64,000 bases of DNA from a virus: positions 62,001-126,000 of the IMG/VR virus record IMGVR_UViG_3300046005_000547; one strand, 5' to 3'. Positions 1 through 64,000 of this stretch are shown here, piece after piece. Numbering within the stretch: position 1 is the first letter of the stretch; each line of letters starts with the position of its first letter. The translations under genes were made by a program, and so were the position numbers. Under the pieces are notes generated by a model. The model did no database searches and had not been told where the DNA came from. It worked only from the letters and a program-made list of their open reading frames with translations.

Positions 1-36
1 AAATGACAATAGATTATAAATTTAAAGAGAGAATAA

Positions 37-1575
37 ATGATTATCGGAATTACAGGACCTGTCGCATCAGGCAAATCAAAAGCGATTCAGATGTTGAAAT
101 CAAGAAATGATACTACAATATCAGCAACATATCACGATTTAGATGAATATTGTAAATCATTTAATGTTGACAAAGTATCGTTCTTCCAGAAACATTTTAA
201 TGTAGATACTATGTCAAAAGAAAGAATCATTAAAGAAGTGTTTTCAGACATGAAATTGTACAATGAATATTGTCAATTATTTGAAGAAGATTTAATTGAT
301 TTGTTGAATCAATTTACAAATGGTATCCATATAGTGGAAGCATCTGCGTTGTTTTCATATCCGAATCTCATTAAGAAATTCGATAAGATTATCTGTATAG
401 ATCCAAAATCAAATCATAAAGAAAACAAATCAAAACGTAAGATTGATACAACAATTTTTGACGACATCTATTGGAGAAATTATACATGTAATTCTTTGAA
501 GAATGATTTGAATGACATAAGATTGGAAACGGGAACGTTAATGGAATTACGTTCAAAAATTGAACAAGCAATTATTTCCATTGTCGATGAAGAATCGTGT
601 ATCAATGAATTGTTCAATACAATAAATCGGTGGGAAACATTTAAAGATTTATCTCATGGATATTCAACTAATCCGTATCATAATCTTGACCATACTCGTT
701 CTGTATTAACGGATTTGTACTATCAAGATAATTACACAAGAACATTAGGCGAATTGACATTGTATCATGATTTCCAATACGATCCAAAATTGATTTGTAA
801 TGAAGATTTAGCTTCCAATTTCATCAAGTATCATTCGGATTTAATTCATGAAGATGTAGACATCGATCTTCTATGTCGTTTAATAAGATCGACTGATTAT
901 AAAGTTATTGACCCAAAGATTTCCAACTTCTTCCTTTCGGATATCTCTCATTGGATTAGAACAGATGAAGAAATCATCGAAGTTGAACAATTAATGTTTA
1001 AAGAGTATCAACATATTGATTGGGTTGATTACAGAGCAGGAAGAATTAAAATTTTAAATGGATTGATAGATAAGATAATTTCAACATATCCTACAACAAT
1101 TTCGTGTTCTTATATCAGAGGAATTGAATTATCAATTTCATGGTTGAATACATTTAATCCAAAAATTGGTTGGTTCTGTGGTTCATTTAATCCATTTACA
1201 ATTGGTCATATGGATGTATTAACTAAAGCAGAACGATTATTCGATAAGGTTGTTCTTGTACAAGGAGTGAATCCAAACAAAGATTCAAGTCAATTTAATC
1301 TGAATTCAACTAAAACATTGGTGAAATATGAACAACATTTAGATGTTAAATGTATTCCTGATTTGATTCAATCTGTTGGGTATCAACCAATTTTGATTAG
1401 AGGGATTAGAAATGTACAAGATTACAATGAATCAAGCGAATGGCATCAACAAATTAAAGAGTTTGTGTATGTTGATATGGTTCTGATTGATTCAGATTTA
1501 AGACATATTAGTTCATCGTTTGTCAGAGGAGCTGGTAAATTAAATTTGGACACCAAACGATTTATTGTAAAATAA
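37..1575 (+). CDS. CoaE-like kinase / HD phosphohydrolase / CoaD-like adenylyltransferase fusion
   Basis: Three domains can be seen. Residues 1-190 start with a P-loop (GPVASGKS) followed by DLDEY and a segment ERIIKEVFSD that matches the layout of dephospho-CoA kinase (CoaE). Residues about 195-380 carry YHNLDH and LYHDFQYD, the metal-binding pattern of the COG4339 HD hydrolase family, plus a later LSDIS. Residues about 385-512 are a pantetheine-phosphate adenylyltransferase (CoaD): TIGH nucleotide motif, LIRGIRNVQDY and ISSSFVR. CoaD and CoaE catalyse the last two steps of coenzyme A synthesis, so the protein may make CoA from phosphopantetheine; the role of the HD domain is unknown. A TATAAATT box at 15-22 could be a weak late promoter. 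The domain calls rest on motifs seen here; joint CoA function is inference. Confidence 0.8.
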   Translation: MIIGITGPVASGKSKAIQMLKSRNDTTISATYHDLDEYCKSFNVDKVSFFQKHFNVDTMSKERIIKEVFSDMKLYNEYCQLFEEDLIDLLNQFTNGIHIVEASALFSYPNLIKKFDKIICIDPKSNHKENKSKRKIDTTIFDDIYWRNYTCNSLKNDLNDIRLETGTLMELRSKIEQAIISIVDEESCINELFNTINRWETFKDLSHGYSTNPYHNLDHTRSVLTDLYYQDNYTRTLGELTLYHDFQYDPKLICNEDLASNFIKYHSDLIHEDVDIDLLCRLIRSTDYKVIDPKISNFFLSDISHWIRTDEEIIEVEQLMFKEYQHIDWVDYRAGRIKILNGLIDKIISTYPTTISCSYIRGIELSISWLNTFNPKIGWFCGSFNPFTIGHMDVLTKAERLFDKVVLVQGVNPNKDSSQFNLNSTKTLVKYEQHLDVKCIPDLIQSVGYQPILIRGIRNVQDYNESSEWHQQIKEFVYVDMVLIDSDLRHISSSFVRGAGKLNLDTKRFIVK

Positions 1576-1578
1576 TTC

Positions 1579-1606
1579 TTTCGATATTCATGAATTGAAA
1601 TATAAT
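1579..1606 (+). promoter_or_regulatory. Promoter TTTCGA-N16-TATAAT
   Basis: TTTCGA at 1579-1584 and TATAAT at 1601-1606 are separated by 16 bp. The same pair with the same spacing recurs in front of several other operons in this window, which supports a real promoter. It would drive the small-gene operon that starts at 1640. Confidence 0.7.
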
Positions 1607-1639
1607 AGAACATATTATTTTTAATTGGAGGAATTTAAA

Positions 1640-1966
1640 ATGTCATTCTCAAATCCGTTGTTTGATAAATATACAGCAATCTACACCGTAGATAAAAGTA
1701 AGAAACATGATAGAGTTACCATCAGACATATTGAACAAGATGTTTACGAAGCAGTTATCATCATTGCTGGAGTTCAACAATCATCGACAAGAAGATTACC
1801 AGCATTAAAATTGTATCTATCTGAACAATTAATGACTATCTCTGATGCAATTAGTGGTAAAGAATCAAGTCTTGAATCATTGAAATCAAGATTGAAACTC
1901 CGTAAAGGAACAGATATTTTATTTGGAAAAACATATGAGACAACAAATTTTACAACAACTTGTTGA
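1640..1966 (+). CDS. Hypothetical protein, 108 aa
   Basis: I do not recognise this protein. The ATG at 1640 is preceded by GGAGG at 1627-1631, so I prefer it to the upstream in-frame TTG at 1625. The sequence is a small soluble alpha/beta protein with a basic C-terminal third (LKSRLKLRKG). It is the first gene of a run of short overlapping genes (1640-2996) behind the promoter at 1579. Its last bases overlap the next gene. Confidence 0.75.
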   Translation: MSFSNPLFDKYTAIYTVDKSKKHDRVTIRHIEQDVYEAVIIIAGVQQSSTRRLPALKLYLSEQLMTISDAISGKESSLESLKSRLKLRKGTDILFGKTYETTNFTTTC

Positions 1967-2108
1967 TTATTTTGGATACGAAGAAGAACCAGATGAATCT
2001 GATTTAGAATTGGATATGTCAGATTTATTTTACAAATATGGAGGGTTGAATATGTTTGTTAAAATTCATGAATATATTTTGATGAATGGATCAAAGGAAT
2101 GTATCTGA
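1935..2108 (+). CDS. Hypothetical acidic protein, 57 aa
   Basis: A short acidic protein (central EEEPDESDLELDMSD) of unknown function. The ATG at 1935 lies inside the end of the preceding gene in another frame, with a weak GGAAA ribosome site upstream. The tight overlap with its neighbours is the usual packing of small phage genes and is the main support. Confidence 0.55.
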   Translation: MRQQILQQLVDYFGYEEEPDESDLELDMSDLFYKYGGLNMFVKIHEYILMNGSKECI

Positions 2109-2254
2109 CGTTGTTCTTCTTTGTTATATCATTGATTGCCGTATTAGGTGTGTCAATCACAAATGATAGTAAATTTGTCAATTCTAAGAAGATTATGTTT
2201 ATTGGTATGTTGATTCTTTCTAGTTTGGAAATAGGTAAAACGATATGTCAGTGA
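2099..2254 (+). CDS. Small membrane protein, 51 aa
   Basis: A 51-residue frame with two hydrophobic segments, LTLFFFVISLIAVLGVSI near the N-terminus and IMFIGMLILSSL near residues 33-44, joined by a short polar loop (TNDSKFVNSKK). It overlaps the preceding gene by 10 bases and the following gene by 10 bases. The ribosome site (AAGGA) is very close to the ATG, so the start is uncertain. Function unknown; the shape is compatible with a small inner-membrane protein. Confidence 0.5.
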   Translation: MYLTLFFFVISLIAVLGVSITNDSKFVNSKKIMFIGMLILSSLEIGKTICQ

Positions 2255-2640
2255 AATTATGTTACAAATATTCTCATGAAGAAATGTTCCATGGTTCATT
2301 CGATTCTGTAGTTGATTCTATAGAAGATGTGATGGATGACGCAAAATTCAATTATTATGGAGATGATGGGATTGGTGATGAAATTACAGTTGAGATTGGC
2401 GAAATTGTAGATCCATTGACTTATCTAGAATCTGCAGATTATATCGCTGAGAATTTAATCGAAAGTATCAATGAATGTTTATTTGATTACATACCATGTG
2501 ACGATGACGTTATGGAATTAGATAAAGAAGATGTATCTGCGTTACATAAAATGATTATTGAATTCATCAAAGAAAAAGGAACGTTCAACGCATATGGTGT
2601 TGAAAATGTAATTGAACGAACTTTTATTTTAACGGAGTAA
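2245..2640 (+). CDS. Hypothetical acidic protein, 131 aa
   Basis: Unknown acidic protein with many Asp and Glu residues (for example DSIEDVMDDAKF and DYIPCDDDVMELDKEDV). The ATG at 2245 overlaps the end of the preceding membrane-protein frame. It is followed 3 bases later by the next small gene, so the two are probably co-translated. No domain recognised. Confidence 0.7.
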   Translation: MSVKLCYKYSHEEMFHGSFDSVVDSIEDVMDDAKFNYYGDDGIGDEITVEIGEIVDPLTYLESADYIAENLIESINECLFDYIPCDDDVMELDKEDVSALHKMIIEFIKEKGTFNAYGVENVIERTFILTE

Positions 2641-2643
2641 TAT

Positions 2644-2996
2644 ATGAATGAAAACATTGATTGTTCTACCATTAGAATAGGAACAGGGAATGTAATTGAA
2701 CATGGAGAGAATCTGAAAAAGCTCATCTTGAATCTACATTAGATAAAATCTTCAATCTAAAACATCCTGATACGGTTCCAACAATAGGAATACCAGAAGG
2801 TGAACATTGTTATACATTTATTGATGGTAGATACAAGGTTTGCCCGTATCATCATATAAATTATGATTATCCAAAACAATCAAATGGTTGGTGTACATTA
2901 TTGCAGAAAGGAGATTTCTCTGAAGGCGAACCAACATTTGATTTATGGGATATGAATAAGAATTGTAACATTAAAATTGATTTGGAAATGTTATAG
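2644..2996 (+). pseudogene. Frameshifted small gene
   Basis: An ATG at 2644 with a GGAG ribosome site opens a frame that stops after 32 codons at 2742. From about 2706 the -1 frame carries a convincing coding stretch to the stop at 2996, with no start codon of its own (KIFNLKHPDTVPTIGIP, then CPYHH and NGWC, possibly metal-binding). A single extra base near 2706, or -1 slippage around G AAA AAG at 2715-2721, would join the halves into one protein of about 117 residues. Function unknown. It could be a mutation, an assembly indel or a programmed shift. Confidence 0.6.
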
Positions 2997-3003
2997 AAAA
3001 GTC

Positions 3004-3031
3004 TTTCGACATTAAAGATAATCATTATAAT
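3004..3031 (+). promoter_or_regulatory. Promoter TTTCGA-N16-TATAAT
   Basis: TTTCGA at 3004-3009, 16 bp, then TATAAT at 3026-3031. It follows the end of the frameshifted gene and precedes the 49-aa gene at 3070. Confidence 0.7.
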
Positions 3032-3069
3032 AGAATGTAAATTAAAATCTTACATAGGATGATTATAAC

Positions 3070-3219
3070 ATGTCAAACAATACACAATTAACATTTGAAC
3101 AATTTTTGAAATACGTTGATGAAGATTTATTGAAAGATCTTGATTACGAAGGAATCACTCTTCGCGAATACTACGACATTGTTGTGACTCAAATGTCTAA
3201 CGAACATTATTATCCCTAA
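3070..3219 (+). CDS. Hypothetical protein, 49 aa
   Basis: Short frame with a good ribosome site (AGGA, 8-9 bases upstream) behind the promoter at 3004. The segment LTFEQFLKYVDED loosely resembles the N-terminal peptide TFEQFKQTVMEE of the next gene, so it may be a truncated relative. Function unknown. Confidence 0.6.
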   Translation: MSNNTQLTFEQFLKYVDEDLLKDLDYEGITLREYYDIVVTQMSNEHYYP

Positions 3220-3224
3220 ATAAT

Positions 3225-3232
3225 TATAAATT
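3225..3232 (+). promoter_or_regulatory. Near-consensus late promoter box TATAAATT
   Basis: TATAAATT differs by one base from the T4 late promoter box TATAAATA. It lies 15 bases upstream of the ATG at 3248, whose product carries the shared N-terminal peptide also found in two genes with a perfect late box. Confidence 0.45.
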
Positions 3233-3247
3233 TTATGGAGTAAGAGA

Positions 3248-3610
3248 ATGAACACATTTGAACAATTCAAACAGACGGTGATGGAAGAATTTGCTGGTCG
3301 ATTGAATGAAGAAAAACAAACAAAATTGGTAGTCAAAAAGATTAGTCCTAAATGGTATAGAATCGTTATTGACACAGATAAATGGGATATACCAGAAACC
3401 GTTGTTGATATCCTACAGACTGAACATAAAGAATGGTCTGTATGCTATGGTGAGAAAATGTCATATTCAGTTGGTGAACAATCGCATGATACTCGTAGAT
3501 GGGTATTTGTTAAGTTAAACAATGCCAAAGTTTATGCGTTAGATCTAGCTGCTGCCATTAAAAATGATAAACCTTATCCTTCTATCTTAGACGACAAATA
3601 CGAACTTTAA
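3248..3610 (+). CDS. Protein with shared capsid-targeting-like N-terminus, 120 aa
   Basis: The first 21 residues (MNTFEQFKQTVMEEF, then AGRLNE) are nearly identical to those of the gene at 5471 and similar to the genes at 10144 and 60156, while the remainders are unrelated. T4 internal head proteins share an N-terminal capsid-targeting sequence that the gp21 protease removes after L/I-x-E; here LNE stands at the junction. That makes this a candidate internal head protein packaged and processed in the prohead. The rest (about 100 residues) matches nothing I know. A near-consensus late box precedes it and a terminator follows it. Confidence 0.75.
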   Translation: MNTFEQFKQTVMEEFAGRLNEEKQTKLVVKKISPKWYRIVIDTDKWDIPETVVDILQTEHKEWSVCYGEKMSYSVGEQSHDTRRWVFVKLNNAKVYALDLAAAIKNDKPYPSILDDKYEL

Positions 3611-3616
3611 TTTAAT

Positions 3617-3650
3617 ATCCTGTGAGATGATATGTCTTACGGGATTTTTA
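3617..3650 (+). terminator. Intrinsic terminator
   Basis: ATCCTGTGAGA pairs with TCTTACGGGAT (two G-U pairs) around a short loop and is followed by TTTTTA. It closes the transcript of the gene ending at 3610. Confidence 0.75.
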
Positions 3651-3708
3651 TGCTAGTAGAATTCTTACTGATAAATAATTTCATCTATTAACATTAAAAT
3701 GTTTAAAC

Positions 3709-5457
3709 ATGACTATTATCAAAGTGAGAAAACTAGACGAAGCGTTTCTATACGTTACGTCAGAATTTGGAATTGAACAAGAAATGTATGAATACTTTTC
3801 ATTCATGTCACCTGGAGCAAAGTTCGATCCAAGAGTGAGGAATCGTCTATGGGATGGTAAAATTAGATTGTATTCTCAATCTAATAAAAAGATTCATGTA
3901 GGATTATTTTCTTACATAGAGAAATTTGCCAGAATAAATGATTATCAAATACAATTAGAAAATGAAATTATTGAACAAGTTGATGTAACATATTCTGATA
4001 TTGAAAGATTTGTTAACAGTTTGAATATACATTCTCGTGGCGTAAAACTTGATGTCAGAGATTATCAGCTTTCTGCTATATATGAATCAATTAAAAACAA
4101 ACGTATAATCTGCGTCTCTCCCACGTCTTGTTTAGACCCAAATACCGAAATTGAAGTTTTATTTGATAATACAAAAAAATCAATAACATTATTAGAACTC
4201 GATTCCCTAGTTAAAAATGGAGTAAATCCAAAAATTAACACCCCTTCTGGTTATGAAAAAATAACAGAAACATATAGAAAATTTGGGAATGGTATAGAAA
4301 TTCACTTCGAAGATAATTCAACACCAATAAAGGCAGCAAATAATCATTTAATGTATTTAAACGATAATTGGATAGATTCAATTGATGTTAAAATAGGAGA
4401 CGATTTTGGTAATAAAAAAGTTACCAAAATCAATAAATTGGAACCACAAGAATGGATAGATTTTTCGATAGATGCAGACCATGAATCATATTTCCATAAT
4501 GATATATTACATCACAATTCTGGAAAATCTGTGATAATATATGCGATTATACGATGGTATATTGAACACAATTTAAAATGTTTAATCATTGTCCCGAGTA
4601 CAATGTTAGTTGACCAGATGTTTGGTGATTTTAAAGATTATTCTTCCCATAATGGTTGGAATGTAGATAAACATTGTAATAAGATTTATTCTGGTCATAA
4701 ATGTCATCTTGATTTAGATTGCGCTATTTCTACATGGCAAACTTTACAGAACATAAAACATCAATTACAATTCTTTGAAAATTTGGATGTTTTAATAGGC
4801 GACGAATCACATCTATACAAAGCTGCTGTTGTAACAAAATTACTAAACAATATGCCAAACACTTCCATCAGAATAGGAACGACTGGTACATTAGATGGAA
4901 AACAAATCTCCGAATTACAATTAACGGGTTTATTTGGTAAAGTGTACAAGGTCATTACGACCAAAGAACTAATGGATGAGAATAGTGTTACTACATTAGA
5001 CATTTCATGTATCCTGTTGAATTATGATTCAGATACAAAGAAGTTATTGACCAAAACCGAATATCAGAAGGAAATTGATTGGTTGGTCCAAAATGATAAA
5101 CGTAACAAATTTATTGTTAATCTAGCTGCGTCTCAACAAGAAACAACTTTGGTGTTATTTCAATATGTTGAGAAACATGGATTACCTCTATACAAAATGT
5201 TAAAGGAAAAATGCCCCGACAGAGAGATTCATTATATTTCAGGATCTGTAGATAATTCCAAACGAGATGAAATTAGGAATTCAATGAATACATCATCTCG
5301 AATGATTAAGATATGGTTCGGTGAATTATACATATCTGTTGGCGAAAACGAAAATGTGTTATTGAGTAACGGTGATTTAATACAATCAAAATATATCAAC
5401 GAGAATCATGATATAGATAACAATTGGATTAAATCAAGAAAATTAAACAAACTATGA
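3709..5457 (+). CDS. uvsW: UvsW-type DNA helicase with intein, C-terminally truncated
   Basis: Residues 1-140 and 271-530 follow T4 UvsW, a superfamily 2 helicase that unwinds branched DNA and R-loops: N-terminal FDPRVRNRLWDGKIRL, motif I PTS-SGKS, LIIVPSTMLVDQM, STWQTLQNI, DESH box, TGTLDGK and YISGSVDNSKRDEIR. Motif I is split by an intein (141-270). After about residue 530 the match stops abruptly where motif V should begin; the last 50 residues do not look like helicase and motifs V and VI are absent. Extein length is about 452 residues against about 500 in T4. The gene has no clear ribosome site, and the product may be inactive unless completed from elsewhere. Confidence 0.85.
   Translation: MTIIKVRKLDEAFLYVTSEFGIEQEMYEYFSFMSPGAKFDPRVRNRLWDGKIRLYSQSNKKIHVGLFSYIEKFARINDYQIQLENEIIEQVDVTYSDIERFVNSLNIHSRGVKLDVRDYQLSAIYESIKNKRIICVSPTSCLDPNTEIEVLFDNTKKSITLLELDSLVKNGVNPKINTPSGYEKITETYRKFGNGIEIHFEDNSTPIKAANNHLMYLNDNWIDSIDVKIGDDFGNKKVTKINKLEPQEWIDFSIDADHESYFHNDILHHNSGKSVIIYAIIRWYIEHNLKCLIIVPSTMLVDQMFGDFKDYSSHNGWNVDKHCNKIYSGHKCHLDLDCAISTWQTLQNIKHQLQFFENLDVLIGDESHLYKAAVVTKLLNNMPNTSIRIGTTGTLDGKQISELQLTGLFGKVYKVITTKELMDENSVTTLDISCILLNYDSDTKKLLTKTEYQKEIDWLVQNDKRNKFIVNLAASQQETTLVLFQYVEKHGLPLYKMLKEKCPDREIHYISGSVDNSKRDEIRNSMNTSSRMIKIWFGELYISVGENENVLLSNGDLIQSKYINENHDIDNNWIKSRKLNKL
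4129..4518 (+). other. Mini-intein in UvsW (130 aa)
   Basis: The Walker A motif is interrupted exactly between PTS and SGKS. The insert starts with Cys141 (CLDPNTEIEV), has a block-B-like NNHLMYLNDNWI and ends with HHN followed by Ser+1. These are the splice-junction residues of a class 1 intein. At 130 residues it has only the splicing (Hint) domain and no homing endonuclease. Confidence 0.9.
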
Positions 5458-5470
5458 AAGGAAAACTAAA

Positions 5471-5752
5471 ATGAGTGCATTCGAACAATTTAAACAAACG
5501 GTGATGGAAGAATTTGCTGGTCGTATAGACGAAAGTAAAATCATGTTTGCTGTGACTGTTGATGGTGATAAGGTTGACGTGAAATCTAAAGATAAAGATT
5601 TCAAAGTTGACGTAAAGGATGTTGAAAATGAAAAAGAAGTTATCGATACGGTCGTTAAATTCTTAGAAAAACAAGGTTATAAAAATGTGAATGGACATCC
5701 AAATACATCTGAAAAAGGTGGAGTCGTTGGTGTCATCCACGTAGAGAAATAA
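5471..5752 (+). CDS. Protein with shared capsid-targeting-like N-terminus, 93 aa
   Basis: The first 18 residues (MSAFEQFKQTVMEEFAGR) match those of the gene at 3248 almost exactly, also at DNA level, and end in IDE, the I-x-E pattern cut by T4-type prohead protease. The rest is a small charged domain rich in Lys and Asp (VDVKSKDKDFKVDVKDVE), unrelated to the gene at 3248. A strong ribosome site (AAAGGA) precedes the ATG and a terminator follows. Likely an internal head protein by analogy with T4; that is inference. Confidence 0.75.
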   Translation: MSAFEQFKQTVMEEFAGRIDESKIMFAVTVDGDKVDVKSKDKDFKVDVKDVENEKEVIDTVVKFLEKQGYKNVNGHPNTSEKGGVVGVIHVEK

Positions 5753-5757
5753 ATTAG

Positions 5758-5795
5758 AATCCCATCCGCTGAAAAGTTGATGGGATTTTTATTGG
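5758..5795 (+). terminator. Intrinsic terminator
   Basis: AATCCCATC pairs with GATGGGATT around CGCTGAAAAGTT, followed by TTTATT. The same hairpin sequence recurs after the gene ending at 10471. Confidence 0.85.
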
Positions 5796-5829
5796 ATAAA
5801 ATTTTTATATCTTAAGATGAAATTCAAAG

Positions 5830-5835
5830 TATAAT
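5830..5835 (+). promoter_or_regulatory. Putative -10 box TATAAT
   Basis: TATAAT lies 29 bases upstream of the ATG at 5864, just after a terminator. No good -35 is visible at 16-17 bp (TATCTT at best), so this is a weak promoter call. Confidence 0.4.
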
Positions 5836-5863
5836 AAACATTCATTTTATACAGGAGAAATAT

Positions 5864-6226
5864 ATGAATAACTATGTAGGATTCTATAAAACTAAAAAAG
5901 AACGTTATGATTTAGAAACATATTGTATTGATGAAAATTGGCATCTGTTTGATTATATTGAACAAGATAATGAAGGTGTTATCGTTGCTCCGATGCGGTT
6001 GGAAGAAATTGATTATAAATTCCTTGAGATGGTATTTAAACGTAATGATATGAAATATCATGTTGATGGATATGTAAAATTCAGCATTGAACTCATCGAG
6101 GAATGGGAAGAATTTAAGAAAGATGAATTCTGTTATAATTATTCAACAGAAGACCATGAACGTAATAGGAAACTCCTTGATGAATATAACAAACAAGGTT
6201 ATAATGTATATCTAACAAGCGAATAA
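5864..6226 (+). CDS. Hypothetical protein, 120 aa
   Basis: Unknown acidic protein rich in Tyr, Glu and Asp. The ATG has a strong ribosome site (CAGGAG). It ends 11 bases before the topoisomerase large subunit gene and probably shares its transcript. No motif recognised. Confidence 0.7.
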   Translation: MNNYVGFYKTKKERYDLETYCIDENWHLFDYIEQDNEGVIVAPMRLEEIDYKFLEMVFKRNDMKYHVDGYVKFSIELIEEWEEFKKDEFCYNYSTEDHERNRKLLDEYNKQGYNVYLTSE

Positions 6227-6237
6227 GGAACAAAATT

Positions 6238-8538
6238 ATGATTGAACATTTAAAAACAATTGAACAACAATATCAAGTATTAACTGAATTAGAACATATC
6301 AGAAAACGTGTTGGTATGTATGCAGGTAGTCCTGTATTAGAAGAACATGAAGAATTCATCTATTCTATCCAAAACAATAAAATGGAATTACAAACCATTT
6401 CTTATATTCCAGCATTGATTAAGATTATCTCGGAAGGAATTGACAACGTAGTTGATGAACATAACAGAAATCCAAAAAAGATTAACGAATTGAAATTATC
6501 AATTAAAGATAATGAAATCATTATTTCTGATAATGGCGGTATTCCTGTACAAATTCATGCAGATTTCGGTAAATATGTTCCTGAAATTATATTTGGTACA
6601 TTACGTTCTGGTTCTAATTATTCAGATGATGATGCTCAATCCCTGATAGGAACAAATGGATTAGGAGCGAAATTAATTTCTGTTCTAAGTGAATACTTTA
6701 TTGTTGAGACATCTGATGGTTCTAATTATTTCCATCAAGAATATAAAAATGGAATGTCAGAACGTTCTGAACCCGTTATCACTAAATCAAAGAAACATTT
6801 TACAACATTAACATTTAAACCAGATTTAGAATATTTTGGTTTGGAATCATTTGATGAACATCATACATTAAAAATCATTAGACGATTGGTTGATGTTGCC
6901 GCCAATAATCCTTTATTGAAGGTGTATTTCAATGATGAAAAATTCAATGTATCTGCGTTCGATGATTACATTTCATTATATTCAGAAAGTTATGTATATG
7001 ATTCAACTGATGATTGGAAAATTGGTTTGTCTGCGTCTTCTGGTTTCAATCAGACCAGTTTTGTTAATAGTGTAGAAACGTATATGGGTGGAACTCATGT
7101 TAATTACGTTGTAAATCAGATTACAGAGAAACTCAGAGCTTACGTCAAAAAGAAACATAAGATTGATATTAAACCATCTGATATCAAAAGTCATTTACAT
7201 GTATTTGTTTCATGTAAAATCAATCGACCAAAGTTTTCCAGTCAGACCAAAGAAAACATGATTAGCACTATAACAGATTTTGGTTCATCATGGTCTTGTT
7301 CAGATAAATTCATCAATAAGATTATTACATTGGAAGTTGTACAATCAATTTTGGATTGGGCGGAAGCAAAGGAAAATGCTCTAAAGAATGCAGAATTACG
7401 CAAATTGAATAAATCTGTTGACAAATTGAATCCGGCAAGAGTGGACAAGTTTGAAGACGCTAATGAGAAGAAAGATAGAAGTAAGTGTACAATTTTCCTT
7501 ACAGAGGGTAACTCGGCAATGGGGGCGATAATGTCTGCCAGAGACCCTGAATTACATGGAGCTTTTGCGCTTAAAGGTAAACCATTAAATGTGACGGATA
7601 TTGATGCCAAAAAGTTAATGGAAAATAATGAATTCAAAAGTATTCTAACAATCATGGGGTTGAAACTGGGTGAACAAGTCACACCAATGACTCCATTACG
7701 TTTTGGTAAAATCTGTTTTCTAACGGATGCGGATTGTATTACAGAAGAACATTATGTGTTGACAGAATCTGGCGAAAAACTTATCTCAGATGTTAATCCG
7801 TTAGAAGATAAAGTGTTGACGCATTTGAATCAATATGCAGTAGTGGAATATGTTAACATTAAATCAACAGATGTTGTAATCAGAATCACTTCTGGTAATG
7901 ATATTGTTGAAGGTACACCTGAACATAAACATGTAATCTTTAGAGATGGTTGGGATCTTCCAAAAAAATATATGTTGAAAGAAATTCTACCAACGGATAT
8001 GATAATCAAATATATTGATGGACAACAAATCAATCATCCCATTGATTCTATTGAAACTATCGAAAAAACTATAACAACATATGATTTAACAGTTAAAGGT
8101 CATCATACATTTTATGTTAGACATAAAGATTCTGAAAATTATATCTTAACGCATAATTGTGATGGTTCTCATATCATTGGTCTGTTAATTAACATGTTTC
8201 ATTCATTCTGGCCTGAATTGTTTGAATTAGGATATATCTACAGATTCAGAACCCCATTGATTAAAGTCAATGTTGGTAAAGACGTATTAGAATTCTATGA
8301 TGAAAAAGAGTTTGATGAATGGAAATCCAAGAACACAAAAAAGTTCACATCAAAATACTTCAAAGGATTAGGTACATCCACGGCAAAGGATTTCAAAGGA
8401 TACCTAGCTAATTCCGATAAGAATATGGTACAATATACAATTGATGACATTAAAGATTCAGATTCAATTAAATTGGCATTCTCCAAGAATTCAGATTCAG
8501 CTGATTTACGCAAACAATGGTTAAACATCGAAGGTTAA
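6238..8538 (+). CDS. 39: DNA topoisomerase II large subunit (gp39/gp60 fused) with intein
   Basis: ATPase and TOPRIM parts of the T4-type type II topoisomerase in one chain. The GHKL ATPase shows EGIDNVVDE, DNGGIPV and GTNGLGAK; the TOPRIM part has FLTEGNSAMGA and the metal site TDAD-CDGSHI. In T4 this subunit is split into genes 39 and 60; here it is continuous apart from a 141-residue intein (500-640) placed inside the TOPRIM metal-binding motif. Without it the protein is about 625 residues. The partner gp52 follows 3 bases downstream. T4 topoisomerase acts in replication initiation and fork movement. Confidence 0.93.
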   Translation: MIEHLKTIEQQYQVLTELEHIRKRVGMYAGSPVLEEHEEFIYSIQNNKMELQTISYIPALIKIISEGIDNVVDEHNRNPKKINELKLSIKDNEIIISDNGGIPVQIHADFGKYVPEIIFGTLRSGSNYSDDDAQSLIGTNGLGAKLISVLSEYFIVETSDGSNYFHQEYKNGMSERSEPVITKSKKHFTTLTFKPDLEYFGLESFDEHHTLKIIRRLVDVAANNPLLKVYFNDEKFNVSAFDDYISLYSESYVYDSTDDWKIGLSASSGFNQTSFVNSVETYMGGTHVNYVVNQITEKLRAYVKKKHKIDIKPSDIKSHLHVFVSCKINRPKFSSQTKENMISTITDFGSSWSCSDKFINKIITLEVVQSILDWAEAKENALKNAELRKLNKSVDKLNPARVDKFEDANEKKDRSKCTIFLTEGNSAMGAIMSARDPELHGAFALKGKPLNVTDIDAKKLMENNEFKSILTIMGLKLGEQVTPMTPLRFGKICFLTDADCITEEHYVLTESGEKLISDVNPLEDKVLTHLNQYAVVEYVNIKSTDVVIRITSGNDIVEGTPEHKHVIFRDGWDLPKKYMLKEILPTDMIIKYIDGQQINHPIDSIETIEKTITTYDLTVKGHHTFYVRHKDSENYILTHNCDGSHIIGLLINMFHSFWPELFELGYIYRFRTPLIKVNVGKDVLEFYDEKEFDEWKSKNTKKFTSKYFKGLGTSTAKDFKGYLANSDKNMVQYTIDDIKDSDSIKLAFSKNSDSADLRKQWLNIEG
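7735..8157 (+). other. Mini-intein in topoisomerase large subunit (141 aa)
   Basis: The insert sits in the TOPRIM motif after TDAD. It begins with Cys500 (CITEEHYVLTESGEKL), includes GTPEHKHVIF (block-B-like) and ends THN followed by Cys+1 of CDGSHI. No endonuclease domain is present. The junction residues and the exact restoration of TDADCDGSHI support an active splicing element. Confidence 0.9.
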
Positions 8539-8541
8539 AAT

Positions 8542-9849
8542 ATGAAAGTACAAGAATTTTTCAATAATGAATTCATCCATTTCTCAATTTATGATTGTCA
8601 ACGTTCTATTCCATCAGTCATCGATGGATTTAAGATTTCACAGAGAAAATGTATATATGGATTGATTAAACGAGGTGAGAATGCAGGTGAAGCAAAAGTG
8701 GCACAACTATCTGGTTCCATTGCATCAGTTTCTAATTATCATCACGGAGAAGACAGCCTTAACACAACTCTGGTTGGCATGGCAAGAAACTATGCTGGAT
8801 CAAACAATCTTAATTACTTGATTCCATCTGGTCAATTTGGTAGTAGATTGGATAAAGAATCCGCTGCCCCAAGATATATCTTCACTGAATTTTCACCAGA
8901 CTTCAGGAAGATATTCAAGAAAGATGATGACATCATCTTAGAATATCTAATGGATGATGGTGAACAAATTGAACCAAAATTCTATGTTCCAATTTTACCA
9001 AATGTGTTAATCAACGGAGCAACGGGTGTTGGTACGGGATTTGCTTCAACTATCCTGAATTACAATCCAGAATATCTCAGAAAAAACATCTTATCGTTAT
9101 TGGATACCAAATTTACATCTGTTGAATTATTACCATGGTATAGAGGATTCAAAGGACAGATTGTAAAAGATGAATCAAAGTTCATTGTAACAGGATGTTA
9201 TGAAATCGTTGCTCCAAATAAGATTCATATAACAGAATTACCAATTGGTGTGTTCAATGACGGATATAAGAAAGTCTTGTTCAAATTACAGGATGACGGA
9301 TTCATCAAAGATTTCAAAAATACATCAACCGAAGAATCGTTCGATTTCCTTATTACAACAGTCAAACCGATTGACAAATTAACGCATGAAGAGATTGTAA
9401 AGAAATTCAAATTGGAAACCTCTCAATCACAGAATCTTACATTATGGGATGAAAATGGTAAGATTAAAGTATTTGAGAATGTCAATCAGATTGTCAAACA
9501 TTTTGTTGATTTCAGATTACAGAAATACGATGAACGACGTATCAAACAATTAGAATTATTGACCGCTGATTTGAATTGGTCTATTGAGAAACAACGATTC
9601 ATCCAATTCTATATTGAGAATTCTAAGATGTTCTCAAGTAAATCCAAGAAGGAATTGGAATCAATGTTGATGTTTGAAGGGTTCGAGTTTGTTGATAGAT
9701 TGATGGATATTCGTATCTACAATTTAACAAAGGATGATATTGACAAATTGAATACAAGTATCGATAAATTGAATAAGGAAATCGCAGGATTGAATAAGAT
9801 GACTGCTGTTAAGATGTATATTAAAGAATTAGAGGAATTGAAACTTTAA
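8542..9849 (+). CDS. 52: DNA topoisomerase II medium subunit (gp52)
   Basis: 435 residues, close to T4 gp52 (about 440). It is the DNA breakage-reunion subunit: the N-terminus has IPSVIDGFKISQRKCIYG, and AAPRYIFTEFSPDF contains the expected catalytic tyrosine next to the conserved Arg (PRY). GATGVGTGFAS and the later coiled-coil region match the family. The ribosome site GAAGG lies at the end of the preceding gene and the two subunits are co-transcribed. The stop codon overlaps the next small gene (TAATG). Confidence 0.93.
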   Translation: MKVQEFFNNEFIHFSIYDCQRSIPSVIDGFKISQRKCIYGLIKRGENAGEAKVAQLSGSIASVSNYHHGEDSLNTTLVGMARNYAGSNNLNYLIPSGQFGSRLDKESAAPRYIFTEFSPDFRKIFKKDDDIILEYLMDDGEQIEPKFYVPILPNVLINGATGVGTGFASTILNYNPEYLRKNILSLLDTKFTSVELLPWYRGFKGQIVKDESKFIVTGCYEIVAPNKIHITELPIGVFNDGYKKVLFKLQDDGFIKDFKNTSTEESFDFLITTVKPIDKLTHEEIVKKFKLETSQSQNLTLWDENGKIKVFENVNQIVKHFVDFRLQKYDERRIKQLELLTADLNWSIEKQRFIQFYIENSKMFSSKSKKELESMLMFEGFEFVDRLMDIRIYNLTKDDIDKLNTSIDKLNKEIAGLNKMTAVKMYIKELEELKL

Positions 9850-10013
9850 TGGACAATCGTAATTATTTGTATAAGACAATAGAAGAATGTCAAGAAATTA
9901 GGAGTGATGCTATTGAATATCATAAGTTGAAGAAAGGAATCTTCAGAGGATATTGGAAATGTTATTATTGTTACAATACTATACATGAAGATAGGTTCAA
10001 CGGTTTTATATAA
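9849..10013 (+). CDS. Small protein with CxxC, 54 aa
   Basis: Starts at an ATG overlapping the gp52 stop by one base. The basic protein has CYYC at residues 38-41 and could bind metal. It ends where the late box TATAAATA (10009-10016) lies. Function unknown. Confidence 0.55.
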   Translation: MDNRNYLYKTIEECQEIRSDAIEYHKLKKGIFRGYWKCYYCYNTIHEDRFNGFI

Positions 10014-10016
10014 ATA
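10009..10016 (+). promoter_or_regulatory. T4-type late promoter box TATAAATA
   Basis: Perfect TATAAATA, the box read by gp55-containing RNA polymerase in T4. It precedes the frameshifted gene at 10144, whose N-terminus resembles a capsid-targeting peptide, in line with late expression. Confidence 0.6.
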
Positions 10017-10030
10017 AAATTAGAAAGGTC

Positions 10031-10058
10031 TATCGACGTAATGAGAAATCGTTATAAT
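10031..10058 (+). promoter_or_regulatory. Promoter TATCGA-N16-TATAAT
   Basis: TATCGA at 10031-10036 and TATAAT at 10053-10058 with 16 bp between them, a one-base variant of the recurring TTTCGA-N16-TATAAT pair. It precedes the gene at 10144. Confidence 0.6.
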
Positions 10059-10077
10059 AGATCTTAGATAAACTACT

Positions 10078-10098
10078 AAATAAGATTGAATCTTATTT
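10078..10098. repeat. Perfect 10-bp palindrome
   Basis: AAATAAGATT-G-AATCTTATTT, in the leader between the promoter at 10053 and the gene at 10144. It could be an operator or an RNA hairpin; no T-run follows, so it is not a typical terminator. Confidence 0.5.
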
Positions 10099-10143
10099 AA
10101 AATCATTTCGTCTTAATTGACGCACAACAAAAGGAAACAAAAC

Positions 10144-10471
10144 ATGAGTACATTTAAAGAATTCCAAGCATTGGTTATGGAAGAATTCTCATCAGTTAAT
10201 GAAGCATTAGAAAACGGTAAATGGAAAGCAGGTAAATGGGTCGAAGATTTATCTATGATAGATAATTCTAAACGTAAAAAAAATTGAAGTTGAAAAAGAA
10301 AAATACACCATCCATATCAAATTGGATAATGGCGAAATCACAAAACAAAAGGTTACAATTCCGTTCGGGACTTCTGTTGCAGATAAAGCGAATTCTATTT
10401 TCCAAACAATTAAACACAATGCCGAAACATGGGGTGCCCCTGCTCCAGTAGAAATTTTAAAAATTGTTTAA
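10144..10471 (+). pseudogene. Frameshifted gene with capsid-targeting-like N-terminus
   Basis: Frame 1 starts MSTFKEFQALVMEEFSSVNE, the shared N-terminal peptide, and stops at a TGA after an A8 run (10276-10283). The +1 frame continues without a gap (IEVEKEKYTIHIKLDNG to PVEILKIV) to 10471. Removing one A from the run gives a single protein of about 108 residues. The likely processing site is VNE near residue 20. It could be a real loss-of-function slip, a homopolymer sequencing error, or transcriptional slippage on the A-run. The late box at 10009 precedes it and a terminator follows. Confidence 0.7.
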
Positions 10472-10494
10472 TAAAAACAATCGTATTGTTTTAG

Positions 10495-10530
10495 AATCCC
10501 ATCCGCTGAAAAGTTGATGGGATTTTTATT
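10495..10530 (+). terminator. Intrinsic terminator
   Basis: AATCCCATC and GATGGGATT around CGCTGAAAAGTT with a following T-run; the sequence is the same as the terminator at 5758. Confidence 0.85.
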
Positions 10531-10603
10531 GCGTAAAATATACATTCTAAATGATTCTTAAAACATCCATTATTTGTCCGTTAATCCATCTTAATGATAT
10601 ATG

Positions 10604-10822
10604 TCAATCAACTCTACAGGACTATTTGAATCCATCTTAAAACAACAAATAATTGGACAGGATTTAATGTTAACATCGAATCAATAAATTCACTGTATCG
10701 AGAACATCTTAAAGATTCATTATCGCTATTCTAGACATCGAGTTTGTAAATATCAACATAATAATACTTCTTGACTTTTCCAGCAAATTCCATTATAGTA
10801 GACTATGTCGACGTTTCAGTTA
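10604..10822 (+). repeat. Promoter cassette copy A (upstream of HNH gene)
   Basis: Member of a seven-copy family. It starts with TCAATCAACTCTACAGG, has ATCGA boxes at about offsets 72, 94 and 134, and reaches the -10 box at offset 190, then the leader GACTATGTCGACGTTTCAG. The region 10531-10603 before it holds the family's upstream stretch CATCCATTATTTGTCC. No gene lies between 10472 and 10941. The transcript would run into the HNH gene. Confidence 0.8.
10771..10799 (+). promoter_or_regulatory. Cassette A promoter TTGACT-N17-TATAGT
   Basis: Near-perfect sigma70-type promoter: TTGACT at 10771-10776, 17 bp, TATAGT at 10794-10799. Copy C of the cassette has the same TTGACT type; the other five have TTTCGA. 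Confidence 0.8.
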
Positions 10823-10941
10823 GTGTATATTACTACTTGATTATTCTTTTATATTACTACAAGATTCTTTTCGATTTATCTTTCTTTTTATAATTTTTAA
10901 CATATAATTTTAATCTTTAAACAAACAATGAGGGATTTACA

Positions 10942-11583
10942 ATGACATTATCGGCAGGAACACTTAGAGCAAGACTTGAATACAAACCAGAAGCTGGAGT
11001 ATTTGTTGGTAGATTAGATAGAGCCCGTAAGGGTACATTTGACAAGAAAGGATATATGGTAATCAATATTGATGGTAAGAAATATCTAGGTCATCGATTG
11101 GCATATCTTTACATGAATGGTAAATTTCCTGAACATGAAGTGAGTTTCAAAGATAAGAATACATCAAATTGTAAATGGGATAATCTAATTGAAGTTAATC
11201 CAACACAAAGAGCTTTATTATCTAAATCTGATACAAGTTCAAAATCTGGAGTAAAGGGATTGAATTTAGATAAACGAGGGTTCTACGTGGCAAGAGTGAC
11301 TCTTGATAAGAAACCCATTCAGAAATCATTCAAGTTGGACCAAAAAGATGAAGCTGTTAAATGGTTGGAATCAATCAGAGAATCTATTGGCGTCAATAAA
11401 GTGAAATCTAAAACCAACACTGGCGGGTATTATTATGACGTCAATCATAAATGGTTGAAAGATAAAGACAAACCAGTTATATTAAAGTTGACTCCAGTGG
11501 TTAAACAAGAACAACCGAAAGTTATAACAAAATTTGAATACGGACTTTCATTGTTATCTAATCTAGTGGAACAGTATTCGTAA
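10942..11583 (+). CDS. HNH/AP2-type homing-endonuclease-like protein, catalytic site degenerate
   Basis: 213 residues. GHRLAYLYMNGKFPE and the following NCKWDNLIEV are the HNH_3 pattern, and SGVKGLNLDKRGFYVARV is an AP2-like DNA-binding module. In active HNH_3 proteins the first part ends with a DH/NG pair; here it reads VSFKDKNTSN, so the expected catalytic His is missing. It may therefore be an inactive homing endonuclease or a DNA-binding protein only. GAGGG before the ATG is a good ribosome site. The gene lies between two cassette copies (A and B), as a mobile insertion might. Confidence 0.75.
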   Translation: MTLSAGTLRARLEYKPEAGVFVGRLDRARKGTFDKKGYMVINIDGKKYLGHRLAYLYMNGKFPEHEVSFKDKNTSNCKWDNLIEVNPTQRALLSKSDTSSKSGVKGLNLDKRGFYVARVTLDKKPIQKSFKLDQKDEAVKWLESIRESIGVNKVKSKTNTGGYYYDVNHKWLKDKDKPVILKLTPVVKQEQPKVITKFEYGLSLLSNLVEQYS

Positions 11584-11590
11584 TCTAAAG

Positions 11591-11627
11591 AATCCCAGAC
11601 GTCTTAATTGACTCTGGGATTTTTATT
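11591..11627 (+). terminator. Intrinsic terminator
   Basis: AATCCCAGA pairs with TCTGGGATT, followed by TTTATT, directly after the HNH-type gene. Confidence 0.85.
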
Positions 11628-11720
11628 GGATAAAATTTACATAATTGGTTTGTTGAACTGATACAGGAACATCCATTATTTGTCCAATAATCCATCCTAG
11701 TGGAATCTTTGTATAATACG

Positions 11721-11942
11721 TCAATCAACTCTACAGGATACATTGAATCCATCTTAAATCAACAATATGGGCGTTTTAAATTGAACATAATCGTCGAAAC
11801 TGTAAATTCAACATATCGAAAGAGACATCGAGTATTCTTAAGATGAAATAATGTATCGAGTCTGTAAATTACAATCATCGAGAAACTCCTTTCGAAATCG
11901 ATAAAAAGACAGTATACTAGACTATGTCGACGGTTTGAGTTA
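11721..11942 (+). repeat. Promoter cassette copy B
   Basis: Begins with the family 20-mer TCAATCAACTCTACAGGATA, contains TCGA boxes at about offsets 73, 95, 135 and 157, and reaches the -10 box at offset 192, then GACTATGTCGACGG. It fills the gap 11584-12001 between the HNH gene and the convergent terminase gene. No terminator is visible before 12001, so its transcript would run antisense into the 3' end of gene 17. Confidence 0.8.
11890..11918 (+). promoter_or_regulatory. Cassette B promoter TTTCGA-N17-TATACT
   Basis: TTTCGA at 11890-11895, 17 bp, TATACT at 11913-11918. The promoter body is the same as in copy G (AATCGATAAAAAGACAG spacer). Confidence 0.7.
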
Positions 11943-12001
11943 GTTCTATAGATTCAATTAAGTTTTCTTTTATATTACTTCAAGACTCTTTACATAATAT
12001 A

Positions 12002-13981
12002 TTAGAAATGATATACTTCCACTTTATCTTCATCCAAACCGTCATTAATATATCCTACAGGTAACATTTGTTGGTCGATATAATCCATCTGTTGATTATA
12101 CAATTCCTTTCTAATGTCGACATCTCCCATATCCTTGATAAACGACGTTGAACATAACCAAGCAAATATAACACAACACATCACTAGATCGTCATGATTA
12201 GGTGGATCCGCAGAGTAACTACCTTGTCTTTCGATAAACACAGAAAACTCCTGTATAATATCAGGATCGAATATCAACAACTTAGATTCCTCAATCAACG
12301 ACTTCAATGTCATACATCCAATTCGTTTAATCTTCTTATCCATATTCAATCCCACTTCCATTGTTCCTGAAAATGATTCACATGGTATCTGTCCCTTTGG
12401 TGTCTTCTTAATGGAAATCAAATTCTCGTATTCCAAATCATCCTGAAGTATCTGTGCCACCTCCTTCGAACAATTTATCTCCACCAAAATGAATGCCTCG
12501 TTATACTCCATACCTATTTTATACAGGATATTTGGATATAACATAGGGCTAATCTTATTATCTCTATACTTACCTACAATCTTATACGGGAAATTCGTCA
12601 CATCGAAAATAACGGCTGATGAATAATCCCCACCAACACCCTTCGATGTATCCGCCGATATAATATACTGATGCCCTTCAATAGGTGCTTCCTGTATATC
12701 TAATCCATCTCTTGAATAAATGTATGGAATCGGTGACATCGATGAAATAGATGATGAATTTATAAGTGTGGCAGATGAACCTAAGAATTCACATAACACC
12801 TCTTGATTGAATTTAATCTCACCTAATATCTTTAACTGTTCATCTGCCCAAGTTGGATCTCGTTCTGGATGTTCGCTCCAATGTACAGTGAATGGTACAA
12901 ATCCGTTAGTTCCTTGTTGAGCATCATTCCAATATTTCCAAAAATGATTGTATCCTAACGGAGTTGACGTCAATACAACTTTTGTTTCTTTACCAGAGGA
13001 AATAGTAGGATACACAGAAGCGAAGAATGCGTCGGCGACGGCATTAGGAATAATTGCCGCTTCGTCCACGTATAAGAAATTACAATTATGTGAAATTACT
13101 CCATTAGAATAATAACAATGGACATCTTCAACAGTGTCTATATCGTAAACAGTTTCTGGTGTAATCTCAACAATAGATGAAATGATTTTATCCGATAGAA
13201 TATCATTTACATTTAAATCTTCGCATCTAATCCATTCTCCATTTATTTTAAATCTATGATCCAGTGTTGAATTGATATGAATGTCATCTGTAAATTTTAA
13301 TTGTAATAATCGTTCCGGCGTTCCTTGATTCAAAACTCCTTTAAAAGATTTGAAACCATAAGGAGTTTTGATTTTGAACGATTCTTTATATGAATTGTAT
13401 AATTCCTCTATAGAAATATCAAAAACATAATCCCCGTCCAAAATGGTAACAATGGTTTCTCCTGTTACACAAGACTTACCCCTGATTCCAGATGCAGAAG
13501 TTGCGGCAGTGAATATCTTAGAACCATTTTCTAAATGCATATCACCTTTGTTCAAGGATAGTACACCGTGTTGTAACCATTTCGGTAAAGATTCATACAT
13601 TAATTGTATACGACTTAGTACCTCTCTAGCAGCCGCGGCTTTATTTGCTAAAATGGCGGTAGTCTTATGGTTATTGAATAATGTGTAATGTAATATGTAT
13701 GCTGAAGTTACCGTAGTTTTTCCGAGCTGGCGCCCAATTAATGCTAAAACCTTGCGTTCACTGTGGAGTAAGCGAACATAATCCTTTTGAAACGGATACA
13801 TTTCAAAATTCACTAATCCCCTATCCAATGAAACAACTTTACAGTATGTAACAATAAAATAACAAGGATCTTGTTTGCATTTAATGTATTCTTCTATTTG
13901 TTCTTGAGTGAAATCAACTTTATATCCAGTTGGTTTTAAATTTTCATTACCATTATAACCAAGTAATTTATTATCTGCCAT
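12002..13981 (-). CDS. 17: Large terminase subunit (gp17) with intein
   Basis: ATP-driven packaging motor and nuclease. Seen: Walker A region LIGRQLGKTTVTS, the Walker B region FLYVDEAAIIPN, the coupling motif TSTPLGYNHFW, and the nuclease part with YIISADTSKG (first metal Asp) and NHDDLVMC. A 129-residue intein (171-299) splits the chain just before Walker B, leaving about 530 extein residues (T4 gp17 is 610). The ribosome site AAGGA precedes the ATG. It is the last gene of the minus-strand late block, next to a homing endonuclease gene that starts just upstream. Confidence 0.95.
   Translation of the reverse strand: MADNKLLGYNGNENLKPTGYKVDFTQEQIEEYIKCKQDPCYFIVTYCKVVSLDRGLVNFEMYPFQKDYVRLLHSERKVLALIGRQLGKTTVTSAYILHYTLFNNHKTTAILANKAAAAREVLSRIQLMYESLPKWLQHGVLSLNKGDMHLENGSKIFTAATSASGIRGKSCVTGETIVTILDGDYVFDISIEELYNSYKESFKIKTPYGFKSFKGVLNQGTPERLLQLKFTDDIHINSTLDHRFKINGEWIRCEDLNVNDILSDKIISSIVEITPETVYDIDTVEDVHCYYSNGVISHNCNFLYVDEAAIIPNAVADAFFASVYPTISSGKETKVVLTSTPLGYNHFWKYWNDAQQGTNGFVPFTVHWSEHPERDPTWADEQLKILGEIKFNQEVLCEFLGSSATLINSSSISSMSPIPYIYSRDGLDIQEAPIEGHQYIISADTSKGVGGDYSSAVIFDVTNFPYKIVGKYRDNKISPMLYPNILYKIGMEYNEAFILVEINCSKEVAQILQDDLEYENLISIKKTPKGQIPCESFSGTMEVGLNMDKKIKRIGCMTLKSLIEESKLLIFDPDIIQEFSVFIERQGSYSADPPNHDDLVMCCVIFAWLCSTSFIKDMGDVDIRKELYNQQMDYIDQQMLPVGYINDGLDEDKVEVYHF
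13085..13471 (-). other. Mini-intein in terminase (129 aa)
   Basis: Begins after GIRGKS with Cys171 (CVTGETIVTILDG), contains NSTLDHRFKINGEWI (block-B-like) and VYDIDTVEDVHCYY, and ends SHN followed by Cys+1 of CNFLYVDEAA. No endonuclease domain. The site is the start of the Walker B segment. Confidence 0.9.
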
Positions 13982-13983
13982 GT

Positions 13984-15132
13984 TTAATTCCTTTTAAACA
14001 TAATATCGAATGAAGTATAAACATGTTCTGGATTTTCTACATATCCATTAACATCTTCCATGAGTGTGTCCAAATCAATGTCATTTAAAACTTCTGTCCA
14101 ACCAAATTCACCATAATCGTCTTTTTTAATGTAATTCTTATACTTACGTTTTAATAACTGTTCGGTTTGGAATGCATGATTTATATTTTCCATCTTCTGA
14201 AACATAATTGTATTGCATGTATTCAATAAATGTAATGGATATCTATGATGTAATTTTGTTTTAAATGTAATACCAATTTTAATTTTATCGTCAAATTGTA
14301 TAACATAAAAATATCCATCTTCGGTTAATTCTTTACTCCATAACGATCTAAAATTGACTTTGGATGTTTTTATTTTAGATCTAGATTGATATAATTCATT
14401 TGCTAATTCAACATCACCATTAGTTTTATTAAGAGCCCAATCAAATGAAGATGAATCTTTTTTTCTATTAGATTCATCAATAAGATCTTGTGTTCTAGCA
14501 TTCAGAGTATTTTGCCAATTTATTTGTCTTTGTTCCCAAAATGCTTTACCTTCAATTTCTCCATATTTAGAAATACATTTTTCTAATGTAAACTTGCATG
14601 TGGTGCTAATTATTTCTAACGCTTCCTCTTCGGAACGACCTCTACTCGTGTGATACTCAATGGTGTTGAATATGTTATTATTTTCACGTTTTGTGTCACT
14701 AGCAGTTTTAAACAATTCCTGTATATGATTTTCTACATAGTCGTCAGGTAATTCTTCATATTTGATAAACTTCTTAGAATAAGGTGATAATCGACCACCG
14801 TGTTGATATGCTGGGTTCTTATCACCTTTAATTCTGTTGCATTTAGATACGCAAACTATAGGTCCATATTTCTCTCTGTATTCTAATTGAGATAATCCGT
14901 GGGTCTTAGGATGTTCTGCTAGATCTCTGGTTCTGAATCCACAGACCCCGCATTCAACATATTCGTCCTTGTCCATATCGTCTGGAAATTTAATTCTACT
15001 ACGTTCAATTGTAGTTTTCCATCTAGCATTAAATGCTGATATTTTTTTACATTTATCGGAACATAATGTGTTCAATCTATTATTGGGAATGAATGGAGTT
15101 TCGCAAACCTTACATGTAATTTCTTTAAACAT
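13984..15132 (-). CDS. Homing endonuclease, GIY-YIG superfamily (T5orf172/MUG113-like)
   Basis: 382 residues. The N-terminus has a four-cysteine zinc site (CKVCETPF to LCSDKCKK) and a MucR-like stretch (CGVCGFRTRDLAEHPKTHG). The middle holds a module with RGRSEEEAL and FTLEKCISKYG, then WEQRQINWQNTL and TQDLIDESN. The C-terminus (from about 275) has YFYVIQFDDKIKIGIT and a later FQTEQLLKRKYK, the pattern of the T5orf172/MUG113 branch of GIY-YIG nucleases. The middle module is shared with the broken endonuclease at 48701. The gene lies 2 bases before gene 17. It is a free-standing mobile gene by position and content. Confidence 0.75.
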   Translation of the reverse strand: MFKEITCKVCETPFIPNNRLNTLCSDKCKKISAFNARWKTTIERSRIKFPDDMDKDEYVECGVCGFRTRDLAEHPKTHGLSQLEYREKYGPIVCVSKCNRIKGDKNPAYQHGGRLSPYSKKFIKYEELPDDYVENHIQELFKTASDTKRENNNIFNTIEYHTSRGRSEEEALEIISTTCKFTLEKCISKYGEIEGKAFWEQRQINWQNTLNARTQDLIDESNRKKDSSSFDWALNKTNGDVELANELYQSRSKIKTSKVNFRSLWSKELTEDGYFYVIQFDDKIKIGITFKTKLHHRYPLHLLNTCNTIMFQKMENINHAFQTEQLLKRKYKNYIKKDDYGEFGWTEVLNDIDLDTLMEDVNGYVENPEHVYTSFDIMFKRN

Positions 15133-15208
15133 AAATTCAAATTATCTTTTATTGTTAATGATGAAATTACATATAATAAATTTACTGTCACCCTTGAATA
15201 CCTATAAT

Positions 15209-15613
15209 TCACTTACCATCAACATAAGTTTTATATTCATCAACAAGAAAAGCGATAGCTTCTTTACCTTTAACAGATTTAAAGAAGATGGGAATATGAG
15301 AAGCAATAACAGGATCCGATAACCATTTCATTTGGTCAGGCGTTAGAACAGAAGCAGCAAAGTCATTTATTTGTTTTTCAAGTTCAGACATTGGTGGAGC
15401 AACGGGAGTTTGTTCTTGTGGTTTGACTTGAGTATTTAATAATTTTTGGATTTCATCTTGGACAGTTTTCTGGATGATTTCTTGATAATTTACAGGAGGT
15501 TGTTGAGGTGGATAATTGCCGTAGGGTGGTTGTAATGGCATTGATTGATGTTGTTTTAGAATATCCAATTGTTGTTGTAAAGAATCCAAATTTAACGTAG
15601 GCGGATTGTACAT
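15209..15613 (-). CDS. Hypothetical protein, 134 aa
   Basis: Proline- and glutamine-rich N-terminal half (PPYGNYPPQQPPVNYQ), then a helical C-terminal half (ELEKQINDFAASVL). It holds the place where gene 16 (small terminase) stands in T4, but I see no sequence match, so the call stays open. Ribosome site AGGA 7 bases before the ATG. It lies between a terminator and the endonuclease gene. Confidence 0.7.
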   Translation of the reverse strand: MYNPPTLNLDSLQQQLDILKQHQSMPLQPPYGNYPPQQPPVNYQEIIQKTVQDEIQKLLNTQVKPQEQTPVAPPMSELEKQINDFAASVLTPDQMKWLSDPVIASHIPIFFKSVKGKEAIAFLVDEYKTYVDGK

Positions 15614-15664
15614 AATATAATGTCCTGTATGAAATAAAATTATTTACATGAAAATTTAGGCATT

Positions 15665-15692
15665 AAAAAAAGGAACTACTAGAGTCCCTTTG
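15665..15692 (-). terminator. Intrinsic terminator (minus strand)
   Basis: On the minus strand AAAGGGACT pairs with AGTTCCTTT around CTAGT and continues into a run of seven T. It closes the transcript of the gene ending at 15762. Confidence 0.85.
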
Positions 15693-15761
15693 GTAACGAC
15701 ATTAAACCGTATCTGGATTTCGATACAATTGATTCATTGTCTTGAGAAATAAATGGGTCAA

Positions 15762-16661
15762 TTAAACAGCGACTTGACCTAATGAGTTTCCCGTCATTCT
15801 TCCAGTGTTGACAACAGTTTGCGTCTGTGTTTGGATATGAGCTAAAGCAGCAGCTAATCCACTTGAGATATTGGCAATTTGTTGTTGTTGAGATTGTTGA
15901 GCAAGAGCATTTGCTACGGCAGTTGCATTGTTATTATTGTTGATAATAATATCATGAGATGCTCTATCATGTCTACGATCGTTTAACGCTTCCGCTAATT
16001 TGTTTTCTGCAACAACGATCTGACGATTCAAATCTGCTGTGTTGATGTTAGAAATCATATCGCGGGTTCTATCACCGTCGGTTGTAATCGCTTGTAATGT
16101 TCTGTAAGCAGATTCTAATCCAGTAACTTCAGCACGATGAGTTGCATTCAAGTTGGCAACGTTCATTGCATTTAATGAATCACCTAACTGATGAATACCA
16201 GAATTGATATCAGAAGCCAATGCATTCATGTTGGTATTAATACCAGCAGCCAAAGATGCTTGACCGTTCATGATATTGGTGTGACCTGCTGCATTATTGA
16301 TTGTTGAATCCATAATGTTTTTAGTCAATACCGTTTGACCTTGAAGTGTAGCTACAGTTTGACCCAAATTCGCTGAAGCAACAGCAGCTTGCGTTTGTCC
16401 TGCGGCTTGAGAGACATCTCTAGAAGTGCGATTTACATCTTGAGTTAGAATCTGAGTGGCAGACGCTAATTGTTGTTGATTCATTGCTTGTAAAACATCA
16501 GCGTTGCGATTGATACCAACAGCTTCGGCTCCGAGTGCACCTGCTCCAGTTAATCTTGGTAACAAAGAACCTAAAAGAACAGCACCTAAAGTACCACCGC
16601 CGAACATTCCGTCGTTAGAACCAGTTTGGATGGGTAAGATTGTAGAAGCAACATCAGCCAT
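15762..16661 (-). CDS. Ala/Asn/Gln-rich helical virion-type protein, 299 aa
   Basis: The N-terminus has a Gly-rich hydrophobic segment (GTLGAVLLGSLLPRLTGAGALGA). The rest is a long Ala-, Asn- and Gln-rich helical or coiled-coil region with a run of five Asn near residue 240. It has its own late promoter (16740) and terminator (15665), so it is probably a well-expressed late protein. I do not recognise the family. Ribosome site AGGAG. Confidence 0.75.
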   Translation of the reverse strand: MADVASTILPIQTGSNDGMFGGGTLGAVLLGSLLPRLTGAGALGAEAVGINRNADVLQAMNQQQLASATQILTQDVNRTSRDVSQAAGQTQAAVASANLGQTVATLQGQTVLTKNIMDSTINNAAGHTNIMNGQASLAAGINTNMNALASDINSGIHQLGDSLNAMNVANLNATHRAEVTGLESAYRTLQAITTDGDRTRDMISNINTADLNRQIVVAENKLAEALNDRRHDRASHDIIINNNNNATAVANALAQQSQQQQIANISSGLAAALAHIQTQTQTVVNTGRMTGNSLGQVAV

Positions 16662-16739
16662 TTTTATTCTCCTAGAAGGATTAAAATGAGTTCCATATGA
16701 AATAGAACTCGAAGATTTGTAGATTTTACTCTACATTAT

Positions 16740-16747
16740 TATTTATA
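16740..16747 (-). promoter_or_regulatory. T4-type late promoter box TATAAATA (minus strand)
   Basis: The plus strand reads TATTTATA, so the minus strand has a perfect TATAAATA, about 80 bases before the ATG at 16661. Confidence 0.7.
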
Positions 16748-16759
16748 AAAATGTGTTCT

Positions 16760-17569
16760 TTAAACAGATTCTGGACAATATAGATATTGAATCAATACCT
16801 TTTTATTATCCCATTCGCCGTCGATATCCGATAAGATGAATGTTTTACCTTCTTCATCAGATTTATCAAGTTCAACTTCTGCGTCTTCTACAATCATTTC
16901 ACCTTCAACAATTTCAATACAACGAACCAATCCATAATTCAAGATACCATCTTCGCCATTGATTGGAGCATATGTCAATTTAATTTTATCATCCGAAACC
17001 AACACTCGTTCTTTCTTTGGTTTAGAACCACCTTTCGTGGCAACTAAATCTGAATATTCTTTCATGGTTTTTTCTAATTCAGAATCTGATTTAATTTTAG
17101 ATGTATTTGATTCTTCCAACAAATTCATCAATTCATTATAAGATTCAATTCGTTCGGATTTTTCTAACGAGATACCAGATGTAGCTGCAGTGGATAACGA
17201 TACAATCGTACCATTCAAATTAGAATCATTCTTTTTGAAATCCTCCAAAATCTTAGTGAGTGCTTCCAATGCCAATGGATCCGAATTAGACAGAATACTA
17301 TTAATTTGAGTTTGTAACGCAGAATCACCCGCAACCCTTTCCAATTTCTCCGACGCATCCGCATTTGTTCTTGCTTCAATTTCATCTGAAATGGTAGTTA
17401 AAATTTCATCTTCAACATTGATTGCTCTAGTTGATTCCTCTACAATATTCTTTGATAATTGAATATCTGAATCAGAACGTAAATTAGATTCTTCATGGAT
17501 GATTGATTTAACTTCATCGAATTTAGAATGTAATTTGTGAATGTTATTTGCATGATACTTGATTTTCAT
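16760..17569 (-). CDS. Coiled-coil virion-type protein with C-terminal beta domain, 269 aa
   Basis: Residues 1-170 are a charged heptad-rich coiled coil (HSKFDEVKSIIHEESNLRSD and repeated EAR/ER segments). Residues about 185-269 are a compact beta-rich domain (LTYAPINGEDGILNYG, GEWDNKKVLIQYLY). The design resembles fibrous head or neck decorations; the position next to the neck genes would fit a whisker-like protein, but this is not a sequence match to T4 wac. Ribosome site GGAG. Confidence 0.7.
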   Translation of the reverse strand: MKIKYHANNIHKLHSKFDEVKSIIHEESNLRSDSDIQLSKNIVEESTRAINVEDEILTTISDEIEARTNADASEKLERVAGDSALQTQINSILSNSDPLALEALTKILEDFKKNDSNLNGTIVSLSTAATSGISLEKSERIESYNELMNLLEESNTSKIKSDSELEKTMKEYSDLVATKGGSKPKKERVLVSDDKIKLTYAPINGEDGILNYGLVRCIEIVEGEMIVEDAEVELDKSDEEGKTFILSDIDGEWDNKKVLIQYLYCPESV

Positions 17570-17655
17570 TTGTTTCTCCGCATGAATGGCGTTAGAAATT
17601 GTACAGGTTCTAACTTCCTGACATATTGTGACAGTTTAAACCTTTCATGTATTTG

Positions 17656-18378
17656 TTAAGGAGAATGTATCCAAAAATCTTCGGATAAATTATCTGGAAC
17701 ATCTGCTGGTATTAAAGCGGATGCTCTGTAACGTTCTTGTTGTAATGGTAAATTAACATTAACGTGTTTAATGATTTCAGATGTTTTAATTGAACCAAAT
17801 AGATCCACTTTTAATGTAAATGAAAATGTATGAATGATTTCGCGTCGAGTTTGGAAATCCCCTTCATAATTATCATCAACTGTAACAGAATTCAATACAA
17901 TAGGTACATCCTTTACAATATTCATTTCTGGAACAGCATTAATTGATATTGTATAATTTGGAGCAAACATTGGTAATATCTTTTCCATTACAATTAGACC
18001 GTCTTCGATTGTCTTTGTAATAAGATACAATGAAACATCTATATTATATGGAACACCAGAATACTGTGTATTTGAACTATGTGTATTAGATACACCTAAT
18101 CTATTATTCTTATTGACTTTCCTAGAGGAATCGTAAGAGTAATTTGTTATTTCAAATGCGAGTCTGGGTAACGTAATCTGCGTATTATTAGTCTGATTTG
18201 GATCTTGTTCCGTTCTAGTGACCCATTTTTCCTTATTGGAATATGCTATAGGAACATTCACTGTCTGAATTAAAGTACCAGATGTATCGTATCGTTCAAT
18301 CTGAATTCCAGAGAATAATTTACCGAAAGCAGCAATAGTCTTCTTGATGATAGCTGGATAATAATTAGTCTGAAACAT
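17656..18378 (-). CDS. 15: Tail completion / sheath stabiliser protein (gp15)
   Basis: 240 residues, similar in length to T4 gp15 (272), which forms the ring capping the tail and joins it to the head. FQTNYYPAIIKKTIAAFGKLF at the N-terminus and the later PYNIDVSLYLITKTIEDGL and QILPMF-like segment (KILPMFAPNYTISI) follow the gp15 pattern. The order 13-14-15 matches T4. The start overlaps the gp14 stop by one base. Confidence 0.88.
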   Translation of the reverse strand: MFQTNYYPAIIKKTIAAFGKLFSGIQIERYDTSGTLIQTVNVPIAYSNKEKWVTRTEQDPNQTNNTQITLPRLAFEITNYSYDSSRKVNKNNRLGVSNTHSSNTQYSGVPYNIDVSLYLITKTIEDGLIVMEKILPMFAPNYTISINAVPEMNIVKDVPIVLNSVTVDDNYEGDFQTRREIIHTFSFTLKVDLFGSIKTSEIIKHVNVNLPLQQERYRASALIPADVPDNLSEDFWIHSP

Positions 18379-19028
18379 TAGAACCCCGAAAATGGATCTA
18401 AATCGTTGAACGTAACAGCAGTTCCATGTGTAATCATATTATCGTTATCTCCATACGAATCTGAAACTTCAACGGTGTTGGATGCATCATCAAATGTTTT
18501 AAGAGATTCAAATACATCAATTTCTTCAACTCCAGTGGAAAACCGTTCTGAAGCATATTGGAATAATTCAACAGATAATTTATAAACGTACAATTTACCT
18601 AATTGATAGAATGGATCCTGATGATTTACAAATTTAATTTCAAACAATCCATTGGTCAACGGGAAATAGATTAAATCACCTTCTGCTGGTCTATTTGGTA
18701 AAATAGATTGTCCGTATCTACCAACTAGATTTCTCCATTCTTTTCTTGCGATGACCAATGTAGCTGTTTGTTCTATCGATAATCCAAATTTTGATTGAAT
18801 ATAACTTGAACTCTCAAATCCATCTATACTTTCAAAATATGTTACCACAGGATATGAATTTTTAAATTCCGAAAGTCTATCTTCACCCAGTAAATCATCT
18901 TTGGCAACCAACGATCTTGGGATATAATACATGTCTAATCCATAAATGTTGATAGATTCGATAATTATATCTTCCAAGATATCCTGTTCAGGCGCTGTTC
19001 CCATCGTAAAATATGGATTTCTTGGCAT
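18378..19028 (-). CDS. 14: Neck protein (gp14)
   Basis: The N-terminus MPRNPYFTMGTAPEQDILED and LDMYYIPRSLVAKDDLLGED are typical of T4-type gp14, a neck protein on the head-tail connector. I start it at 19028, where AAGGAG precedes the ATG, rather than at an in-frame ATG 48 bases earlier inside gp13. 216 residues against 256 in T4. Confidence 0.9.
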   Translation of the reverse strand: MPRNPYFTMGTAPEQDILEDIIIESINIYGLDMYYIPRSLVAKDDLLGEDRLSEFKNSYPVVTYFESIDGFESSSYIQSKFGLSIEQTATLVIARKEWRNLVGRYGQSILPNRPAEGDLIYFPLTNGLFEIKFVNHQDPFYQLGKLYVYKLSVELFQYASERFSTGVEEIDVFESLKTFDDASNTVEVSDSYGDNDNMITHGTAVTFNDLDPFSGF

Positions 19029-19041
19029 TGTAACTCCTTGA

Positions 19042-19770
19042 TTATCCAATAAATAATGCGGCGGGAGCTTGCTCATCCACTAATTGTTGTTCTAATTCTT
19101 TCTGTTCAGAATAAGCTGTATCGTAAATACCTTGACCGTCAATGGACACTCCGCCTGGTAATAACATATTACTGAATTTCGCTAGGTTAGAACCCCATTG
19201 TTTCTTAAACAAAGCTGTTGTATATAATTTCAACCATGGATCGTTGAACATTCTCGTTTCAATTTCAGGATCTATCAATTGGTATCCATCGATTACAATC
19301 CAAGATCCAACCGTTAATTTAGTCCAATTAGTATCCAAATACAATTTACCATTATTCTTATTGAATCTAATCATAATCTGACCAGCAAGTACGTGGTCGA
19401 TTAATTGTAAATGATTCATGGTAATCTGATAATCTGAAAGAGATGCAGTTTGTAAATTGGCAATAATATCCAAACGATATTGTGTCTCAAAATTCAGTAA
19501 TTGGTCTCTTGATGTATAATTGAATGAGAAGATTCTGGTTACACCTCTTACATCATACGGAAGATTGATATATTTTTGGTCGTAATCTTCTTGTGTAATC
19601 TGATGTTTAAGATACATCCTCTCAAGACCATCATAATGATACATAGAATAATACTGTAATGCCTCATCAATCCTGTCTTCTAACTGGGAATCATCCACAT
19701 TAATTTCAATTACAGGAGACCCTAACGTTCTAAGGCAATATTGTTTTAATTGTTCTCTTGATTGAATCAT
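19042..19770 (-). CDS. 13: Neck protein (gp13)
   Basis: The N-terminus has SREQLKQYCLRTLGSPVIEI followed by INVDDSQLEDRIDEALQYY, the signature of T4-type gp13, a ring component between portal and tail. 242 residues against 309 in T4. The central NLPYDVRGVTRIFSF and C-terminal PGGVSIDGQGIYDTA also fit. The start overlaps the end of the small membrane protein gene at 19767 by four bases. Confidence 0.9.
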   Translation of the reverse strand: MIQSREQLKQYCLRTLGSPVIEINVDDSQLEDRIDEALQYYSMYHYDGLERMYLKHQITQEDYDQKYINLPYDVRGVTRIFSFNYTSRDQLLNFETQYRLDIIANLQTASLSDYQITMNHLQLIDHVLAGQIMIRFNKNNGKLYLDTNWTKLTVGSWIVIDGYQLIDPEIETRMFNDPWLKLYTTALFKKQWGSNLAKFSNMLLPGGVSIDGQGIYDTAYSEQKELEQQLVDEQAPAALFIG

Positions 19771-20006
19771 TTTTTAACCACACTAGATTTAATCCAAGCA
19801 ACTGCCATTGTAATCGCTAGATTCACAATATAATTGGCAATACCCTCGAAAATGAATTTAACATCTTCCGAGACTTGTTGATGTTTCTCTTGATTAGATA
19901 AATCTCTTGATTCCATATGCTGGACAAACATCTTAACATCAGACCATAATTGTTTATCTAATAAAATCTTTGCGGTAAATTCAATTGCCATTGTTTTTAA
20001 TTTCAT
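19767..20006 (-). CDS. Small protein with C-terminal membrane segment, 79 aa
   Basis: A charged helical N-terminal two-thirds (KMFVQHMESRDLSNQEKH) is followed by a hydrophobic segment IANYIVNLAITMAVAWI near the C-terminus. A good ribosome site (AAGGAAC) precedes the ATG, which overlaps the stop of the lipoprotein gene. It belongs to a three-gene cluster with a holin-like protein and a lipoprotein, so a part in lysis is possible. No family recognised. Confidence 0.65.
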   Translation of the reverse strand: MKLKTMAIEFTAKILLDKQLWSDVKMFVQHMESRDLSNQEKHQQVSEDVKFIFEGIANYIVNLAITMAVAWIKSSVVKK

Positions 20007-20143
20007 GTTTGTTCCTTACAGTTAATCCCGATAATCGCTCCTTCTATAGATCTAAACTCTTGATTTGGTTGTAGATCTATAGAAGGATTACAATTGTAGG
20101 AACATCCTGTTAATATTATAATTAACAGGAAAATTCTTATCAT
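20003..20143 (-). CDS. Small lipoprotein, 46 aa (possible outer spanin)
   Basis: A short frame with a lipoprotein signal: MIRIFLLIIILTGC has a hydrophobic core and the lipobox LTGC at residues 11-14. It overlaps the holin-like gene (ATGA) and the next gene by a few bases. Phage outer-membrane spanins are short lipoproteins of this kind, and the neighbouring small membrane genes fit a lysis cluster, but the sequence alone does not prove it. The gene contains a 16-bp perfect inverted repeat. Confidence 0.65.
   Translation of the reverse strand: MIRIFLLIIILTGCSYNCNPSIDLQPNQEFRSIEGAIIGINCKEQT
20039..20087. repeat. Perfect 16-bp inverted repeat
   Basis: TCCTTCTATAGATCTA at 20039-20054 and its exact complement at 20072-20087 are separated by 17 bases, all inside the lipoprotein gene. 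The mRNA would form a strong hairpin within the coding region. Confidence 0.85.
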
Positions 20144-20340
20144 TTAGAAAAACCTTCGATCTTTGATTCAGGTGAACCTTCTGCAGTAAATACAGCTAGA
20201 ATACCAAACATCATTGTCGCTACATTCATCCAATCATTGTATGTTTCTTCTTGTACATGGAATGTTGTCAATAAGAACATAATGGCAATATGCGATGACG
20301 GTTCTTTTAAACGATTGAAAATATATAATAATTTTCCCAT
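20140..20340 (-). CDS. Holin-like small membrane protein, 66 aa
   Basis: LKEPSSHIAIMFLLTTFHV and WMNVATMMFGILAVFTAE suggest two membrane segments, with the KEPSS start and the acidic end often seen in small phage holin-like proteins. It sits before the lipoprotein gene. The holin role is inferred from shape and context. Confidence 0.6.
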   Translation of the reverse strand: MGKLLYIFNRLKEPSSHIAIMFLLTTFHVQEETYNDWMNVATMMFGILAVFTAEGSPESKIEGFSK

Positions 20341-20358
20341 GTTATAATCTCACATTTA

Positions 20359-20913
20359 TTAAAATCCAAGTTCCAACATCAACTCTGGCACCGAATGTGG
20401 ACAAGATCCAATCATAGAGAAATCTGTGTCAATAGATCCAGAATCCTTTCTTGTATAGTATTCTGACCAAATCGATTTAATCCAATTCTGAACGACAATG
20501 GATTTTGGTAATGATTGAATACAACCCATGGTAATCAAACCAATAGCGGATCCAGAGATAAATCGTTGTTCATAATCATGAGCAGATTGCCATAATGATT
20601 GAATTCGATTTGAATCCTTTTGTTCTAGATCCTTTGTTTTTCTTTCTTGGGATAAAGTTAATGATTCGCCAGTTAAACCTTCAACGATCCATGTTTGTTC
20701 ATAGATACCCTTGGATGTTTTAATTGGAGTTGTTTCCAAACAGGATTGCGAGTATTCATCGAAATCTGGTCTAGGGGTATCGAACACTGGTTGAAAATCG
20801 TATTGTTGGTAAAATTCCGTTGGAATGGAAATCGGAAAACTGACATTTGGATGTCTTGATTTGAATTCATCAACAGAAATCATTTCCAATGTTTTTGTAT
20901 TGAATAATTTCAT
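20359..20913 (-). CDS. Putative tail-fibre assembly-type protein, 184 aa
   Basis: Located directly after the two fibre genes, where tail-fibre chaperones often lie. The N-terminal half has KLFNTKTLEMISVDEFKSRH and TSKGIYEQTWIVEGL, a pattern seen in phage fibre-associated proteins. The C-terminal half is helical. I start it at 20913, where AAGGA precedes the ATG. The function is inferred from position. Confidence 0.55.
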   Translation of the reverse strand: MKLFNTKTLEMISVDEFKSRHPNVSFPISIPTEFYQQYDFQPVFDTPRPDFDEYSQSCLETTPIKTSKGIYEQTWIVEGLTGESLTLSQERKTKDLEQKDSNRIQSLWQSAHDYEQRFISGSAIGLITMGCIQSLPKSIVVQNWIKSIWSEYYTRKDSGSIDTDFSMIGSCPHSVPELMLELGF

Positions 20914-20940
20914 TTGGTTTTTCCTTATATGTTTCAATTA

Positions 20941-21003
20941 TTTATTAAGCAAAGATAAATGTAACCATTAACATTGATGTTAGTATCTGTACCAATAATG
21001 TTG
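20941..21003 (-). pseudogene. Possible remnant of a second fibre C-terminus
   Basis: Just after the fibre stop (21012), the minus strand reads TDTNINVNGYIYLCLIN in one frame, similar to the real C-terminus STNLNVTGNVYIGLAYS. There is no start codon. It looks like the leftover end of a duplicated or exchanged fibre tip. Confidence 0.4.
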
Positions 21004-21011
21004 ATTTATAC

Positions 21012-22910
21012 TCATGAGTAAGCTAATCCAATATAAACATTACCAGTTACATTTAAATTGGTCGATGCGTTTTGGTTGATTGTAAAACCTACATTCAAAG
21101 GATCTATTGAATCATCAGTTGTAACTTCCACCTCACTTGTATTAAGAGATAAATGATGATCGTTGGCAGAAACAATACCTCTAGTGCTATCAAATATAAA
21201 AATATCCTGAGATTGTCCGACAGTTGTTCTAATAATCATCACGAATCTTGCACCAGTTGTGAATCCACAATTAATGTCTTGCGAAGAACCATTTCCGGTA
21301 TAAGTGAACACTTTAGAAACGCCAATTAATGAAGCCCACATATAACATACATAATTTGCCGAATTACCGTTTGTATTAGAAGAATTTCCAAACGAAAATG
21401 CGGTTTTTGATGGATATGTTTGATTCCATAAAGTTGAATCTACCAATTTACCCGTAGGTGATGGACACGTTATATATTCATTATTATTTAATAATGATGA
21501 ACCAAAAGACCATCCAGTCGCAGAATTTCTGGATTTAACTAACCACAATTCCGGATTAGAACCTAAATCATGAGGTTCCGTTTTACTTACACCAGTTCCA
21601 GTGTAACATAGAATTGAGAATACTCCAGGCGCTCGTTTGAAGAAGTGGTTAATAAAAAGATCTGTATTGTTATTCATAGATCTATAATATATGTCAGTTC
21701 CAGTTTTATACCCATCCATTTCGAAACTCACTATCATTTTTTGCCCCAATGATCCTTCGTCAGTTTTTTCAGTTTCGATTGATTCGGAATATAAAAAAAC
21801 ATCTTGTCCTCTCAATTTATCGTGCCAAGTTGGCCTCCTTGCCGTCATAAGTGCTGAACTCGTCGAACGATGTATAATTAAATCAGGCGCAAACCCAACT
21901 CCAGTTACAGTAGTAAGCGCACCAGTTCCAGTTCTCGCAATCGCATTATAAACTGCCGCGCCTGTTGTGGGCGGTTTGTTTGGTCGGCGGATTGCCATGT
22001 AGATGTAGGTTGCGGAACTACCCGAAGATACATTAAATCCTGTACTAGTGGGTAAAGTTTGTCCAGATCCATTACTCTCCGCGTTGGACAAGTTCGGCGA
22101 TAATATTGAGTTAGATGAGTGCGATAATCCTCGCATGGAGTCGAGGATTATCCAATCCTCTGTATAATTGCGCTTAACCATCAAATACTGAGGTTCCCAT
22201 CCTAAATTCACCGTAGCTTTACCACTCGCATCAGTTGTATAAATACCACATTGAATAATCCCATCCGTACTTGTATCGTGTGCGAATATGTAAGCAATGT
22301 ATGAAACGCCATTAGTATTAGCCACGCCTGTAACTGTGAATGTTGAATTTGTCGCACCCGTAACAATTGTGTGACCACCCGTTTGTACCGCCGGTGTATT
22401 TAAAATCAAATCGCCTGTTGCGCTTCGATGGTAGGTATTCCAGTCACCAGTTGTCGAGGTCGATTTAGTCATCACCATACCAGGAGTAATACCCAAATTA
22501 TGCGTTATCTGACGGTTGGATGTTCCGTCCCCATTGTATATTACGATGTCGAAGAATTTTGGAGCTTTGCGGAATGTCCATGAAACAAAGGATCCATCAT
22601 TCTGATTAGTTAATCCACCAGAAACAGAAAATCCATTGTTATAAAACCCAGAAACACCGGAATTATTTGTATTACCGGAATTATTATTTGAACTTAATAA
22701 AAAATTTCCACCATAATTTGTGTTACAAAGTGTGTGATTGGATTCGTTATTGCGTTGTTTTATCCAAACCATCCCACCTTTACCAGCGTAATCAATCCCA
22801 TTATTGATAAATAGTAGTGAACTATTCCCCACGTATGTCGTCGTAGAGAAGACATCGTCCACGTACAATTTATCTTCGGATGCGCACATTAATATATTTT
22901 TAGCACTCAT
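21012..22910 (-). CDS. Tail fibre / adhesin-like virion protein, 632 aa
   Basis: Rich in Gly, Ser, Thr and Asn with repeated blocks of one design: GKGGMVWIKQRNNESNHTL near the start, later WEPQYLMVKRNYTEDWIILD and a third SNPELWLVKSRNSATGW. Each block also has a NGDGTSNRQITHNLG-type loop. This is the multi-block layout of many phage tail or receptor-binding proteins. It follows the repeat fibre gene by one base of overlap (TAATG) and precedes the chaperone-like gene. Which surface it binds is unknown. Confidence 0.7.
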   Translation of the reverse strand: MSAKNILMCASEDKLYVDDVFSTTTYVGNSSLLFINNGIDYAGKGGMVWIKQRNNESNHTLCNTNYGGNFLLSSNNNSGNTNNSGVSGFYNNGFSVSGGLTNQNDGSFVSWTFRKAPKFFDIVIYNGDGTSNRQITHNLGITPGMVMTKSTSTTGDWNTYHRSATGDLILNTPAVQTGGHTIVTGATNSTFTVTGVANTNGVSYIAYIFAHDTSTDGIIQCGIYTTDASGKATVNLGWEPQYLMVKRNYTEDWIILDSMRGLSHSSNSILSPNLSNAESNGSGQTLPTSTGFNVSSGSSATYIYMAIRRPNKPPTTGAAVYNAIARTGTGALTTVTGVGFAPDLIIHRSTSSALMTARRPTWHDKLRGQDVFLYSESIETEKTDEGSLGQKMIVSFEMDGYKTGTDIYYRSMNNNTDLFINHFFKRAPGVFSILCYTGTGVSKTEPHDLGSNPELWLVKSRNSATGWSFGSSLLNNNEYITCPSPTGKLVDSTLWNQTYPSKTAFSFGNSSNTNGNSANYVCYMWASLIGVSKVFTYTGNGSSQDINCGFTTGARFVMIIRTTVGQSQDIFIFDSTRGIVSANDHHLSLNTSEVEVTTDDSIDPLNVGFTINQNASTNLNVTGNVYIGLAYS

Positions 22911-24361
22911 TATTTTGAATCCTTACTTAGAACCAATCCTCTCCAAGTTGTACCACCATCACTAGTGAAAAATCCTAGAATATCTACTCCAGAAGTAATC
23001 AACGACGGAACAGTTCCTCCAGCCCATTTAATACCCGACCACCAAGTTATAATTGAACTCCCACCATTTGTTAATTCAATAACGAATGAACTCGTGTATC
23101 CAGATGTTGCTACATTACTAACAGTAAATGTAGTTGCACCAGAAATAGTTTTAGTGAAGAACGAACCTAAAGATAAATCGATATTGGCAGCAGCAACTGT
23201 GGTTTTAACGTCTCTGATACCAGAAAATGTATTGATACCAGAAAATGTATTATTTGATGTGAATAGATTAAACCAACTGTTATCCCCTTTCAAGAACGTA
23301 CTTGCACTTGGAGTTCCGGTAGAACCCATTCTGGATGGATTGATTGTTCCAGACAATAATGTAGCGGCAATGTTACCAGATGTTACAGTTCCTAATGTCG
23401 TTATACTAGCAGATCCAGCAGATGGAGCATAAGATGTCGATGACGTGTAAGCGGCTGTTCCTAATGCACCGCCAGAACCGATGTTTAATGTAGATCCATC
23501 TGTTCCAATTAAACCTAACGTGTTAGATACAGTTAATGTTTTTGATGTAGTGCCACCAGCAACTGAGAATCCAGTTGTAAAAGATGAAAATGAAACACCA
23601 TTAATAGTTTTACCAGTTAATGCTGAAGCAATGTTACTAGAAGCAATTGTTCCTGAAATTAAATTTCCTGGAATGTTACCAGTAGATACAGTTCCTAATG
23701 TCGTTATACTAGCAGATCCAGCAGATGGAGCATAAGATGTCGATGACGTGTAAGCGGCTGTTCCTAATGTACCACCAGAACCGATGTTTAATGTAGATCC
23801 ATCTGTTCCCATTAAACCTAACGTGTTAGATACAGTTAATGCTTTTGATGTATTTCCTCCGGAAACAGAGAATCCGGTTGTAAAAGATGAAAATGAAACA
23901 CCATTGATAGTTTTACCAGTTAATGCTGAAGCAATGTTACTAGAAGCAATTGTTCCTGAAATTAAATTTCCTGGAATGTTACCAGTAGATACAGTTCCTA
24001 ATGTAATTATACTAGCAGATCCTGTTGCTGGGGCATAAGATGTCGATGACGTGTAAGCGGCAGTCCCTAATGTACCACCAGAACCGATGTTTAATGTAGA
24101 TCCATCTGTTCCCATTAAACCTAGCGTGTTAGCTACAGTTAATGCTTTTGATGTATTTCCTCCGGAAACAGAGAATCCGGTTGTAAAAGATGAAAATGAA
24201 ACACCATTGATAGTTTTACCAGTTAATGCTGATGTGATATTATCAGAAGCAACTGTCCCTAATGTAATGTTTGATGCATTTAAAGAAGTTATACCAGAAC
24301 CATTACCAAGCAAAATCGAATTCGGAACTCCAATTTTATTTGTATTGCGTAAATAAGACAT
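22910..24361 (-). CDS. Repeat-rich tail fibre protein, 483 aa
   Basis: Three near-identical 101-residue repeats (303 bp) occupy about residues 40-330, each with TLGLMGTDGSTLNIGSGG, TSSTSYAP and TGKTINGVSFSSFTTGFSV. The C-terminus (IDLSLGSFFTKTISGATTFT, then WWSGIKWAGG) is the beta-rich end found in many phage fibre or collar proteins. The N-terminus SYLRNTNKIGVPNSILLGNG looks like a baseplate- or fibre-attachment segment. Good ribosome site (AAGGA). Confidence 0.75.
   Translation of the reverse strand: MSYLRNTNKIGVPNSILLGNGSGITSLNASNITLGTVASDNITSALTGKTINGVSFSSFTTGFSVSGGNTSKALTVANTLGLMGTDGSTLNIGSGGTLGTAAYTSSTSYAPATGSASIITLGTVSTGNIPGNLISGTIASSNIASALTGKTINGVSFSSFTTGFSVSGGNTSKALTVSNTLGLMGTDGSTLNIGSGGTLGTAAYTSSTSYAPSAGSASITTLGTVSTGNIPGNLISGTIASSNIASALTGKTINGVSFSSFTTGFSVAGGTTSKTLTVSNTLGLIGTDGSTLNIGSGGALGTAAYTSSTSYAPSAGSASITTLGTVTSGNIAATLLSGTINPSRMGSTGTPSASTFLKGDNSWFNLFTSNNTFSGINTFSGIRDVKTTVAAANIDLSLGSFFTKTISGATTFTVSNVATSGYTSSFVIELTNGGSSIITWWSGIKWAGGTVPSLITSGVDILGFFTSDGGTTWRGLVLSKDSK
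23390..24240 (-). repeat. 303-bp tandem repeats inside fibre gene
   Basis: Segments such as GTCGATGACGTGTAAGCGGC recur at 303-bp steps (for example around 23430, 23740 and 24040). The three copies differ by few substitutions, which suggests recent expansion. Confidence 0.85.
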
Positions 24362-24370
24362 GATTATTCC

Positions 24371-24706
24371 TTACGCAGACATTTCTAAAATAGATAAGAT
24401 TGCGTCCAATGATGATGCTGTGTTTGATTTTAAACGTAATGAATCGCCCGTAATCATAACCAATTTTTGGTCACCACCAACCGGGATTGTAGTTGAACCG
24501 ACTGGTAATTCTGCGTTCTTAAAAATAAACGTATCAATTACTCCATCAAATAAAGATAGATCTGCGGTGACAGTTGTTCCAGAAGTGTTGGCGATTGTTA
24601 AACCGATTACAGTTGTTTTAGTTGAAACAGGAACTGTGTAAGAACCAATAGGGGTTGTTGCTGTTCCTACATTTTTAGATATTTTTCTGTTGAAAACGTT
24701 TGCCAT
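24371..24706 (-). CDS. Small virion-type protein, 111 aa
   Basis: NVFNRKISKNVGTATTPIGSYT at the N-terminus and a beta-rich remainder (VIGLTIANTSGTTVTADLSL). Short proteins of this design lie between fibre genes in many T4-like phages and are structural. No T4 counterpart recognised. Confidence 0.65.
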   Translation of the reverse strand: MANVFNRKISKNVGTATTPIGSYTVPVSTKTTVIGLTIANTSGTTVTADLSLFDGVIDTFIFKNAELPVGSTTIPVGGDQKLVMITGDSLRLKSNTASSLDAILSILEMSA

Positions 24707-24710
24707 AGTT

Positions 24711-24914
24711 TTATCCCAATGCGATTGCGTAGATTACAGGATCTTGTATATTAAGAGCGATTTGGGCTCCAGCAAGAGTTGTTGCTCCAGTTCCGCCGTT
24801 AGCGATACCAACAGTTCCCTCTAATTTATCATTATTCAAATTAGTGAAGTTTTGGTCGATTTCTGCGTTGGTTAATGGAGAACCTTTCACTAATCTGTAC
24901 GTTAATGAACTCAT
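24711..24914 (-). CDS. Short fibre-associated protein, 67 aa
   Basis: LTYRLVKGSPLTNAEIDQNF is a phage-fibre N-terminal attachment pattern and GIANGGTGATTLAGAQIAL is a common fibre repeat unit. The protein looks like the N-terminal head of a fibre on its own, so it may be a shortened fibre or a small separate subunit. Ribosome site AAGGA. Confidence 0.65.
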   Translation of the reverse strand: MSSLTYRLVKGSPLTNAEIDQNFTNLNNDKLEGTVGIANGGTGATTLAGAQIALNIQDPVIYAIALG

Positions 24915-24960
24915 ATGATTTCCTTTTTAATGTTTTGTATGTATTTATTTATCATCGAAT

Positions 24961-25167
24961 TCATAGTTTGTTGATAATCATATTCAACATGGATTTGATG
25001 TCAGACATTTCAGATTGTAAATGAGATACATCATTTTTCAATGAATGGACAAGATGTTGATTATCGCGTTCTCTTTTGAATTTAGTCATTTCCTGTAAAT
25101 TGGAATTGATGATGGCATGTGAATGAGGATCCCTCAATAATGATTCTTCATTTTGTACTTTTAACAT
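24961..25167 (-). CDS. Small coiled-coil protein, 68 aa
   Basis: Helical protein with a C-terminal coiled coil (LKNDVSHLQSEMSDIKSML). I start it at the ATG at 25167, preceded by AAGGAAAT, instead of the upstream in-frame ATG. It lies between the giant tail protein and the fibre genes. Function unknown, probably structural. Confidence 0.6.
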   Translation of the reverse strand: MLKVQNEESLLRDPHSHAIINSNLQEMTKFKRERDNQHLVHSLKNDVSHLQSEMSDIKSMLNMIINKL

Positions 25168-25220
25168 ATTTCCTTCTATAAAATAAATGGGATGCGTCAA
25201 GTATGCATCCCATTTTCAAT

Positions 25221-28200
25221 TTAAGACGTAGCAATCGCTCTTAGGTTTCTCACTCTAGGAACTTTCGCTGGATTATCAGAATACATAACAACTTTGACCG
25301 CAAATGATTTAAATGATTCAAATGTTTTATCGCCATATACATAAGAGATATTATCCAATTTGTATTCATCAATGATAAAATCATCATTGTTTCTTGAATA
25401 AGATTTTGTTCCAGTTAATGGTAATAGAATGTAATCTTTACCTTTGAAATTAGAATAATCTTCATTTTGAATCAATTTAACATAAACTTCAATTTCAGTA
25501 CCATATTGTCTATTTACATCCAAGATAACGCGAACGCCGGTTGCATCAAATCCTTCTGACAACGTTACTTTTTTGGTTACATATTTAGATAACGCATCAC
25601 CATCAGATGGGTCTGTTTCCTGTTTAATTAAATTCATTTTTGGATTTATTAAATTATGGATGAACTTGGTATTGATTTTCTGTTTTTGAATAATAGGTGA
25701 TACGTTATTATCCGTTGACGACAACACAGTTTTCAATTTATAAGCAGAAGCAGGTTTTGTTCTTGATGACAATAGAACATCTTTGTTATTATCAACTTCA
25801 TGATAATCAATGAAATTGCCAGTTAATGAAACTGAATACTTAGATGATGTTCCTGGAATAACATTTTCTGGAGAATTCAAATGTACAATATCCGTTTCGA
25901 AATTTGTATTGTTTGGTTTCATTTCCAATACAATTTCTTGATTTGTGTTTGTATCAAATTCGCATTTGTATAATCTAAACATCAAATCTTTTAGTTGGTC
26001 TGCGTTCCATGTTCTGGCATTTTGTGACATAAAGAAAGAACCAACAGAACCATCTGGATTATTTTCAGAAATGATTTTACCATTCGATACATCAATTTGA
26101 CCTAATTCGCCAACAAACACTTTATATTCTTTAGAAGAAGACCCGATGATAATAGAGTATTCTCCTGGAGGAATATAAATTGGATCTGAGAACGTAAAGG
26201 TCGTTGGAACAGGAGTAATTACACCAACCAAAGATGAAGGAACATTAACAGATGAATTCTGTAATTCAACTCTAGAAAATTCAAGTTTAGAATCCGATTT
26301 AGGATACCCATTAACAGTTTTTCTTAATTCAATCCATACAGGAATATTGGTATCAGATGGTTTAGAGTAAAAGAAAATATCCGTTTTACTCAAAAACAAA
26401 CCATTTGGGTAATCATCTGGCGACACATAAAACGTTTGAGCAACTGGATCCAATGAGAATGGTTTACCAATATCAGATTTAAATGAACCCGTTGTCGTTT
26501 TTCCATCATCCAATGTAGCAGTCAATTTAATGTCAAAATCTCCATGGAATCCTTTAGATAAAGTGATTACACCTTGACGGAAATCCCCATTGAATGACGT
26601 TACATCTAATGTAGCAGTACCTCTTGATACAACATTACCCGCAGAAGGAACATCAACAGATAAAGAAACAGAACCCGTGTATTTTTTAGCACCAACAGCC
26701 GATCTTGCATCAATATCTAAAACACCAATTGTATATGGAATATGATATTCATATTTGTATCCTAATGCCAATGTTTTCTTTTCTGCCGCAGATATATCTG
26801 AGAATACGATAATTGGAGCAAAATTCGCAGGTTTATCTTTATTCAATACATTCTCTGAACCCGTTAATTTATTACCAGAACTCGATGGAGATACATTCAC
26901 TGGAATTGTAATAGAATTAGAAGTGTTTGATTTAACAGAAGAACCATTAACAAACACCGTTATATCAGCACTTTTGCTTATAGAGTAATTTGCATTGAAT
27001 TTAAGTTTTATGGTGGTAGAATATGTTTTGTTTGCGCCAGATACAGTTCCAACCGTTAATGCAGGAGATGTATTATTTTTATAATCCGTTCCATTAACAA
27101 GAACCGAAGTTAAATTAACAACATTATCTCCGATTGTCCAACCAAATGGTATAATAGTACCAGTATCCAAATACGTTGTATCAACTCTAAATGAAATCTC
27201 ACCTGATGTTTCATATACATCAGTCGTTTGTAATGATGTTATATTGATAGTGGCAGCCGAAGCAGGAGCTTCTTTAATGATAATCGAATTACTAACATCA
27301 CCAACAGAGAATATGGCAGAAGAAGATGTCGTATTAGATACATTATCATTTACTGCAACAACTGGAACAATATAAGAATCAATAAAATCTTTTCTTAATG
27401 TAATCAATTCATTATTGGATGCAGTTGAACAACTAATCAAATTTGGATTGAAAATCAATTTAGAAGAAGTCTCTGTTTTATAAGTGTCCGTCACCTTTAC
27501 ATTGAATTTTTCACCTTCAACAACCTCTGTTATTGGACTACCATTAGATTCAAACGAAATGCTTCTATATGGTACAGATACATTTATGAAATTGGCGGTT
27601 GTTGTAGATTTTGTTGATAGAATACTGGCATCAGATGCTCTACCACTAACAGATAATGTCATGACTTCATTTAAAATAATTTTATCCGCTGGAGTGGCAT
27701 TTTTAAAATAAAATGTTTTAGATGAATTTCCTTTTGGTAATGTATAAGAAACAATCGTTGGTTGGTTCGAAATTAAAGAACCATCCACATTACAAGGGGT
27801 TATGTTTGCAGAAGAAACGTTAAATGTTAAATTTAAAATAGATCCATCATTAGAGATGTTTGATGATTTCACTGTTACACTAGCAATAGATTTCAACGAT
27901 CCATCATTTTGTTTTGTACCAACCGCAGTAGATAACGTATCGCAATCTGAACTTATTTCATAAGAACCTGTTTCAGAAACGCCCAATGAACATTTTCTAA
28001 CCGTTTTGGTTTCCGTTGAACCTGCATCTTTTGTGTAGAATTTAATATCTTTACTTGTGGATACAATGTAACCGGCAGTTATTTTGTAATAGAAATCAAA
28101 TCTTCTTTCACCATTAACATCTTTGTAATTTTGTAATTTTACGTATCCACTTGGTAAAACAGTTAAAGTGTTTTGGAATGCATCATAATATGTTATTCCA

Positions 28201-31200
28201 GTTCCAATAGCAGCTGATGTAGCATTATCCCAAATCTTCAATAAGAAATAATCATCAACCATCGTTCCCAGTGTTGTAATACTTCCAGAAGATATTTTAT
28301 CTTGGATAGTGTCTTCTGCATTTATATAGAACCCAGAATCACCTTTAGTGTTTATACTAATACCACCCGTAGTGCTACCATTCGATACACTAATTTTAAA
28401 ATCTCCAGTTTTACCAGAAATGTTTTTAATGTTAACGGAAGCAACGCCTCTAAAGTTTATTGCTGGTGTTAAATTACCACTGACGTCTATAGATGTTATA
28501 TTAGTTGTTGAAGCCACTTCTGATGTATTAACATAAAATACATCAATTTTAACATCTGTTGATAAATTCAATGAATTAGAATTGATAATCTTTAATGAAT
28601 GATTATCTACGTATCTATCAAAATTATTTGGATTAATACTAACCAATCCAGTTGAATATTTTGGAACTGGATTGATTGAATTTGATAATGTATACGATTT
28701 CACCCCATTTTTAAATACAACAGATTGAATTTCATTTGAGAAAGCAATGTTTGTGTTATCTGATTTAATTTGAATGATTCTAATATAAAATGTATCATTC
28801 GCATTTTTAGAATCTGTATTCAAATTAACGGAAAATCCATTATTGAAATTAGGGACAGAATAATACAATACGTTACTTGTACCAAATTTAGAAACAATGT
28901 TTGAATTGGTTGGAGTGACATTTGTTAATGTATTGTAATTACTAGATACAACAAAATTACTTGGAACTACGGTCAATAAAGAATACGGATCGTTTGGTGA
29001 AATTAAAACGTAAGTCGTTGTAGTTCCACTAATGTTACTTGACACTTTATAATTTTCAACAACATTATATTTCATCTGAACAGAAGCATTATTTGTAACA
29101 TCATTACTCAACGTAATCGTATCAACAAAAGATGGAGCATTCTGTAATTTAAGAACACCGACACCGGGAACATAACTTGGTGTATCATCAAAAGATTGTT
29201 CATTCTGTAATTTAAGAACACCGACACCGGAAACATAACTTGGTGTATCATTATATGTCGATTTGTAACTAATACATTCTACTTTAATGGGAGCAACCAA
29301 AGAAGAACTTGAAACAGGAGTAGAAGTGTTATTCTGAACATAAACAGTTCTTGTTACAAATTTACTGGAATCAAATGAATCTTCAACTGTAATAGGAGAT
29401 GTTATTCTTACTCCATTAACATCCGTGGACAAATCAACCAAATCAGATGAAATTCTATATTTCAAAGAAGACGTTGCCGTGGCAGAAGATGCTCTAATTT
29501 TGATTTCAATTTTCTTAGGTTTATCTGAATCCGTTACGTTGACGACTGTTTGGAATTCTTCTTTTGTTGTTGCATCATAAAATTTAACTACAAACGAAAT
29601 ATCCAATTTCTTTAACGTAATTTCTTGGTCAGTTTTTGTTGCTAATTTAGTTGTACCAGTAGTGTTATCCGTTACAGTCAAAGCTAATTGATGGTCCGTG
29701 GATAATCCTGATATAACATTTCTAGCGAAAGTAACTGATGTATTTCCACCAACAGATAATGTAGCAGAACCCGTTAGATTTGAACTAGACAACTTATTCA
29801 ACGCAACAGAATTATTGACGCTTGATAACACCCAAGAGATATTTCTAGATACATAATTATCTAATGCAGCAATGATGTACGTTACAGTTTCTCCATCATC
29901 TAAGATTTTATCATCACATCCAGATTTAGAAATACCGAAAGAGGGTGTTGTCGCATTTACATTTAATGTATCTTCACCATTTGTTAATGGATGTTTAACA
30001 CCTGCAACAATTCTCAAATTATTTGGAGCAGTTGATTTTAATGTAAATGTCTTAGGAGTTGCCAATGACGTTAAAGTAGCGGATCCAGATAAAATTTGAC
30101 CATCAGCGAATACAGAAGAACCACTTGTTGCTATCTCGCTTGTTCCATCTAATCCCTCCACTATTGTACCAGAACCACCAACGACCTTCAAATACCAATT
30201 TACGATATCCGCTGGATTAACATTGGTTGATGTAAATTTAACTTTGAATGTTTGAGTTGTCGTAGAAGATAATGAAGGTAAATCCACACCACCAGTATTT
30301 GTAAATTGAGTACCAACACTTTTCTTTGCTGCTTTTAATAATGTTAAATGTACAGAATTCTTTGTATTACCATTACAATCCGTTACGATATTAAACAATG
30401 AATCGTCTAAATTACCAATGTAATTCTTAATGGTTACAGTGAAAGTAGCGACACCAGAACCATCTAGATAAACTGTTGAATTTGATAAACTATACAAACT
30501 AGAAACCAAATTTGAAACAGAAACTTTAACTTGTTTTTCAGAATTTGTTTTAGATGCATATGCACTACCATAAGAAGAAGTCAACGTACAAGTTAAAATA
30601 TCTCCTGATACAATAGTAGACCCTTCAGCAACTTCACTACCAGCGCGTTTTACAGATAATGTAAAGTTCTCTTGAGTTTTATCAACGTACAATAATGTTT
30701 GAGCACCACCACCTTTATTGTCATCAGATAATGTCAATCTAATCGTATAAGGTTTATCTAATGTTCCGATTGTCGTGACAGAAACATTTTTGCTTGTTTT
30801 TGTGAAATAACCAGCACCACTAGAAACAGAGAACTTACTCGAGTAAGAAGCAATTGGACTAAAACTATTTCCACTCTCACTCACTTCCAATAGATATGGA
30901 ACTTGTTCTGCAGCATATACAGGAAAATCGTAATAATTTGTGTTTAAAATAAACGATGCAGATTGATTTGGTATAATATGACCAAAAATATCACCAGATG
31001 TAGCAACATTAAAGTTTTTCTTTACATATTTACCAACAACCAATGTCTTTTTAGAAATAGAAACACCTAGATCGTCTCCGAAGATGAATTCAAATGAACC
31101 ATTTTTATCTAAGAAATCACCAACTGAAATTGGGTATTTAATAGATTGAGTTGGAGTTGATGTATTTGTATGGAATGAATCTACGTTCGCTCCAGTTACA

Positions 31201-34200
31201 ATCATTCCATCTTTTTTGACTGTTAATGTGATTACTCTATCTGTTTCGCAATTTGTTGATGTAAATGTCAAATCAATTGTATTGTTTGTATCTACATCAA
31301 CTTTAATTGGAGACTCAACAGAGTATTCCGTATTAACAGGATTCAATAATTTAATCGATTCTGTTACAACACTACCATAAGAGAATTCTGGGTAATCAAT
31401 TGCTGGTTTAGATGTATCAGAACCAACTGTAATTGTTAAATTAATCACTCTTTCAGATTGAAAGATTAAATCTTCATGTGGTTTAAGATTTATAACAGCG
31501 TCACCTAATGCATCTACAGAAAATGTAAATGAATTCAAATTTGAAATTGGAGTAATTACACTACCAACTGTTACATTTGAAATACCAAATCCAGAAGATG
31601 TTCCACCAGTTACATTAATAGAACCTGTATACGTAACCTTTGGATTCCCATTTTGGACATTAAATTTGAACGAAACCAATTCACCTTCTTTAACAATATA
31701 TGTCGAAGGTAAAACGTTATAAACGGCAGATGGTCTAGTTTTTTTAATTTTGGTCAATGGATTAACGGATACAACTTCATCGGTGATAACTGGAATCGGA
31801 GATTCATCTGTATATCGTAACGATTGAGCAATGTTATATGTTGTTTCAGCAGTTGATGATGAATACTGAATACCAGCTGGTGTGTCTGTAAATGTTACAT
31901 TAAATTTAGATCCCAAGAACATTGCTGGAATATAAATGTATCCTTCATAAGATCCTTTAGAATCAGTGAATTGTTCGGCACTCGATTTTTGACCAGCAAC
32001 TTGCCACCCTTTTTCTTGTATTTCACCTTCAAAGAAATAATAGATTTTTACATTTGGTAACATTCCAGTTAATTTAACTTTTACTACATTTTCTCTTGTA
32101 GTCCCTTGAATCAATTTAACTACATTATATGTTTGACCTTGAACCACTTGATTTTTCTGAGAATTTAATTCCAAGAAATCTTGAGTGTCGGTTATTCCAG
32201 TTGTAATATCAGCAGTTTCACCACCAGGTTTCCAAGAGCCAAAAATAGTAACTTTGGTTCTTTCTGTATTTTCATTACCAATCAATAATTGTCTTGCTGT
32301 ATTTGTGTCTATTGCTTCTTCTTGGAATACAGTGTAATCTGAATCAGGAGTAAGAACAGCGTTACCTTTTGAATTATAAACACTATATGGATTCGCCGAT
32401 ACAGCAGTAGAAGCCATCATTTGTGAATATAAAACTCGTTCCGTGTATGGTAATGTTATTGTATTCTCATGCACACTTGTTGTAATTGGATTATTCGAAG
32501 GACTCAATCCACCCGTATCCAATAAGAACCCAGGACGTAATTCATTATTTTCAAAATCAATTGAGAATTTGAAATTTGAATTATCATTAGAAGGAGCTCC
32601 AATTAGAACTTCTGGATTTGTTACGTCCGCAATGTTATATCCTTTGAACGAATCAACTAAAAAACCATTGTTGAATAACGGAACACCATTATCATCTGTA
32701 AATGTTTTTGTTGATGTTTCCTTTTCAAGTAAAGATAATGAAGTGTAGTATTCAACATTTTCTAAACGTTTATCCAATGTACCAATATCTCTCATGGTAT
32801 ATCGTTTATTTTTGTACAACAATGTTTTTACGTTTGAACTATTGTCTGTGAATGGTTCAAACGTGAATGAACAAATATCCATGACATCTTTACCACTCGA
32901 AGGAGTGATTGGAGAATCATAAGAAGGTTGTCCTTTCAATAACGTAAATGTACCATTTTTATCTAATACCAATTTATCAATACGTTGTAGATAATAATCC
33001 ACATTCACTGTTATGACTTGATTAGATAACGGTAATGTAAATGTATCGAATTCCAAAGAATCTTTACGTTGGACTGGTCTAAAATCAATACAATTTCTCA
33101 ATTTGTATTCAATACCATATCCATCTGTATATTTTGGTAATGATGGATATGGAACAGCAACGTCGTATGAATTTACATAAATTGGACCATCACCAGAATG
33201 TTCAAAATAATCAACAACAATTAAGATATTTTCAGAAACATTAGCATCTTTAATTTTTTTAATGGTTGCATGTAGATAAGAAGAATTAGTTTGACCTTTA
33301 TCAATAGAATATTTGTATGAAACATCCGTCAATTCTACACCTAAAGTAGTGCCTGTGATGTAATATGCTTTGTTATCTTTAATTACAATAGAATTACTTG
33401 GATAATTGTATCCATCAATATAAGTCAATGAATCTCTTGTAATAGGATCCCCTGAATACAAATAGACGCCGACAACTCTGTTAACATCAGACACACCAAT
33501 AGAATTGTTTAATGCGGACGAACTATATTCAAATGCAATACCATAATCTTTTCTTAGAATTTTCGTTCTTGATGCGTTACCAGAATTATAGATTGTTGTC
33601 GTTACACTAACGGTTCCATTGAAAGAAGAATCATTGAAATTCAATTCTGCTGTTGAACTAGAACCAATAGGATTATTAACAGTCAACGTTGAATTTGATG
33701 CATCAATAATACTACCAACAGGGAAGTTGGTTTCATTAGATGATGTCAATACGTTGATGATGTAATGTTCATTGATAGAAGAACCAGTTGATGCATCGAA
33801 ATCTTTATACGCAGAACCAGAAGAAAGAGTACAAACACCATTATATACATTCGCTGAATTGTATGTAATCTTAGAGGTGTATCTTAAATTGTTAATTGAT
33901 TTAACAGTGATATTTGGAACCTGGAAAACCAATAATTGTTTATTTGTATCTTTAATGGTTTCACTAACTGGTTTCAAATGTGATGTTACATTAGAAGCAT
34001 TGGTCCATGTAATATCAGAAACATCTTTGAATTTGTATCCTTTGGTATCAACATCATCCAAGAACAATTTGAATACACCTAATGTTGAATAATCAACACC
34101 AATACAGATTGCAGTTCCAATGATTCTTGAAGCTGAATCAAAGAATGTTAATTCCGTTCTTTTATTTGCCGTTGGTAAGAATCCAGGCGTAATTAAACTC

Positions 34201-35489
34201 ACTTCGATGTAATTGCCATATTGTGATGATATGATATGGTCATTTTCTGTTGAGAATTCTCTTGATTTATCTAATTCAATGAATGATGTTCTATTCTTAT
34301 CAACTTCATATCCTTTGATATATGCTTTACCGGCAGAGATTGATAATTGTAATTTATTCTCATCCGCATCATCATAGATTGTTGGTAGTAATCCTTCTAC
34401 AATATAATTACCTGATTCATCGTATGTTCTTCTGGCGAATTCTTCTGCGATGTTCGAATAGATAGGTTTTCTATTGTCAACAGTTACAACACCATTGCTG
34501 ATGTGAGATAAATCAATGAAATCTTGACTTGATAATAATTTGTCTTGATATGATTTTGTTTCCAACTTCAACGAAATCATATATCTATCTGCGCCTGGAG
34601 CAGCGAAATTGTTTGAACCAAAAGAAGGATCCAATAAAGAAGGATCTTCATCTGATGTAACAATAGATTCAACTGGAGTCAATCCAATTACAGCAGACAC
34701 ACCAATTTTATAGAAATTATTGGTTGCTGTATCTAATTGGATAATCTTTTCTAATGTCAATGATACATTAGATTCAATAGAAGCAACTGTACCAACGTAT
34801 TTTGATGTGAAAATATCATCACCAACTTTTACGTCAGTTAAGAATGTTGTTTCGATACCTGTTACAACTGTTCCACCTTTTGTGAATGAGATAGAACCAT
34901 TTAAAAATGTATCGTATTTCTTTACAACAGTAGTTTGAGGTGGACAATAGACGAATGTATTTTTTGTATAGAATACACCTTCATTGATATGGAACAATAC
35001 CGATTTACCTGGAACTTCCGCTGTTTCCGCTGTATACAATAACACATCAGTTTTTGTGTAAATTCTAATGGTAGAATTTGGATCCAAATCAACATCGCTG
35101 AATTTTGTATCACCACCAGAAACTAAGATGGCAAAAATTGTGACGTAATCGGCACCAGAAACTGGAGTTGCGTGTTTAATCAAAAAACTTCTGTTATCAG
35201 AAGTTTTGAATGTCATATCAACTAATGATGTTATATCAACTGGTAATGAAGTATTTGTTTTGATTTTGAAATATGTAACAAAATCATAGAAATGTTCACC
35301 ACCAGATACAACAGAACCGTCTTGGAAGATATGATTGGCAAACTTTGCTGTTTGATTTTTAAGAATTGATTGGATCTGAGAGAATTCTCTTGCTTGGCAA
35401 GCTACGCCAGGTTTGAATAGAATTTTATGGAAATTCTTTGTTTCATCAAAATCATCGAAGTATGGAGATACATTGTGATTCATTGTCAT
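25221..35489 (-). CDS. Giant baseplate/tail protein, 3422 aa (DUF4815-type ends, Ig-like middle)
   Basis: The N-terminal 1200 residues start with NVSPYFDDFDETKNFHKILF and GVACQAREFSQIQSILKNQ, the pattern of DUF4815 structural proteins of cyanophage-like myoviruses. The last 410 residues (VAQTFYVSPDDYPNGLFLSK to the end) belong to the same protein type. Between about 1260 and 2985 lie many beta-sandwich-like segments of Ig or cadherin style (for example EVVEGEKFNVKVT and DDGETVTYIIAAL). So a normal-sized tail protein seems to carry a very long beta-repeat insertion. The 10.3-kb frame is intact. It occupies the place of T4 genes 9-10 after gene 8. Ribosome site AAGGA. Confidence 0.75.
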   Translation of the reverse strand: MTMNHNVSPYFDDFDETKNFHKILFKPGVACQAREFSQIQSILKNQTAKFANHIFQDGSVVSGGEHFYDFVTYFKIKTNTSLPVDITSLVDMTFKTSDNRSFLIKHATPVSGADYVTIFAILVSGGDTKFSDVDLDPNSTIRIYTKTDVLLYTAETAEVPGKSVLFHINEGVFYTKNTFVYCPPQTTVVKKYDTFLNGSISFTKGGTVVTGIETTFLTDVKVGDDIFTSKYVGTVASIESNVSLTLEKIIQLDTATNNFYKIGVSAVIGLTPVESIVTSDEDPSLLDPSFGSNNFAAPGADRYMISLKLETKSYQDKLLSSQDFIDLSHISNGVVTVDNRKPIYSNIAEEFARRTYDESGNYIVEGLLPTIYDDADENKLQLSISAGKAYIKGYEVDKNRTSFIELDKSREFSTENDHIISSQYGNYIEVSLITPGFLPTANKRTELTFFDSASRIIGTAICIGVDYSTLGVFKLFLDDVDTKGYKFKDVSDITWTNASNVTSHLKPVSETIKDTNKQLLVFQVPNITVKSINNLRYTSKITYNSANVYNGVCTLSSGSAYKDFDASTGSSINEHYIINVLTSSNETNFPVGSIIDASNSTLTVNNPIGSSSTAELNFNDSSFNGTVSVTTTIYNSGNASRTKILRKDYGIAFEYSSSALNNSIGVSDVNRVVGVYLYSGDPITRDSLTYIDGYNYPSNSIVIKDNKAYYITGTTLGVELTDVSYKYSIDKGQTNSSYLHATIKKIKDANVSENILIVVDYFEHSGDGPIYVNSYDVAVPYPSLPKYTDGYGIEYKLRNCIDFRPVQRKDSLEFDTFTLPLSNQVITVNVDYYLQRIDKLVLDKNGTFTLLKGQPSYDSPITPSSGKDVMDICSFTFEPFTDNSSNVKTLLYKNKRYTMRDIGTLDKRLENVEYYTSLSLLEKETSTKTFTDDNGVPLFNNGFLVDSFKGYNIADVTNPEVLIGAPSNDNSNFKFSIDFENNELRPGFLLDTGGLSPSNNPITTSVHENTITLPYTERVLYSQMMASTAVSANPYSVYNSKGNAVLTPDSDYTVFQEEAIDTNTARQLLIGNENTERTKVTIFGSWKPGGETADITTGITDTQDFLELNSQKNQVVQGQTYNVVKLIQGTTRENVVKVKLTGMLPNVKIYYFFEGEIQEKGWQVAGQKSSAEQFTDSKGSYEGYIYIPAMFLGSKFNVTFTDTPAGIQYSSSTAETTYNIAQSLRYTDESPIPVITDEVVSVNPLTKIKKTRPSAVYNVLPSTYIVKEGELVSFKFNVQNGNPKVTYTGSINVTGGTSSGFGISNVTVGSVITPISNLNSFTFSVDALGDAVINLKPHEDLIFQSERVINLTITVGSDTSKPAIDYPEFSYGSVVTESIKLLNPVNTEYSVESPIKVDVDTNNTIDLTFTSTNCETDRVITLTVKKDGMIVTGANVDSFHTNTSTPTQSIKYPISVGDFLDKNGSFEFIFGDDLGVSISKKTLVVGKYVKKNFNVATSGDIFGHIIPNQSASFILNTNYYDFPVYAAEQVPYLLEVSESGNSFSPIASYSSKFSVSSGAGYFTKTSKNVSVTTIGTLDKPYTIRLTLSDDNKGGGAQTLLYVDKTQENFTLSVKRAGSEVAEGSTIVSGDILTCTLTSSYGSAYASKTNSEKQVKVSVSNLVSSLYSLSNSTVYLDGSGVATFTVTIKNYIGNLDDSLFNIVTDCNGNTKNSVHLTLLKAAKKSVGTQFTNTGGVDLPSLSSTTTQTFKVKFTSTNVNPADIVNWYLKVVGGSGTIVEGLDGTSEIATSGSSVFADGQILSGSATLTSLATPKTFTLKSTAPNNLRIVAGVKHPLTNGEDTLNVNATTPSFGISKSGCDDKILDDGETVTYIIAALDNYVSRNISWVLSSVNNSVALNKLSSSNLTGSATLSVGGNTSVTFARNVISGLSTDHQLALTVTDNTTGTTKLATKTDQEITLKKLDISFVVKFYDATTKEEFQTVVNVTDSDKPKKIEIKIRASSATATSSLKYRISSDLVDLSTDVNGVRITSPITVEDSFDSSKFVTRTVYVQNNTSTPVSSSSLVAPIKVECISYKSTYNDTPSYVSGVGVLKLQNEQSFDDTPSYVPGVGVLKLQNAPSFVDTITLSNDVTNNASVQMKYNVVENYKVSSNISGTTTTYVLISPNDPYSLLTVVPSNFVVSSNYNTLTNVTPTNSNIVSKFGTSNVLYYSVPNFNNGFSVNLNTDSKNANDTFYIRIIQIKSDNTNIAFSNEIQSVVFKNGVKSYTLSNSINPVPKYSTGLVSINPNNFDRYVDNHSLKIINSNSLNLSTDVKIDVFYVNTSEVASTTNITSIDVSGNLTPAINFRGVASVNIKNISGKTGDFKISVSNGSTTGGISINTKGDSGFYINAEDTIQDKISSGSITTLGTMVDDYFLLKIWDNATSAAIGTGITYYDAFQNTLTVLPSGYVKLQNYKDVNGERRFDFYYKITAGYIVSTSKDIKFYTKDAGSTETKTVRKCSLGVSETGSYEISSDCDTLSTAVGTKQNDGSLKSIASVTVKSSNISNDGSILNLTFNVSSANITPCNVDGSLISNQPTIVSYTLPKGNSSKTFYFKNATPADKIILNEVMTLSVSGRASDASILSTKSTTTANFINVSVPYRSISFESNGSPITEVVEGEKFNVKVTDTYKTETSSKLIFNPNLISCSTASNNELITLRKDFIDSYIVPVVAVNDNVSNTTSSSAIFSVGDVSNSIIIKEAPASAATINITSLQTTDVYETSGEISFRVDTTYLDTGTIIPFGWTIGDNVVNLTSVLVNGTDYKNNTSPALTVGTVSGANKTYSTTIKLKFNANYSISKSADITVFVNGSSVKSNTSNSITIPVNVSPSSSGNKLTGSENVLNKDKPANFAPIIVFSDISAAEKKTLALGYKYEYHIPYTIGVLDIDARSAVGAKKYTGSVSLSVDVPSAGNVVSRGTATLDVTSFNGDFRQGVITLSKGFHGDFDIKLTATLDDGKTTTGSFKSDIGKPFSLDPVAQTFYVSPDDYPNGLFLSKTDIFFYSKPSDTNIPVWIELRKTVNGYPKSDSKLEFSRVELQNSSVNVPSSLVGVITPVPTTFTFSDPIYIPPGEYSIIIGSSSKEYKVFVGELGQIDVSNGKIISENNPDGSVGSFFMSQNARTWNADQLKDLMFRLYKCEFDTNTNQEIVLEMKPNNTNFETDIVHLNSPENVIPGTSSKYSVSLTGNFIDYHEVDNNKDVLLSSRTKPASAYKLKTVLSSTDNNVSPIIQKQKINTKFIHNLINPKMNLIKQETDPSDGDALSKYVTKKVTLSEGFDATGVRVILDVNRQYGTEIEVYVKLIQNEDYSNFKGKDYILLPLTGTKSYSRNNDDFIIDEYKLDNISYVYGDKTFESFKSFAVKVVMYSDNPAKVPRVRNLRAIATS
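29141..29266 (-). repeat. 63-bp direct duplication in giant tail gene
   Basis: Two adjacent copies of a 21-residue unit with DTPSYV, GVGVLKLQN; the DNA of the copies is nearly identical (TCTGTAATTTAAGAACACCG at 29141 and 29204). Confidence 0.85.
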
Positions 35490-35510
35490 TTGTTATTCCT
35501 TTAAAAATAA

Positions 35511-37100
35511 TTAAAATTTAATTATTGTTCGTAAATTTATAGATTGTTCGTCTGTCTTGAGGAATGCATCTCTGTTATCAACATACAAAATGTCACCACT
35601 CATTCTATCCAAATTTGGTTGTGTTATTGTATCGCAAGAATAGCTTTTTGTTGTATCCAACGATTTCAATACAATTTCTTTGGTCAATTCAAAATTATCC
35701 AATGATTGTAATAATAATCCATTATCATCTGATGATATAACTAAGAATCGTTTGCCCGCATGTTCTGGATTATATACATAAAGAATCATATCGTCTGGAA
35801 AATCAGAACGATTAAAAGATCCACTAGCCGATGTTCCGTAACAAGTAGATCCGATGGTAGCACTAAATGATTTTCCCGATAAATCGGTTGGTGATTTCAT
35901 GACACCAAATTGTCTGAAATCATTATTAACCGAAAATCCTTCAACCTTATCTTCCCTAACATTACAGAAGAACATCAATCTGGATGCAACCATTTCTTTA
36001 ACTGCATTTTTACCATGACCAGAAACAGGAGATACAATAGGTCTAACGATAGCGTTTGTCCCACCACCAGCATCTGTAATAGTCGCAGTTGCGTAAGAAT
36101 AACCAGAACCTTTATTTGTTATAACAATCTTGGAAATTTGATTACTTGAATTTATTTGTACAATTCCTGTACATCCAGCACCATCTCCTGATATAGTTAC
36201 AACTGGTTCCGAGTAATTATTACCACCATTTTCTATTTTACAAAATTCTATGCTACCTGGAATTGTGTTTAATTCAACATTAGATTGAAACGATTGTACA
36301 TCACCTTTATCTAAAGAACAACTAATGGAAGCACCAGTTCCCGCTCCAAAAATATCTAAAATCAAAAAGTTGACATTGATATACCCTTCTCCTGGATTAT
36401 CAATTCTAACACCCACCAACACCCCACTTTCAATTAATGGAACTAATACAGCACCTGTTCCAGTTTCCGAGTAAGCAGTAATTGTAGTTGTATTAGAATA
36501 TCCAGAACCACCGTTAATGATAATGATGTTATCAATACCACCATTATTATAGTGTCTAGATGTTATGGCAGTTGTAACGGGAAAGAATGCTTCTGTTAAG
36601 AATTTGTTTCTAAGAATCAACGGAATGGTCATGATGAATTTCCATCTATAACCATCTGATGTAACAAATGATTCATAACCTGTATCTAATGGTTCGATTG
36701 TTGATTCTTTATTGTTATTATTATCTAAACAAAAATAGACATCATAATGAGAATTTACAACATAGAATTTGGCATTTTCTAATGAAGAAGAACCGGAGTA
36801 AGATAAATTGTTTGGTGAATATGAATCGTCATAATGGTCAAAAATTACACCAGAACTCCAATTTACTCTTGGAACAACAAACGATACGTCATTGAAATTG
36901 ATACGTTTCAACATAATCATATCATTTCTAATTTTGTTTTCATACTTCGGATTGTTGTATGGAGTTTCAACAACAGAAGACCCATTATTTGCGATTGTCT
37001 TACCTAGATAATAATAGAATTTCGATGAATTGGTTCTAATTTCTCGTAGGATAGAATCCGCAATAGTATTGTGGAAATTTGATGTAATTGAATATGACAT
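35511..37100 (-). CDS. 8: Baseplate wedge protein (gp8)
   Basis: 529 residues, larger than T4 gp8 (334). The N-terminus shows the gp8 layout: ILREIRTNSSKFYYYLGKT, IPDR-type VVPRVNWSSGVIFDHYDD, VYFCLDNNNNKESTIEPLD and GYRWKFIMTIP. The region after residue 190 has repeated GGSGYSNTT and GNNYSEPVVT segments not present in T4 gp8, probably an inserted beta-rich domain. Its place after gene 6 and a wedge gene supports the call. Confidence 0.8.
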   Translation of the reverse strand: MSYSITSNFHNTIADSILREIRTNSSKFYYYLGKTIANNGSSVVETPYNNPKYENKIRNDMIMLKRINFNDVSFVVPRVNWSSGVIFDHYDDSYSPNNLSYSGSSSLENAKFYVVNSHYDVYFCLDNNNNKESTIEPLDTGYESFVTSDGYRWKFIMTIPLILRNKFLTEAFFPVTTAITSRHYNNGGIDNIIIINGGSGYSNTTTITAYSETGTGAVLVPLIESGVLVGVRIDNPGEGYINVNFLILDIFGAGTGASISCSLDKGDVQSFQSNVELNTIPGSIEFCKIENGGNNYSEPVVTISGDGAGCTGIVQINSSNQISKIVITNKGSGYSYATATITDAGGGTNAIVRPIVSPVSGHGKNAVKEMVASRLMFFCNVREDKVEGFSVNNDFRQFGVMKSPTDLSGKSFSATIGSTCYGTSASGSFNRSDFPDDMILYVYNPEHAGKRFLVISSDDNGLLLQSLDNFELTKEIVLKSLDTTKSYSCDTITQPNLDRMSGDILYVDNRDAFLKTDEQSINLRTIIKF

Positions 37101-37101
37101 A

Positions 37102-37551
37102 TTATGCTATCGTAATTACCCAAGAAATTGTAATAGAATCACCAGATGCTTTATTGATTACAGGAAATGTCGTTCTGGATAACATATTAGTTGTTGTACC
37201 AGTAATATCATTGAATAATCCTGCTTCTGTGATTGCTCCAGCAGAAACACCAGCTCCAAAAGACGCAGTGAACGTAATACTGTTATCCGTGACAGTCGAA
37301 GAAGACAAAGCAATTCTTGAACCAATTTGAGTTTGTAATACCAAATCGTTGACTGTCGGGGTATTTGTTCCAGATCCTACAGCCATATGCGAAATAGGTT
37401 GAGTGTTGGTAACTAATCTATTGGCAATTAGATTCTTACCGGTTGTTACAACTAAATTTGGAATAAAACGATTGTCGGTGATAATACCTAATTCATTTGT
37501 TTTTGTAATGGTCAATGAACCATTTATGGTTGCTGATGAATTGATTTTCAT
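37102..37551 (-). CDS. Tail/baseplate structural protein, 149 aa
   Basis: MAVGSGTNTPTVNDLVLQTQ, then FGAGVSAGAITEAGLFN and a final SITISWVITIA, a beta-rich design common to small phage tail or baseplate proteins. It lies between the gp7-position protein and gp8 on the same transcript. Ribosome site AGGA. No T4 equivalent recognised. Confidence 0.7.
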   Translation of the reverse strand: MKINSSATINGSLTITKTNELGIITDNRFIPNLVVTTGKNLIANRLVTNTQPISHMAVGSGTNTPTVNDLVLQTQIGSRIALSSSTVTDNSITFTASFGAGVSAGAITEAGLFNDITGTTTNMLSRTTFPVINKASGDSITISWVITIA

Positions 37552-37557
37552 AAATTC

Positions 37558-39066
37558 CTAGAATGAGTAAATTGTTGTTCCTTCAGAATAATCTGTTAGG
37601 AAATAATCTTCAACAGTGTATGATAGAATCCCGTCGTGTAATCTAATTACACCAGATTCAGTTGCATTTATTGTATCAGTTAAAGACTTCGTAATATATG
37701 TTGTTATTGTATCTAAATTATTTATTGTGTCTAATAACGGTTTTACAATTTCACTAAATGTTTGGTCATTTAACGTAGACACCAAATCTTGTACAAATAA
37801 TTTATAATCAAAAATAGCACTATTCACGGATGCCGACATATCTATTTCATTTGTAATAGAATATTCAGAGAACATCGCATATCCGGCCGGATTTAAAATT
37901 CTCTTGACGACATCTTTAAATTTATCAATGTTTTCAGATATTTGGATTACATATGAAAACAATTGGTAATAATGATTGTCTTGTAATACAAACGTATCGG
38001 AAAGGAATCCGTTTGTTGAAGCGTAATATCCTGGATACCGTTGTAATACACCATCATTAAATTCAACGAATGCTACATCAGCGTCGTCGAATGTTCCTTT
38101 ATCGGAAGATAGATCGAAATAAGATTCAGCGATTACTTCACCAGCATAATCATCCATTGAGTAATTTACAGAATACCATTGTTTGGTAAATTGTAATTGT
38201 TCAATGAATCCATTTGTGGTATCAGATAAATTGGGGAAATCAGATACAATAACTTCATCAAATTTTGAGATAACACTGGTGGAGAAATTAGATTTAAACC
38301 CTCTACCAAAATCAAATATCTGAATCTTTTGGATAGCACCCAAATTGTCTGTTCTTATAATTTTAATTTTGGCAAGTTCACCTTCACCACCCTTTACGTT
38401 GAAGATTTGACCTTCTTTGAATCCAGCACCAGGTTTCAATAATTTACAAGAAGATAGACAAGGTTGTATATTACATACAGTATTTTCATGAGAAATTAAA
38501 TCACCAATACTAACATCTGAATAATAAAATGGTTCAAAAAATACTTCGAAACTACCGTTTTGTAAATCTTTTACTCTGGTTACAAACACTTCGAAACTTT
38601 TCTGAGGTGTTGTTATTGTTACGTAATTACCAGAAAATGTATTTGGGTCTCCAGACATAACGGAAACGACAACCGATACGGGTTGAATCCATTTACCATC
38701 AGAAGGTTTCAGAATCAAATCTTTTGGATACGAGATTGTAATTTCTTTACCAAACATATGTCTGAATAGAATCCTGAATGCTTCTTCCGTACCCTTGGAT
38801 GAATAGAATTCCTTTAGATGATGCGTAATGAAATGGTCGTCTTTTGTATTGACACTAGGTATAGACGATCCTAATTGATATTTCAAATGTTCAACAAATA
38901 CATCTAAATTGTCATCCAATGATTTTATGTTATCAAATGTTTTGAATTTAGATTGTTCATTGAATTTGTAATACAATTCCAAGAATGAAATGAATTTAGA
39001 ATACGTTGGGTACGAAAATTCTGGGAATTGAGATAATAACACGGAAGATAATGGTACATTATGCAT
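37558..39066 (-). CDS. Putative baseplate wedge protein in gp7 position, 502 aa
   Basis: The N-terminus (LSSVLLSQFPEFSYPTYSKF, then FLELYYKF) and SSKGTEEAFRILFRHMFGKE with ILKPSDGKWI are a recurring pattern in wedge proteins of distant T4-like phages. It lies between genes 6 and 8, where T4 has gene 7, but is half that length. I start it at 39066, immediately after the gene 6 stop, because upstream in-frame ATGs lie inside gene 6. No strong ribosome site is visible. Confidence 0.6.
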   Translation of the reverse strand: MHNVPLSSVLLSQFPEFSYPTYSKFISFLELYYKFNEQSKFKTFDNIKSLDDNLDVFVEHLKYQLGSSIPSVNTKDDHFITHHLKEFYSSKGTEEAFRILFRHMFGKEITISYPKDLILKPSDGKWIQPVSVVVSVMSGDPNTFSGNYVTITTPQKSFEVFVTRVKDLQNGSFEVFFEPFYYSDVSIGDLISHENTVCNIQPCLSSCKLLKPGAGFKEGQIFNVKGGEGELAKIKIIRTDNLGAIQKIQIFDFGRGFKSNFSTSVISKFDEVIVSDFPNLSDTTNGFIEQLQFTKQWYSVNYSMDDYAGEVIAESYFDLSSDKGTFDDADVAFVEFNDGVLQRYPGYYASTNGFLSDTFVLQDNHYYQLFSYVIQISENIDKFKDVVKRILNPAGYAMFSEYSITNEIDMSASVNSAIFDYKLFVQDLVSTLNDQTFSEIVKPLLDTINNLDTITTYITKSLTDTINATESGVIRLHDGILSYTVEDYFLTDYSEGTTIYSF

Positions 39067-39067
39067 A

Positions 39068-40870
39068 TTATCTACTCGAGGTGAATATGTGATTATACAC
39101 TCCATTATTACCAGACGATGAATCAATAATGGCATTAGTTGTTATGTTTGCTGGTAAAATTTGTAATATACCATTTCTAACACCAACAATATCATTCGAT
39201 TTTGGTATAATTATCAATTCAAAAGTAGGAGAATTCAATTTAGATATTGACATCCCATCAATATAGATTTTACCAGTTGAATAATTTACGGTTCCTTGAT
39301 TTAATACAACATAATCTTTATTGCCGTCTTTATCCAATTTATATCTTCTGATGTTTCCTTTGGTATCATCATCTAAGAAATAAACAGTGTCATCTCCAGT
39401 CATATAGAATCCAGTTGATTCCACGGAAACGCTTTTATTGTTTATTGGATTACCAATTTCAATGTTATATGGAGTCAATGTATTGAAATATAATGTAACA
39501 GGTTTTCTTATTTTTACGGTTGTAATGTTACCAAATACTGAATTATCAATATCATCTAATTGTTTGGATAATTTAGAGAATCTGAAAATTGAATCAAATT
39601 GATTTAATTCTTTTGAATTGTAATTTAGGATCTCGTTAAATGCCAATAAAGATATATCGGAAACAGTTCTACTAGTCTTTAATACATCAAAGTAGATTGT
39701 CGTATTTACTTCAACATTAACGTAAGAAGGATCCACAAATTCTGGTACAATACCAATAATGTTTTTATTCTTAACGATTTCAGAACGAATGTAATTCTTC
39801 TCAGGAGTCGTTAATTTTAAAGATTGTTTTGGTTTGATACAGATAAACACTTTACCATAAACTGGTGGTACATTATCTTCACCACCCCAAACCTTCACAA
39901 TATCGATATTGGCAAAATTATGTTTAATCAAAATGTTATAATCATCAACTGTAACCGCTCTATTGTTTGAATTTAACAATTTCGGAGCATTGAATTTTAT
40001 TTCTTCGATAGATTCCGGTTCATCACCGCCAATAGAAGGTTGGACTACATAACAAACCGAAGTTCCTGAAATGATTTGATTATCGAACGAAAAATACTTT
40101 ACACCATTTGCCGCAGATTTGTTTGTAACAAAGTATTCTAATATAACGATGTTACCATTATCTAAAGAAGTGCCAATTTTATCATTACCAAAATAGACTT
40201 CAAATTTGTTGTCGTAAATCTCTTTGATGAAGAACACTCTATCAGTTGATTTGGTGTCAATTATATCGGAAGCTAGATTGAACGTTGTTATCACATCACT
40301 TGATGAATTTTCTTTGACGTAAACTTTTAAAGAAGAAAGATCTACGTTTGCGTTTTGTATAATGTATCTTTGATTATCAGAAACAGGTATCGTTTGAATC
40401 AACGGGACACCTTCTTTCAGTTCAACATTATTGGTTCGATATTGACCATTAACCAATGGAATGGAAACAGATTGTAAATTATAGAAAGAGAATGTTCTAT
40501 TGTTGACTGTTCCAGTGAATTGGGAGTATTTGGGTAATGTAATTGTTGCAGGTTGAGAAACTGTATCTTTAATGATTAAATCGACAATCGCAGTTGATGC
40601 TCTAGCAGATCTAGGAGTATACCCCAATGAATTAGAGATAGATACAACATTTTGGCGTTTAGATGCCGTATCTAAAAATGATTCATTTAACGCAAAATTT
40701 GTATATAACGAATTGTAATGAGTATTATACGCAAGAATGTCTAATAACATAGACATACCAGCACCCTCGAAATTGTAATCTGATACAACAGATTGTCCTT
40801 TCAAGAATTGTTTCAAGTTGTCTTTAATGGATTCAAAATCTAAATCAGACACTGTTATTTGTTTATTCAT
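39068..40870 (-). CDS. 6: Baseplate wedge protein (gp6)
   Basis: 600 residues (T4 gp6 is 660). The N-terminal NFEGAGMSMLLDILAYNTHY, followed by ALNESFLDTA and SLGYTPRSARAS, is the diagnostic gp6 segment. gp6 forms the ring that holds the six baseplate wedges together. It follows gp25 by four bases, as expected for one operon. Ribosome site GAGG before the ATG. Confidence 0.93.
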   Translation of the reverse strand: MNKQITVSDLDFESIKDNLKQFLKGQSVVSDYNFEGAGMSMLLDILAYNTHYNSLYTNFALNESFLDTASKRQNVVSISNSLGYTPRSARASTAIVDLIIKDTVSQPATITLPKYSQFTGTVNNRTFSFYNLQSVSIPLVNGQYRTNNVELKEGVPLIQTIPVSDNQRYIIQNANVDLSSLKVYVKENSSSDVITTFNLASDIIDTKSTDRVFFIKEIYDNKFEVYFGNDKIGTSLDNGNIVILEYFVTNKSAANGVKYFSFDNQIISGTSVCYVVQPSIGGDEPESIEEIKFNAPKLLNSNNRAVTVDDYNILIKHNFANIDIVKVWGGEDNVPPVYGKVFICIKPKQSLKLTTPEKNYIRSEIVKNKNIIGIVPEFVDPSYVNVEVNTTIYFDVLKTSRTVSDISLLAFNEILNYNSKELNQFDSIFRFSKLSKQLDDIDNSVFGNITTVKIRKPVTLYFNTLTPYNIEIGNPINNKSVSVESTGFYMTGDDTVYFLDDDTKGNIRRYKLDKDGNKDYVVLNQGTVNYSTGKIYIDGMSISKLNSPTFELIIIPKSNDIVGVRNGILQILPANITTNAIIDSSSGNNGVYNHIFTSSR

Positions 40871-40874
40871 GAAT

Positions 40875-41828
40875 TTACCTCATTCTTTCTAATGATAGAT
40901 CTAATGTAATTGGAACAGTCGATTCTGTAATATAATACGTTATAGTTATGTTATAATTGTGTTCGATGGAATCGACTGATATATCCATGACATTTGCTCT
41001 AGGTTCATAATTCCTTATTACGTCGGAGATTGTTCTTTTAATCAATAGATTAGTGATTAAAGATGGATTATCAAATAATAAATTCATACATTGAGAACCA
41101 AGTTTTGAATTAAACGGTCTTTCAAAATTGATTGTTTGGATTAAATGTTTGATAGATGTCGATACAGCATTATTATTAGTCTTGAACATAATATCTGCCG
41201 GAGTAGCAAATCTGTATTCCATGTTATTTGAATGAATCGTTCTACCAACTAGATACATGATTACATTTTGTACAATTTGGGTAATATCATCACTTCTAGT
41301 TTTCAATCTAACGTAATCCATATTGTTATAGATTACCATTTCGCCTTCTAACGGTTCAAAATATACACTAGAAGGATCGATGCCAATTATGTTATACGGG
41401 ATGATGGTTCCATCTGGTATATTTTCTGTAATCAAAGTGAAGATGATTTCCGCGCCTTCTTGTATAATATCGGCATTTATGGATAAAGTGTATTTCTCAT
41501 CTAAATTGTTCAATTTGGTAGAAGAAGTCGATTCTGGTTTAGAGGATATTTCTTTGTCAATTTTATCATACATGGTAACGGATGTTGAGAATAATGCGGT
41601 TGCATATAATTCTAATTCAGTGTCCGATATAATTGTTTTAATTTTACCAATAAACGAATTACTAACATAAAGATTATCGTCTATCGTAAGATATCGAGTA
41701 AATTCAGTACCAGAACCTATTACAATTGTAGAATGAGTATTATATGAAATAACACCAACGCCCTTATATCTTTCCAAAGAAGATGGATTTGGCATTAAAG
41801 TTAAATCTAAATCTTTATATCTTGTCAT
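40875..41828 (-). CDS. 25: Baseplate wedge protein gp25 with N-terminal extension
   Basis: Residues about 210-317 match gp25/GPW: the AVSTSIKHLIQTINFERPF segment, LLIKRTISDVIRNYEPRANV (with the conserved EPR) and ITITYYITESTVPI. gp25 is a wedge-core protein of contractile tails. T4 gp25 has only 132 residues; this chain has about 200 extra N-terminal residues with beta-rich segments, an unusual fusion. It is the first gene of the minus-strand virion block; TATAAACA (minus strand, 41848-41855) is a possible weak late box. Confidence 0.85.
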   Translation of the reverse strand: MTRYKDLDLTLMPNPSSLERYKGVGVISYNTHSTIVIGSGTEFTRYLTIDDNLYVSNSFIGKIKTIISDTELELYATALFSTSVTMYDKIDKEISSKPESTSSTKLNNLDEKYTLSINADIIQEGAEIIFTLITENIPDGTIIPYNIIGIDPSSVYFEPLEGEMVIYNNMDYVRLKTRSDDITQIVQNVIMYLVGRTIHSNNMEYRFATPADIMFKTNNNAVSTSIKHLIQTINFERPFNSKLGSQCMNLLFDNPSLITNLLIKRTISDVIRNYEPRANVMDISVDSIEHNYNITITYYITESTVPITLDLSLERMR

Positions 41829-41928
41829 ATGTTTATTCTGTATGTATTGTTTATATTATTTAATGGCATAGTGAAACGTCAATAATAATCCATCTATTAT
41901 CATCGTTAAATGTTTTTTAATGTTATGT

Positions 41929-42147
41929 TCAATCAACTCTACAGGATATTCTGAATCCATCTTATATTGGCGAATATCCATGTAGGATTAAATGTTAACA
42001 TCGAATCAACTATAATCATGTATCGAGGATGTCTTAATATAATCCTTTCGATGTATATTGTATCGAGTTTGATTATTGCAAGTTAAAGATTTCTCTTGAC
42101 TTTTCGAGGAAATATCGTTATAGTAGACTATGTCGACGTTTCAGTTA
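41929..42147 (+). repeat. Promoter cassette copy C
   Basis: First of five tandem cassettes between the divergent gp25 and ligase genes. TCAATCAACTCTACAGGATA starts at 41929; ATCGA boxes lie at offsets 72, 94 and 134, with a TTCGA near 119; the -10 box is at offset 190; the leader GACTATGTCGACGTTTCAG follows. Confidence 0.85.
42096..42124 (+). promoter_or_regulatory. Cassette C promoter TTGACT-N17-TATAGT
   Basis: TTGACT at 42096-42101 and TATAGT at 42119-42124, 17 bp apart, as in copy A. Confidence 0.8.
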
Positions 42148-42304
42148 TTGCCTTTAAGGTCATTTTTATATTCTTTAATGTCTTCTATATTACTTCAAGA
42201 CTCTTTATCGACAATAATATACTCTATTCTAAACAATAATTCATCATTAAAATCTCTGCGTCTCAGATCCCGATAGAATGTAAAAGTTCTGTTGGGATTT
42301 TTAT
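42130..42304 (+). ncRNA. Predicted short transcript C (about 175 nt)
   Basis: Runs from the cassette C promoter to the terminator at 42267. Shared parts with the other copies are the leader, TATATTACTTCAAGACTC and AAATCTCTG before the terminator. A leaderless 48-codon frame exists only in this copy, so the transcript is probably non-coding. Confidence 0.45.
42267..42304 (+). terminator. Intrinsic terminator (cassette C)
   Basis: ATCCCGATAGAA pairs with TTCTGTTGGGAT (with G-U pairs), followed by TTTTATT. Confidence 0.85.
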
Positions 42305-42400
42305 TGGATAAAAATTTACATTATATTCAATTCCATCTTAACATCAAACCATCCATTATTTGTCCAATAATCCACCTTAATGGAATCTTTCCAATATACA

Positions 42401-42620
42401 TCAATCAACTCTACAGGATATAACCATTCCATCTTAAAATCCAAATATGGATTTCTATATTAAACAAGAACATCGAAGTTGTAAATTCAACATATCGAAA
42501 GAGTCTTAAAGATGGTGTTCGATAACATTAGACATCGAACTTGTAATAATCATGTATCGAGAAACTCCTTTCGAAATGATAAAAAAGACAGTATACTAGA
42601 CTATGTCGATGTTTCAGTTA
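42401..42620 (+). repeat. Promoter cassette copy D
   Basis: The 20-mer at 42401, ATCGA boxes at offsets 72, 94, 134 and 156 with TTCGA at 118 and 170, -10 box at offset 191 and the leader with one change (GTCGATG). It starts 472 bp after copy C. Confidence 0.85.
42569..42597 (+). promoter_or_regulatory. Cassette D promoter TTTCGA-N17-TATACT
   Basis: TTTCGA at 42569-42574, 17 bp, TATACT at 42592-42597. Confidence 0.7.
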
Positions 42621-42781
42621 TTGCCTTTACTTCAATTTTAATATTCTTCTATATCATTATTAGATTCTTTATAGACATTACTACAAGAACATAATATTGT
42701 CTTTATCGAGTAATTATTCATCATAAAATCTCTGCTCCTCAGATCCTGACATGAACTAAACATTATGTCAGGATTTTTATT
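42603..42781 (+). ncRNA. Predicted short transcript D (about 178 nt)
   Basis: From the cassette D promoter to the terminator at 42743. The only ATG-initiated frame at the start stops after 12 codons. Confidence 0.45.
42743..42781 (+). terminator. Intrinsic terminator (cassette D)
   Basis: ATCCTGACAT pairs with ATGTCAGGAT, followed by TTTTATT. Confidence 0.85.
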
Positions 42782-42874
42782 GGATAAAATTTACATAATC
42801 GGTTTGTTGAACTGATACTGGAACAACCATTATTTGTCCAATAATCCATCCTAGTGGAATCTTCTTGTAATATG

Positions 42875-43093
42875 TCAATCAACTCTACGAGATATATTGA
42901 TTCCATCTTAAAACAACAATATGGATGTCTATATTAAACAAGAACATCGAAGTTGTAAATTCAACATATCGAAAGACTATTGATAACATCGAAACGGAAT
43001 CTTAGACATCGAGTATGTAAACAACAACGATTAGAAACTCCTTTCGAAATGTCAGAAACTCGGATATACTAGACTATGTCGACGTTTCAGTTA
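42875..43093 (+). repeat. Promoter cassette copy E
   Basis: The 20-mer (ending ACGAGATA) at 42875, ATCGA boxes at offsets 72, 94, 114 and 134, -10 box at offset 190. It starts 474 bp after copy D. Confidence 0.85.
43042..43070 (+). promoter_or_regulatory. Cassette E promoter TTTCGA-N17-TATACT
   Basis: TTTCGA at 43042-43047, 17 bp, TATACT at 43065-43070. Confidence 0.7.
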
Positions 43094-43247
43094 GTGTATC
43101 TATTGTTTTTCTAATATTCTTTATTGTCTTCTATATTACTACAAGACATTATCCTATTCTTTATCGAGTATATTCTATACAATAATCCAACATTAAAATC
43201 TCTGACATTCAGATCCCACCAGATTTATTCTGAGTGGGATTTTTATT
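43076..43247 (+). ncRNA. Predicted short transcript E (about 172 nt)
   Basis: From the cassette E promoter to the terminator at 43213; the frame at the leader ATG stops after 12 codons. Confidence 0.45.
43213..43247 (+). terminator. Intrinsic terminator (cassette E)
   Basis: ATCCCACCAGA pairs imperfectly with TCTGAGTGGGAT, followed by TTTTATT. Confidence 0.8.
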
Positions 43248-43340
43248 GTTTAAAATTTACAATATAACAATCCTATGTTGAATCATTAACATCCATTATT
43301 TGTCCGTTAATCCATCCTAGTGGAATCTTTGTATAATATG

Positions 43341-43561
43341 TCAATCAACTCTCTGCATGATATTCTGAATCCATCTTAAAACAACAAATATCCACGTTAA
43401 ATCAAACGTAATCATCGAAACAATAAACATCATGTATCGAAAGAGTCTTAAGAACATCGAAACAGAATATCGTTCATCGAGTCTGTATATTACAGGTTAA
43501 GAATACTCCTTTCGAAATGGTAGAAAATGTAGTATAGTAGACTATGTCGACGTTTCAGTTA
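43341..43561 (+). repeat. Promoter cassette copy F
   Basis: TCAATCAACTCT at 43341 (the second half of the 20-mer is altered), ATCGA boxes at offsets 74, 96, 116 and 136, -10 box at offset 192. It starts 466 bp after copy E. Confidence 0.8.
43510..43538 (+). promoter_or_regulatory. Cassette F promoter TTTCGA-N17-TATAGT
   Basis: TTTCGA at 43510-43515, 17 bp, TATAGT at 43533-43538. Confidence 0.7.
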
Positions 43562-43709
43562 TTACCTTTACTTTCATTAAGTGTTCTTCTATATTACTAC
43601 AAGACTCTTTATAGAGTATAATAATGTCTTTATCGAGCAATTATTCAACATTAAAATCTCTGTCATTCATATCCCGATGAGAACCAATCATTTCATCGGG
43701 ATTTTTATT
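43544..43709 (+). ncRNA. Predicted short transcript F (about 166 nt)
   Basis: From the cassette F promoter to the terminator at 43671. The leader ATG frame ends after 28 codons and differs from the frames of the other copies. Confidence 0.45.
43671..43709 (+). terminator. Intrinsic terminator (cassette F)
   Basis: ATCCCGATGA pairs with TCATCGGGAT, followed by TTTTATT. Confidence 0.85.
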
Positions 43710-43803
43710 GGATTCAATTTACAATATATCAGTTCTGTATTAGTTTGATAACATCCATTATTTTGCTCGTTAATGGACTCTAATGGAACGTTTCCAATAT
43801 ACA

Positions 43804-44025
43804 TCAATCAACTCTACAGGATATAACCAATCCATCTTAAATCAACAATATAGACTGTTAAATTAAACATTAACATCGGAATCAATTATAATCATGTATC
43901 GAAAGAGTCTTAAGAACATCGAAGGATAATCTTTAACATCGAATGTGTAAATTACAATCATCTAGAAACTCCTTTCGAAATCGATAAAAAGACAGTATAC
44001 TAGACTATGTCGACGGTTTGAGTTA
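43804..44025 (+). repeat. Promoter cassette copy G (upstream of ligase)
   Basis: The 20-mer at 43804, boxes at offsets 72 (ATCGG), 95, 115 and 135, -10 box at offset 192, leader GACTATGTCGACGG as in copy B. No terminator follows, so its transcript would run into the ligase gene. Confidence 0.85.
43973..44001 (+). promoter_or_regulatory. Cassette G promoter TTTCGA-N17-TATACT
   Basis: TTTCGA at 43973-43978, 17 bp, TATACT at 43996-44001; the spacer is the same as in copy B. Confidence 0.7.
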
Positions 44026-44099
44026 GTTCTATTAATATGTTTTAGTATTTTTCTATATTACTTCAAGACTCTTTATAGACTTTATTCTTTTATTATTCC

Positions 44100-44127
44100 T
44101 TTCGATTAACATTTTATTCACTATAAT
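44100..44127 (+). promoter_or_regulatory. Ligase promoter TTTCGA-N16-TATAAT
   Basis: TTTCGA at 44100-44105, 16 bp, TATAAT at 44122-44127, 38 bases before the ligase ATG. Together with cassette G the ligase gene has two tandem promoters. Confidence 0.75.
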
Positions 44128-44164
44128 AGAACTCGTTACTTAACTTTATACAGGAAACTTTAAT

Positions 44165-45541
44165 ATGTCAGTCACTAGAATCATCAATGAATTACGTTCA
44201 ACCAATTCAAGAAATGACAAAATCGCCATCTTAACAGAAAACAAAGATAATGAAACGTTAAAACGAGTATTGGTTCTTGCGTTAGATCCAACAATTCAAT
44301 TCTATCAACGTAAGATTCCATCATTCACATTTTCTGGTAATCTTATTGAATTCAACAACGCATTAGATCTTCTGTCAACATTATCCAGTAGAGAATTAAC
44401 GGGAAATGCTGCTGTTGAATTCTTATCAACATTATTATCTGATGTTTCAAACGATGAAGCTGAAATCATCAAATTGATTATCCAGAAAGACTTGAAATGT
44501 GGAGTCAATGAATCAACTGTTAATAAAGTTTGGGGTAACTTAATTCCTGATTACCCTTATCAAAGATGTTCGTCTATCTCTAGTGTCAAATTAGATAAAT
44601 GGAATTTACAGGATGGAATCTTCTCTCAATTGAAAGCAGATGCTCTATACTGTAACCTTAATCATGATGAATTTGGCGATGTTAAGATGTTATCTCGAAA
44701 TGGTAAAGAATTCCCATTAGACAAATTCCAGGACATTGTATACCAAACCAAATTACATTTACAGACCAACACTCAGACACAAGGTGAGTTGATGGTTAAA
44801 CGAGATGGGATTATCTTACCGCGCGAACAATCTAATGGATCTATCAATAGTGTTTCAAAAGGTGGAGATTTTGGTGTTGGTGAAGAACCTTATTTTGTTG
44901 TATGGGATCAAGTTCCATTAGATGAAGTTGGATCTAAATGTTCAATCAAAATTCCATACAAAGATAGATTCGTTACATTAACAAGTCAAGTATCTAATGT
45001 AAATGGTTGTATCGAATTGATTGAAACAAGAATTGTACATTCTATCGATGAGATGATTGAACATTTTGAACATAATCTGAAATTGGGATTAGAAGGTTCT
45101 GTTGTCAAAAATCCAAATGGATTCTGGGAAGATAAGACAAGCAAAGACCAAGTGAAATTGAAATTGGAAGTTGATTCAATTGAACTTGAAGTCATTGGAT
45201 TCAAAGAAGGTAAAGGTAAGAACGCAAATACATTTGGTTCAATTATCTGTCAATCATCTTGCGGTCAATTGAAAGTTGCTATCTCGGGAATGCCTGACAA
45301 CAAACGAATGGAAATCCATAAGAAACGTGATGAAATGATTGGTTCCATTATTTCTGTCAAAGCAAATGCAATCACAGAACCAAATAAAGGTAATCCATTG
45401 TATTCTTTATTCTTGCCTAGATTCGAAGAAGAACGATATGATAAGAACACTGCTGATAGTCTTGATGAAATTCAATTGAAATTTGAAAGTGCTATCTCAG
45501 ACATTAAAGATAAATTGTTGAAACAATATAAAGGTAAATGA
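44165..45541 (+). CDS. 30: ATP-dependent DNA ligase (gp30)
   Basis: 458 residues (T4 gp30 is 487). The N-terminal helical domain has LIIQKDLKCGVNESTVNKVW; the nucleotidyltransferase part has the active-site Lys in SQLKADALYC, the GELMVKRDG segment, LEGSVVKNPNGFWEDKTSKD (motif IV) and QVKLKLE (motif V). The ligase seals nicks in replication and recombination. The motif I consensus is KxDG with a following Arg; here it reads KADALY, so both the Gly and the Arg are changed, which is odd for an otherwise well-preserved enzyme. Ribosome site CAGGA. Confidence 0.92.
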   Translation: MSVTRIINELRSTNSRNDKIAILTENKDNETLKRVLVLALDPTIQFYQRKIPSFTFSGNLIEFNNALDLLSTLSSRELTGNAAVEFLSTLLSDVSNDEAEIIKLIIQKDLKCGVNESTVNKVWGNLIPDYPYQRCSSISSVKLDKWNLQDGIFSQLKADALYCNLNHDEFGDVKMLSRNGKEFPLDKFQDIVYQTKLHLQTNTQTQGELMVKRDGIILPREQSNGSINSVSKGGDFGVGEEPYFVVWDQVPLDEVGSKCSIKIPYKDRFVTLTSQVSNVNGCIELIETRIVHSIDEMIEHFEHNLKLGLEGSVVKNPNGFWEDKTSKDQVKLKLEVDSIELEVIGFKEGKGKNANTFGSIICQSSCGQLKVAISGMPDNKRMEIHKKRDEMIGSIISVKANAITEPNKGNPLYSLFLPRFEEERYDKNTADSLDEIQLKFESAISDIKDKLLKQYKGK

Positions 45542-45542
45542 T

Positions 45543-46031
45543 ATGCCAAACGTTATAACAGATCTGGAAATTAAACAGTTTGTTAAATCAATAATGAGCT
45601 GTAGTATTAACGATATCGAATCTGTATCCAAGAAATGGTGTGACGATGTTAATACCAAACAAATTGTAGTTGACCTTGGTAAGAAAGAACTTAATGACTT
45701 ATGGAAATATGTTATACAACATACAAATTGGGACAGATATCTAAGTTCCATTGAATTTAAAGATGTTATACAGAAATGGCAATTGACTCAACAATTCGAT
45801 TCAATCGATAAAGCAGAAGAACGACATACAATTGAACCAAAACAAATTTGGAATCATAATGAATTTAATACAGACCATGAAATTGTATCCGTAGGCGAAA
45901 TTGTATCCGTAGGCAAATCGTTTTTGAATGTACAAGAAGATATATTTGATTGCGTTACATATAAAACGTCTGAATTCGATGCAACCGTTAAATTAGATTA
46001 TTTCCTAAGGAATTTCAAGAGAAAATCTTGA
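45543..46031 (+). CDS. Hypothetical protein, 162 aa
   Basis: Unknown protein one base after the ligase stop, so co-transcribed and probably translationally coupled. The N-terminal 70 residues look helical (VITDLEIKQFVKSIMS). Residues 111-122 are a tandem duplication EIVSVGEIVSVG, encoded by an exact 18-bp repeat. The promoter of gene 55 lies just after its end. Confidence 0.7.
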   Translation: MPNVITDLEIKQFVKSIMSCSINDIESVSKKWCDDVNTKQIVVDLGKKELNDLWKYVIQHTNWDRYLSSIEFKDVIQKWQLTQQFDSIDKAEERHTIEPKQIWNHNEFNTDHEIVSVGEIVSVGKSFLNVQEDIFDCVTYKTSEFDATVKLDYFLRNFKRKS

Positions 46032-46032
46032 A

Positions 46033-46061
46033 TTGACTTAGATACAAATAATCATTATAAT
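46033..46061 (+). promoter_or_regulatory. Gene 55 promoter TTGACT-N17-TATAAT
   Basis: TTGACT at 46033-46038, 17 bp, TATAAT at 46056-46061: a near-consensus sigma70 promoter. The leader that follows contains CCATCTTAAATCAACAAATA, a stretch shared with the cassettes. Confidence 0.8.
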
Positions 46062-46144
46062 GTGTTGTAGAATTATCGTTTAAATCATCCATCTTAAATC
46101 AACAAATAAATGGATAAAATCAATGTAATTATCGGAGAACTATC

Positions 46145-46792
46145 TTGACAGAAGAAACAAACCAAGTGACGCCAGAAGAAATTCAAAAACGAGAATATGT
46201 CAACAAGGAAGAATTATACAATTCAATTGTTGAACGTAAGCGACTAATTAAAGAAGCAGAACTTGATGGTAAACCAAAACCAGCGATTACTCGATACCAA
46301 GCAGAATGTATCATTAAGATTGCTCACAAATATGTCAACAGACCTGGATTCTTTAGCTATTCATTTAAAGATGAAATGATTCAAGACGCTATCTTAAATG
46401 GTATCAAGTATTTCGATTCATTCGATCCAGAACGTTCTACTCAACCGTTTTCATATATCACGGCATCCGTTCATAATACATTTGTACAACGTATTTTGAA
46501 GGAACGAAAACAGACTTACGTTAGACAACAATTAATTAAGAATGTTGATTTGTCTTCTATCCTCGAATCAGAAACTGATAATCAAGATATTGTAACAGAA
46601 TATGTTGAAATCATTAAAGGGTATCAACAATCTGATTATTCAGAGTATTATGAAAAGAAGATTAAAGAGAAAGTCGTCAAGGAACATCGAAATGCATTAA
46701 TGGATTTCCTGGATGAACCTAATACAACAATTCAAGAAATCCCTGAATTGGAATTAGATGAATCTGAAATTGAAAAATTATTACAGGAATAA
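46145..46792 (+). CDS. 55: Late transcription sigma factor (gp55), TTG start
   Basis: 215 residues (T4 gp55 is 185). The region FSYSFKDEMIQDAILNGIKY, FDPERSTQPFSYITASVHN and TFVQRILKERKQTYVRQQ matches the gp55 core that binds RNA polymerase and the late -10 box. gp55 directs the host polymerase to TATAAATA promoters, which are present in this window. The most likely start is TTG at 46145, with GGAG at proper distance; no in-frame ATG occurs before the conserved core. Confidence 0.9.
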   Translation: MTEETNQVTPEEIQKREYVNKEELYNSIVERKRLIKEAELDGKPKPAITRYQAECIIKIAHKYVNRPGFFSYSFKDEMIQDAILNGIKYFDSFDPERSTQPFSYITASVHNTFVQRILKERKQTYVRQQLIKNVDLSSILESETDNQDIVTEYVEIIKGYQQSDYSEYYEKKIKEKVVKEHRNALMDFLDEPNTTIQEIPELELDESEIEKLLQE

Positions 46793-46793
46793 C

Positions 46794-47045
46794 ATGAAAA
46801 CCATTATTGTAAGTTCAAACAAATTGTTATTGAGTAACGGTAAAATTGTAATCTCTATCTTAGAATCATTGGACCTTAAAACTATTACAGAAATGATTGA
46901 TTATATTGTAGATAACAATTTTGATTATTCATCTTATACAATTTTTGCCAATCATAAATCAAGAGGTGTTGTATTCCATATGAAAAATAAAGATAATGTT
47001 GAATTAACATTTACTGATAACGTAGCAACCATCGAGATTAAATAA
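46794..47045 (+). CDS. Hypothetical small protein, 83 aa
   Basis: A small mixed alpha/beta protein of unknown function. The ATG at 46794 follows the gp55 stop closely and has CAGGA upstream; an earlier in-frame ATG inside gp55 is unlikely. It is the first of three small proteins of similar size and style before gp47. Confidence 0.7.
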   Translation: MKTIIVSSNKLLLSNGKIVISILESLDLKTITEMIDYIVDNNFDYSSYTIFANHKSRGVVFHMKNKDNVELTFTDNVATIEIK

Positions 47046-47362
47046 TGGACATTGAAATTAAAGGTGATGTAAATTTAATCAATAGAACTACCCCAGAAAT
47101 TGATTTTCTAGCTAGAACTTTCGATGACAAAGAATTTATCTTTGAACTCAGAAGAAATCATAATGAAGAAATGTTATCTGATTGGTTGACAAAATGGTTC
47201 AATTCATTAGATAAAACGACATTCCAAAACATTGAAATGTATAAAATTGAAAATGCTGGTATTTTCGTAACCAAAATGAAAGCAATCACAAAATTGGATG
47301 TAAAAATTAAAATTCGAATTGGATATAGTTCAATCAGAATCAATATCAAACAAGGTAATTAA
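47045..47362 (+). CDS. Hypothetical small protein, 105 aa
   Basis: Begins at an ATG overlapping the preceding stop (TAATG). IEIKGDVNLINR at its start is similar in style to IKIELNGDSDSIKG of the next gene, so the two may be distant duplicates. Unknown function; part of the gp55-gp47 operon. Confidence 0.7.
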   Translation: MDIEIKGDVNLINRTTPEIDFLARTFDDKEFIFELRRNHNEEMLSDWLTKWFNSLDKTTFQNIEMYKIENAGIFVTKMKAITKLDVKIKIRIGYSSIRINIKQGN

Positions 47363-47365
47363 TAC

Positions 47366-47647
47366 ATGATTAAAATAGAATTAAATGGGGATTCGGATTC
47401 AATTAAAGGCGACAAATATGTAATCGATAAAATTATTACAATTTTTGACAACGATACGTTAAAATTTGGTTCATATGATTTCGAAGATACATTTGATAAA
47501 TTTTGGAATGTTGATTCCATGATTCATTCTTATCAGTTAATGTTATTAGATTCTCATTATGAATTTGAACTAAAGACATACAACAAACATAAAATCAAAT
47601 GTACTCTGGTTCCAGATAAACTTAAAATCGAGGTTGTCGATGGATAA
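47366..47647 (+). CDS. Hypothetical small protein, 93 aa
   Basis: Third small protein of the run, starting 3 bases after its predecessor and overlapping the gp47 start. Mixed alpha/beta with acidic segments (FEDTFDKFWNVDSM). No family recognised. Confidence 0.7.
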   Translation: MIKIELNGDSDSIKGDKYVIDKIITIFDNDTLKFGSYDFEDTFDKFWNVDSMIHSYQLMLLDSHYEFELKTYNKHKIKCTLVPDKLKIEVVDG

Positions 47648-48704
47648 AGTTATTATACTTGGTGATTTACATTACGGTGCAAGAAACAATTCCATTGTAT
47701 TCCATAGACAAATGGATCTGTTTGCCAATAATGTTTTAATTCCATACATGAATGAACATAATATCAAAACCATCTTCCAATTAGGAGATTGTTGGGACAT
47801 TAGAAAGAACGTCAATTTTCTTACATTATATGAAGCCAAAAACAACTTCTTTGATAAATTAAAGGAAAATGATATTACATTTCATACTCTAGCTGGTAAT
47901 CATGATAGTTACTTCAGGGAAACATTGGAAATCAATTCCTCTAACCTCTTGTTAAGAGAATATGATAACGTAATTGTATATGATAAACCTATTACAATAG
48001 AATATAACGGAACTCCTATTGATATCATTCCATGGGTCTGCGCAGATAATCGAAATGATGTTAATACAATTTTACAAGAAAGTCCCAGTAAATTGTGCTT
48101 CGGACATTTTGAATTTTCTGGTTTCCCGATGTACAAGGGAGTAGAGAGTCATGGTGGAGTGACTGTTGATACATTTTATAAGAAATACGATTTAATTGAA
48201 ACAGGACATTTCCATACGCAATCTGAAAATGGCAACGTACATTATACAGGAACTCCGTTAGAATTCACATGGAGTGATTTTAATGACCAGAAATACTTCC
48301 ATGTACTTGATATTAAAACACTTGATAGACTGTCTATACCAAATCCATATAAAGTATTTGCCAGAATTGAATATGATGATTCAAACACTGATTATACAAA
48401 AGAATCAGTTGCTGAGTATTCTGGGAAATATGTTAAAGTTATTGTAATCAATAAGAAAGACTTATATGCATATGATACATTCATGAAAAGATTGTATTCT
48501 GCAGGGTGTAATGATATTAAAGTCATGGAAGATCTAACTGAATACCAAGAAGGAATAATCGATGAGAAGATTGATTTGACGGATACAAGAGTAATCATGA
48601 GTAATTACGTTGATTCCATTGATTCAAAATGCGATAAACAAAAAATCAAAAATCTATTATCGGGATTGTTTAATGAAGCAATTAATGTATCTGACAAAGG
48701 ATGA
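47640..48704 (+). CDS. 47: Recombination endonuclease subunit (gp47, Mre11/SbcD-like)
   Basis: Calcineurin-type phosphoesterase: GDLHYGARNN, LGDCWDIRKN, AGNHD and the later ETGHFHTQ carry the metal-binding residues. It pairs with gp46 (Rad50-like) to process DNA ends for recombination-dependent replication. About 355 residues (T4 gp47 is 339). I use the ATG at 47640, behind GAGG, rather than the upstream TTG. The partner gene 46 starts at 50082 and is separated from this gene by a frameshifted homing endonuclease. Confidence 0.95.
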   Translation: MDKVIILGDLHYGARNNSIVFHRQMDLFANNVLIPYMNEHNIKTIFQLGDCWDIRKNVNFLTLYEAKNNFFDKLKENDITFHTLAGNHDSYFRETLEINSSNLLLREYDNVIVYDKPITIEYNGTPIDIIPWVCADNRNDVNTILQESPSKLCFGHFEFSGFPMYKGVESHGGVTVDTFYKKYDLIETGHFHTQSENGNVHYTGTPLEFTWSDFNDQKYFHVLDIKTLDRLSIPNPYKVFARIEYDDSNTDYTKESVAEYSGKYVKVIVINKKDLYAYDTFMKRLYSAGCNDIKVMEDLTEYQEGIIDEKIDLTDTRVIMSNYVDSIDSKCDKQKIKNLLSGLFNEAINVSDKG

Positions 48705-50085
48705 TGTATATGATTTTGAGTGAAAAACGGCCCAGAAGTTTTGAAGATAAAATAAACAATGCATTAGATGAAGTTTCTAATATCGAACCATCGTTAAGAG
48801 AAAAATTATTCATTGAAATTTCAGAATTGCATACAATTAATGATGTATCAAAAATTATATTATTGATACGTTCTAAAATCGGAATCAATAAATCTGTTAG
48901 TAGAAACGGTATAGATTATTGGATTTTTCGAGGTTGGAGTTTATTAGAAGCAACCACTAAATGTAATGCATATAAAAGAGAAAATCCTCGTAACATTAAA
49001 TCTGCATTTGGTAAAGAACATTGGATTGAAAAAGGATTCACAGAGGAAGAAGCAGAATATATGAGAAATTCAAAACGTCCAATACGTAAAGAATATTGGA
49101 TGGAAAAAGGATTTTCTGAAGAAGAATCTGTTAAATTGGCTCTTGATAAAAAACAATCCAATAATAAAAAAGGTGCTAAAAATTCAAAATTGAAGTCTGA
49201 ATCTAAAACTGATATTGAAAAGAAGATGGCAAATTTCTACAACGTTGAATTCTGGTTGGTTAGAGGATATACTGAAGAAGAATCTTTAATTAAAATTAAA
49301 GAAATGGATTGTTCGTTTAATTTAGAAAAATGTAAATTGAAACACGGGGACGAAGAAGGATACATAGTATGGAAGAATCGCCAAGAACGTTGGCAGGAAA
49401 CTATGAAATCAAAACCCAAGATGAAATTGACAGAATCAATAAAGCCAAAGGTGTTTCTTATGAGAATTATATAATTTCTGGTCATACCCATGAAGAAGCT
49501 ATTGAAAAATGTGTGAAGTATTATACAAACAAAAATTGTACATATGCATTGAGTAAAGAGCAATTAATTGACGTTATATCTAAAGATTTTGAAGATTATC
49601 CAGAATATGAATTCTTTGCGTTATCTAAATTGGAAGAAAAATATACATCGCCTCAATTTTTATGCGGTTGGTCTTTAGATTGTAATTTTTCTGAATTTAT
49701 ATTGGATAATTTTAAAACTGCCAGACATTATAATACAATGTACGAATCAAATATCCGCACCAATTATTATAACATGTTAAAATTAGATAATGATTCTATA
49801 TTACGATCTTCATTAGAAATTTATTTTTATTATTTGTTAGTTCACAAATTCAATAAAAAATTAGACATAGATTTTGAAGTGGAGAAAACATATAAAGGAA
49901 CTTCATATAGATGTGATTTCTACTTAAAGGAAAAAGATTTGTATATAGAAATTTGCGGTAAAGGTGAATCTGGGGATTACGCCGATCATATGAATTTTAA
50001 ACATCGAACATTCGGATCTGTATTGTTATGGAAAACTAAAGAGTATTATTCTTACTTGGAAAGTTTATATGGAGATAATGTATGA
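48701..50085 (+). pseudogene. Frameshifted homing endonuclease (repeats + Vsr/PD-(D/E)xK-like nuclease)
   Basis: Two overlapping frames form one protein. The first (from 48701; an ATG at 48710 is also possible) has a repeated unit YWIFRGWSLLEAT, HWIEKGFTEEEAE, YWMEKGFSEEESV and FWLVRGYTEEESL, then FNLEKCKLKHG and WKNRQERWQETMKSK. The second frame resumes with TQDEIDRINKAKG and ends in YRCDFYLKEKDLYIEICGKG, a Vsr-like nuclease core (Asp then Glu before Cys). One extra A in AAAACCC near 49415 would fuse the frames. The order WxxRQxxWQxT-TQDxID is the same as in the intact gene at 13984, which proves the join. It sits between genes 47 and 46. Confidence 0.75.
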
Positions 50086-51797
50086 TTACATTTCATAAAG
50101 TAAGATGGAAGAATTTATTATCTACTGGTAATAATTTTACAGAAATAAGATTAGATGCACAAACAACAACACTTTCCATGGGTCTCAACGGATCAGGCAA
50201 AACTACTTTTTGTGATGCTATCACATTCGCGTTGTTCGGAGTCGCATATAGGAACATCCCAAAAGGACAATTAATAAATTCTGTTAATCAGAAGGCATTA
50301 TTGGTTGAGATTGAATTTTCAGAAGCTGGTGTAAGATATTTGGTTCGTAGAGGTATGAAACCAAACATATTTGAAATTTATCAGAATGATGTATTGTTAA
50401 ATCAAGAATCAGCCGTTAAAGATTATCAGACAATCCTTGAACAACAGATTCTGAAGATGAATCGTAAGACATTCTGTCAGGTTGTAATCTTGGGTGCTTC
50501 ATCTTACATTCCATTCATGTTATTGTCTTCATCTCAACGACGAGAAATTGTGGAAGATATCCTTGACATCAGGATCTTCTCTATTATGAATACATTGTTG
50601 AAGGAACAATCCCAGAAGACCAAAGAAGAAATCAAATACATTGATACCAATTTGACGTTGGCAAAGAATAAAGTTGAATCTCAACAGAAGATTATCAAAC
50701 ACCTTGAGACCAACAAACAATCTGAGATTGATTTTATCCAAGCCAAAATTGATGAACATGAGATATCTAATACCAAGAAGAAAAATGTATTAAGTTTGAT
50801 GTTGAATGAAATTGAAACAAAGAGATTGTTGATTGTGGATAAAGAATCATTATCCACCAAATATACAAATCTGAATAATTCAATTAGAAAAATCAAACAT
50901 GAGATTGATTCGTTATCAAAATCAAAGAACTTCTTCACGGATAATCAAGAATGTGAATTATGTAAACAGGAAATCACTCATGAACATTCTGGTTCAATCC
51001 TAAAAACATTATCCGAATCGGTTGCTATTTTAAATGAATCGTTATATAATTTTAATGTTGAATTTGAAACGGTTGACAAACAACTTAATGAATTGTTATC
51101 CGTCGAAACTTTGATTGGTAGATTAACTTCTGAAAAATCTAAACTTGAAACTGAAATCAAATTTGAAGATAATCAGATTCAGAAATTCAACAAAGATTTA
51201 CAGGATGCTGCGGGTTCTGTTGGTGATATTGATAAAGAAAAATCATTGTTGAAAGAATTGGTTGATGCGGCTATCTCTTGGATTAACAGAAAGAATGAAT
51301 TACTTGAGAAAGCATCTATCGAAGAAGCTGGTCTAATGTTATTGAAAGATGGAGGCATTAAATCTTCTATCATCAAAGAATATATACCAGCAATGAATAA
51401 CATTATCAACAAGTATTTACATATCATGGATTTCTATGTTGGGTTTACGTTGGATGAGAATTTCAATGAGACCATCAAATCAAGATATAGAGATACAATG
51501 ACATTCTCAAACTTCTCGGAAGGTGAGAAATTCAGAATCAATATTGCGTTGTTGTTCTGCTGGAGAGAAATTGCTAGATTGAAGAATTCAGCTAACACTA
51601 ATCTATTGATATTGGATGAAGTGTTAGATGCATCATTGGATGCTGAAGGTAATGAATTCATCCTTAATCTATTGAAGGAATTGAAGGGTTCAAACATTTT
51701 TGTAATCTCTCATAATCCAGCAAACGTTGAAAAGATACCGAATGTAATTAAATTTGAAAAACGTAATGACTTCTCCGTCATCGTTAATGATGAATAA
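50082..51797 (+). CDS. 46: Recombination endonuclease subunit (gp46, Rad50/SbcC-like)
   Basis: 571 residues, close to T4 gp46 (560). Walker A GLNGSGKTTFCDAITFALFG, two long coiled-coil arms around a CELC zinc hook near residue 292, the ABC signature FSEGEKFRINIALLF and Walker B NLLILDEVLDASLD. With gp47 it resects DNA ends. Its ATG overlaps the end of the endonuclease remnant by four bases and has GGAG upstream, so its translation does not depend on the broken gene. Confidence 0.95.
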   Translation: MITFHKVRWKNLLSTGNNFTEIRLDAQTTTLSMGLNGSGKTTFCDAITFALFGVAYRNIPKGQLINSVNQKALLVEIEFSEAGVRYLVRRGMKPNIFEIYQNDVLLNQESAVKDYQTILEQQILKMNRKTFCQVVILGASSYIPFMLLSSSQRREIVEDILDIRIFSIMNTLLKEQSQKTKEEIKYIDTNLTLAKNKVESQQKIIKHLETNKQSEIDFIQAKIDEHEISNTKKKNVLSLMLNEIETKRLLIVDKESLSTKYTNLNNSIRKIKHEIDSLSKSKNFFTDNQECELCKQEITHEHSGSILKTLSESVAILNESLYNFNVEFETVDKQLNELLSVETLIGRLTSEKSKLETEIKFEDNQIQKFNKDLQDAAGSVGDIDKEKSLLKELVDAAISWINRKNELLEKASIEEAGLMLLKDGGIKSSIIKEYIPAMNNIINKYLHIMDFYVGFTLDENFNETIKSRYRDTMTFSNFSEGEKFRINIALLFCWREIARLKNSANTNLLILDEVLDASLDAEGNEFILNLLKELKGSNIFVISHNPANVEKIPNVIKFEKRNDFSVIVNDE

Positions 51798-51821
51798 ACA
51801 ATTTTAAAATAAGGAAACAAA

Positions 51822-52405
51822 ATGAAAAAGTTGGTGTTAGTTGTATCAATCGCATCATTGTTGGTTGCTTGTTCTGATAACAAACAAAATCAGAATTATC
51901 AACAACCGTATCCACAACAAGCTGCTCCTGCATATATTCAACAACCAGTTGTCCAACCTCAGGTGGTTGCCTCTCCGGCTCCTGTTGTTGTAAATCAACA
52001 AGATAACACGATGATGAATATGGCGACTGGTGCGTTATTGGGTCATGTAATTTCAAACGCAATGACTTCTAATGATAGACCAGTAGAAAGAGTTGTTGAA
52101 CATAAAACTGTTATCATTGATAATCGTCAACCGAATGTTCCCACCCCCAACAAATTACTCCCACTACACAATCAGTTGCTCCAGTACAACCAATTCCAAC
52201 TGTTGTCCCTAAAACATCTGCAATGGATATGAATAAATTGAGTCAATCTGCCTCTTATAAACCACCATCAAGTGTACAGACAGTCGCTTCGGTTGTTCCA
52301 GTTAAATCTGGTATGGATATGACAAAACTATCTTCAACATCTAAACCGACTGTTTCATTGAATAAGAAACCTTCAATGGATATGAATAAATTGTCTAAAA
52401 AATAA
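51822..52405 (+). pseudogene. Frameshifted Pro/Gln-rich lipoprotein gene
   Basis: The N-terminus MKKLVLVVSIASLLVAC is a lipoprotein signal with lipobox LVAC, followed by a Gln/Pro/Val-rich chain. At CCCCC (52146-52150) the frame shifts: the original frame ends at 52232, whereas the -1 frame continues as QQITPTTQSVAPVQPIPTVV and then contains three MDM(N/T)KLS repeats to 52405. One additional C restores a single protein of about 194 residues. Homopolymer position and smooth join suggest either a real phase change or a sequencing indel. Confidence 0.7.
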
Positions 52406-52408
52406 TTC

Positions 52409-52436
52409 TTTCGATTTGACGGATAACCTTTATAAT
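52409..52436 (+). promoter_or_regulatory. Promoter TTTCGA-N16-TATAAT
   Basis: TTTCGA at 52409-52414, 16 bp, TATAAT at 52431-52436. The following TAGAATTCAAG is the same as after the promoter at 53306. Confidence 0.75.
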
Positions 52437-52476
52437 AGAATTCAAGTTTGTTAATTTTATTTTTAGAGGTTATTTT

Positions 52477-52650
52477 ATGTGTGTTATTAAATATAATGGT
52501 AAAAGATATTCAATTGAAGACGTTGATGGTGTTAAGGTTAATCTAAGTGTTCAAGTTGGAAATCAACCAAAGAAATTGTTGGATGTATTTGATTCTGTAC
52601 AACAAGCATTTGAACACATCCAATCAAAATATGGATTGGTGTCGTTATGA
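52477..52650 (+). CDS. Hypothetical protein, 57 aa
   Basis: A small protein (MCVIKYNGKRYSIEDVDG at the start) with a good ribosome site (AGAGG). It is the first gene of a small operon behind the promoter at 52409 and its stop overlaps the next ATG (ATGA). Unknown function. Confidence 0.65.
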   Translation: MCVIKYNGKRYSIEDVDGVKVNLSVQVGNQPKKLLDVFDSVQQAFEHIQSKYGLVSL

Positions 52651-52838
52651 CCAGAAATGAATACAAATCGTTAAGAAGTAAATACAGATTTGAAAGAAGT
52701 AACGGTATGGATGATTGTTTTCAAGATTCTAATGTATTGATGATGGGGCAATTTAATCCAATTAAACAAAAAGTGATGTCAACAAAATTGTTTTATGCGT
52801 TAGTTGACTATTTTATTTTCAAAACATTTAAAGGATGA
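52647..52838 (+). CDS. Hypothetical basic protein, 63 aa
   Basis: Basic N-terminus (RNEYKSLRSKYRFERS) and a hydrophobic end. Overlaps the preceding stop by four bases (ATGA), so it is translationally coupled. No family recognised. Confidence 0.65.
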   Translation: MTRNEYKSLRSKYRFERSNGMDDCFQDSNVLMMGQFNPIKQKVMSTKLFYALVDYFIFKTFKG

Positions 52839-52842
52839 TTTT

Positions 52843-53295
52843 ATGAGTGATACGTATAGTTTTGGTAACGCAGATTTCTCTTTGAATAACGACAGAGTTG
52901 AAATCGAACAAGAACTTGAATATGGGTCGGCAATTTCGTCGTTCCATATAAATGAAATTGATGAAGTCATCGATATGTTGAATACATTTAAGAAAGATTA
53001 TCGACGCAATAAACGTTCTGTATTAGAATCTAAGATTGTCGAATTACAGAATGAATTGAACGCATTATCATCTTCTTATCTTGGTGCGTTAAAAATAGAT
53101 GATAAAGTGTTTGTTAAAGATTTTGATGATCCAACATGGTCAATTAGATATTTTGCTGGATTAACATGCGATGGTAGACCAACTGCATACACGTATGGGG
53201 ATAAATCAGATTCAAAGGATCCTACTACATTTCCATGGGATGAATGTATTCGTTGGGAAGATATAACAGACGATATGATTATTGACGATGAATAG
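52843..53295 (+). CDS. Hypothetical protein, 150 aa
   Basis: An acidic protein with a central coiled-coil-like helix (ESKIVELQNELNALSS) and a C-terminal part with KIDDKVFVKDFDDPTWSIRY. I take the ATG at 52843, preceded by AAGGA, not the in-frame ATG inside the previous gene. Unknown; similar helix-plus-small-domain proteins are common in phage accessory regions. Confidence 0.7.
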   Translation: MSDTYSFGNADFSLNNDRVEIEQELEYGSAISSFHINEIDEVIDMLNTFKKDYRRNKRSVLESKIVELQNELNALSSSYLGALKIDDKVFVKDFDDPTWSIRYFAGLTCDGRPTAYTYGDKSDSKDPTTFPWDECIRWEDITDDMIIDDE

Positions 53296-53305
53296 AAAAT
53301 AATTC

Positions 53306-53333
53306 TTTCGAAATCTATAACAACCTTTATAAT
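53306..53333 (+). promoter_or_regulatory. Promoter TTTCGA-N16-TATAAT
   Basis: TTTCGA at 53306-53311, 16 bp, TATAAT at 53328-53333; the surrounding DNA resembles the promoter at 52409, so one may be a copy of the other. Confidence 0.75.
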
Positions 53334-53377
53334 AGAATTCAAGTTAGTTAATTTTAAATTCTATTTGAGAGGTTGTT

Positions 53378-53617
53378 ATGTTATTCTTCATTATCGCATC
53401 TATGATTAAATCTGGTGTATTAGATTCAATCTTCATTAAAACTTCTATTTCAAAAACATTAAAAGTTTTAAGAGAACAAATGCATTTGATTCAAGAAGTT
53501 AATATTTATTCAATGGACAAATCAGATGAAACAAAATATGTAATCGCGGTTTCATCTGATACAGAAGAAGTTAAATTCGTCATTGATTTCAACGACAAAA
53601 ACATTTACATGATGTAA
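53378..53617 (+). CDS. Hypothetical protein, 79 aa
   Basis: Hydrophobic start (LFFIIASMIKSGVLDSIF) followed by a soluble domain with VIAVSSDTEEVKFVIDF. GAGG precedes the ATG. Might be anchored to the membrane by its N-terminus. Function unknown. Confidence 0.65.
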   Translation: MLFFIIASMIKSGVLDSIFIKTSISKTLKVLREQMHLIQEVNIYSMDKSDETKYVIAVSSDTEEVKFVIDFNDKNIYMM

Positions 53618-53661
53618 TTTTTACATTAAGTAATTTAACACAAACAATTTTATGAGGAAAC

Positions 53662-53892
53662 ATGTCTAGGTCTAAAAAATTAACCGAGAAACTAAAATGG
53701 ATGGCAACTGTTGTGTCGTTGTTTGGTGCCATCCTAACTTCAGTCGGTTTGACTCCATTAAACATTATTGTATTGAACATTGGTTCGTTATTGTTCACCA
53801 TCTGGGCTCTAAGGATTAAAGATAAAGCCATGATAACAGTTAATGCTGGGATGTTAACAATTTACGGATTTGGTACAATGTTAAACATTTAA
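53662..53892 (+). CDS. Small membrane protein, 76 aa
   Basis: A basic N-terminus (SRSKKLTEKLKW) followed by two to three hydrophobic stretches, LFGAILTSVGLTPLNIIVL, IGSLLFTIWAL and MLTIYGFGTML. The positive-inside rule puts the N-terminus in the cytoplasm. Ribosome site GAGGA. Unknown role. Confidence 0.7.
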   Translation: MSRSKKLTEKLKWMATVVSLFGAILTSVGLTPLNIIVLNIGSLLFTIWALRIKDKAMITVNAGMLTIYGFGTMLNI

Positions 53893-53906
53893 CAAAAGGA
53901 TAAACA

Positions 53907-54326
53907 ATGTCGTTAGATTTAACACAAGAAGAAACAATTGATTCAACTGAAGAAAAGAAAACTCCTAAATCCGTTAAGAGTAAAATTTCACCAAAAGAAG
54001 AAACGGTTGAAATCAAAGAAGAACAATATTTGGATAATAAACAAATCATTGCCATTGATGGTATTTTGTATGAAATCATTCAAAATGATGAATTGATGAC
54101 ATGGCATGATTCTATAACGAATTCTGTTAATTTGAATGCTGTGTTGCCGACAAAAGAAACATTATTGATGATTTTATCTTCTAAGGAAAAATGGATTAAA
54201 GAAGGTTGGTATTGGTCTTCTACGTTATCTGATAGAGAAGTTTGGATTCAGAATTATATTGATTCTAAACGTAAATCTGTACCAAAATCTGATAAATGTA
54301 AATCAATCTATCTTAAACAAATTTAA
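53907..54326 (+). CDS. Hypothetical protein with Lcl/DUF1566-like C-terminus, 139 aa
   Basis: The N-terminal 50 residues are charged and probably disordered. The C-terminal part (AVLPTKETLLMILSSKEKW, EGWYWSST) recalls the LPT...W-YWSST pattern of the DUF1566/Lcl domain, found in fibre tips and adhesins; the domain is short and the match is partial. Function unknown. Confidence 0.6.
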   Translation: MSLDLTQEETIDSTEEKKTPKSVKSKISPKEETVEIKEEQYLDNKQIIAIDGILYEIIQNDELMTWHDSITNSVNLNAVLPTKETLLMILSSKEKWIKEGWYWSSTLSDREVWIQNYIDSKRKSVPKSDKCKSIYLKQI

Positions 54327-54330
54327 ACAT

Positions 54331-54579
54331 ATGCCATTCTATACGTTTAAAAATGTTAATACTGAAGAGATTACAGAGAAGTTTATGTCAATCTCATCAT
54401 TAGATGATTTCAAACAATCTAATCCAGATTTACAAGTTGTTATTTCGGGTGGGATGGGTTTGATTGATTCTCATAAATTAGATGCATCCAGAAAGAAAGA
54501 TAATGGATTTAAGGAAGTCCTCCAAAAGATTCATTCAAGAACTCCTGGATCCGTTCTAAACAGAACATCTAATATATAA
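54331..54579 (+). CDS. FmdB-like small phage protein, 82 aa
   Basis: MPFYTFKNVNTEEITEKFMS is the usual start of a small conserved phage protein family related to FmdB zinc-ribbon proteins, although the cysteines of the ribbon are absent here. The later segment KDNGFKEVLQKIHSRTPGS is also typical. I use the ATG at 54331, not an earlier in-frame ATG inside the previous gene. Confidence 0.65.
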   Translation: MPFYTFKNVNTEEITEKFMSISSLDDFKQSNPDLQVVISGGMGLIDSHKLDASRKKDNGFKEVLQKIHSRTPGSVLNRTSNI

Positions 54580-54609
54580 TGACATATGTAAATTTTAATT
54601 GAGAACATA

Positions 54610-55260
54610 ATGTTTAATCATATACATCATGAATTACCACAGGCTGATAGAATTGTAATCAATGGTTCTAGATTCTATCAAACTTCTAATGGTAAAAGAT
54701 ATCCAAGTGTAACATCAGTGACAAGTTATGCTTCTCGACAATCGATAAATGAATGGAGGGAAAAAGTTGGTGAAGTAGAAGCCGATAAGATTTCTTCAAG
54801 AGCATCTAATCGGGGAACAAGAATTCATTCTTTATGTGAAGATTATATTAACAACAAAGAAGTTATTCCATCTGATTTTGATACAGAAAATTGGAATCGT
54901 TTTAAACCCATTTTACACGACATTGATAATGTACATGGTTTAGAATTAAGATTATTTTCTGATTTATTGGAAGTAGCTGGAACTGCCGATTGTATTGGTG
55001 AATATAAAGGAGTTTTATCTGTAATTGATTTTAAAACTTCTGGTAAATTAAAACGTAAGGAATGGATTACAAATTATTTTCAACAGTGTGCATTTTATGG
55101 ATTATCATTTAGGGAATTAACAGGAATCAACATTAAGCAAATTGTTGTGTTAATCGCAGTCGACGATGAAGAACCTCAAATCTTTATTGAACCGATTCTC
55201 CCTTGGATAGCGTCCGCTAAAGAATGTAGAGAACATTATAGATTATCTACAGGAATTTAA
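54610..55260 (+). CDS. RecB/Cas4-like PD-(D/E)xK exonuclease, 216 aa
   Basis: GTRIHSLCEDYI, VAGTADCIGEYKGVLSVIDFKTS (with Asp and D-x-K of the PD-(D/E)xK nuclease core) and YFQQCAFYGLSFRELTG form the RecB-family exonuclease pattern seen in phage and Cas4 proteins. It probably degrades or resects DNA during replication or host-DNA breakdown. Gene neighbours are replication and lysis genes. Weak ribosome site (GAG). Confidence 0.85.
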   Translation: MFNHIHHELPQADRIVINGSRFYQTSNGKRYPSVTSVTSYASRQSINEWREKVGEVEADKISSRASNRGTRIHSLCEDYINNKEVIPSDFDTENWNRFKPILHDIDNVHGLELRLFSDLLEVAGTADCIGEYKGVLSVIDFKTSGKLKRKEWITNYFQQCAFYGLSFRELTGINIKQIVVLIAVDDEEPQIFIEPILPWIASAKECREHYRLSTGI

Positions 55261-55277
55261 TGTAAAATGCACCTTGT

Positions 55278-55348
55278 CCAAATCGCAGCAAAGAGTTAAG
55301 ATATAACGCTGATTTGGAAAGTATATTAACATAGATGTACGTTAATAT
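55278..55348 (+). promoter_or_regulatory. Two hairpins in the endolysin leader
   Basis: Hairpin 1: CCAAATCGCAGC (55278) with GCTGATTTGG (to 55317), two bases bulged. Hairpin 2: ATATTAAC (55323) with GTTAATAT (to 55348), loop of 10. No T-run follows; it may be a structured leader or operator before the endolysin gene. Confidence 0.45.
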
Positions 55349-55371
55349 GCGCCAAAAAAGGAACGCAAATT

Positions 55372-55854
55372 ATGCTTATAAAGATTCTAGCTACTATTCT
55401 AATCTCATTTTTATCCATGAGTAATATTGTTCATGGTAAATCTAACGGACACAATGTTATCTCTTTTGAACAAAAAGAAATAAATTGTCTTGGTGAAGCA
55501 ATTTACAGAGAAGCAAGAGGTGAACCTGTAACGGGTATGGCTTCTGTTGGTCTTGTGGTAATGAATAGAGTGAAATCTGAGAAATTTCCAAACTCAGTTT
55601 GTGAAGTGACTCATCAAAAAACGAATGGTATGTGTCAATTCTCTTATGCTTGTATGAAGAATCTACCAAAAATAAAAGAATCTGAAAAATTCAATTCGTT
55701 TTACATGGCAAAAATGATTTACCGTAATCAGGTTAAAGACATTACTCGAGGTTCAACCTTCTTTGATATGGGTAGAATGTCTCACAACAAAAAGATGCAT
55801 ATATCTAAATCAATTAAAGTTGGTCCACACCAATTTTATAAAGAACGGGTTTAA
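55372..55854 (+). CDS. SleB/CwlJ-type cell-wall hydrolase (endolysin), 160 aa
   Basis: An N-terminal signal (MLIKILATILISFLSMSNIV) precedes a Hydrolase_2 domain: CLGEAIYREARGEPVTGMAS with the catalytic Glu, VVMNRVKSEKFPNSVCEV, MCQFSYAC and the C-terminal GPHQFYKE. Such enzymes cut peptidoglycan; the signal sequence would export it, as in signal-arrest-release endolysins. A good ribosome site (AAAGGA) precedes the ATG. Confidence 0.85.
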   Translation: MLIKILATILISFLSMSNIVHGKSNGHNVISFEQKEINCLGEAIYREARGEPVTGMASVGLVVMNRVKSEKFPNSVCEVTHQKTNGMCQFSYACMKNLPKIKESEKFNSFYMAKMIYRNQVKDITRGSTFFDMGRMSHNKKMHISKSIKVGPHQFYKERV

Positions 55855-55857
55855 GAG

Positions 55858-55885
55858 TTTCGTTAAGATTAAAATGTAGTATAAT
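55858..55885 (+). promoter_or_regulatory. Promoter TTTCGT-N16-TATAAT
   Basis: TTTCGT at 55858-55863, 16 bp, TATAAT at 55880-55885, directly before the gene 33-59-32 group. Confidence 0.65.
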
Positions 55886-55898
55886 AAAGGAGTTGTAT

Positions 55899-56081
55899 AT
55901 GAGAACACCAATTACAATAAATTCATTTGAAACTACAAAGAATAATGAAAAAGCTGTAGTTCATGTAGTTTTATGTGATGATGGTTCGATGTGGCAAATA
56001 CTTGGTAATATCCGTGGAGTAACAACGGATTCTGTCTGGACTAGAATACCAGATATCCCTCAAGAACAACAAAAGGTTTAA
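55899..56081 (+). CDS. Hypothetical protein, 60 aa
   Basis: A small protein (TPITINSFETTKNNEKAVVH, later GSMWQILGNIRGVTTDSVWT). AAAGGAG precedes the ATG at 55899 with 6 bases spacing; the in-frame TTG at 55893 is unlikely. First gene of the 33-59-32 operon. Many phages carry similar short proteins of unknown use. Confidence 0.7.
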   Translation: MRTPITINSFETTKNNEKAVVHVVLCDDGSMWQILGNIRGVTTDSVWTRIPDIPQEQQKV

Positions 56082-56082
56082 A

Positions 56083-56298
56083 ATGTTTAATACAATCAAC
56101 GAGTTCTCAATCTTCATTGAATCGAAAGCCAAAGAAATGAAGATTTCAATCATTGATACAATTTTAGAATATTGTGAAGAACATCTACTTGAAATAACGG
56201 ATATTACTCCAATGTTAAATCGTTCTATCAAAGATAAAATAGAACAAGAATATATTGATTCTGGTATGTTACCCAGAAAAACAACTATTGAGTTATAA
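56083..56298 (+). CDS. 33: Late transcription coactivator (gp33)
   Basis: 71 residues. IDTILEYCEEHLLEI and LNRSIKDKIEQEYIDSGMLP match the conserved gp33 core of distant T4-like phages, with the C-terminal hydrophobic peptide (TTIEL) that binds the sliding clamp. gp33 links gp55-bound RNA polymerase to gp45 at late promoters. The order 33-59-32 is as in T4. Confidence 0.75.
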   Translation: MFNTINEFSIFIESKAKEMKISIIDTILEYCEEHLLEITDITPMLNRSIKDKIEQEYIDSGMLPRKTTIEL

Positions 56299-56299
56299 C

Positions 56300-56893
56300 A
56301 TGAATGGATTTTCCTTATATTGCTATCATCATTCAATAAAATTACATTTCACCAAAGAAAAATATAACATCTTTACCCATAACGGTAAATCAAATTGTTC
56401 TTATGAATCTTACTTGAAACGTAATGATTATAAAATATATGAAGCAGCTGGTAAATACTTCAAAACTGATATTGAAGCAATTCAATTCATTGCGGCAAAC
56501 GTTGCTTATGGTAACGTAAATTTTATCTACGACTTAGACAAATCTGTTGACAATTATTTGATGTTCCTGAAAAGAAAACAATCAATAACTCACACATTCA
56601 AAGAGGATATAGATAAAATAGAGCTTGAAATAGATAAATTGAATAATCCTGATGTAAATTTATTTGATTTCTCTAAGAAAGCTCTACCTTTAATTTGGAA
56701 TATGTATCTATGTAATCAAATTACAACGGAAACTTTAAACATTCTAAATAACATTAATGGATTCTTAAATGATGTCAATTTAAAACAATTCGACAAAGAT
56801 ATCTTACGAATTAAAAAGTTCAACGGATTCTTTGATATGAATATCGATAAAATGTCAATCATCTATACAAATTCATTGTTAAATCGCGTCTAA
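56300..56893 (+). CDS. 59: Helicase loader (gp59)
   Basis: 197 residues (T4 gp59 is 217). YESYLKRNDYKIYEAAGKYF, AIQFIAANVAYGN and YLMFLKRKQSITHTFKEDI follow the gp59 layout; the protein loads the gp41 helicase onto gp32-coated forks. I use the ATG at 56300, just after the gp33 stop. Identification leans on the shared motifs and on its position between 33 and 32. Confidence 0.8.
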   Translation: MNGFSLYCYHHSIKLHFTKEKYNIFTHNGKSNCSYESYLKRNDYKIYEAAGKYFKTDIEAIQFIAANVAYGNVNFIYDLDKSVDNYLMFLKRKQSITHTFKEDIDKIELEIDKLNNPDVNLFDFSKKALPLIWNMYLCNQITTETLNILNNINGFLNDVNLKQFDKDILRIKKFNGFFDMNIDKMSIIYTNSLLNRV

Positions 56894-56924
56894 AATAACT
56901 TTTTTAAAATCACAGGAATAAAAT

Positions 56925-57848
56925 ATGAACATTGAATCTTTACGTAAAATGCGCAACGCTGACTTCTCTACAATCACAGCTGAATTAGAAAAAATTGTAT
57001 CTCCATCAACAAATCGTTCTGACGATGATGAACGTTATTGGAAACCAACTCGTGATAAAGTTGGTAACGGTTCTGCTGAAATTCGTTTCTTACCTCGTTT
57101 GGAAGGTGATGATTTACCTTGGGTTCGTGTTTATTCTCACGCATTTAAAGGCCCAACAGGTAAATGGTATATTGAAAATTCATTAACTACAATCGGTCAA
57201 GACGATCCAGTTGGTAAAATCAATCAAGATCTTTGGAACACTGGTTTAGAATCAGATAAAAATAAAGCTCGTGACCAAAAACGTAGAACGTCGTTTATCG
57301 CAAATGTATACATTGTTAATGATCCAGCTAATCCAGATAACAATGGTACTGTACGTTTATTCAAATTTGGTAAAAAGATTTTTGATAAAATCATGGATAA
57401 AGCCAAACCGGCATTTGCCGAAGATAAAAGTGTAAATGTATTTGATTTGTGGGATGGAGCAAACTTTAAATTACGTGTGAAAAACGTTGAAGGATTCCCA
57501 AATTATGACCAATCATTCTTTGATTCTCAATCTGAATTATTGGGCGGTGATGAAAACAAATTATTATCTGTTATTCAAAAACAACACCCACTTCGTGAAT
57601 TCTTGGATCCTAAGAATTTCAAATCGTTTGAAGAATTATCTCGTAAGGTTAATTCTGTGTTGTATCCTAATCAACAACAAGAAACTCCAACAGCTGCATC
57701 TATGACTGAAAGTTATAAAGCACCAGAAATTAAATCTGCTACTCCGTCATTTGAATCTAAAATGCCATCTACCCCGAATCCAATGAGTTCTGGTGATGAA
57801 GAGACTGACCTCATGTCGTACTTTAATTCATTAGCTTCTGATTTATAA
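56925..57848 (+). CDS. 32: Single-stranded DNA-binding protein (gp32), no zinc cysteines
   Basis: 307 residues. N-terminal LRKMRNADFSTITAELEKI, then WKPTRDKVGNGSAEIRFLPR, GPTGKWYIENSLTTIGQDDP, FIANVYIVNDPANPDNNG and FKFGKKIFDKIMD are gp32 core signatures; the C-terminus is acidic (DEETDLMSYFNSLASDL), where partner proteins bind. T4 gp32 holds a zinc ion with one His and three Cys; this protein contains no Cys at all, as I recall for cyanophage-type gp32. Ribosome site CAGGA; a strong terminator follows. Confidence 0.95.
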   Translation: MNIESLRKMRNADFSTITAELEKIVSPSTNRSDDDERYWKPTRDKVGNGSAEIRFLPRLEGDDLPWVRVYSHAFKGPTGKWYIENSLTTIGQDDPVGKINQDLWNTGLESDKNKARDQKRRTSFIANVYIVNDPANPDNNGTVRLFKFGKKIFDKIMDKAKPAFAEDKSVNVFDLWDGANFKLRVKNVEGFPNYDQSFFDSQSELLGGDENKLLSVIQKQHPLREFLDPKNFKSFEELSRKVNSVLYPNQQQETPTAASMTESYKAPEIKSATPSFESKMPSTPNPMSSGDEETDLMSYFNSLASDL

Positions 57849-57875
57849 CAAGTTTTTTGATGTAAAATAAACTGA

Positions 57876-57909
57876 TGGAATAGTTCTTAATTGAACTATT
57901 CCATTTTTT
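57876..57909 (+). terminator. Intrinsic terminator after gene 32
   Basis: TGGAATAGTTC pairs perfectly with GAACTATTCCA around TTAATT, followed by TTTTTT. Confidence 0.9.
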
Positions 57910-57929
57910 GTAGATAAAAATATGCATCT

Positions 57930-57937
57930 TATAAATA
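57930..57937 (+). promoter_or_regulatory. T4-type late promoter box TATAAATA
   Basis: Perfect TATAAATA, 24 bases before the ATG at 57961 and after the gene 32 terminator. It makes the PEP-CTERM gene an independent late transcript. Confidence 0.8.
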
Positions 57938-57960
57938 TCTACAACAACAGGAGAAATTAA

Positions 57961-58818
57961 ATGAAAAAATTATTACTAGGAATGATGTTAATTGGTTCAA
58001 TCAATTATGCATCAGCTAATACGGTCAATGGGGTTTATTGGAATCCAACAGATGGTTCTGATTTAACTATTGATGGTGGGTTATTTGAAACCATAGCAGG
58101 ACATGTAGGTGACCATATCGTTGGTTATGGTGAAGTGAACAAATTCAACGGAAGATACCAAAATGAATTTTGTCCTGGATGCGAATTAACATATACATTT
58201 TCTTATCAAATGTTATCGTCTAGTTCCAATGCAGTGACATATGATGGTTCTAATACGTATTTCAAAACATTTGAACAAGTATGGAATGGAACATCTATTG
58301 ATTATATTAACAATTCGTTTTTGATAGGTTCTGGTGATAAACGGTCATTTTTCCCCACTATCAATCCATTAGAATATACATTTACGTTTGGTGATGGTAT
58401 TGTTGAATTTTTTGCCGATTCAACTCCAGATTTCACTGAAAATGCGCCAACACTTGCTTCGGCTTCTGATGGTATTAGTTTCTTGAAATTAAAAAGTAAT
58501 GGATTATTGAGAGGGACTGGATATGATATTTTTAATCCAGGCGCAATTTACGGATCTGGTTCGGGATTCTTGGATGCAGTTTCCGGTTCAGCGTTTGAAT
58601 TTTTCAATACAAATTCAATGAATGGTGCAGATTTACAATTTACGTCATCTTTCCATATCAATAATTCGGCAAGAGAATCTGATTATCTATTGGGAGGAAC
58701 CGTTCATGTAACAGGTGATACGGTCGACGTACCAGAACCTTCTTCTATTCTAATTTTCTTGTCTGGAATCTTAGGGGTGTTCTATTTTGTATCCAATACC
58801 AGAAATATGGTAGCTTAA
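57961..58818 (+). CDS. Secreted PEP-CTERM domain protein, 285 aa
   Basis: Signal peptide MKKLLLGMMLIGSINYASAN, a Gly/Ser/Asn-rich extracellular-type beta domain (two Cys in FCPGCELTYTF), and a C-terminal DVPEPSS motif followed by a hydrophobic segment ILIFLSGILGVFYFVS and a short Arg-containing end. This is the PEP-CTERM sorting signal recognised by bacterial exosortases, which process and place proteins at the outer surface. It has its own late promoter, ribosome site (AGGAG) and terminator. I recognise no known phage family. Possible roles: altering the host surface or superinfection exclusion; both are inference. Confidence 0.85.
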   Translation: MKKLLLGMMLIGSINYASANTVNGVYWNPTDGSDLTIDGGLFETIAGHVGDHIVGYGEVNKFNGRYQNEFCPGCELTYTFSYQMLSSSSNAVTYDGSNTYFKTFEQVWNGTSIDYINNSFLIGSGDKRSFFPTINPLEYTFTFGDGIVEFFADSTPDFTENAPTLASASDGISFLKLKSNGLLRGTGYDIFNPGAIYGSGSGFLDAVSGSAFEFFNTNSMNGADLQFTSSFHINNSARESDYLLGGTVHVTGDTVDVPEPSSILIFLSGILGVFYFVSNTRNMVA

Positions 58819-58824
58819 ATTATT

Positions 58825-58866
58825 AAATCCAATTTAGATTAAATTCTAAATTGGATTTTTATTGGA
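58825..58866 (+). terminator. Intrinsic terminator
   Basis: AATCCAATTTAGA pairs with TCTAAATTGGATT, followed by TTTATT. Confidence 0.9.
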
Positions 58867-59017
58867 TAAAATTTCATACGCAATTTATAATCCTCATAAT
58901 TTGTTAATTACGGACGATTTAAGATGTTTTAATTAAATGTTAATGTAACTGTACAACATTATATTGAATCCGTCTTAAAACAACAAATTTCCATGTTTAA
59001 ATTGATTTTAAAATATC

Positions 59018-59045
59018 TTTCGAAACATCGAATACTCGTTATAAT
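59018..59045 (+). promoter_or_regulatory. Promoter TTTCGA-N16-TATAAT in a degenerate cassette
   Basis: TTTCGA at 59018-59023, ATCGA just inside the spacer, TATAAT at 59040-59045. Upstream the DNA (GAATCCGTCTTAAAACAACA near 58967) is a partial copy of the cassette family. No gene is seen between 58819 and 59079. Confidence 0.75.
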
Positions 59046-59079
59046 AGATCTCAATACAAATTTATTATGAGGAATTAAA

Positions 59080-59358
59080 ATGGCAACTTACCTAACATCC
59101 AAACGTCAATTTGACAAATTGAATGAATTTGAACGTAAAGATGTTCAACAAATTTTAGACAACTTCTTACATAAATCTCATACATTCGTTTCCATTGAAT
59201 TGAGAAAACCTCCAAAAGGTATTCAGATGTCGGTTGTTTATGGATCGTTGGGTATTTGCGAATTTAATATGAAAGAATATATAAGAATGAATAGTAAAAT
59301 CGTTAAACAATCGGTTGCCGTTGAAACCGTTAAATCTTGGTTAAATGAAAAAGGATAA
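59080..59358 (+). CDS. Hypothetical protein, 92 aa
   Basis: Small mixed protein (TSKRQFDKLNEFERKDVQQI, LRKPPKGIQMSVVYGSLG). Strong ribosome site (GAGGA). It shares a promoter and probably a transcript with the ADP-ribosylglycohydrolase gene four bases downstream. No family recognised. Confidence 0.7.
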   Translation: MATYLTSKRQFDKLNEFERKDVQQILDNFLHKSHTFVSIELRKPPKGIQMSVVYGSLGICEFNMKEYIRMNSKIVKQSVAVETVKSWLNEKG

Positions 59359-59361
59359 ATT

Positions 59362-60159
59362 ATGATTGGTGCTGTAATTGGAGACGTAATAGGATCCGTC
59401 TATGAGTTCGATAATGTAAAGACAAAAGAGTTTGAATTATTTCAAAAGGATTCAATATACACAGATGATTCTGTATTAACATTTGCTATAGCAAAATCTA
59501 TCTTGGATGAAGAATCTTATATTGATAATGTAAAGGATTTCGGTAGAAGATATTCGGACGCCGGATATGGTGGTATGTTTAAACAATGGTTGTTCTCCGA
59601 AGACGTTGAACCATATAACAGTTACGGTAATGGTTCGGCAATGCGAGTGTCATCAGTTGGATTCTTATTTGATACCATAGAAGATGTTTTATATCAAGCT
59701 GAATTATCCGCTGCGATTACCCATAATCACCAAGAAGGAATCAAAGGTGCTCAAGCAACTGCTCTTTCGATCTTCTTGGCAAGAACGGGTAATTCTAAGG
59801 AACAAATCAAACATGAAATTGAAACTCGATTTGGATATGATTTAAACAGAACATTGGATGAAATCAGACCAACATATAAATTCAATGAAACATGTCAGAA
59901 GACTGTCCCTGAATCAATCATATCTTTCCTTGAATCGACAGATTTCGAAGATGCCATTAGAAACGCAATTAGTCTAGGTGGAGACAGCGATACATTAGCT
60001 TGTATCTGCGGTGGTATAGCGGAAGCATTTTATGGGGAGATTCCTGATTATATCTTATCGGAAACATTGATTAGATTACCGCAAGAATTTATTGATATTT
60101 TAAATTTATTTGATGATAAAGTGTATAAATACAATAAATCAAATAAGGAATCGCAATGA
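59362..60159 (+). CDS. ADP-ribosylglycohydrolase (ARH/DraG family), 265 aa
   Basis: The family signature is clear: GAVIGDVIGSVYEF at the start, YTDDSVLTFA (metal Asp residues), NGSAMRVSSVGFLFD, ITHNHQEGIKGAQATALSIF and the metal site LGGDSDTLACICGGIAEAFYG. These enzymes remove ADP-ribose from modified proteins or other acceptors. In a phage it might reverse host ADP-ribosylation defences or tune NAD-linked chemistry; this is inference. The end overlaps the next start (ATGA) and contains the late box TATAAATA for that gene. Confidence 0.92.
   Translation: MIGAVIGDVIGSVYEFDNVKTKEFELFQKDSIYTDDSVLTFAIAKSILDEESYIDNVKDFGRRYSDAGYGGMFKQWLFSEDVEPYNSYGNGSAMRVSSVGFLFDTIEDVLYQAELSAAITHNHQEGIKGAQATALSIFLARTGNSKEQIKHEIETRFGYDLNRTLDEIRPTYKFNETCQKTVPESIISFLESTDFEDAIRNAISLGGDSDTLACICGGIAEAFYGEIPDYILSETLIRLPQEFIDILNLFDDKVYKYNKSNKESQ
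60124..60131 (+). promoter_or_regulatory. T4-type late promoter box TATAAATA
   Basis: Perfect TATAAATA within the 3' end of the glycohydrolase gene, 25 bases before the ATG at 60156, whose product has the shared N-terminal peptide. Confidence 0.65.
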
Positions 60160-60388
60160 AAACATTTAAAGAATTCCATGAATTGGTCATGGAATCACTC
60201 AACCGATTGATGTAGATAAATTGGAAGAAGCTGTTAAGATGACTGACAAATATCTACAATCAACTGTTAAACGATTGATGATTAATCTAACCAAGTTGGA
60301 CCCAACCAATCAAGTTGATTCTGCATCTTATTACAAATTAGCAAAAATGTTAAATGATAACTTAACTGAATTGTTAAGTCGCAAATAA
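60156..60388 (+). pseudogene. Frameshifted gene with capsid-targeting-like N-terminus
   Basis: Starts MKTFKEFHELVMES, the shared N-terminal peptide. Frame 1 stops at a TAG after 19 codons; the -1 frame is open over TQPIDVDKLEEAVKMTDKYL to LNDNLTELLSRK (stop 60386-60388). The join lies between about 60194 and 60206. The product would be about 77 residues. Ribosome site AAGGA and the late box at 60124 suggest it was or is a late head protein. Mutation, assembly indel or a programmed shift are all possible. Confidence 0.65.
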
Positions 60389-60398
60389 AATGTATTAA

Positions 60399-60436
60399 AA
60401 ATCCCAGAGTGAATTAACGCTCTGGGATTTTTATTG
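60399..60436. terminator. Bidirectional intrinsic terminator
   Basis: AATCCCAGAG pairs with CTCTGGGATT; a T-run follows on both strands (TTTTTATT on plus, TTTTTAAT on minus). It separates the convergent genes ending at 60388 and 60438. Confidence 0.85.
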
Positions 60437-60437
60437 T

Positions 60438-60920
60438 TTAAAATTTAACAATTCCTTCTTCTAAAATATGGAGTTTCAATTCATAAATCATTTTATCAAA
60501 TAGTTCACCAGGAGATAATTTGGTTTCATCTAATTTAAAACATTTCGATACAAATTCTGAACATATCTCACCAGAATAATCTTTAACTTTAATTTGTACA
60601 CCAAATCGCCTCAACAATGATTTAACACCAACAGCAATGAAATCCATGTATCCATATCTAACTGGAGAAATCATGGGAATAATATTGTCTTTATGTTGAT
60701 TCCATAAAATAGATGTATCAACAATTGTGTATCTTCTGTTTTCGTAATTAGACATAAAATTCATATTTCTATTGGATCCCATTGTTGATTCCAAAATGAA
60801 TTTACCATCATCAGAAATTATCCCAACATGTATATATTCACTACCACTAAACGTTTTTATTATCAAATCCAATAATTTGTAATCCCCGTCTTTGAAGAAA
60901 ATTGTTTGACCTGTTTTCAT
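60438..60920 (-). CDS. Permuted NlpC/P60-type (YiiX/YebB-like) hydrolase, 160 aa
   Basis: YIHVGIISDDGKFILEST carries the catalytic His and EICSEFVSKCF the catalytic Cys in the permuted order of the YiiX/C92 papain-fold group. Such enzymes cut amide bonds in peptidoglycan or lipid substrates. It follows a large virion-type gene by three bases, so it may be a virion-carried wall enzyme or a late lysis factor; the substrate cannot be read from the sequence. Confidence 0.75.
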   Translation of the reverse strand: MKTGQTIFFKDGDYKLLDLIIKTFSGSEYIHVGIISDDGKFILESTMGSNRNMNFMSNYENRRYTIVDTSILWNQHKDNIIPMISPVRYGYMDFIAVGVKSLLRRFGVQIKVKDYSGEICSEFVSKCFKLDETKLSPGELFDKMIYELKLHILEEGIVKF

Positions 60921-60923
60921 AAT

Positions 60924-63900
60924 CTATCCATTAAAATTAAATCTGTTTTGAAAATAATTCAATACAGTGTTATCATCGTTCTTAACTGTCTTGGAGATAA
61001 CAGTCGTTGAATTATTGTTAACATTGGTTGGCGCGTTGACTATATTATTACCATTTGATACATTATTTTTATTGGTATTCTCTAATCTAGCGGTTTCCGT
61101 TTTCGCTGAATTTTCATATAATGCGTTAGAAATATCTCTTATCGGTTTTTCTGGCGTTTTGAAAAGAGCTTGCCCAATAGGTTCAATCTTAGTGACATCT
61201 ATTGGTAACTTTGTTTCAATAGACATATTAGATAATGTATCTGTTATGCTTGAATTAACAATTGGTATTATCTTAGAGGGTTCAATACGTTCTCCGTTAA
61301 TTGTAACATCTGGTATTATATTATTAAGGAGTTCTTCTGCTTTATTATCAATAGAAGAAGGAATATCCATTATCGGATTAATAATATCATCAATTGGTTT
61401 TGTAACAGATTGAATGTTTTGATTGACGATATTCTTCACTTCATTTATCGGATTACCAATCAACGGGTCTATTTGATTTGCTAATTGAACTACTTCATCT
61501 ATTGGATTATCATTTATTGTTACAACAGGTTCAGGAATAGATACTTCATTTGGTGGTAATGGAGTTTCCACCGTAACAGGAACTTGTTGAATCACACCCA
61601 CCGGTTTAACAATAGGTTCTTCTGATTTCAAATTTGGAAATTCAGATTCAACAGAAGGTATTGTTGATTCATTTATTGTTACAACAGGTTCAGGAATAGA
61701 TACTTCATTTGGTGGTAATGGAGTTTCTTTAGATTGTTCCTGTTTAATTTGTTCTACTGGTTTAGATTGAACATCATTTAACGGAGCTTTGCTAAGAGAT
61801 GTTAAATCGATTTCTGGTTTAGAGAATTCAGGAACAGGTTCTATCTTGTTTTCTATTTTAACAGGTTCAATCTTTGGTATTTCTTTATTTTCAGGTTCTA
61901 CTGGTTTTGGTTCTTCCGATTTACCGTTAATGAATTTCGTTGCTTCTTCTTCGACATTCTTTTTGATTTCGGTCATTCGTTCACCAACCAATGGATCTGA
62001 CATTGGTGAAATACCATACACATCTTCATAAACATCATTTGCCAATAATGCGATTGCCGCAGGTACAGCAGTGGCAACTGAACCTAAACCAGATACGGCA
62101 GCCAATCCTGCTCCAGCGATATCTCCTTTTACCAATCTACTGATACCTTCCCCAACACCTAATGCAGCACCAATCAATGGAATAGATTTACCCAACATCC
62201 CGCCCATGGCAGCAGGTAATCTTTTGGCAATAGAGGTTCCAATCAATGCAGAAGCACTTCCTTTCAATTTATTTCCAACACCGCCCAATACTTTACCGCC
62301 AACAGATTTAACTACTCCACCCATCTTACCAACAACTGTTGATTCCTTTACTCCATTAACAACATTAGACGCTAAATTTCCAATAGAAGAACCAGCAACC
62401 ATGGCAGCAGTAGCTCCACCAATCGCCTTTACTCCAGTTGATAATGGTTTGAATTTACCTCCGATTTTGGAGGCAATATCTTTTGTTGATTTTCCAAAGG
62501 ATTTAGCTTTGTTCTTTAATTTACCACCTTCTTTCTTAGCGTTACCACCAAACAACCCACCCAATAATGATGTATCGGATTCTTCTTTCTCATTGACCCC
62601 AAATTTACCCATTTTCAACAATTTGAAAATTTCTGTTTGAACATTCAATTGATTTTGTAATACATCAAATGTTTTGGATTTCTGTAAATTATCTTCAATT
62701 TGAGATTCGGAAACTTCATTCGATATATTAGTTGATTCTTTAGAGGTTTCTTTAATTGAATCAGATAACGATTTGATTTCATCTTGTGTATTGGAAACGA
62801 CAGTTGTTATCTTAGAGGACTCTTTAATTGAATCAGATAACGATTTGATTTCATCTTGTGTATTGGAAACGACAGTTGTTATCTTAGAGGTTTCTTTAAT
62901 TGAATCAGATAATGATTTATTTTCATCTTGAACTTTAGATTCAACAGTTGTTATCTTAGAGGACTCTTTAATTGAATCAGATAATGATTTGATTTCATCT
63001 TGAACTTTAGATTCAACAGTTTCCTTTTTAATTGGAGATTCAACTGGAGTCGATTGAGATGGAATATCTTTAACTGGCTCTTCTTTGACAAATGTTTTAT
63101 CCGTATCCTCTATCTGTTTTCTTAGAGAGGAAAGTTCTTCAGATAATGTTTTAAACACTTCATTGGATTCATCCGTTTTTGGTAAATCTTTAAATGTATT
63201 AAGTTTATCAAACAATTCATTGTATGATTGTTTCATATTCAATAACATTTTGGATTCTTTAATTAGATCTTTCTCAACATCAGAACGTTTTTTATCTTTC
63301 AATAATTCTGGATTTTGTTCTATTGCTTGTTGTGCATATTCTAAATGAGTTTCTTTTACATTTTGTGATTGTAATAATACATCTTTCAAACCAACAATGT
63401 CCGCAAGTTTCTGTATATTTTCATTGGACCCAAACGACAATCCTTTTGTACCAATTTGTTTTATCACAGAAGAGGTTTTGAATTCATTATATCTTGGATC
63501 TTCTTTTACATTATACTTTGGGTTGATTCGTTTAGCTTCTTTAATGTAATCTTTGAACGATTCTCTATTGGATAGATATTTTCCTAATTTTGAATCTTCT
63601 TTTACACCAATAACATTTGTTGCGAATTTCTTTAATGAAGAAAGATTACCAATTGCTGATTTTTTAAACAATGATGAGATTACATTATCCGATTTATCAA
63701 CATCATATTTACCAGAAGGTTTATTTGTTGGTTGTTCTTTTGGTTTTGATTCTGGTGCGTTATCTTTCAAAACGGGTTTCGATTCAATTCTATCTTTAAT
63801 CTCAGATAACAAATCTATCATCTTCATGGAATTGTTGAATTGTTTCTCTTCCGCGAACCTTTCTTCAAATTGAATTTCTTTATCGGATTTACCGCCTGAA

Positions 63901-64000
63901 AATCTATTTGTTTCGTTTAATGAGATTTCTATATATTGTATCGCATCGGCAATAGTCGTTGTGTTATCATCTAATGACGATAAATGTTGTAATTGTTTCT
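60924..64000 (-). CDS. Large virion-type protein, partial (>1024 aa), 5' end beyond window
   Basis: The frame stays open from the stop at 60924 to the right edge of the window, so the true start is outside; the first in-frame ATG is at 63827. The visible chain has a charged helical part, a 24-residue tandem repeat (IKSLSDSIKESSKI, four copies), a Gly/Ala-rich hydrophobic part (GAALGVGEGISRLVKG, VSGLGSVATAVPAAIALLA) and a Pro-rich tail with dispersed ETPLPPNEVSIPEPVVTIN units. This layout is like tape-measure or internal virion proteins, but I see no clear match. The gene is co-transcribed with the hydrolase downstream. Confidence 0.75.
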   Translation of the reverse strand, partial: KQLQHLSSLDDNTTTIADAIQYIEISLNETNRFSGGKSDKEIQFEERFAEEKQFNNSMKMIDLLSEIKDRIESKPVLKDNAPESKPKEQPTNKPSGKYDVDKSDNVISSLFKKSAIGNLSSLKKFATNVIGVKEDSKLGKYLSNRESFKDYIKEAKRINPKYNVKEDPRYNEFKTSSVIKQIGTKGLSFGSNENIQKLADIVGLKDVLLQSQNVKETHLEYAQQAIEQNPELLKDKKRSDVEKDLIKESKMLLNMKQSYNELFDKLNTFKDLPKTDESNEVFKTLSEELSSLRKQIEDTDKTFVKEEPVKDIPSQSTPVESPIKKETVESKVQDEIKSLSDSIKESSKITTVESKVQDENKSLSDSIKETSKITTVVSNTQDEIKSLSDSIKESSKITTVVSNTQDEIKSLSDSIKETSKESTNISNEVSESQIEDNLQKSKTFDVLQNQLNVQTEIFKLLKMGKFGVNEKEESDTSLLGGLFGGNAKKEGGKLKNKAKSFGKSTKDIASKIGGKFKPLSTGVKAIGGATAAMVAGSSIGNLASNVVNGVKESTVVGKMGGVVKSVGGKVLGGVGNKLKGSASALIGTSIAKRLPAAMGGMLGKSIPLIGAALGVGEGISRLVKGDIAGAGLAAVSGLGSVATAVPAAIALLANDVYEDVYGISPMSDPLVGERMTEIKKNVEEEATKFINGKSEEPKPVEPENKEIPKIEPVKIENKIEPVPEFSKPEIDLTSLSKAPLNDVQSKPVEQIKQEQSKETPLPPNEVSIPEPVVTINESTIPSVESEFPNLKSEEPIVKPVGVIQQVPVTVETPLPPNEVSIPEPVVTINDNPIDEVVQLANQIDPLIGNPINEVKNIVNQNIQSVTKPIDDIINPIMDIPSSIDNKAEELLNNIIPDVTINGERIEPSKIIPIVNSSITDTLSNMSIETKLPIDVTKIEPIGQALFKTPEKPIRDISNALYENSAKTETARLENTNKNNVSNGNNIVNAPTNVNNNSTTVISKTVKNDDNTVLNYFQNRFNFNG
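62740..63030 (-). repeat. 72-bp tandem repeats (four copies)
   Basis: Four 24-residue units (SLSDSIKE core) inside the large gene; two neighbouring copies around 62760 and 62832 are identical over most of their length. Confidence 0.85.

Follow-up and report, generated by a model that had tools for sequence, protein, structure and literature searches.

Three ORFs of a T4-like virus of bacteria, coding for the UvsW helicase, the topoisomerase II large subunit and the terminase large subunit (TerL), are interrupted in frame by inserts which are very probably cis-splicing class 1 mini-inteins; as forms devoid of a nuclease, they would belong to a homing system widespread among T4-like phages. The inserts look like stripped-down mobile elements caught in different states across relatives. 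The stretch of DNA analyzed (the window, 64,000 nucleotides; Table 1) belongs to a 234,735-base IMG/VR virus record featuring a T4-like gene set. An earlier note, made from the letters of the window, had reported inserts of 130 (UvsW), 141 (topoisomerase) and 129 (TerL) amino acids; all were found at the places and with the lengths given there, and the outer coordinates of the region, 4129 and 13471, are exactly where the UvsW intein and, on the minus strand, the TerL intein begin. The three genes are found at 100% identity on a second contig (3300046004_000591), and TerL also on a third (3300046011_001487); the inserts are therefore not assembly artefacts.

Table 1. Inteins, interrupted genes and candidate homing nucleases in the window (coordinates are positions in the window)
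Feature	Position	Strand	Evidence and remarks
uvsW N-half ORF, 582 aa: UvsW_N, RecA1, part of RecA2, intein, C-terminal tail; without motifs V-VI	3709..5457	+	Pfam UvsW_N, ResIII; C-half located elsewhere
UvsW mini-intein, 130 aa, inside Walker A (SPTS/C..HN/SGKS)	4129..4518	+	profile i-E 8.8e-16, predicted fold, empty in sister
UvsW N-half tail, ~50 aa, Hint-like block-B fragment without Cys1	5305..5454	+	hhalign to intein profile; kept in other split UvsW
DNA topoisomerase II large subunit (gp39-like) ORF, 766 aa	6238..8538	+	Pfam DNA_gyraseB, TOPRIM_C
Topoisomerase recombination breakpoint, approximate, ~codon 370; L122-like N-domain / sister-like C-part	7345..7350	+	identity jump from 45-68% to 85% nt; discordant trees
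Topoisomerase mini-intein, 141 aa, in TOPRIM DxD (TDAD/C..HN/CDG)	7735..8157	+	profile i-E 2.5e-20; TIGR01443 above cut-off; split orthologues L084, L111
HNH_3 homing nuclease candidate, between topoisomerase genes and terL	10942..11583	+	Pfam HNH_3 E 5e-11
Terminase large subunit (gp17-like), 659 aa	12002..13981	-	Pfam Terminase_6N, 6C
TerL mini-intein, 129 aa, before Walker B (RGKS/C..HN/CNFLYVDE)	13085..13471	-	profile i-E 6.7e-23; TIGR01443 above cut-off; empty in sister
Free-standing GIY-YIG/T5orf172-like homing nuclease candidate, between terS-like gene and terL	13984..15132	-	T5orf172 E 0.0027, below cut-off

All inserts start with Cys1 and end with HHN/S (UvsW), THN/C (topoisomerase) or SHN/C (TerL), and all reside in catalytic motifs, as had been noticed from the sequence. 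A block-B-like segment, likewise claimed for the three, is complete (TxxH) in the topoisomerase (TPEH) and TerL (TLDH) inserts; in UvsW (ANNH) the His is conserved and Ala replaces Thr. No endonuclease domain is present in any of them, judging from their length (129-141 aa) and from family scans, which gave no nuclease match. A profile of 133 model positions, built from 11 inteins of other phages and including no window sequence, covers each insert end to end (i-E values in Table 1, all 133 positions matched), and the matches span residues 141-270 of UvsW, 500-640 of the topoisomerase and 171-299 of TerL, that is, the exact predicted boundaries. Curated libraries gave weaker, moderately convincing matches. 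The TIGR01443 intein_Cterm family was recognized above cut-off in the topoisomerase and TerL inserts, and Pfam Intein_splicing stayed below its cut-off. The UvsW insert, the weakest of the three by Pfam, matched no curated-library family above cut-off. Of five AlphaFold models of this insert, the best has a pLDDT of 82, the other four of 40-48; Foldseek ranked only inteins among the top PDB matches of this model, led by VidaL (probability 1.00, E 1e-5) and followed by RadA and gp41-1. VidaL and CatC, atypically split inteins, are the best PDB matches of the UvsW and TerL inteins.

Insertion sites were compared in relatives lacking the inserts. The main term of comparison is a sister phage (G001, IMGVR 3300046008_000242, 249 kb), 65-85% identical to the window phage in these and neighboring proteins, in which UvsW (SPTSSGKS) and TerL (RGKSVNLLYVDE) are both uninterrupted. 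Uninterrupted topoisomerases were found in the L112 and L122 loci. About 80 UvsW and 77 other TerL loci lack inserts, as judged by match length, and an uninterrupted Walker A was read directly in 76 of those UvsW loci. The presence of mini-inteins devoid of homing endonuclease in catalytic motifs is thus supported by the profile, by the fold predicted for UvsW and by the comparison with empty sites. No match to the topoisomerase intein was detected at E 0.01 in 50,697 records of isolated phages, and no intein loci among the pattern matches in bacterial genomes.

Three inteins within about 10 kb had been regarded as unusual. Clustering is less special than claimed, because the TerL of Campylobacter phage CP21 alone holds three inteins. 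The alignment suggested in the earlier note as a check on common origin gave no hint of a recent one: UvsW and TerL inteins share 24% identity. A recent shared origin was discarded, as identity among the three is at most 24%, and the topoisomerase intein clusters with its split counterparts in other phages.

The current view is that an intein can change from one state to another (with nuclease, mini, split), but it is rare to have pairs of close relatives that differ in state at a single codon. The topoisomerase provides such a series, the same codon being empty, split with a nuclease gene, or filled by a contiguous intein without nuclease, with a recombination breakpoint nearby. The window topoisomerase is one ORF, and a fractured gene with a split intein is found in the sister phage and in L111. 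In the sister two genes make up the topoisomerase: the N-half closes with an N-intein of 93 aa, and the C-half opens with a C-intein of 52 aa. Between them lies an ORF of 413 aa, in which zinc-finger-like and Vsr-like parts were recognized by eye (no Pfam match). The L111 locus features the same split arrangement, with an orthologous nuclease gene, at the same TDAD/C codon as in window and sister; the sister and L111 nucleases lie at the same place, and their homology is full-length and collinear. The L112 topoisomerase is empty (TDADTDG), though almost identical to L111 outside the intein. In the L123 topoisomerase a split intein, here with no nuclease gene, resides at a second TOPRIM motif (EGD/S). 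No copy of the topoisomerase nuclease of the sister was found in the window genome.

Window and sister topoisomerase inteins are 75% identical, and each is 55% identical to the L111 intein. Since the former are the closest pair, and yet sister and L111 are split around orthologous nucleases, the split state is the parsimonious ancestor. The mini-intein of the window would most simply derive from a split intein accompanied by a homing gene and be its cis version, arisen in the window lineage in one step, by loss of the nuclease gene and refusion; three sequences only bear on this direction. That the contiguous mini-intein is ancestral, and that the split forms arose when a nuclease gene invaded it, either twice or once with later dispersal by homing, is a less likely course of events. 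The splitting of inteins by nuclease genes is already known (fractured genes, Dassa et al. 2009, as cited in PMC10448857), but this course needs an extra transfer, because sister and L111 share an orthologous nuclease and the inteins of window and sister are the closest pair. The window/sister pair provides natural cis and trans versions of one intein for work on splicing. The topoisomerase intein has a dN/dS of about 0.2, indicative of purifying selection, dS being near saturation.

DNA was exchanged at this gene. Over the first 370 residues or so, window and sister topoisomerases share 45% identity, and beyond them 90-93% in the intein flanks. Trees of the two parts disagree, each with a support of 1.0, the N-part grouping with the intein-less L122, the C-part with the sister; this conflict, and the jump in identity near residue 370, are the marks of the exchange. 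The breakpoint lies some 390 nt upstream of the intein. It fits co-conversion during homing; ordinary phage recombination could also explain it.

In class 1 inteins, the chemistry of Cys1 and Asn excises the intein and restores the host motif. In the window proteins an N-S shift at Cys1 would be followed by attack of the +1 Ser or Cys and by Asn cyclization, leading to self-excision, and would restore SPTSSGKS in UvsW, TDADCDGSHI in the topoisomerase and RGKSCNFLYVDE in TerL. Each precursor would be dead at its catalytic motif until the intein leaves, because P-loop, TOPRIM or Walker B region are interrupted. The elements may persist because an active-site codon tolerates exact deletion only. 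In the homing system to which they would belong, inteins are either contiguous or split in two genes around a free homing-nuclease gene, and recombination during co-infection could carry them, along with adjoining DNA, from phage to phage, possibly aided by free nucleases acting in trans.

The earlier note had also proposed a regulatory role. That the mini-inteins are switches, which would keep the enzymes of replication and packaging off until triggered by redox state, temperature or DNA, agrees with the location of all three in catalytic motifs, and P-loop inteins can be sensors in DnaB (PMC6195587). Yet the inteins of UvsW and TerL are dispensed with in a close relative, and the pattern of presence and absence is that of mobile elements. 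The redox switch of M. smegmatis DnaBi1 needs a second cysteine (PMC6195587). Cysteines are found at positions 1, 83 and 119 in the TerL intein; in the UvsW and topoisomerase inteins Cys1 is the sole cysteine, so both lack a disulfide partner within the intein. We regard a switch as quite improbable. Just as improbable is that splicing has been lost in at least one insert, the host protein working unspliced or being dispensable: UvsW is already in two pieces and its intein has lost the block B Thr, but the catalytic ends are intact in all inserts, these interrupt Walker A, TOPRIM and the region of Walker B, and the topoisomerase intein is under the purifying selection described above.

The UvsW of the window stops before motif V, a truncation missed in the earlier note. 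The C-half, including motifs V-VI, is encoded by a separate 116-aa gene (G000:151,674-152,021), 86 kb away; it is 83% identical to the C-half of the sister, which also lies apart. The final 50 residues of the N-half bear no likeness to UvsW. This tail also closes the N-half of split UvsW proteins in Dickeya limestone-type phages, in Vibrio phage D506 and in several metagenomic virus contigs, and is kept in unrelated phages. The two halves are separated by a nuclease gene or candidate in PP35, L159, L218 and L220, by nothing in D506, L226 and L227, and are far apart in window and sister. A group I intron in the split uvsW was discarded, Rfam searches at E up to 1 having found none in the first 20 kb of the window and in L086, L107 and L159.

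A 12-sequence profile of the tail aligns to the block-B stretch of inteins with an hhalign probability of 87-91% and a score of 34-36; the best of 200 column shuffles scored 18.6, and none was as good (0/200). The alignment was also run with a five-sequence version of the profile. In the AlphaFold model (pLDDT about 60-90) the tail is a small unit, rich in beta structure and containing a helix. The tail starts at block B, and the C-half starts with MKPTK and has no HN; a splicing N-intein was accordingly discarded, as Cys1 is absent and the C-halves, starting with MKPTK or similar residues, carry no C-intein. The tail is best read as an intein-derived fragment no longer splicing; a docking role toward the C-half is a guess. 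Tentatively, UvsW here and in many phages could be a two-polypeptide helicase derived from a split intein that lost splicing, in which the conserved, Cys1-less Hint fragment would dock the C-half, the halves working uncoupled even when 86 kb apart. The window copy would also need a live Walker A intein, and the short frame-breaking inserts found at motif V in relatives would need ribosomal bypass, frameshifting or re-initiation. If recoding across the motif V insert occurs, a continuous IIVASSGTFSTG peptide is expected in a split-UvsW phage. Judging from the tail, a fractured gene may survive the loss of splicing and retain a piece of the intein as a normal portion of the protein.

Inteins in TerL, mini-inteins and split inteins accompanied by nuclease genes are already known; the new parts are the empty, split and contiguous topoisomerase series at the same codon, and the UvsW tail. 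In fractured genes with split inteins (gp41-1, NrdJ, GOS-TerL, AceL-TerL, VidaL) a nuclease gene lies between the halves. The topoisomerase intein of the window is similarly homologous to a split intein plus nuclease gene in two relatives; in contrast to fractured genes, all three window inteins are contiguous and nuclease-free. The TerL ATPase is a known intein hotspot (PMC5050341). One of the three CP21 TerL inteins is split and resides at the same RG[KF]S/C site, the window version being one contiguous 129-aa unit, whereas the TerL inteins of PspYZU05, VmeM-32 and SRB7757 are located one motif later (VDE/C). Inteins in GyrB are known in haloarchaea and bacteria (PMC4071816); their codon may or may not coincide with that of the window topoisomerase intein. 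No intein in UvsW Walker A or in the TOPRIM DxD of a phage topoisomerase was found in a literature search. T4 gene 39/60 (mobA) and Aeh1 nrdA (mobE) are genes split by homing nucleases (PMC2988022), and UvsW is likewise divided, a nuclease gene lying between its halves in some phages; unlike in those genes, the UvsW N-half ends in a Hint-like tail, and in window and sister the C-half lies far off.

The window genome holds at least four inteins, because searches with the intein profile match UvsW, TerL and the portal protein (at 47.8 kb), and a topoisomerase profile matches the topoisomerase. The portal intein was missed in the earlier note; it is about 470 aa long and contains a nuclease-sized insert, predicted to be of HNH type from an HNH-like stretch recognized by eye. 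The sister portal is uninterrupted. Conversely, the sister UvsX carries a mini-intein, with a short Vsr-like ORF just upstream of it, and the UvsX of the window phage is empty. An orthologue of the GIY-YIG gene adjoins the intein-less terL of the sister too; since the same gene is found beside an empty terL, its adjacency to terL shows no cooperation.

In the window's phage the portal protein contains a fourth intein, about 470 aa long, that includes an HNH-like stretch; the portal protein of the sister phage, a close T4-like relative, is uninterrupted. The sister in turn holds a 132-aa mini-intein (+1 Thr) in UvsX, immediately downstream of a Vsr-like ORF of 118 aa. Two mini-inteins reside in the RecA-like product of Salicola phage SCTP-2 gene 204, annotated as hypothetical, and the first of these is the nearest relative found for the UvsW intein of the window. 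The topoisomerase large subunit of the related locus L123 features a split intein at EGD|S, the two ORFs overlapping and the nuclease gene between them being absent.

In relatives encoding a split UvsW, motif V (IIVAS/GTFSTG) is interrupted at almost one common position by frame-breaking inserts (two of +11 nt, one of +6 that brings in two stops, and two of +1). In the first +11 nt insert, TCG TGA ATGAT TCG, an identical codon stands before the stop and again before reading resumes, the arrangement known from bypassing in T4 gene 60. The inserts may be read as recoding or as re-initiation (GTGA overlap); the first is no simple sequencing error, because several contigs carry it.

The stretch of TerL that leads up to and includes Walker A (residues 44-83) shares just 48% DNA identity with the sister, against 63-90% for the remainder, and forms a further mosaic patch close to an intein-bearing domain. 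Several small ORFs, otherwise dissimilar, share an N-terminal motif resembling MS.FE.FKQ.VMEEF.G, which may be a targeting sequence for the scaffold or capsid.

Coordinates of the features in the window, its phage genome (G000) and loci of related phages (L-numbers, local coordinates)
Feature	Coordinates
Portal protein with fourth intein	G000:C1:47823-48269 (L001:499-3384)
Sister UvsX mini-intein and Vsr-like ORF	L089:1051-2896
SCTP-2 gene 204	L093:2273-4282
Topoisomerase large subunit, split intein	L123:2456-4988
UvsW motif V inserts	L159:5270-5460; L222:3240-3430; L228:4060-4300; L229:4090-4290; L218:4890-5020; L227:4040-4260
TerL compared with sister	window 12002-13981; L006:4950-6575
Small ORFs with N-terminal motif	window 3248-3300; window 5471-5520; L084:10764-10850; L086:1721-1885

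Follow-up and report, generated by a model that had tools for sequence, protein, structure and literature searches.

The window, that is, the whole stretch of 64,000 nucleotides analysed, corresponds to bases 62,001–126,000 of a 234,735-bp virus record, which is the genome of a T4-like phage. Profile searches of this genome matched a T4-type large terminase, baseplate wedge proteins, topoisomerase II, an SbcCD-like (gp46/47) nuclease, DNA ligase, a single-strand binding protein and a late sigma factor. A sliding clamp, a clamp loader, UvsY, a RegA-like translation repressor and a gp33-like late regulator are also encoded, and the T4-type genes related to recombination include UvsY, gp46/47 and RNase H, among others. 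The terminase shares less than 60% identity with that of every named relative. The record has a terminal direct repeat of 127 bp, in line with what a closed and circularly permuted assembly should show. A search of the window for known RNA families and tRNAs returned none. Within coding sequence, an in-frame tandem repeat of ~300 nt is present three times at 23343–24248 in a 483-aa ORF adjoining a tail fibre gene, and 72-nt in-frame tandem repeats occur at 62658–63089 in the gene of a tape-measure-like protein. Similar N-termini (e.g., MNTFEQFKQTVMEEFAGR and MKTFKEFHELVMES) are found on four ORFs (3247–3300, 5470–5523, 10143–10196 and 60155–60208; repeat family D14), and we take them to resemble the leader peptides that target T4 internal head proteins to the capsid.

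Five repeat units of ~450 bp, with a period of 463–474 bp, make up cluster 3 and stand in tandem on the plus strand upstream of an ATP-dependent DNA ligase gene (44165–45541, +; phrog_114, E 3e-123), the first gene 3´ of the array. Unit 1 (41929–42303) has the -10 hexamer TATAGT adjoining TAGACT at 42124 and a terminator hairpin at 42266–42298. In units 2 (42401–42780), 3 (42875–43247) and 4 (43341–43708), TAGACT lies at 42597, 43070 and 43538, and the terminator at 42742–42774, 43213–43242 and 43671–43702, respectively. These intrinsic terminators, which close units 1–4, are absent from the list of the first-pass annotation. Unit 5 (43804–44164; TAGACT at 44001) has no terminator and reads into the ligase gene via a simple promoter, CTTTCGAT...TATAATAGA (44100–44127, +), located immediately 5´ of that gene.

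Two further plus-strand units form cluster 2, so that all seven copies which had been claimed for the window are present at their positions. Unit A (10604–10941; G0:72799) contains TCAATCAACTCT at 10604, ATCGA boxes, a TTGACT -35 element and a TATAGT -10 hexamer at 10795–10800; its leader runs into a gene for a 213-aa HNH endonuclease (10942–11583, +; phrog_99, E 9e-32), which lies between the promoter of unit A and its intrinsic terminator (GAATCCCAGAcgtcttaattgaCTCTGGGATTTTTATT, 11592–11620, +; repeat family D10). Unit B (11721–12001) contains boxes, a TTTCGA -35 element and a TATACT -10 hexamer at 11914–11919, and is directed towards the convergent terminase gene (12002–13981, minus strand), whose 3´ end it faces. 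At 58960–59060 (+; repeat families D16 and D20), a simple promoter (TTTCGA...TATAATAGA) is joined to a fragment of the upstream element (ATTGAATCCGTCTTAAAACAACAAATTTCCATG); the segment at 58960–59358 places this fusion in front of a conserved 92-aa ORF that has no family match.

A typical unit starts at its 5´ side with a TCCATTATTTGTCC...TGGAAT stretch, followed by TCAATCAACTCT and TCCATCTTAAAACAACAA, then by three to five 10-bp boxes that follow the pattern ACATCGAAAG, and then by a promoter with a -35 element TTTCGA or TTGACT 17 bp upstream of TATA[C/G]T or a variant. The promoter is followed by a pyrimidine-rich leader and an intrinsic terminator 120–180 nt from the likely start. A strict terminator pattern is matched in 16 of 24 units, and the stems differ in sequence while each of them pairs. 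The final unit of every cluster lacks the terminator and reads into an operon in six of the seven clusters, the exception being unit B of cluster 2. The terminated units upstream of it in the arrays have no obvious product.

The count of seven copies holds for the window; the genome contains 24 full units in seven clusters, in addition to solo copies of the upstream half. The 24 occurrences of the core TAGACTATGTCGA[C/T]G are grouped near 42, 73, 105, 141, 163, 196 and 229 kb, 20–47 kb apart. A relative of 249 kb, which has 252 ORFs in common with this genome at a median protein identity of 70%, also contains at least 24 units in seven clusters, with mostly TAGACTATGTCGATC as the core. Solo upstream halves occur in both genomes when searched with a profile built from all units. 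In the relative, the layout of unit B and the terminase gene is the same, and the HNH ortholog (55% identity) lies beside a unit. A 64-aa protein (L051:11882-12076) is 97% identical between the two genomes, compared with the median of 70%, and has no family match.

A near-identical 149-kb contig and short contigs of another data set contain the same arrays with agreeing internal spacings, and the arrays are therefore not the product of one assembler. Misassembly of the window's genome was considered and rejected, given the 127-bp terminal repeat; since the longest exact repeat within a cluster is only 92 bp, exact repeats are unlikely to have confused the assembly. Beyond this lineage, the array gave zero nucleotide matches against 50,697 phage records. 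Strict pattern scans of viral contigs matched only records of this lineage, the same scan of genome contigs had no match, and isolated 15-mer matches in unrelated contigs are probably due to chance. Terminase relatives at ~53% identity are without the motifs, the element is absent from these distant relatives, and the independent genomes known to carry it number two.

The boxes had been described as ATCGA-type motifs at offsets near 72, 94, 114, 134 and 156. These offsets agree with TCGA boxes at -123, -101/-102, -81, -61 and sometimes -40 from TAGACTATG, not all of which are present in each copy. The forward boxes at -61, -81, -101 and -123 from the core follow a step of ~20.5 bp and thus occupy one face of the helix, as proposed, but the reverse boxes (CTTTCGATGT, -76/-96) lie half a turn off this lattice. 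The 24 upstream regions of the genome contain 107 ATCGA/TCGAT motifs versus ~9 in shuffled sequences, with a density of 19.4 per kb compared with 2.9 per kb genome-wide. GATC, by comparison with shuffling, is nearly missing from the upstream parts of the units of both genomes (3 in 48 units versus ~32), and this depletion is stronger there than in the remainder of these genomes. Control through GANTC by CcrM-GcrA was considered and rejected: GANTC occurs 56 times in the units of one genome versus 15.6 in shuffled sequences, but just 37 times versus 15.6 in those of the other.

A fixed distance of 190–192 bp from the conserved 20-mer to the -10 box had also been reported. In all seven copies of the window, TCAATCAACTCT and the -10 hexamer are indeed separated by a nearly constant 191–193 bp, whereas this distance is not fixed genome-wide: the 45 units of the two genomes fall into classes near 163, 173, 184, 194, 206 and 216 bp, which are separated by steps of one helical turn. 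Among the units outside the main class, 16 of 17 are displaced by a multiple of the 10.5-bp turn to within 1.5 bp, a fit reached by none of 100,000 uniform simulations, although paralogous units are not fully independent of one another. Phase might arise as a by-product of slippage between boxes 21 bp apart in a decaying repeat, without selection by a protein, and the losses of ~21 bp in six units equal one box period. Nine units, however, carry shifts by an odd number of turns (183–185, 204–206 and 163) at different places, which slippage of 21 bp cannot yield, and the reverse boxes keep a consistent half-turn offset; we consider such an origin of the phase highly improbable. The one-turn shifts cannot have arisen when a single 21-bp box repeat was lost. 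The simplest reading is selection for helical phase, which would imply protein contacts across the region. At the level of sequence, the retention of phase rather than of exact distance in two genomes is good evidence for a protein that would occupy a defined face of the DNA near the promoter.

The boxes are shared with another class of promoter. About 20 simple promoters per genome follow the consensus TTCTTTCGATG-N14-TATAATAGATTTCAAGTT (also given as TCTTTCGATG-N14-TATAATAGA), and their -35 element, CTTTCGATG, is the array box reversed. A weight matrix built from simple promoters away from the units finds the array sites, with 16.5 matches per kb in the units versus 3.3 elsewhere. The earlier proposal that the phased boxes bind a protein that controls the promoter gains from the conserved phase and fits with the match between the box and the -35 element found at other promoters of the phage; on these grounds such binding is plausible, and the factor recognising the box could be a phage activator. 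The T4 middle promoters, which combine a MotA box with a sigma70 -10 element, are alike in that a box specific to the phage takes the place of the -35 element and stands almost equally far upstream of TATAAT, the T4 MotA box lying 12 ± 1 bp from the -10 (PMC2988021). They differ in the sequence of the box, which here is TTCTTTCGATG 14 bp before TATAAT rather than wwwTGCTTtA 12 ± 1 bp before the -10, and in that the promoters here have extra phased boxes upstream and no recognisable MotA or AsiA. The profiles of MotA and AsiA (phrog_1345 and phrog_1166) match nothing in either genome and find both proteins in T4 as a control, which suggests that the factor is too diverged or of another kind. 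A search for another regulator among 30 conserved small proteins and ORFs gave no convincing candidate.

The units are composed of differing combinations of alternative words, each roughly 6–10 bp long. Linkage among polymorphic columns decays to the baseline within about 20–40 bp, a decay that was equally strong in none of 1000 column permutations, and ~70–90% of the column pairs more than 20 bp apart violate the four-gamete condition. By these sequence statistics, the mosaic is a signature of repeated exchange among copies. The exchange is slow on the population scale, as two genomes that are 99.9% identical differ little in their clusters; a fast diversification of the clusters was considered and rejected on the basis of this pair, in which only a few bases have changed there. 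The same two genomes, G000 and G001, contain diverged segments (~75–96% identity; G000 230301–233400 and 317–1352) in otherwise 99.9% identical sequence, which start at the edge of cluster 7 and span a 933-aa ORF. This difference represents an exchange of a probable host-range region adjoining the cluster.

The clusters also coincide with the joints of large rearrangements, which the first-pass annotation, as with the mosaic, does not mention. By ortholog order, the window's genome and its relative split into the same large blocks; those named a b c d e f g in the former are arranged as a -b c -e -f -d g in the relative. The differing adjacencies number 15; in nine of them a few genes have been shuffled locally, and the other six join different blocks. 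All six inter-block breakpoints lie in gaps that hold a unit cluster or a half unit, one of them (143.1–145.0 kb) with a half unit ~1.3 kb from cluster 4. Since units or half units occupy just 12 of the 211 anchor gaps, the chance of this coincidence is ~1e-8 if all gaps are equally likely to break. The orientations of the clusters (-,+,+,-,-,-,-) match both inversions, in which b turned over between clusters 1 and 2 and d-e-f turned over between clusters 3 and 6, and are consistent with a swap of e with f through directly repeated clusters. These orientations are those predicted by homologous recombination, which is the presumed cause. By ortholog context, the downstream neighbour is unchanged at all seven clusters and the upstream neighbour is new at six of them. 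The block order of the relative, taken from one assembly, is less secure, because that assembly is without a terminal repeat and its longest cluster repeat is 95 bp.

The units could instead be mobile or recombination elements, like PeSL morons, kept mainly for cargo gain and block shuffling, with promoter and terminator merely insulating the cargo. The HNH gene inside unit A and beside a unit in the relative, the block breakpoints at units and the solo half units would fit. Recombination, on the other hand, needs no conservation of helical phase over ~195 bp, the downstream operons remain constant at the seven clusters despite six changed upstream neighbours, and the clusters of two near-identical genomes differ by few bases. 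A purely recombinational role leaves the phase conservation and the constant downstream targets unexplained; overall, this explanation appears quite improbable.

Another possibility is that the clusters are T4-type replication origins, at which an activator-dependent promoter yields a short RNA that primes replication through an R-loop at seven places, the boxes serving as iterons and the promoter being no more than a means to replication. T4 uses at least five origins, and several of these lie at strand switches; MotA-dependent promoters prime oriF and oriG, and oriE has evenly spaced 12-nt repeats (PMC3016281). Seven spread clusters, short terminated transcripts (as predicted) and a unit aimed into a convergent gene fit as well. 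However, the GC and AT skews at third codon positions, corrected for gene strand, have no positive shift at the clusters, and each of the two genomes has a GC3 coefficient just below zero, skew being a weak test for a replicator driven by recombination. The suggestion of the first-pass annotation that the boxes are replication iterons thus obtained no positive origin signal from the codon-position-3 GC skew in either genome, and we regard such origins as unlikely.

We favour as fairly probable that the units are phased, activator-controlled promoter cassettes that double as recombination joints. Each unit would be a compound phage promoter, in which an upstream element and three to five ACATCGAAAG activator boxes two helical turns apart precede a sigma70-type promoter whose -35 is the reversed box (CTTTCGA) or a host-like TTGACT. 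Downstream of the promoter would come a short leader and, except in the last unit of a cluster, an intrinsic terminator. A phage factor, or a host factor modified by the phage, would recognise the box and activate transcription at early or middle times, and would also serve the ~20 simple promoters of each genome, as MotA serves the T4 middle promoters. Where several protomers line one face of the DNA, they would touch each other and RNA polymerase, so that indels survive only when the helical phase is kept. Each of seven genome blocks has cassettes at its upstream end. Many similar cassettes together with T4-type recombination genes would lead to homologous recombination among the cassettes, which would shuffle short segments into the mosaic and invert and swap whole blocks. 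In either genome unit B faces a convergent gene at its 3´ end, which is odd for a gene promoter and speaks against this reading, as do the negative searches for MotA, AsiA and another regulator and the terminated units with no obvious product. A bolder version, which we hold to be rather unlikely, is that the chromosome consists of seven invertible, exchangeable blocks, each with an upstream phased array for a new activator that is at once a promoter, a replication start and a legal crossover site, and that continual exchange of turn-long segments keeps the copies functional and non-identical.

On this bolder version, the array would constitute a regulatory joint that allows a phage chromosome to be rearranged without breaking the control of any block. 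T4-like phages are generally assumed to have a conserved gene order. In the present case, all of the large rearrangements coincide with a repeated promoter cassette, which itself varies in keeping with the turns of the DNA helix; this would offer an explanation of how large phages reshuffle big chromosome blocks yet retain the control region of each block. The units further provide natural data from which to learn what changes a given promoter architecture will tolerate, and a candidate new activator-box system.

A phased array shared with the simple promoters of a phage, with spacing in helical quanta and a mosaic on the scale of a turn, was not found described in the literature. The comparison with PeSL cassettes made by the first-pass annotation is apt with regard to the promoter, the stem-loop and the shuffling. 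PeSL cassettes of T4-type phages (Arbiol et al. 2010) are reportedly intergenic, combine a promoter with a stem-loop and are tied to modular shuffling. The units are likewise repeated intergenic cassettes with promoter-like -35/-10 elements and, in most copies, intrinsic terminators, and modular shuffling is seen in the six of six block breakpoints and the HNH cargo of unit A. Unlike the reported PeSL cassettes, the units carry ~190 bp of phased upstream boxes, form tandem clusters and are joints of blocks of roughly 17–45 kb rather than sites of single-gene cargo.

The Campylobacter group II phages CP21 and CP220 (Firehammervirus) also have T4-like AT-rich genomes cut by repeat regions (RR1–RR4) into four large modules, which are inverted between relatives (PMC4546147). 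Their repeats are tandem units of 72–86 bp with a 13-bp core, AAACTTAAAGCAA, and are unrelated in sequence and architecture to the ~450-bp units; the core was absent from the units by inspection, and PMC4546147 reports no promoters or phased boxes in those regions. In CP21 (HE815464.1; L198:5515-6856 and other repeat regions), AAACTTAAAGCAA reads on the opposite strand as TTGCTTTAAGTTT, which contains the T4 MotA-box sequence TTGCTTTA, and in some units TTGCTTTA lies 9–11 bp before a -10-like TATAAT or TATGCT. The CP21 repeat regions may thus be promoter arrays too; a search of CP21 for the MotA family had no match.

The statement that no such phased array is known in T4-like phages needs a caveat in T4 oriE, whose 12-nt iterons are evenly spaced (PMC3016281). 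Both arrangements place evenly spaced short repeats in a T4-type phage, those of oriE beside an early promoter. T4 oriE is one locus of 12-nt repeats, whereas seven clusters of 10-bp boxes in two orientations are present here.
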